From positions 1-13,468 of the forward strand of contig JAAZCS010000404.1 in assembly GCA_012513125.1 (NCBI GenBank): DNA of 13,468 nt, given 5' to 3'. The DNA comes from Treponema sp. Its GTDB lineage: Bacteria > Spirochaetota > Spirochaetia > Treponematales > Treponemataceae. Shown here piece after piece: positions 1 through 13,468 of the stretch. The notes beneath the pieces are model-generated. The model worked only from the letters and a program-made list of their open reading frames with translations. It was not told the origin of the DNA and made no database searches. The position numbers and the translations under genes were made by a program. Position 1 is the stretch's first letter, and every line of letters starts with the position of its first letter.

Positions 1-642
1 AAACCATGGAAGAATAGGAACAAGAATTGAAGAAAGAACAATTGTAAGAATGGCAGCAATTGGTTCTACAATTCCTGATAATGTTCCTAATGCAAAAGAT
101 TTTAATTTTCCGTTTCCTTCACTTCTTAACGGCATTGAAATTATTGCTCCTTCTGGAAAGTTTTGAATTGCAATACCGATTGATAAAGCGAATGCGGCCG
201 GAATTGAAATAATTGCTCCTTTTGAAAGAAGTCCTGACCATACAACGCCAATTGCCATTCCTTCTGGTATATTATGCAAAGTTACGGCAAAAACAAGCAT
301 GATTGTCTTTTTTAGTTTGCTTGGAAGTCCCTCTGGTGTTGTGCTTGTCGCGTGCAAATGTGGAATAATTCTATCAAGTAGTAAAAGAAAAGCCATTCCT
401 AAAGCTATTCCACAAGCGGCAGGAACTACAGAAAATTTTCCCATATTTGCGGACATTTCCATCGAAGGTATTATCAAAGACCAGACCGATGCTGCAATCA
501 TAACTCCTGATGCAAATCCTAATAGAAATTTTTGGATTTTCTCGTTCATTTGTCCTTTCATAAAAAATACACAAGAAGAACCAAGAGTTGTTCCTAAAAA
601 AGGTACTAACAGACCAAATAGAGTGATAATATAATTGTTCAT
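1..642 (-). CDS. ZIP-family metal transporter (ZupT-like), C-terminus off window
   Basis: The minus strand is open from an ATG at 642-640 to the left edge, giving 214 residues from MNNYIITLFGLLVPFLG. Hydrophobic segments alternate with short loops. Two histidine/glutamate metal-site motifs of the ZIP family are visible: HNIPEGMAIG in one membrane helix and QNFPEGAIISMP in the next, which are the TM4/TM5 binuclear metal-site helices. A short histidine-bearing loop (PHLHATSTTPEG) precedes them. ZIP proteins of this size are about 250-270 residues, so roughly the last 40-60 residues are missing. The family imports divalent metals (Zn, Fe, Mn) into the cytoplasm; the substrate here cannot be read from sequence. 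There is no Shine-Dalgarno sequence before the ATG; an in-frame TAA lies just upstream, so the start cannot move far. An extended -10 ends 8 bases before the ATG. The gene is divergent from the ankyrin lipoprotein gene. Confidence 0.9.
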   Translation of the reverse strand, partial: MNNYIITLFGLLVPFLGTTLGSSCVFFMKGQMNEKIQKFLLGFASGVMIAASVWSLIIPSMEMSANMGKFSVVPAACGIALGMAFLLLLDRIIPHLHATSTTPEGLPSKLKKTIMLVFAVTLHNIPEGMAIGVVWSGLLSKGAIISIPAAFALSIGIAIQNFPEGAIISMPLRSEGNGKLKSFALGTLSGIVEPIAAILTIVLSSILVPILPWF

Positions 643-650
643 AATTAATT

Positions 651-659
651 ATAATAACA
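651..659 (-). promoter_or_regulatory. Extended -10 promoter for the ZIP gene, possibly leaderless
   Basis: On the minus strand TG-T-TATTAT (659 to 651) is an extended -10, and TATAAT at 653-648 overlaps it. Only about 5-8 bases separate these from the ATG at 642, so the transcript would start at or next to the start codon. An alternative is TTGACA at 708-703 with TAACAT at 686-681 (16-base spacer), giving a leader of about 30 bases, also without a Shine-Dalgarno sequence. Confidence 0.45.
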
Positions 660-681
660 TATAATAAAAACTTTGTTTATA

Positions 682-690
682 TGTTATAAT
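682..690 (+). promoter_or_regulatory. Extended -10 promoter of the ankyrin lipoprotein gene
   Basis: TG-T-TATAAT is a perfect extended -10. The -35 position (about 662-667, TAATAA) is poor, as is usual with extended -10 promoters. Predicted transcription start is near 697, giving a leader of about 68 bases that holds the 722-740 hairpin and the ribosome binding site. Confidence 0.5.
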
Positions 691-721
691 TAATTGAAAT
701 AGTGTCAAAGTTTTGATTTAG

Positions 722-740
722 AAGTTTGCGTGGCAAACTT
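722..740 (+). repeat. Hairpin in the ankyrin gene leader
   Basis: AAGTTTGC at 722-729 and GCAAACTT at 733-740 form a perfect 8-bp stem with the loop GTG. It ends 14 bases before the Shine-Dalgarno sequence. Its GTTTGC/GCAAAC core resembles the palindromes near 5451-5663, so it may be a member of the same repeat family or a leader structure affecting translation or mRNA stability. Confidence 0.5.
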
Positions 741-754
741 GAATATATATTTTT

Positions 755-760
755 AGGAGA
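755..760 (+). promoter_or_regulatory. Ribosome binding site fixing the ankyrin gene start
   Basis: AGGAGA lies 4 bases before the ATG at 765. It selects this ATG over the upstream in-frame TTG at 726, which would add 13 residues in front of a clean lipoprotein signal peptide. Confidence 0.8.
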
Positions 761-764
761 AAGT

Positions 765-2534
765 ATGAAAAAATTATGCTTATTATTATCAAGTGTAATG
801 CTTTTGATGTTGCTATCATCTTGTATTACTGTTGATAAATTGAACAAAGCGTCTTTAAAAGAGCTACAAGAAATGTCAAAGGAATCGTCATTTGTTGATT
901 ATACTACATCAGATGGCACAAATCCTTTAATGATTATGGTTAGAAATGATAACGAAGCTAACACTGAATACTTATTAAGTAATCAGTTTTTTGACGTTAA
1001 TTATGCAAATACAAATGGTGATAATGCGTTAAGTTTTGCAATAACAAACGATAATACAACCATTATTCAAATGTTGATTGATGCAGGAGCCAAAGTTGAA
1101 CAGTCTGCATTTTCTAAAAAACCACTTGTAATTGCTGTAAAAAAGAATAAGGCAAAATCTGTTCAAGTGTTGATTCAAAATGGAGCCGATTCTACTGTAG
1201 CTGATGTTGATAATAACGGTCTGTTACATTTAGCCGCTTCAATAAAAAATGGATTAGAAACAGTTAGAGCACTTTTAAATAATAATGTATCTTTCCAAAC
1301 TAAAAACTTAAATGGAGAAACTCCACTTTTTGTTGCATTTAATAAAGATAACAAGCTAGTAGCTCAAGAATTGATAGGAAGAGGTGCTTCTGTATTGTCA
1401 ACTGATTCATCAGGAAATACTCTTTATCATGTTTTGGTTCAAAATAACACAATTGATTTAATAGATTTAATTTCAAACTCATCTTTATCGCCAAATCTTA
1501 GAAATAAACAGAACGTATCGCCACTTGAACTTGCAATTCAGAAAAATTCATATGATTATACTTCCGCAATAATTAAAGTGGGCGGAAAAATCAACGAAAT
1601 GTCTCCTAATGGAAATTATCCTGTTTTCTACGCAACGATAAATGATAAAAGTGAATCGCTAAAGGCTCTTATTGATAATGGAGTCAATATTACTGTAACA
1701 GATTCGTTTGGTTATACTTTGCTTCATAAAGCTGCAGAAAAAGATTCAAGTGAATTACTTCAATTGTTGCTTGATACAAAAAAAATTAATATCAATGCAA
1801 AATCAAAGACTGGCATTACTCCTGTTGGATATTGTTTTATGAATGGATATGAAAATTCCGGTGAGTTTTTAATTTCGAAAGGTGCTGATTTATATATCGC
1901 CGATTCAACTGGAACAAATACTGCTGTTTATAGACAAAGATATTATCTTCGCCAGTGTGAAACTTTATTGCAGGAAAAAAATTCAGAAAATAAATTGCTT
2001 TCTCAATTGCAATTAAAAAAGAAAGAACACGAAACTATGTGCGAACGTTATAAAATTGAAGAAAAGAAATCTAATTCAGAATTGTACACAATTAGAAGTA
2101 CTTGTGAAGATGCTCAGTTGCAAAAAGATAGTTATTATCAACAAATGAAAAGATATGAAAGAGATAGAGAATCATATCTAAGAGATTATAATCATTATTT
2201 GTATTTGCTAGATTTGGCAGATACAGCGTATGAAGAATATACATATTCTAGGAAAGCAATGGATGCACAAACTAATGCTGAAAGAATGGAAACTAGCAGA
2301 AAGATTGCTGAAAGAAGCTATAATTCTGCTAATTCAACATATATGACATTGCAATCAAAAGTGTCGGTTGCAAAACAAACTCATGATAAATGGCTTTCTG
2401 ATTTGAATAAAGAGCAAACTGCACTTTTGAATTGTCAGTCAAAAATTAACGACAAACTAACTTATATCAATGGTCTTCAGGAAAAAATTGATTCTGCTAA
2501 AAACAATGCAAATATGTATCCACTTACAAAATAA
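765..2534 (+). CDS. Ankyrin-repeat lipoprotein with C-terminal coiled coil
   Basis: A 589-residue protein. Residues 1-20 (MKKLCLLLSSVMLLMLLSSC) are a lipoprotein signal with lipobox LSSC, so Cys20 should be lipidated and the protein anchored to a membrane outside the cytoplasm. About ten degenerate ankyrin repeats of about 33 residues follow (roughly 48-385), recognised by recurring NGxTPLxxA-type starts (NGDNALSFA, NNGLLHLAA, NGETPLFVA, FGYTLLHKAA) and IDAGAKV / IQNGADS / IDNGVNI loop motifs. From about 395 to 580 the protein is rich in Lys, Glu, Gln and Tyr with heptad-like spacing (repeated RKIAE / QMKRYERDRE-type stretches), predicting a long helical coiled coil. The ankyrin part should bind a protein partner and the coiled coil may mediate oligomerisation or span the periplasm. 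No enzyme motif is visible and I cannot name a function. It is a single-gene unit with its own promoter and terminator. Confidence 0.85.
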   Translation: MKKLCLLLSSVMLLMLLSSCITVDKLNKASLKELQEMSKESSFVDYTTSDGTNPLMIMVRNDNEANTEYLLSNQFFDVNYANTNGDNALSFAITNDNTTIIQMLIDAGAKVEQSAFSKKPLVIAVKKNKAKSVQVLIQNGADSTVADVDNNGLLHLAASIKNGLETVRALLNNNVSFQTKNLNGETPLFVAFNKDNKLVAQELIGRGASVLSTDSSGNTLYHVLVQNNTIDLIDLISNSSLSPNLRNKQNVSPLELAIQKNSYDYTSAIIKVGGKINEMSPNGNYPVFYATINDKSESLKALIDNGVNITVTDSFGYTLLHKAAEKDSSELLQLLLDTKKININAKSKTGITPVGYCFMNGYENSGEFLISKGADLYIADSTGTNTAVYRQRYYLRQCETLLQEKNSENKLLSQLQLKKKEHETMCERYKIEEKKSNSELYTIRSTCEDAQLQKDSYYQQMKRYERDRESYLRDYNHYLYLLDLADTAYEEYTYSRKAMDAQTNAERMETSRKIAERSYNSANSTYMTLQSKVSVAKQTHDKWLSDLNKEQTALLNCQSKINDKLTYINGLQEKIDSAKNNANMYPLTK

Positions 2535-2555
2535 ATAAAGTCGAATTAATTTCTG

Positions 2556-2610
2556 AAAAGACGTTCAATCGGAGTTTACTTCATTAGTATCTGTTTGAAC
2601 GTCTTTTTTT
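2556..2610 (+). terminator. Rho-independent terminator after the ankyrin gene
   Basis: AAAAGACGTTCAA at 2556-2568 pairs perfectly over 13 bp with TTGAACGTCTTTT at 2595-2607, followed by a run of T. The 26-base loop is longer than usual and shows no convincing inner structure. Confidence 0.85.
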
Positions 2611-2633
2611 TTACATACATATAATTGATTTCG

Positions 2634-2662
2634 TTGAATAACCATTTAAAAATCTTTATTAT
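2634..2662 (+). promoter_or_regulatory. Promoter of gpmI
   Basis: TTGAAT at 2634-2639 and TATTAT at 2657-2662 with a 17-base spacer form a good vegetative-type promoter. It lies directly after the upstream terminator and predicts a leader of about 25 bases with a Shine-Dalgarno sequence. The same -35 hexamer occurs in the prfA promoter. Confidence 0.6.
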
Positions 2663-2680
2663 ATATGTATTAATTATTTT

Positions 2681-2685
2681 AGGAG
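2681..2685 (+). promoter_or_regulatory. Ribosome binding site fixing the gpmI start
   Basis: AGGAG lies 8 bases before the ATG at 2694. This favours that ATG over the in-frame ATG at 2625, which would add a 23-residue hydrophobic extension not expected for a cytoplasmic glycolytic enzyme and would lie upstream of the promoter. Confidence 0.85.
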
Positions 2686-2693
2686 TTATATAT

Positions 2694-4364
2694 ATGGCAG
2701 ATACAATGCATCCTTTGGTAAAAAACACAAATTGGAAAGGACGACGAGGTCCTGTAGTTCTAGTTATAATGGACGGTGTTGGTTACGGAAAATATGAAGA
2801 GGGAGATGCTGTAAAAGCGTCAAAAATGAAATATTTGGATTGGTTCAAATCTCATTGTCCTAATACAAAATTAAAGGCACATGGAAAAGCAGTTGGTCTT
2901 CCATCTGATGACGATATGGGAAATAGTGAAGTTGGACATAATGCAATGGGCTGCGGACGTGTTTTTGCTCAAGGTGCAAAGCTTGTTTCGGATTCAATTA
3001 CAAGTGGAAAAATGTTTAATGGTGATTCATGGAAAAATCTTTTAAGAAATGTTGAAGATAAAAATTCTACTCTTCATTTTATAGGACTTATTTCTGATGG
3101 AAATGTTCATTCTCATATTGAACACTTAAAAGCAATGATTTCACAGGCAAACAAAGAAGGTGTAAAAAAGATTCGAGTTCACGCTTTGCTTGATGGTCGT
3201 GATGTTGATCCTACTTCAGCGTTAGTATATATTTCACCTCTTGAAGAATTCCTTTCTAGTTTTGCTAATTGCGATTATAGAATTGCTTCTGGCGGTGGTC
3301 GTATGTATTTAACAATGGATCGTTACAATGCAGATTGGAGCATGGTAGAACGAGGATGGAATGCACATGTTTTGGGAGAAGGTCGTAAGTTTGCCTCAGC
3401 AGTAGAAGCTATTGAAACATACCGCAAAGAAATCCCTGGTATTCTTGATCAAGATATGCACGAATTCGTTATTGAAGAAAATGGAAAACCTGTTGGAACA
3501 ATAAATGACGGAGACAGTGTAATTTATTTCAATTTCCGTGGAGATAGAGCTCTTGAAATGACTGCTGCTTTTGAAACACCTTCTGATAAAGAGTTCACTC
3601 ATTTTGACAGAAAAAGAGTTCCTTCTGTTGAGTATGCTGGAATGATGGAATATGATGGCGATCTTCACATTCCTCGTCAGTTCTTAGTAACACCTCCTTC
3701 AATTGATAGAACAATGGGTGAATATTTGACAAAAACAGGTGTTCGTCTTATGGCTATTAGCGAAACTCAAAAATATGGACACGTAACATACTTTTTTAAT
3801 GGAAACAAACTTGGAAAATTTGATGAAAAATTAGAAGATTATTTTGAGATTAAATCAGATGTAGTTCCATTTGAACAACGTCCTTGGATGAAGTGTGCAG
3901 AAATTACAGATAAAGTTATCGATGCAATTAAAAGTGGAAAATATGATCATATCCGTCTGAATTTCCCTAATGGAGATATGGTTTGACATACTGGTGTTTT
4001 CAATGCTGTAGTTTGTTCAATGTAAGGAATGGATTTGCAACTTGGAAGAATTAAAAAGGCAATTGAAGAAGCTGGTGGAATCATGTGTATAACAGCAGAT
4101 CATGGAAACAGTGATGACATGTTTGAGCATGATAAAAAGTCTGGAGCTGTAAAAATGAGTAGCGATGGTGAGCCAAAAGCAAAAACTTCACACAGTTTGA
4201 ATCCAGTTCCTGGCATTATTTATGACCCTGAATATAAAGGCGATTATGACAATACAAAGCTGAATGAAGGTCTTGGAATTTCTTCTTGGCCTGCAACAAT
4301 TATGAATTTGATGGGTTATCTTCCTCCTTCTGATTATGATAAGAGTATGATAAATATAAAGTAG
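2694..4364 (+). pseudogene. gpmI: 2,3-bisphosphoglycerate-independent phosphoglycerate mutase, interrupted by two in-frame stops
   Basis: Read through, this is a 556-residue cofactor-independent phosphoglycerate mutase, which interconverts 3- and 2-phosphoglycerate in glycolysis using two Mn ions and a phospho-serine. Visible family residues are Asp27 (IMDGVGYG), the nucleophile Ser78 (GNSEVGHN), Arg169-Asp170 (GRDVDP), Arg282/Arg285 (FRGDR), Lys360 (SETQKYGHVTYF), Asp428 (NFPNGDMV), His432 (HTG), Asp469-His470 (TADHGN) and His500 (KTSHS). Codon 431, the Gly in GDMVGHTG, is TGA (3984-3986). Codon 444, where Glu is expected (SMEGMD), is TAA (4023-4025). Both fit a single G-to-T change in GGA and GAA. 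The frame is otherwise intact. Translation stopping at codon 430 would lose His432, Asp469, His470 and His500, so it should be inactive. The downstream 111-residue fragment could start only at the ATG at 4029, which has no properly spaced ribosome site. It is either a very recent pseudogene, a sequence error, or recoded. Confidence 0.88.
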
Positions 4365-4373
4365 AATAAAATT

Positions 4374-4405
4374 AAGCCGTTTCAGTTTTTTGAAGCGGCT
4401 TTTTT
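4374..4405. terminator. Bidirectional terminator between gpmI and the FNT gene
   Basis: AAGCCGTTTCA at 4374-4384 pairs with TGAAGCGGCTT at 4391-4401 (11 bp, one G-T), with a 6-base loop and a T run to 4405. It begins 10 bases after the gpmI stop. On the minus strand the same stem is followed by a weaker T-rich stretch and could serve the convergent FNT gene. Confidence 0.85.
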
Positions 4406-4437
4406 ATTGAATTTGATAAAATAATTGAATATTTGAA

Positions 4438-5286
4438 TTATTTTTTTAGTGAAAGTGATTTTTTATAGATTACAAAACAAAGAACGCCAATACATAACAT
4501 TCCACCAATTAAATTTCCTAATGTAACAGGTAAAATATTTGATATATACATATTTGAATAATTAAGATTTTGAATTTGTTCTGTTGTTATTCCATACAAT
4601 TCTTGTGCTTTTTGAACATATTCAGCGTTTTTTGACGCAATAATTCCAGCTGGAATATAGTACATATTTGCGACGCAGTGTTCAAAACCTGAAATTACAA
4701 AAACAAAAATAGGGAAGAACATTGCGATACATTTTCCTGCAATATCTTTTGCGGCTGTAGCCATTAAAATTGCAGCACAAACAAGGATGTTGCAAAAAAT
4801 CCCCGAAATAATTGCACTTGATGGAGAAATTGCTAATTTTGCAATTGCAACTTTTATTGTAAAAGCACCAAGACCACCACTTGAATAGTTAAATTGTCCA
4901 CAAGCAAACATTCCATATGCTACTAAAAAAGCACCAATAAAATTACTCATATGAACAATAATTAAGTTGATTATCATTTTTGTTGCAGAAAATTTCTTGT
5001 CTAAAACACCCATTATTAAAAGGCAATTTCCTGTAAACAATTCTCCGCCAATTAGAACAAGCATCATCAAGCCAACAGGAAAAACTGCTCCGGCAAGAGT
5101 GCGAGCAAGACCTACATCAGAAATATTGTGCATTGCAAGATTGCTTCCTTCTGCACCAATTGCAATAAAAGCTCCTGCCATAATTCCAAGTAAAATCATT
5201 TTAATTATTGGCAAATTTGCTTTTACAATTCCGCCTTTTATATTTAAATCCACACATTCAGAAGGGCTGTTGAAATTGTTTTCCAT
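4438..5286 (-). CDS. Formate/nitrite transporter (FNT) family channel
   Basis: A 282-residue polytopic membrane protein with about six hydrophobic segments, matching the usual FNT length. Family signatures are GGELFTGN (residues 80-87) and GIFCNILVCAA (162-172), and the central pore histidine lies in FEHCVANMYYIP (His203). FNT proteins are pentameric channels in the cytoplasmic membrane for small monovalent anions such as formate, nitrite or hydrosulfide; the substrate is not determined by these motifs. In a fermentative anaerobe, formate efflux is the commonest role, but no pyruvate formate-lyase gene is in view. The start at 5286 is chosen because AAGGAA lies 9 bases upstream and the protein then begins MENNFNSPSE, as in homologues; an ATG at 5361 in the same frame would add 25 basic residues and has no ribosome site. 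It stands alone, convergent with gpmI. Confidence 0.9.
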   Translation of the reverse strand: MENNFNSPSECVDLNIKGGIVKANLPIIKMILLGIMAGAFIAIGAEGSNLAMHNISDVGLARTLAGAVFPVGLMMLVLIGGELFTGNCLLIMGVLDKKFSATKMIINLIIVHMSNFIGAFLVAYGMFACGQFNYSSGGLGAFTIKVAIAKLAISPSSAIISGIFCNILVCAAILMATAAKDIAGKCIAMFFPIFVFVISGFEHCVANMYYIPAGIIASKNAEYVQKAQELYGITTEQIQNLNYSNMYISNILPVTLGNLIGGMLCIGVLCFVIYKKSLSLKK

Positions 5287-5295
5287 TTTTTCGTA

Positions 5296-5301
5296 TTCCT
5301 T
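5296..5301 (-). promoter_or_regulatory. Ribosome binding site deciding the FNT start
   Basis: AAGGAA on the minus strand, 9 bases before the ATG at 5286. It supports this start over the longer in-frame option at 5361. Confidence 0.65.
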
Positions 5302-5332
5302 GTTTGTAAGTAAAATTTTTAATAACGTTTCT

Positions 5333-5338
5333 ATTATA
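5333..5338 (-). promoter_or_regulatory. Candidate -10 element for the FNT gene
   Basis: A perfect TATAAT on the minus strand, about 47 bases before the FNT start. I do not find a convincing -35 at the right distance (ATGTAC at 17 bases), so this is tentative. Confidence 0.3.
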
Positions 5339-5385
5339 AACTTTTTGAATGTTTTGTACATTGATTGTGGTGTGATAATGGGGAC

Positions 5386-5446
5386 AAAAAAAATGACCTA
5401 AAATACACATATAAATTGTTTCCAATTTTTTGCATATCTTAGGTCA
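5386..5446 (-). terminator. Rho-independent terminator of the scaffold-GGGtGRT operon
   Basis: On the minus strand TGACCTAAGATA (5446 to 5435) pairs with TATTTTAGGTCA (5405 to 5394) over 12 bp with one G-U, followed by eight T (5393 to 5386). The 29-base loop holds a second small hairpin, AAATTG/CAATTT at 5413-5428. It lies about 230 bases beyond the GGGtGRT stop, so the whole 3'-end repeat array is in the transcribed 3' untranslated region. Confidence 0.8.
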
Positions 5447-5450
5447 GTAA

Positions 5451-5477
5451 GTTGCAAGTTTAGGATAAACTTGCAAC
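5451..5477. repeat. Palindrome 3 of the array
   Basis: GTTGCAAGTTT (5451-5461) and AAACTTGCAAC (5467-5477) are perfect 11-bp inverted copies around the loop AGGAT. It lies between the third C-terminal copy and the terminator, and has no small GCAAGC hairpin beside it. Confidence 0.85.
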
Positions 5478-5482
5478 ATAAG

Positions 5483-5509
5483 TTATTTTTTAAATGATTC
5501 AGCTACGGC
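5483..5509 (-). pseudogene. Third, shortened copy of the GGGtGRT C-terminus
   Basis: The minus strand reads codons for AVAESFKK followed by TAA, matching the last eight residues of the GGGtGRT protein. Compared with the second copy it lacks about 14 bases before the conserved end and one GCTAC-type hexamer, so it looks like a degraded unit. It has no start codon and is not a gene. Confidence 0.8.
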
Positions 5510-5514
5510 AAGTC

Positions 5515-5558
5515 GCAAGCTTTGCTTGCTTCTCGAGTTTGGGATAAACCCAAACTCG
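5515..5558. repeat. Double palindrome 2 of the array
   Basis: A small hairpin GCAAGC/GCTTGC (5515-5529, loop TTT) is followed after four bases by a large palindrome, CGAGTTTGGG (5534-5543) and CCCAAACTCG (5549-5558), loop ATAAA. Compared with palindrome 1 the stem has paired changes that keep base pairing. Confidence 0.85.
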
Positions 5559-5567
5559 CAACTTATA

Positions 5568-5615
5568 CTATTTCTTGAAAGACTCAGCTACAGCTACGGC
5601 ACAAGCTACTGTACA
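5568..5615 (-). pseudogene. Second copy of the GGGtGRT C-terminus
   Basis: The minus strand encodes CTVACAVAVAESFKK and TAG, identical in protein to residues 336-350 of the intact gene. Five third-position differences (GCA/GCT, GAA/GAG, TCA/TCT, TTT/TTC, AAA/AAG) and no amino-acid change separate the copies. It has no start codon and lies behind the stop of the real gene, so it should not be translated. Confidence 0.85.
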
Positions 5616-5619
5616 AGTC

Positions 5620-5663
5620 GCAAGCAGAGCTTGCTTCACGAGTTTGAGACAAGCTCAAACTCG
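5620..5663. repeat. Double palindrome 1 of the array
   Basis: A small hairpin GCAAGC/GCTTGC (5620-5634, loop AGA) is followed by a large palindrome, CGAGTTTGAG (5639-5648) and CTCAAACTCG (5654-5663), loop ACAAG. It begins 9 bases beyond the GGGtGRT stop codon, has no T tract and so is not an ordinary terminator. Confidence 0.85.
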
Positions 5664-5672
5664 CTATGTAAA

Positions 5673-6725
5673 CTATTTTTTAAATGATTCAGCTACTGCT
5701 ACGGCACAAGCTACTGTACAACCGACCATTGGATTGTTGCCCATTCCCATGAAACCCATCATTTCAACGTGAGCTGGAACTGAAGAAGATCCTGCAAATT
5801 GAGCGTCTGAGTGCATACGACCTAGAGTATCTGTAAATCCATAAGAAGCTGGACCTGCTCCCATGTTATCTGGATGTAAAGTACGACCTGTACCACCACC
5901 AGAAGCAACAGAGAAGTATTTTTTTCCTGCTTCAAGTCTTTCTTTCTTATATGTACCTGCAACTGGATGCTGGAAACGTGTTGGGTTTGTTGAGTTTCCA
6001 GTGATAGAAACATCTACACCTTCATGCCACATAATTGCAACACCTTCACGAACATCATCAGCACCGAAACAGCGAACACATAAACGTTCTGGACGTGTTC
6101 CATATGGATATTCTTTTACAATTTTAAGTTGAGCATCTGGATGATCAGCATCACGAGTACCAGTATAGTCAAACTGAGTCTGAACATATGTGAAACCGTT
6201 GATACGGCTGATAATCTGAGCTGCGTCTTTTCCAAGACCGTTCAAAATTACACGAAGTTTGTTTTTGCGTACTTTGTTAGCGTTTGCTGCAATTTTGATT
6301 GCACCTTCAGCAGCTGCGAAAGATTCGTGTCCTGCAAGGAAAGCGAAACATTGTGTTTCTTCACTTAAAAGTCTAGCTCCTAAGTTTCCGTGTCCAAGAC
6401 CAACTAAACGGTCATCAGCAACAGAACCTGGAAGACAGAAAGACTGAAGTCCTTCTCCAATTGCAGTACTTGCATCAGAACCAGAAATAGTTCCTGCTTT
6501 TTCGCCTTTTTTGATTGCAATTGCAGAACCTAAAACATAAGCCCATTTTGCATCTTCAAAACAAATCTGCTGTGTTTGCTGGCAGATATCATAAGGATCG
6601 AAACCGTTCTTTTTGCAAAGATCACGTGCTTCCTGTAATCCTTTTTCGCCTTCAGCAAAACCATATAATTTTAATGTTTTGTTAATCTGCGGAATGCGTC
6701 CTTCGTAATCTTCAAATAATGACAT
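5673..6725 (-). CDS. GGGtGRT family protein
   Basis: A 350-residue soluble protein containing the family-naming motif GGGTGRT at residues 276-282, followed by the conserved LHPDNMGAGPASYGFTDTLGRMHSDAQFAG stretch region (283-311). Other conserved-looking parts are GHGNLGARLLSEETQCFAFLAGHESF (about 111-136) and HEGVDVSITGNSTNP (234-248). The biochemical function of this family is not established. The protein is known to occur beside an IscU/NifU-like scaffold, as here, where the scaffold stop and this start are 19 bases apart. GGAGG lies 8 bases before the ATG, a strong ribosome site. The glycine-rich motif suggests nucleotide or phosphate binding, but that is inference. The last 15 codons and stop are duplicated twice downstream, which makes this 3' end unusual. 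There is no signal peptide or membrane segment, so it should act in the cytoplasm. Confidence 0.9.
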   Translation of the reverse strand: MSLFEDYEGRIPQINKTLKLYGFAEGEKGLQEARDLCKKNGFDPYDICQQTQQICFEDAKWAYVLGSAIAIKKGEKAGTISGSDASTAIGEGLQSFCLPGSVADDRLVGLGHGNLGARLLSEETQCFAFLAGHESFAAAEGAIKIAANANKVRKNKLRVILNGLGKDAAQIISRINGFTYVQTQFDYTGTRDADHPDAQLKIVKEYPYGTRPERLCVRCFGADDVREGVAIMWHEGVDVSITGNSTNPTRFQHPVAGTYKKERLEAGKKYFSVASGGGTGRTLHPDNMGAGPASYGFTDTLGRMHSDAQFAGSSSVPAHVEMMGFMGMGNNPMVGCTVACAVAVAESFKK

Positions 6726-6744
6726 AATTTATTCCTCCGTATTC

Positions 6745-7446
6745 CTATTCTTTGCGTGGGTCTATGAATTTAACAGCACCTTCTTCAGGTGTGATACGTC
6801 CGTAGTGTGTGCGGGCTTTATCCATAGCTTCTTTAGGATCCATACCTGCTTTTACAGCATCCATGAATTTTCCAAAATTGATTGTTTTATAACCAATGAT
6901 AGCACCATCTTTATCAACAGCGCATTGTTCAACATAGCCTTCTGTCATTTCAAGGTAACGTGGACCTGTTTTGCGAGTAGCAAACATTGTTCCAACCTGA
7001 GAACGAAGATTTTTTCCTAAGTCTTCAAGAGATGCTCCAACTTTTAGACCATCTTTTGAATAAGCCGATTGAGTACGACCGTAAACAATTTGTAGGAAAA
7101 GTTCGCGCATTGCAGTATTAATTGCATCGCAAACAAGATCAGTGTTTAATGCTTCAATAATTGTTTTTCCGATAAGGATTTCAGATGCCATAGCAGCTGA
7201 GTGTGTCATTCCAGAACAACCAATTGTTTCTACTAGACATTCTTCAATAACACCATCTTTAACATTAAGTGTAAGTTTGCATGTACCTTGTTGTGGTGCA
7301 CACCAACCGATTCCGTGTGTAAATCCGGAAATGTCTTCCATTTTTTTTGCTTGAACCCAATTTCCTTCTTCAGGAATTGGAGCAGGACCGTGATAAGCAG
7401 CTTTTGCTAGTGGACACATATGTTCCACTTCTGCAGTATATTTCAT
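6745..7446 (-). CDS. IscU/NifU-like iron-sulfur cluster scaffold protein
   Basis: A 233-residue cytoplasmic protein. The segment IGCSGMTHSAAMASEILIGK (residues 76-95) matches the IscU/NifU N-terminal core around its second conserved cysteine. Cysteines lie at 11, 49, 56, 70, 77, 106 and 175; Cys49, Cys77 and Cys106 are plausible cluster ligands by spacing to IscU, though the first and third motifs differ from classical IscU. It is longer than IscU (about 125 residues), with a C-terminal extension of about 110 residues of unknown role and an N-terminal CPLAKAAYHGP segment. It is annotated by family resemblance as a scaffold on which Fe-S clusters are built; no cysteine desulfurase is in the window. 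GGGAG lies a few bases before the ATG. It is the first gene of a two-gene unit with the GGGtGRT protein and is preceded by its own promoter carrying a Fur-like operator. Confidence 0.85.
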   Translation of the reverse strand: MKYTAEVEHMCPLAKAAYHGPAPIPEEGNWVQAKKMEDISGFTHGIGWCAPQQGTCKLTLNVKDGVIEECLVETIGCSGMTHSAAMASEILIGKTIIEALNTDLVCDAINTAMRELFLQIVYGRTQSAYSKDGLKVGASLEDLGKNLRSQVGTMFATRKTGPRYLEMTEGYVEQCAVDKDGAIIGYKTINFGKFMDAVKAGMDPKEAMDKARTHYGRITPEEGAVKFIDPRKE

Positions 7447-7473
7447 TATATGCTCCCAAAAGAGATTTTCTAT

Positions 7474-7502
7474 AATATAGCATTTTTATTGATTAAATAC
7501 AA
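7474..7502 (-). promoter_or_regulatory. Promoter of the scaffold-GGGtGRT operon
   Basis: On the minus strand TTGTAT (7502 to 7497) and TATATT (7479 to 7474) are separated by exactly 17 bases, and TGC before the -10 makes it an extended -10. Predicted start is near 7467, with a leader of about 20 bases that includes the ribosome site. Confidence 0.6.
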
Positions 7503-7511
7503 TAATTGTAT
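7497..7511. promoter_or_regulatory. Fur-family-like 7-1-7 operator over the -35 element
   Basis: ATACAATAATTGTAT is a perfect inverted repeat of 7 bases, one central base and 7 bases. Its core AAT-N-ATT is the same as in Fur, PerR and Zur boxes of the 7-1-7 type. It covers the -35 hexamer, so a bound repressor would block the promoter. Which regulator binds is not known from this window. Confidence 0.5.
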
Positions 7512-7526
7512 GATGTGTTAGATTGT

Positions 7527-8402
7527 CTAAAATCCTTTGCACACTATTGATTTTACTGGGGCATCTGCCATTTTTGCAGTAACAGGACATTTTGCCATGT
7601 ACAAAAAGAAAATATTAGTTCTATCTGGCAAATAGAGGCCTTCAAAATTTCCTTGTCCTTTTGAAATAACTACATCAGCTTTATAGAACAAATTCTTAAA
7701 TTCATCCGATACGCATTCCAATACTGTTCCAGCCGATTTATCTCCGTTCGAAATTACTGTAGCAACTTCGCTCATTTTTACATCATCTGCATCAACTGTT
7801 GTAACATCATTCATAACAGCCATTCCTCGCACAGTGTAGAAAACTTGTATTGATGGAAAAATTTCTTTTAGAACTTTGATGAACATTTTATCGAGTGCTA
7901 TTTCACCACAATTATCACCCAACCACAGAATAGTTTTTGCTGAATGTAATTTTTCAAAAAGAATATCACTATCGTCAACGCCAAACTTTGTATTTTGAAT
8001 TTCGTTTATTTTGTTCTCAAAAGTTTCAAAATCAACAGAATCAGGAGCTGCAAAATCAATTAGATTTCCTGCAATATCTGAACATAACGCCAATCTAAAT
8101 TTTTCTTTAGGCGTTTTAAGATTTTCAATTTGTTTTTCAATATTTTCAGATATAGAAAGTAGTTTTTTGTTCAAATATAGTTTTACACTTCTGTATAAAT
8201 CTCTTTCTCCAAATTGAGATGACATTATATCCCAAGCACCTCCAACTAATTCTGGAGTTGATTTTGAGTAGTCTGCAGTTGCGAAAAACGAAAGAACTTT
8301 GCGTAATGTATCTTTTTCAGTTTTATCATCAATCTTGTTGATTTCAGCAAGAAGAGGGACTTGTTTTACTATGCAAGATGCACATAAAGAGGAAAATTTC
8401 AT
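7527..8402 (-). CDS. DUF89 / ARMT1-like domain protein (damage-control phosphatase family)
   Basis: A 291-residue soluble protein. An N-terminal CxxC (Cys7, Cys10: LCASCIVKQ) is typical of the prokaryotic DUF89 subgroup. The metal-dependent core is seen in LGDNCGEIALDK (161-172), VMNDVTTVDAD (196-206), KGQGNFEGL (248-256) and KCPVTA (271-276). Family members studied elsewhere are metal-dependent phosphatases acting on phosphorylated or damaged metabolites; the substrate here is unknown. The start at 8402 places CxxC at its normal distance from the N-terminus. No Shine-Dalgarno sequence precedes it and an extended -10 sits 6 bases before the ATG, suggesting leaderless mRNA. It lies 50 bases behind the SPL-like gene and 80 bases before the scaffold gene, all on the same strand, and no terminator is visible between them, so read-through into the scaffold operon is possible. 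Confidence 0.85.
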   Translation of the reverse strand: MKFSSLCASCIVKQVPLLAEINKIDDKTEKDTLRKVLSFFATADYSKSTPELVGGAWDIMSSQFGERDLYRSVKLYLNKKLLSISENIEKQIENLKTPKEKFRLALCSDIAGNLIDFAAPDSVDFETFENKINEIQNTKFGVDDSDILFEKLHSAKTILWLGDNCGEIALDKMFIKVLKEIFPSIQVFYTVRGMAVMNDVTTVDADDVKMSEVATVISNGDKSAGTVLECVSDEFKNLFYKADVVISKGQGNFEGLYLPDRTNIFFLYMAKCPVTAKMADAPVKSIVCKGF

Positions 8403-8408
8403 GTTATT

Positions 8409-8417
8409 AATATAACA
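8409..8417 (-). promoter_or_regulatory. Extended -10 promoter for the DUF89 gene, likely leaderless
   Basis: TG-T-TATATT on the minus strand (8417 to 8409) is followed by only six bases before the ATG at 8402, so the predicted transcription start coincides with the start codon. The -35 region (TTTATT) is weak. Confidence 0.45.
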
Positions 8418-8452
8418 AACTTGACGGAATTAATAAAGAAGTAGGGTGAAAA

Positions 8453-9337
8453 TTAAAAAAGTTCTGGTTGAAATGACAAATTGTTTTCTTTTTCAGTGGG
8501 AAAGTCTCTCATATAGTTGAAAACTTCACCATCAAGTAAAATTCTATTTTCAATACAGAGTTTGCGTGTGTTTTCAATTATCTTTTTGCTGTCTGGGCAA
8601 GGAAGTTCATAATTATTATGAAAAGTTTGTATATATTTTTGTTTTAATCCTGGAAAGTTTTTATCAAGTTGTTTGTAAAAATATTGTCTATCTCCATCTC
8701 GTAGCGTAAGTCCAGCTCCAAAAAGAATTATTCCTTTTACATTTGCCTCCATACAGCTTTTTAAAAGAAGAGAAGCGTTTTCAAATGTTCCATTAATAAA
8801 AGGCAAAAAAGGAGTTAACCAGACAACAGTGGGAATTCCTTCATTCATTAAAATATTTAAGATTTCAATTCGTCGGCTTGTAACACAAACATTTGGTTCA
8901 ACAATCTTGCATAATTTATCATCAAATGTTGTAAGCGTAATTTGAACAACACATTTTGCTTTTTTATTTATAGATTTTAGTAAATCAAGATCACGAAGAA
9001 TCAAATCAGATTTAGTTTGAATTGCAAGACCAAAACCATAATTATCAATTAATTCAATGCATTTTCTTGTAAGTTTTAAGTCCTTTTCAAAATGTAAATA
9101 TGGATCAGACATTGAACCTGTTCCAATCATGCATTTTTTTCGTTTGTTTTTTAATGCCTTTTCCAAAAGTTCGGGAGCGTTGATTTTTACTTCTATATCC
9201 TCAAAAAAATGTTGATTACTTTCTTGCCAATAACAAGTGCTTCTAGCGTCGCAATAAATGCATCCGTGCGTGCAACCTCTGTAGATGTTCATGCCGTTTT
9301 GAGAAGATAAAAGTGATTTTGCAATTATCGAATGCAT
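8453..9337 (-). CDS. SPL-like radical SAM protein (COG1533-type)
   Basis: A 294-residue protein with the radical SAM cluster motif C22-T-H-G-C26-I-Y-C29 following MNIYRG, the arrangement of the spore photoproduct lyase-like/Rv2578c group. Downstream, MIGTGSMSDPYLHFEK (about 70-86), AIQTKSDLILRD (104-116) and VVQITLTTFDD (130-140) fit the partial TIM barrel with SAM-binding strands. It should bind a [4Fe-4S] cluster and cleave S-adenosylmethionine. This group is often labelled DNA repair photolyase, but few members have been tested and true Spl activity cannot be claimed in a likely non-sporulating organism. The start has no Shine-Dalgarno sequence; TG-T-TATCGT, a weak extended -10, ends only 6 bases before the ATG. 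It is divergent from prfA (99-base gap) and is the first gene of a minus-strand run with the DUF89 gene. Confidence 0.88.
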   Translation of the reverse strand: MHSIIAKSLLSSQNGMNIYRGCTHGCIYCDARSTCYWQESNQHFFEDIEVKINAPELLEKALKNKRKKCMIGTGSMSDPYLHFEKDLKLTRKCIELIDNYGFGLAIQTKSDLILRDLDLLKSINKKAKCVVQITLTTFDDKLCKIVEPNVCVTSRRIEILNILMNEGIPTVVWLTPFLPFINGTFENASLLLKSCMEANVKGIILFGAGLTLRDGDRQYFYKQLDKNFPGLKQKYIQTFHNNYELPCPDSKKIIENTRKLCIENRILLDGEVFNYMRDFPTEKENNLSFQPELF

Positions 9338-9399
9338 TTTTTTACGATAACATAAATTATCACTATGTTGAAGTTATATAGTTGAGTTAAATTGAATAA

Positions 9400-9428
9400 T
9401 TGAATTTCATAAGCGTATTCTATATAAT
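9400..9428 (+). promoter_or_regulatory. Promoter of prfA-prmC, probably giving a leaderless transcript
   Basis: TTGAAT (9400-9405) and a perfect TATAAT (9423-9428) with a 17-base spacer. The ATG of prfA is at 9437, only 8 bases after the -10, so transcription should start at or one to three bases before the start codon. The -35 lies in the second copy of a tandem AATTGAAT repeat (9390-9397 and 9398-9405). Confidence 0.65.
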
Positions 9429-9436
9429 AAAACATT

Positions 9437-10525
9437 ATGGATTTATTGAAAAAACTTGAAGAATGTGGTTCTCGTTTTAAAGTTGTAAGTGAAATAGTTT
9501 TGGATCCGACTTTAGTAAAAGATCCCAAAAAATATAAAGATACAATGCGTGAACATGGATATTTAAGCGAAATTTGTTCACTTTATGATGAATATCAAAA
9601 GTTATTAACTGGAATTACTGACGCAAAAGAACTTATTACTAACGAAGATGACGTTGATATGAAAGAAATGGCTCGTGAAGAATTGAAAGAGCTAGAAGAA
9701 AATCAGCCTATTTTGGAAGAAAAAATCAAATTAAAATTAGTTCCACCTGATCCTCTTGATGAAAAAAATATTATTCTTGAATTGAGAAGTGCCGCTGGTG
9801 GTGATGAGGCAAGTCTTTTTGTCCGTGATTTATGGGAAATGTATTGTCATCTTGCTGAAAGAAAAGGCTGGAAGTGTGAAACAATGGAAGCTCAGGAAAC
9901 TGAAGTTGGCGGTTTTAATAAAATTGTAACTTCAATAAGTGGCAAATTTGTATATGGAACTTTAAGATGGGAATCAGGAGTTCATCGTGTTCAGAGAGTT
10001 CCTTTAACTGAAGGTCAGGGACGTCTTCAAACATCAACTGTAACTGTTGCTGTTTTGCCAGAAGCAGAAGAAACTGAAATTGAGATAAAAGATAGTGATG
10101 TTCGTGTTGATGTAATGCGTGCAGGCGGTCCTGGTGGGCAGTGTGTTAATACAACTGATTCGGCTGTTCGCTTGACTCATATACCAACAGGTATTGTTGT
10201 TATTCAGCAGGATGAAAAATCACAGATTAAAAATAAAGCAAAAGCTTTTAGAGTTTTACGTGCTCGTTTGTTTGATTTGGAAGAAACAAAAAAACAGTCA
10301 GAAAGGGCAGATGCACGAAAAAGCATGGTTGGATCGGGTGCTAGAAGTGAAAAGATTAGAACATATAACTTTCCGCAAGATAGAGTTACAGACCACCGTA
10401 TAAATTATAGCCAGCACAATCTTCCGGGCTTTATGATGGGAAATATGGATGATATGCTTGATGCTTTGAATGTTTATGCAAAAGAAGAACAGTTGAAAGC
10501 TGATATATCAACACTAGGCGAATGA
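9437..10525 (+). CDS. prfA: Peptide chain release factor 1
   Basis: A 362-residue class I release factor, close to the standard 360. The catalytic GGQ is at 233-235 within RAGGPGGQCVNTTDSAVR; the glutamine is the substrate of PrmC methylation. The stop-codon reading loop has P-L-T (189-191, RVPLTEGQGRLQTS), the P-x-T form of RF1 and not the SPF of RF2, so it should release at UAA and UAG. It acts on the ribosome at termination. GGDEASLFVRDLW (121-133) is the family domain-2 signature. One small oddity is Cys236 after GGQ, where many bacterial RF1s have His or Ser. No Shine-Dalgarno sequence precedes the ATG; the -10 is 8 bases away, so a leaderless start is likely. The gene ends in TGA that overlaps the prmC start as ATGA. 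Confidence 0.97.
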   Translation: MDLLKKLEECGSRFKVVSEIVLDPTLVKDPKKYKDTMREHGYLSEICSLYDEYQKLLTGITDAKELITNEDDVDMKEMAREELKELEENQPILEEKIKLKLVPPDPLDEKNIILELRSAAGGDEASLFVRDLWEMYCHLAERKGWKCETMEAQETEVGGFNKIVTSISGKFVYGTLRWESGVHRVQRVPLTEGQGRLQTSTVTVAVLPEAEETEIEIKDSDVRVDVMRAGGPGGQCVNTTDSAVRLTHIPTGIVVIQQDEKSQIKNKAKAFRVLRARLFDLEETKKQSERADARKSMVGSGARSEKIRTYNFPQDRVTDHRINYSQHNLPGFMMGNMDDMLDALNVYAKEEQLKADISTLGE

Positions 10526-11433
10526 CAATAAAAGAATGTAGGAATTTATACAAAAAAGAACTTCAATCTGTTTCATCTACACCTTTGCTTGATGTTGATG
10601 TTCTTTTATGTTTTTTCTTGTCCTGTGATAAAACTCATTTGTTATTAAATGATAATCAAGAAATTGATGAAAATGTTTTGATAGGTTTTTTAAATGCAAT
10701 TGAAAATAGAAAAAAAGGAATTCCTATTGCATATATAATCAATAAAAAAAGTTTTTATGGCTACGATTTTTATGTTGATTCAAGTGTGTTGATTCCAAAA
10801 CCAGATACAGAAACTTTGGTTGAAAAGGCTGTCGTTTTAATCAGCGAAAAAATAAAAAAGAATGAATCGATTTTAACTATTTGCGATATGTGTTCAGGAA
10901 GTGGATGTATTGCTATTTCCGTTTTATTATCCTTAGTGAATGATTTTCATGTTCCATATAATAAGTTACCAAAAATTATTTTAGTTGATATTAGTAAAAA
11001 AGCACTGGATGTTTCAAGAAAAAATGCAGAATTATTACTGGATTCTAGATTGAATGAAAGGGTCAGATTTTTGCAAAGTAATCTTTTTGAAATGGTTCCT
11101 TATAAATTTGATGTGATATTAACAAATCCTCCATATGTTCCACATTTTATGGTGGAAGAGCTTTTAAAAGACGGAAGAAGTGAGCCGAGATTGGCCTTGG
11201 ATGGGGATGTAGATGAATTTGGTAATTATTCTACTTCAATTGACGGGCTTTCGTTGATTAAAAGATTTATTGTTGAAGCCGATGCACATTTAGCTCCGTA
11301 TGGGTTTATGCTAATGGAAACCGGTGAATATAACGCTGAAGGGGCTGAAAATTTCGGTCATAAGAATTATTTCAAAACTAAAATATACAAAGATATAAAT
11401 AATCAATTAAGGGTTGTTCAGTTCGAAAAATAA
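10522..11433 (+). CDS. prmC: Release factor glutamine methyltransferase
   Basis: A 303-residue SAM-dependent N5-glutamine methyltransferase that modifies the GGQ glutamine of release factors. The SAM site is ICDMCSGSGCIAIS (120-133), the acidic strand end is ILVDISKKAL (153-162), and the catalytic NPPY is at 202-205 (ILTNPPYVPHF). The interdomain YGYDFYVDSSVLIPKPDTE region (79-97) is a typical PrmC feature; the usual Arg in PRPDTE is Lys here. The N-terminal helical substrate-binding domain covers about residues 1-80. The start overlaps the prfA stop by 4 bases (ATGA), so it is translationally coupled; no separate ribosome site is needed. Substrate and enzyme are thus made from one operon, a common arrangement. 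Confidence 0.95.
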   Translation: MTIKECRNLYKKELQSVSSTPLLDVDVLLCFFLSCDKTHLLLNDNQEIDENVLIGFLNAIENRKKGIPIAYIINKKSFYGYDFYVDSSVLIPKPDTETLVEKAVVLISEKIKKNESILTICDMCSGSGCIAISVLLSLVNDFHVPYNKLPKIILVDISKKALDVSRKNAELLLDSRLNERVRFLQSNLFEMVPYKFDVILTNPPYVPHFMVEELLKDGRSEPRLALDGDVDEFGNYSTSIDGLSLIKRFIVEADAHLAPYGFMLMETGEYNAEGAENFGHKNYFKTKIYKDINNQLRVVQFEK

Positions 11434-11448
11434 TCTATTGAAATAAAA

Positions 11449-11493
11449 AAAACAGCCCTTGATATTGAATAAATCAACTTTAAGGGCTGTTTT
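11449..11493. terminator. Bidirectional terminator between prmC and the PG0541-like gene
   Basis: AAAACAGCCCTT (11449-11460) pairs over 12 bp with AAGGGCTGTTTT (11482-11493). The plus strand ends in four T; the minus strand gives eight T, so it should be strong for the efflux operon as well. The 21-base loop contains a small inner stem (TTGA/TCAA). Confidence 0.85.
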
Positions 11494-11515
11494 GCATATT
11501 CAAATTGTAATTATG

Positions 11516-11815
11516 CTAGTCTATTGATTGTGAAAGTGTAAAAAATAGAGAAATTCCCTCGTTTGGAAATCTTTTTATAAGTGCTTTTACACAATCATTT
11601 AGTATTTTTGCATTTTCTTTATCAAGGTAAGTAAAAAGTACAAAATTCTGTTCAGGCCATATAGTATTTCCTAATTTTTGTGTTTTTCTGCCCTTTCCAG
11701 AAACTGTTGGAATAATTGTATATTCAATAGTTGGGATTTTTTCTTCCAACAGTTCTATAATATCTTCTTCTACAGATTGATTGCTTATAATTTCTGCTCT
11801 ATATTCTAAATTCAT
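11516..11815 (-). CDS. PG0541-like transporter-associated protein (PII-like fold)
   Basis: A 99-residue protein beginning MNLEYRAEIISNQSVEED. The segment YTIIPTVSGKGRKTQKLGNTIWPEQNFVLFTYLD (about 32-65) matches the PG0541-type family, a PII-like small protein found next to RND efflux genes. It should be cytoplasmic and may form a trimer that binds a ligand or touches the pump, but a role has not been shown to my knowledge. The start at 11815 is set by GGAGG 4 bases upstream; a longer in-frame version from 11857 would overlap the pump gene by 32 bases. The pump stop is only 10 bases upstream, so the genes are co-transcribed and possibly translationally coupled. The bidirectional terminator follows after about 20 bases, making this the last gene of the operon. 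Confidence 0.85.
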   Translation of the reverse strand: MNLEYRAEIISNQSVEEDIIELLEEKIPTIEYTIIPTVSGKGRKTQKLGNTIWPEQNFVLFTYLDKENAKILNDCVKALIKRFPNEGISLFFTLSQSID

Positions 11816-11819
11816 ATAA

Positions 11820-11824
11820 CCTCC
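11820..11824 (-). promoter_or_regulatory. Ribosome binding site fixing the PG0541-like start
   Basis: GGAGG on the minus strand, 4 bases before the ATG at 11815 and immediately after the stop codon of the efflux permease. Confidence 0.8.
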
Positions 11825-11825
11825 A

Positions 11826-13468
11826 TTAGTTGTTTTCTTTATTTTCGCTGATTTCAAGAGTAGCTTTCTTTTTTACATCTTTTTTCTTCATTACAAGTGA
11901 ATAAAGTACAGGAATGATTAATAAAGTTACAAATGTACTTGATGTTAATCCTCCAACAACTGCAACTCCAATTGGTTGAACCATAACAGATTGTCCTTCG
12001 GTTGCAAAACACATTGGTAGCATTCCTAAAATTGTTGTTAATGTTGTCATCATTACAGGTCTAAAACGGCTTTTTCCCGCTTGAAAACATGCTTCCATGA
12101 TAGGAATGTTTCGACCAACAAGAAGATTTGTGTAGTCAACAAGAATAATTCCGTTATTTACTACAATTCCTACAAGCATAATCAGTCCGACCATAGACAT
12201 CAATGAAATTGCTTGTCCTGTTATTTTGTACAAGAAAATTACGCCAATAATAAAGAACGGAATTGTTGCAAGATTTATTAAAGGTGCTTTGAAAGATTCA
12301 TAAGTTGCGGCCATAACACCGAATACAAGTACAATTGCCATCAAAATTATTTTAATATAAAGTTGCATCTGACTTGTTGTATCTTGCCAAGAACCTTCAT
12401 AGCTTACTGTAACGTTGTCTGGAATAATGAATGCTGATGAAATGCCTTGTTTAATTTGTTCTTCAACAACATTTGCTTTTTCGTTTGTTGTAATTCCTGT
12501 TGTAACGTGAATTATTCTAGTTCTATTTTCTCGATTAATAGTAACAGGTCCATATCCTTTTTTCAAAGTTGCAAAATTGGCAACGGAAATCATTCCCGAT
12601 GAACCTTTTACGTAAATTGATTCAAGGTCGTCTACTGTTTTTCTATCATCTTTCTGATACATAACAATTACGCTGTAGTCCTCACCGTTTTGGCGATAAG
12701 TTGATGCAGTTGTTCCATTTAGTGCCGCATTAATTTCTTGTGCGACTGTGGTAATATCAACTCCAAATTGATAAGCTCTTTCTCTGTCTATCACAACTTC
12801 AACTTGAGGCAAACCTTCGTCCATATCAATGCTCGGCTCGCTACAATTGCTCATGTTGTTTATTACTTCCATTATATTATTTGCTACATCAAGTGCTGCA
12901 TCCAAATCTGCGGAACGAATTGCTATATCAATATCATCACCCATCATTTGTGCTCGGAATCCTCTTCCGAAGCTAAATGTTGCTCCAGGGAAATCATTGA
13001 AGTGTGATCTTAGAATACTCTGAATTTCGGCAGCTGATTCAATAGGTTCATCTGGTAAAGATATTTCAATGGAGCCTTTATTTGATGATGTACTACCTCT
13101 TCCGCCACTTCCAATATTTGTAGTTATTGTATCATAGCCTTTTATTTCGTTTTTAATTATATCTTCATATTGTAAAAGAACAGCTTTTGTATTTTCCAAA
13201 GGAGTTCCAACTGCCATGGTCAAGCTCATCGTGATTGAATCATTGTTTCCCATTGGCATCATATTGATTTGCATTGTAGGAATAAATGAAATGGAAATCA
13301 CTAAAATACAAACTGCAATTATAATCGTTACCAATCTGTTGTTTAATGCAGTTTTCAGCAATTTTCCATAGACGTTAGTAAGTTTCTCGATTATTTTCTG
13401 GAAGAAACCATACATCTTTTTTAGAACTGGATTTGTGACTGGTTTTTCATTTCTGTTTGATAGTGGAA
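11826..13468 (-). CDS. RND efflux permease (AcrB/HAE type), C-terminal half; N-terminus off window
   Basis: The minus strand is open from the right edge to TAA at 11826, giving 546 residues with no stop before the edge, so the ATG at 13415 is internal and not the start. The visible part corresponds to the second half of an RND permease (about 1,000 residues or more in full). A membrane segment after NNRLVTIIIAVCILVISISFIP is TM7, followed by a periplasmic porter/docking domain of about 290 residues (VEVVIDRERAYQFGVDITTVAQEINAALNG and IYVKGSSGMISVANFA are typical). Five further helices follow, including MVGLIMLVGIVVNNGIILVDY and RFRPVMMTTLTTILGMLPM, both classic HAE-family segments. It uses proton-motive force to export hydrophobic or amphiphilic compounds with a periplasmic adaptor and outer-membrane channel, which may lie upstream off the window. 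The tail is Lys/Glu-rich and cytoplasmic. Confidence 0.93.
   Translation of the reverse strand, partial: PLSNRNEKPVTNPVLKKMYGFFQKIIEKLTNVYGKLLKTALNNRLVTIIIAVCILVISISFIPTMQINMMPMGNNDSITMSLTMAVGTPLENTKAVLLQYEDIIKNEIKGYDTITTNIGSGGRGSTSSNKGSIEISLPDEPIESAAEIQSILRSHFNDFPGATFSFGRGFRAQMMGDDIDIAIRSADLDAALDVANNIMEVINNMSNCSEPSIDMDEGLPQVEVVIDRERAYQFGVDITTVAQEINAALNGTTASTYRQNGEDYSVIVMYQKDDRKTVDDLESIYVKGSSGMISVANFATLKKGYGPVTINRENRTRIIHVTTGITTNEKANVVEEQIKQGISSAFIIPDNVTVSYEGSWQDTTSQMQLYIKIILMAIVLVFGVMAATYESFKAPLINLATIPFFIIGVIFLYKITGQAISLMSMVGLIMLVGIVVNNGIILVDYTNLLVGRNIPIMEACFQAGKSRFRPVMMTTLTTILGMLPMCFATEGQSVMVQPIGVAVVGGLTSSTFVTLLIIPVLYSLVMKKKDVKKKATLEISENKENN

What the first reader, a model, noticed from the sequence alone, without database searches (positions are those of the whole stretch)
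5451..5720. Last codons and stop of the GGGtGRT gene are repeated twice downstream, each followed by a palindrome
Seen directly: three copies of the gene's 3' end, the second encoding CTVACAVAVAESFKK plus stop with five synonymous differences and no amino-acid change, the third encoding AVAESFKK plus stop. Synonymous-only divergence implies that each copy was under protein-level selection, so each was once the real end of the gene or came from a diverged homologue. This resembles the scars left when integrating elements replace the 3' end of a gene with their own version, but the units are only about 85-105 bases. Alternatives are a palindrome that moves together with a gene-end fragment, or homologous gene replacement with recombination at the palindromes. 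This would be an uncommon way of building a transcribed 3' untranslated region.
Basis: partly seen in the sequence, partly recalled or inferred. Interest (0 to 1): 0.78.

Follow-up and report, generated by a model that had tools for sequence, protein, structure and literature searches.

The report
Hairpin element that duplicates gene ends
In treponeme bacteria a small two-hairpin DNA element often sits just behind the stop codon of a housekeeping gene, together with a second, differently spelled copy of the gene's last codons, apparently because gene ends are being swapped between species around it.

Summary
In the window (a Treponema MAG) the last codons of the GGGtGRT gene occur three times. 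Copies 1 and 2 are each followed by a two-hairpin element (48 nt, ending GCGAC), copy 3 by one related hairpin. A covariance model of the element matches 90 of 96 sampled genus genomes. Of 105 elements examined, 36 start 1-15 nt behind a stop in the gene's orientation, and the gene's end (X) often starts again (X') right after GCGAC. Of 41 elements within 45 nt of a stop, 25 are followed by an in-frame repeat of that gene's end: 113 identical, 99 synonymous, 18 non-synonymous codons. The base before X is G at 25 of 33 distinct sites. Occupied and unoccupied groEL relatives indicate that X' is the resident end and X plus element the newcomer; there X even encodes a different C-terminus. Integron integrase, reverse transcriptase and Y1 transposase do not account for the element. 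Best reading, moderate confidence: insertion duplicates the gene end; the repeat then lets (end + element) be exchanged between treponemes.

The parts
5673..6725 (-). GGGtGRT-family gene, 350 aa; its last 49 nt (5673-5721) are copy 1 (X), the functional end
5617..5664 (-). Element 1: hairpin 1 (GCGAGTTTGAG/CTCAAACTCG), linker, hairpin 2 (GCAAGC/GCTTGC), GAC; starts 8 nt after the stop of copy 1
   Evidence: (61.6 bits)
5568..5616 (-). Copy 2 (X'): starts directly after GCGAC, encodes CTVACAVAVAESFKK*, 5 synonymous codon differences from copy 1
5512..5559 (-). Element 2, same architecture, 8 nt after the stop of copy 2
   Evidence: (65.7 bits)
5483..5511 (-). Copy 3: starts directly after GCGAC, encodes AVAESFKK*, stop TAA
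5452..5476 (-). Single hairpin TTGCAAGTTTA/TAAACTTGCAA after copy 3, at the position of hairpin 1; no hairpin 2

Best explanation
The feature is a stack of displaced gene ends held together by a small two-hairpin element (E). Step 1 (inferred): E enters just behind a stop codon in the sense orientation and leaves a long direct repeat X-E-X', where X is the gene's last stretch (17-100 nt aligned in the better pairs) and X' begins right after the hairpin-2 foot GCGAC, at a place where the gene mostly reads G|X'. Step 2 (partly shown): because X' is homologous to the end of the same gene in a relative, a piece carrying gene body + X + E can recombine into another treponeme's gene. The gene body gives homology on the left and X' (or a cut at G|) on the right. 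The newcomer supplies the new functional end X, and the resident end is pushed downstream as X'. In the window this would have happened twice, so copy 1 is the newest and copy 3 the oldest resident end (inferred by analogy; no close unoccupied relative of the window was found). Shown: the architecture, the G|, the synonymous divergence, and X' as resident end in the few relatives tested. Not shown: the enzyme or event of step 1, the exact left junction, any function of E for the cell.
For: X' starts 0-3 nt after GCGAC in 49 pairs. 23 of 105 scored elements exceed the 99% point of an unanchored null (512 cross-comparisons) and 13 exceed its maximum. Some pairs are identical or nearly so, as expected for young duplications: L218 32 of 32 nt, L188 24 of 24, L017 24 of 25. 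36 of 105 elements start 1-15 nt behind a same-strand stop, while convergent ORFs begin only at 13 nt and show no peak. G before X at 25 of 33 distinct sites, p about 1e-9 against 25% (sites preceded by another unit were dropped). 99 synonymous against 18 non-synonymous codons in the in-frame set. groEL: L318 has gene body 96.1% identical to L310 and 97.8% to L313, both without the element; its X encodes DPNMMY, its X' MGGMY, and the stretch behind X' aligns with the L310 flank (84 against at most 10 in 300 shuffles). L312 against L302 (95.9%) shows the same swap with another hairpin family. GGGtGRT L025: 27 of 36 informative sites upstream match L021, the last four before X all do, then 9 of the last 10 match the other allele (L049). 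Hairpin-2 stem type follows the gene across genomes: 66 of 118 same-gene pairs identical against 267 of 1228 unrelated pairs; permutation p 2e-4. ComEC homologue in 15 of 16 genomes tested.
Against: If exchange used ordinary crossovers inside X', differences should pile up towards its 3' end; the trend is weak (mean relative position 0.533, p = 0.053, 23 pairs). The strong G| points to a specific cut rather than plain homologous recombination. Left junctions are few and not uniform (by eye): L312 within a few nt of X, L025 within 21 nt, L318 perhaps 24 nt upstream in a naturally variable linker. L025 and L312 carry other hairpin families, so only L318 tests the window's own type. Upstream in L025, 5 of 36 sites match the other allele and 4 match neither. 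Hairpin type also follows the genome to some degree (10 of 23 same-genome pairs). That sample is biased because part of it was collected with one hairpin sequence, and I assigned the gene labels by hand. 16 of the 41 elements close to a stop have no clear in-frame repeat. ComEC does not prove competence.
Confidence: 0.5

Rival explanations
1. Site-specific cassette insertion: X+E is excised or copied as a (probably single-stranded, folded) unit and inserted whole at G| by an unidentified recombinase, in the manner of integron cassettes with attC hairpins.
For: G before the junction at 25 of 33 sites; tandem units such as L017 and L140 and L082; hairpin stems covary with almost no G-U, which suits a folded DNA strand; L025 and L312 left junctions close to X.
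Against: Integron integrase above cut-off in only 1 of 8 element-rich genomes (G002) but in 2 of 6 genomes without model hits. No attC-type R boxes seen by eye. L312 and L318 look foreign slightly upstream of G|.
Confidence: 0.2
2. Transposition with long target-site duplication (as reported for IS1549/IS1634) by a transposase acting in trans, the copies diverging later on the spot.
For: Identical X and X' in the youngest cases (L218, L188). IS1549 and IS1634 make 8-514 bp direct repeats (PMC2266710, passages read).
Against: Divergence on the spot would not be expected to give 80-85% synonymous changes behind a stop codon, nor different natural C-termini as in groEL. IS1634-type transposases were not searched. 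As the origin of step 1 only, it remains open.
Confidence: 0.15
3. RNA-templated replacement: an mRNA 3' end ending in the hairpins is reverse transcribed and its cDNA replaces the gene end (diversity-generating retroelement or group II intron style).
For: Sense orientation, position just behind stops, recurrent housekeeping hosts; 3' boundary at a hairpin foot.
Against: Reverse transcriptase over cut-off in 4 of 12 element-rich and 2 of 10 element-poor genomes, none in G087, G060, G054, G077 (genomes are incomplete). Stem changes almost never pass through G-U.
Confidence: 0.07
4. REP/REPIN-type elements moved by a RAYT (Y1) transposase, with gene-end copies incidental.
For: Short hairpins, many behind genes.
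Against: Y1_Tnp over cut-off in 3 of 12 rich and 1 of 10 poor genomes; no GTAG tag; at most 44 model hits in a genome; gene-end repeats at 25 of 41 elements close to a stop.
Confidence: 0.05

Closest known systems
Displaced ends in T6SS effector-immunity arrays and Rhs loci, explained by homology-facilitated illegitimate recombination (PMC5361080, passages read)
   Same: New gene end enters with homology on one side; the old end or immunity gene is kept downstream; repeated rounds build arrays
   Different: There whole toxin/immunity modules change; here only the last few to about 30 codons of mostly housekeeping genes, mostly without protein change, and a conserved hairpin element marks the junction at G|
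Integrative elements that supply an alternative gene 3' end, e.g. e14/phage 21 at icd (recalled; one search gave only a listing, nothing read)
   Same: Resident 3' end displaced by a synonymously recoded one
   Different: No integrase or large element seen; many target genes; X-E units of 69-396 nt in 39 pairs
Rickettsia/Wolbachia palindromic elements in housekeeping genes (described in PMC2996958, passages read)
   Same: Palindromic element in many unrelated genes; one in-frame case here (L123)
   Different: Here behind the stop with a duplicated gene end; no such duplication is mentioned in the passages read
REP elements, GTAG- and CGTC-tagged families (PMC3733652, section 6 and passages; PMC8266576, passages)
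   Same: Hairpins mostly downstream of coding regions; CGTC families lack a known dedicated transposase; on the complementary strand hairpin 2 is preceded by GTC
   Different: Two different hairpins in fixed order, low copy number, X-E-X' repeats; the REP paper cites frequent G-T pairs in stems, these have nearly none
IS1549/IS1634 long variable target duplications (PMC2266710, passages)
   Same: Long direct repeats of variable length
   Different: No transposase gene in the short units, and repeats synonymously diverged

Membership tests
REP/RAYT elements | GTAG (or CGTC) tag at the stem foot | tested here: not met
   Foot is GCGAC, sometimes GCGGC; no GTAG (by eye). GTC on the other strand is only a partial likeness to CGTC
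REP/RAYT elements | RAYT/Y1 transposase in the genome | tested here: not met
   Y1_Tnp over cut-off in 3 of 12 element-rich genomes; whether those genes are flanked by the hairpins was not checked
Integron attC/cassettes | Integron integrase in the genome | tested here: not met
   1 of 8 element-rich genomes; present in 2 of 6 genomes without R1 hits
Integron attC/cassettes | attC core boxes RYYYAAC / GTTRRRY | tested here: inconclusive
   Not seen by eye in type A elements; no attC model run. Some elements lie next to repeated AACGCC motifs
IS1634-type MITE | Terminal inverted repeats and a transposase source | not tested
   No clear terminal inverted repeats seen by eye; transposase family not searched
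IS1634-type MITE | Long, variable direct repeats | tested here: met
HFIR-type displacement (Rhs, T6SS arrays) | Homologous junction on one side | tested here: inconclusive
   Three close pairs, one of them with the window's element type
HFIR-type displacement (Rhs, T6SS arrays) | Resident end kept downstream of the newcomer | tested here: met
   L318 against L310; L025 against L021 (by eye)
Palindromic elements of Rickettsia type | In-frame insertion within ORFs | tested here: inconclusive
   One case read, L123; many elements lie behind stops
Known Rfam RNA | Match at gathering threshold | tested here: not met
   0 matches over 9 sources, 48,383 bases

The most novel reading that the evidence does not exclude
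A new class of protein-less mobile element whose unit of mobility is 'the last codons of a host gene plus two hairpins': it homes between species into the same housekeeping gene at a G| site, replacing the gene's end with a recoded but functional one, so that it never damages its host, with a dedicated but unidentified strand-cutting enzyme.
Probability: 0.25. Interest if true: 0.9.

Novelty: new variant of a known kind. Interest (0 to 1): 0.7.

Why it matters
It offers a genus-wide natural record of gene-end replacement between bacterial species, with newcomer and resident ends lying side by side. That makes the direction, donor and junction of single recombination events readable from sequence. 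If a dedicated enzyme is behind the G| junction, it would be a new kind of mobility that keeps essential genes intact by carrying their ends along. It also warns that behind-the-stop repeats in these genomes need not be decaying debris, and it may bear on how a hairpin comes to sit behind a gene, the open question of how integron cassettes arise.

Tried and rejected
Simple recent tandem duplication: rejected as the whole story because the changes are mostly synonymous. Known RNA family: no Rfam match. Phage or plasmid source: no match of an occupied groEL end (L205:150-300) in 72,556 plasmid records, nor of the window repeats in 50,697 phage records (one query each). Integron integrase, RT and Y1 as movers: too few of the element-rich genomes have them; RT and Y1 are slightly more frequent in the rich set (4 of 12 against 2 of 10; 3 of 12 against 1 of 10). 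Gradient of differences along X': weak. The hairpin-1 pattern with up to 2 mismatches matched the own genome only at this locus. Whether the end duplication is general to this gene family in other phyla: 1 of 51 loci outside the genus set scored 14 or more (L082), and it is itself labelled Treponema (L035-L062 were left out of that count). Other hairpin families in the same layout (types B and C in my notes) were seen but not modelled. Papers: none found describing this, from the searches in an open-licence library only; apart from the papers named under Closest known systems and PMC1590033 (passages), only listings were seen.

Full report
WHAT IS IN THE WINDOW. The window is contig C246 of a draft genome (G000, 2,265,936 bases, 406 contigs, 80.6% complete) whose nearest named relatives are rumen Treponema and Spirochaetaceae MAGs. 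On the minus strand the 350-aa GGGtGRT gene (5673-6725) ends in CTVACAVAVAESFKK*. The same 49 nt recur at 5568-5616 with five synonymous codon changes, and a 29-nt version at 5483-5511 (AVAESFKK*). Between the copies lie two elements of 48 nt (5617-5664, 5512-5559): hairpin 1 GCGAGTTT..AAACTCG, a short linker, hairpin 2 GCAAGC..GCTTGC, then GAC. Each starts 8 nt after a stop, and the next copy starts directly after GAC. Behind copy 3 there is only a related single hairpin (5452-5476). The repeat is far beyond chance (39 against at most 14 in 2000 shuffles).

IT IS A FAMILY. The gene was matched in 81 of 98 genomes drawn from the genus. Of 30 genus loci of this gene scanned (window and L006-L034), 13 have a repeated end downstream by a fixed score, against 1 of 51 loci outside that set, and that one (L082) is labelled Treponema. 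The exact hairpin-2 pattern GCAACCGNAGGTTGCGAC occurs in 20 of 96 genomes and its reversed control in none. A covariance model from 17 elements has matches at E <= 0.001 in 90 of 96 genus genomes, up to 44 per genome, and at E <= 1e-4 in 73 of 118 genomes drawn from the family, 14 of 20 genera. Weak hits there are unchecked, and no shuffled control was run for the model. The stems behave as real structures: on 69 distinct matches, from 58 sources that I chose, 98.5% of 1057 cells pair, with 153 two-sided changes against a mean of 48 in shuffles and at most 19 in slid controls. That alignment was fitted to the model, which leans towards it. One-sided changes number 4 of 1057, which is unusual for RNA and suggests that the DNA hairpin is what counts (inference).

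POSITION AND ORIENTATION. My own finder gave 105 distinct elements in the loci then held, a set biased to the best matches and to GGGtGRT. Of these 83 have an ORF of at least 70 codons ending within 300 nt upstream in the same orientation; 43 of the 83 end within 28 nt and 36 within 15 nt. Convergent ORFs (74) begin at 13 nt, with 4 within 28 nt.

THE REPEATED ENDS. In 49 pairs X' begins 0-3 nt after GCGAC. By an unanchored null (512 cross-comparisons, some between units of the same gene; 99% point 21, maximum 26), 23 of 105 exceed the 99% point and 13 the maximum, so part of the weaker pairs may be chance. In a set of elements chosen without regard to similarity (41 within 45 nt of the stop of an ORF of at least 100 codons), 25 are followed by an in-frame repeat of that gene's end: 113 codons identical, 99 synonymous, 18 non-synonymous. 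The other 16 have no clear in-frame repeat; a few of these show imperfect repeats by eye (L214, L217, L223). Over all anchored pairs 117 of 147 changed codons are synonymous, 24% being expected; pairs are not independent and GGGtGRT is over-represented. From their sequences I read the hosts as GGGtGRT, gdhA, groEL, transketolase, gpmI, pyruvate phosphate dikinase, asnB, carB, ilvD, formate acetyltransferase and phosphotransacetylase among others; these names are my recognition, no family search was run. The youngest pairs are identical (L218 32 nt, L188 24 nt). Collapsing 54 sites to 33 distinct ones, after dropping those that follow another unit, the base before X is G in 25.

WHICH COPY IS THE RESIDENT. 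groEL gives the clearest case. L313 (G076), L310 (G015) and L318 (G003) are 95-98% identical over 900 nt. L310 and L313 end PDMGGMY and my finder sees no element behind them; of 30 groEL loci it sees one in 4 (L297, L298, L308, L318). L318 ends AADPNMMY, then the element, then MGGMY. The 230 nt from that second end onwards align with the L310 end and flank (84 against at most 10 in 300 shuffles). So X' is the resident end and X plus element came in. L312 against L302 shows the same swap with a different hairpin family, and in L308 and L326 it runs the other way (X MGGMY, X' DPGMMY). In GGGtGRT, L025 (another hairpin family) mostly follows the unoccupied L021 upstream (27 of 36 informative sites, including the last four before X) and then the other allele (9 of the last 10); its X' flank resembles L021 (by eye). 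Several GGGtGRT loci switch serine between TCN and AGY in X and X' (by eye), a two-step change that argues for replacement rather than drift.

SPREAD AND MECHANISM. Hairpin-2 stem types follow the gene across genomes (66 of 118 same-gene pairs identical, 267 of 1228 unrelated; permutation over 45 units p = 2e-4) and less clearly the genome (10 of 23). This favours exchange of the same locus between species, with rarer jumps to new genes; the sample is partly biased by the pattern used. Integron integrase is over cut-off in 1 of 8 rich and 2 of 6 empty genomes, reverse transcriptase in 4 of 12 rich and 2 of 10 poor, Y1 transposase in 3 of 12 and 1 of 10 (MAGs are incomplete). A ComEC homologue is in 15 of 16 genomes, so uptake of DNA is possible but not shown. 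The differences between X and X' do not clearly increase along X'. I therefore commit to a two-step model at confidence 0.5: insertion behind the stop with a long direct repeat, then homologous exchange that brings a new end and leaves the resident end downstream. The G| suggests that an enzyme cuts there in at least one of the steps.

RELATED SHAPES. At GGGtGRT and gdhA other hairpin families occupy the same layout. Some carry a reverse complement of the target next to the element (by eye). In distant Treponema (L075, L082) hairpin 1 is formed by the gene's own last codons and an inverted copy behind the stop.

COMPARISON. The nearest published picture in what I read is sequential displacement in T6SS arrays and Rhs loci by one-sided homology (PMC5361080, passages). 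REP elements share hairpins and place but fail the tag and transposase tests. IS1634-type elements share long direct repeats. I found no paper on this element, in an open-licence library only.

Noticed in passing
window 2625-4364 (+): The gene that looks like 2,3-bisphosphoglycerate-independent phosphoglycerate mutase (recognised from memory) is split into ORFs of 453 and 111 aa (2625-3986 and 4029-4364), which may be a frameshift or an assembly error; described only.
   Followed up: no
L082, L075, L076 (distant Treponema, GGGtGRT end): Repeated gene ends behind hairpins; in L075 and L082 the first hairpin is made by the coding end itself and an inverted copy behind the stop.
   Followed up: partly
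L023, L025, L032, L050, L061 and other GGGtGRT loci; L144, L146, L151 (gdhA): Other hairpin families with T-rich, terminator-like stems in the same X-element-X' layout, often with a reverse complement of the target beside the element (by eye).
   Followed up: partly
L118, L124, L138, L141, L179, L180, L183, L236: Elements followed by AACGCC motifs that are also repeated nearby in several of these loci; could be cassette arrays or another repeat family.
   Followed up: no
L368 and L365 (G048, G192): Elements followed by sequence that can be read FTAKEQ; in L368 an upstream ORF contains YTPYGEL, which looks like the end of an Rhs core where C-terminal tips are exchanged (recognised from memory).
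   Followed up: no
L123 (G019): Element in frame inside a flavodoxin-like gene with NTAVVAE repeated on both sides, no stop in that frame.
   Followed up: partly
L149 and L188: Two genomes share a non-coding target TCATTAAACT..TTTAAAA repeated around the element; nature of the target unknown.
   Followed up: no
L332-L342 (G185): A genome with 16 model hits, three of equal score on different contigs; possibly recent copies. None of those that my finder recognised there had a clear repeated gene end.
   Followed up: partly
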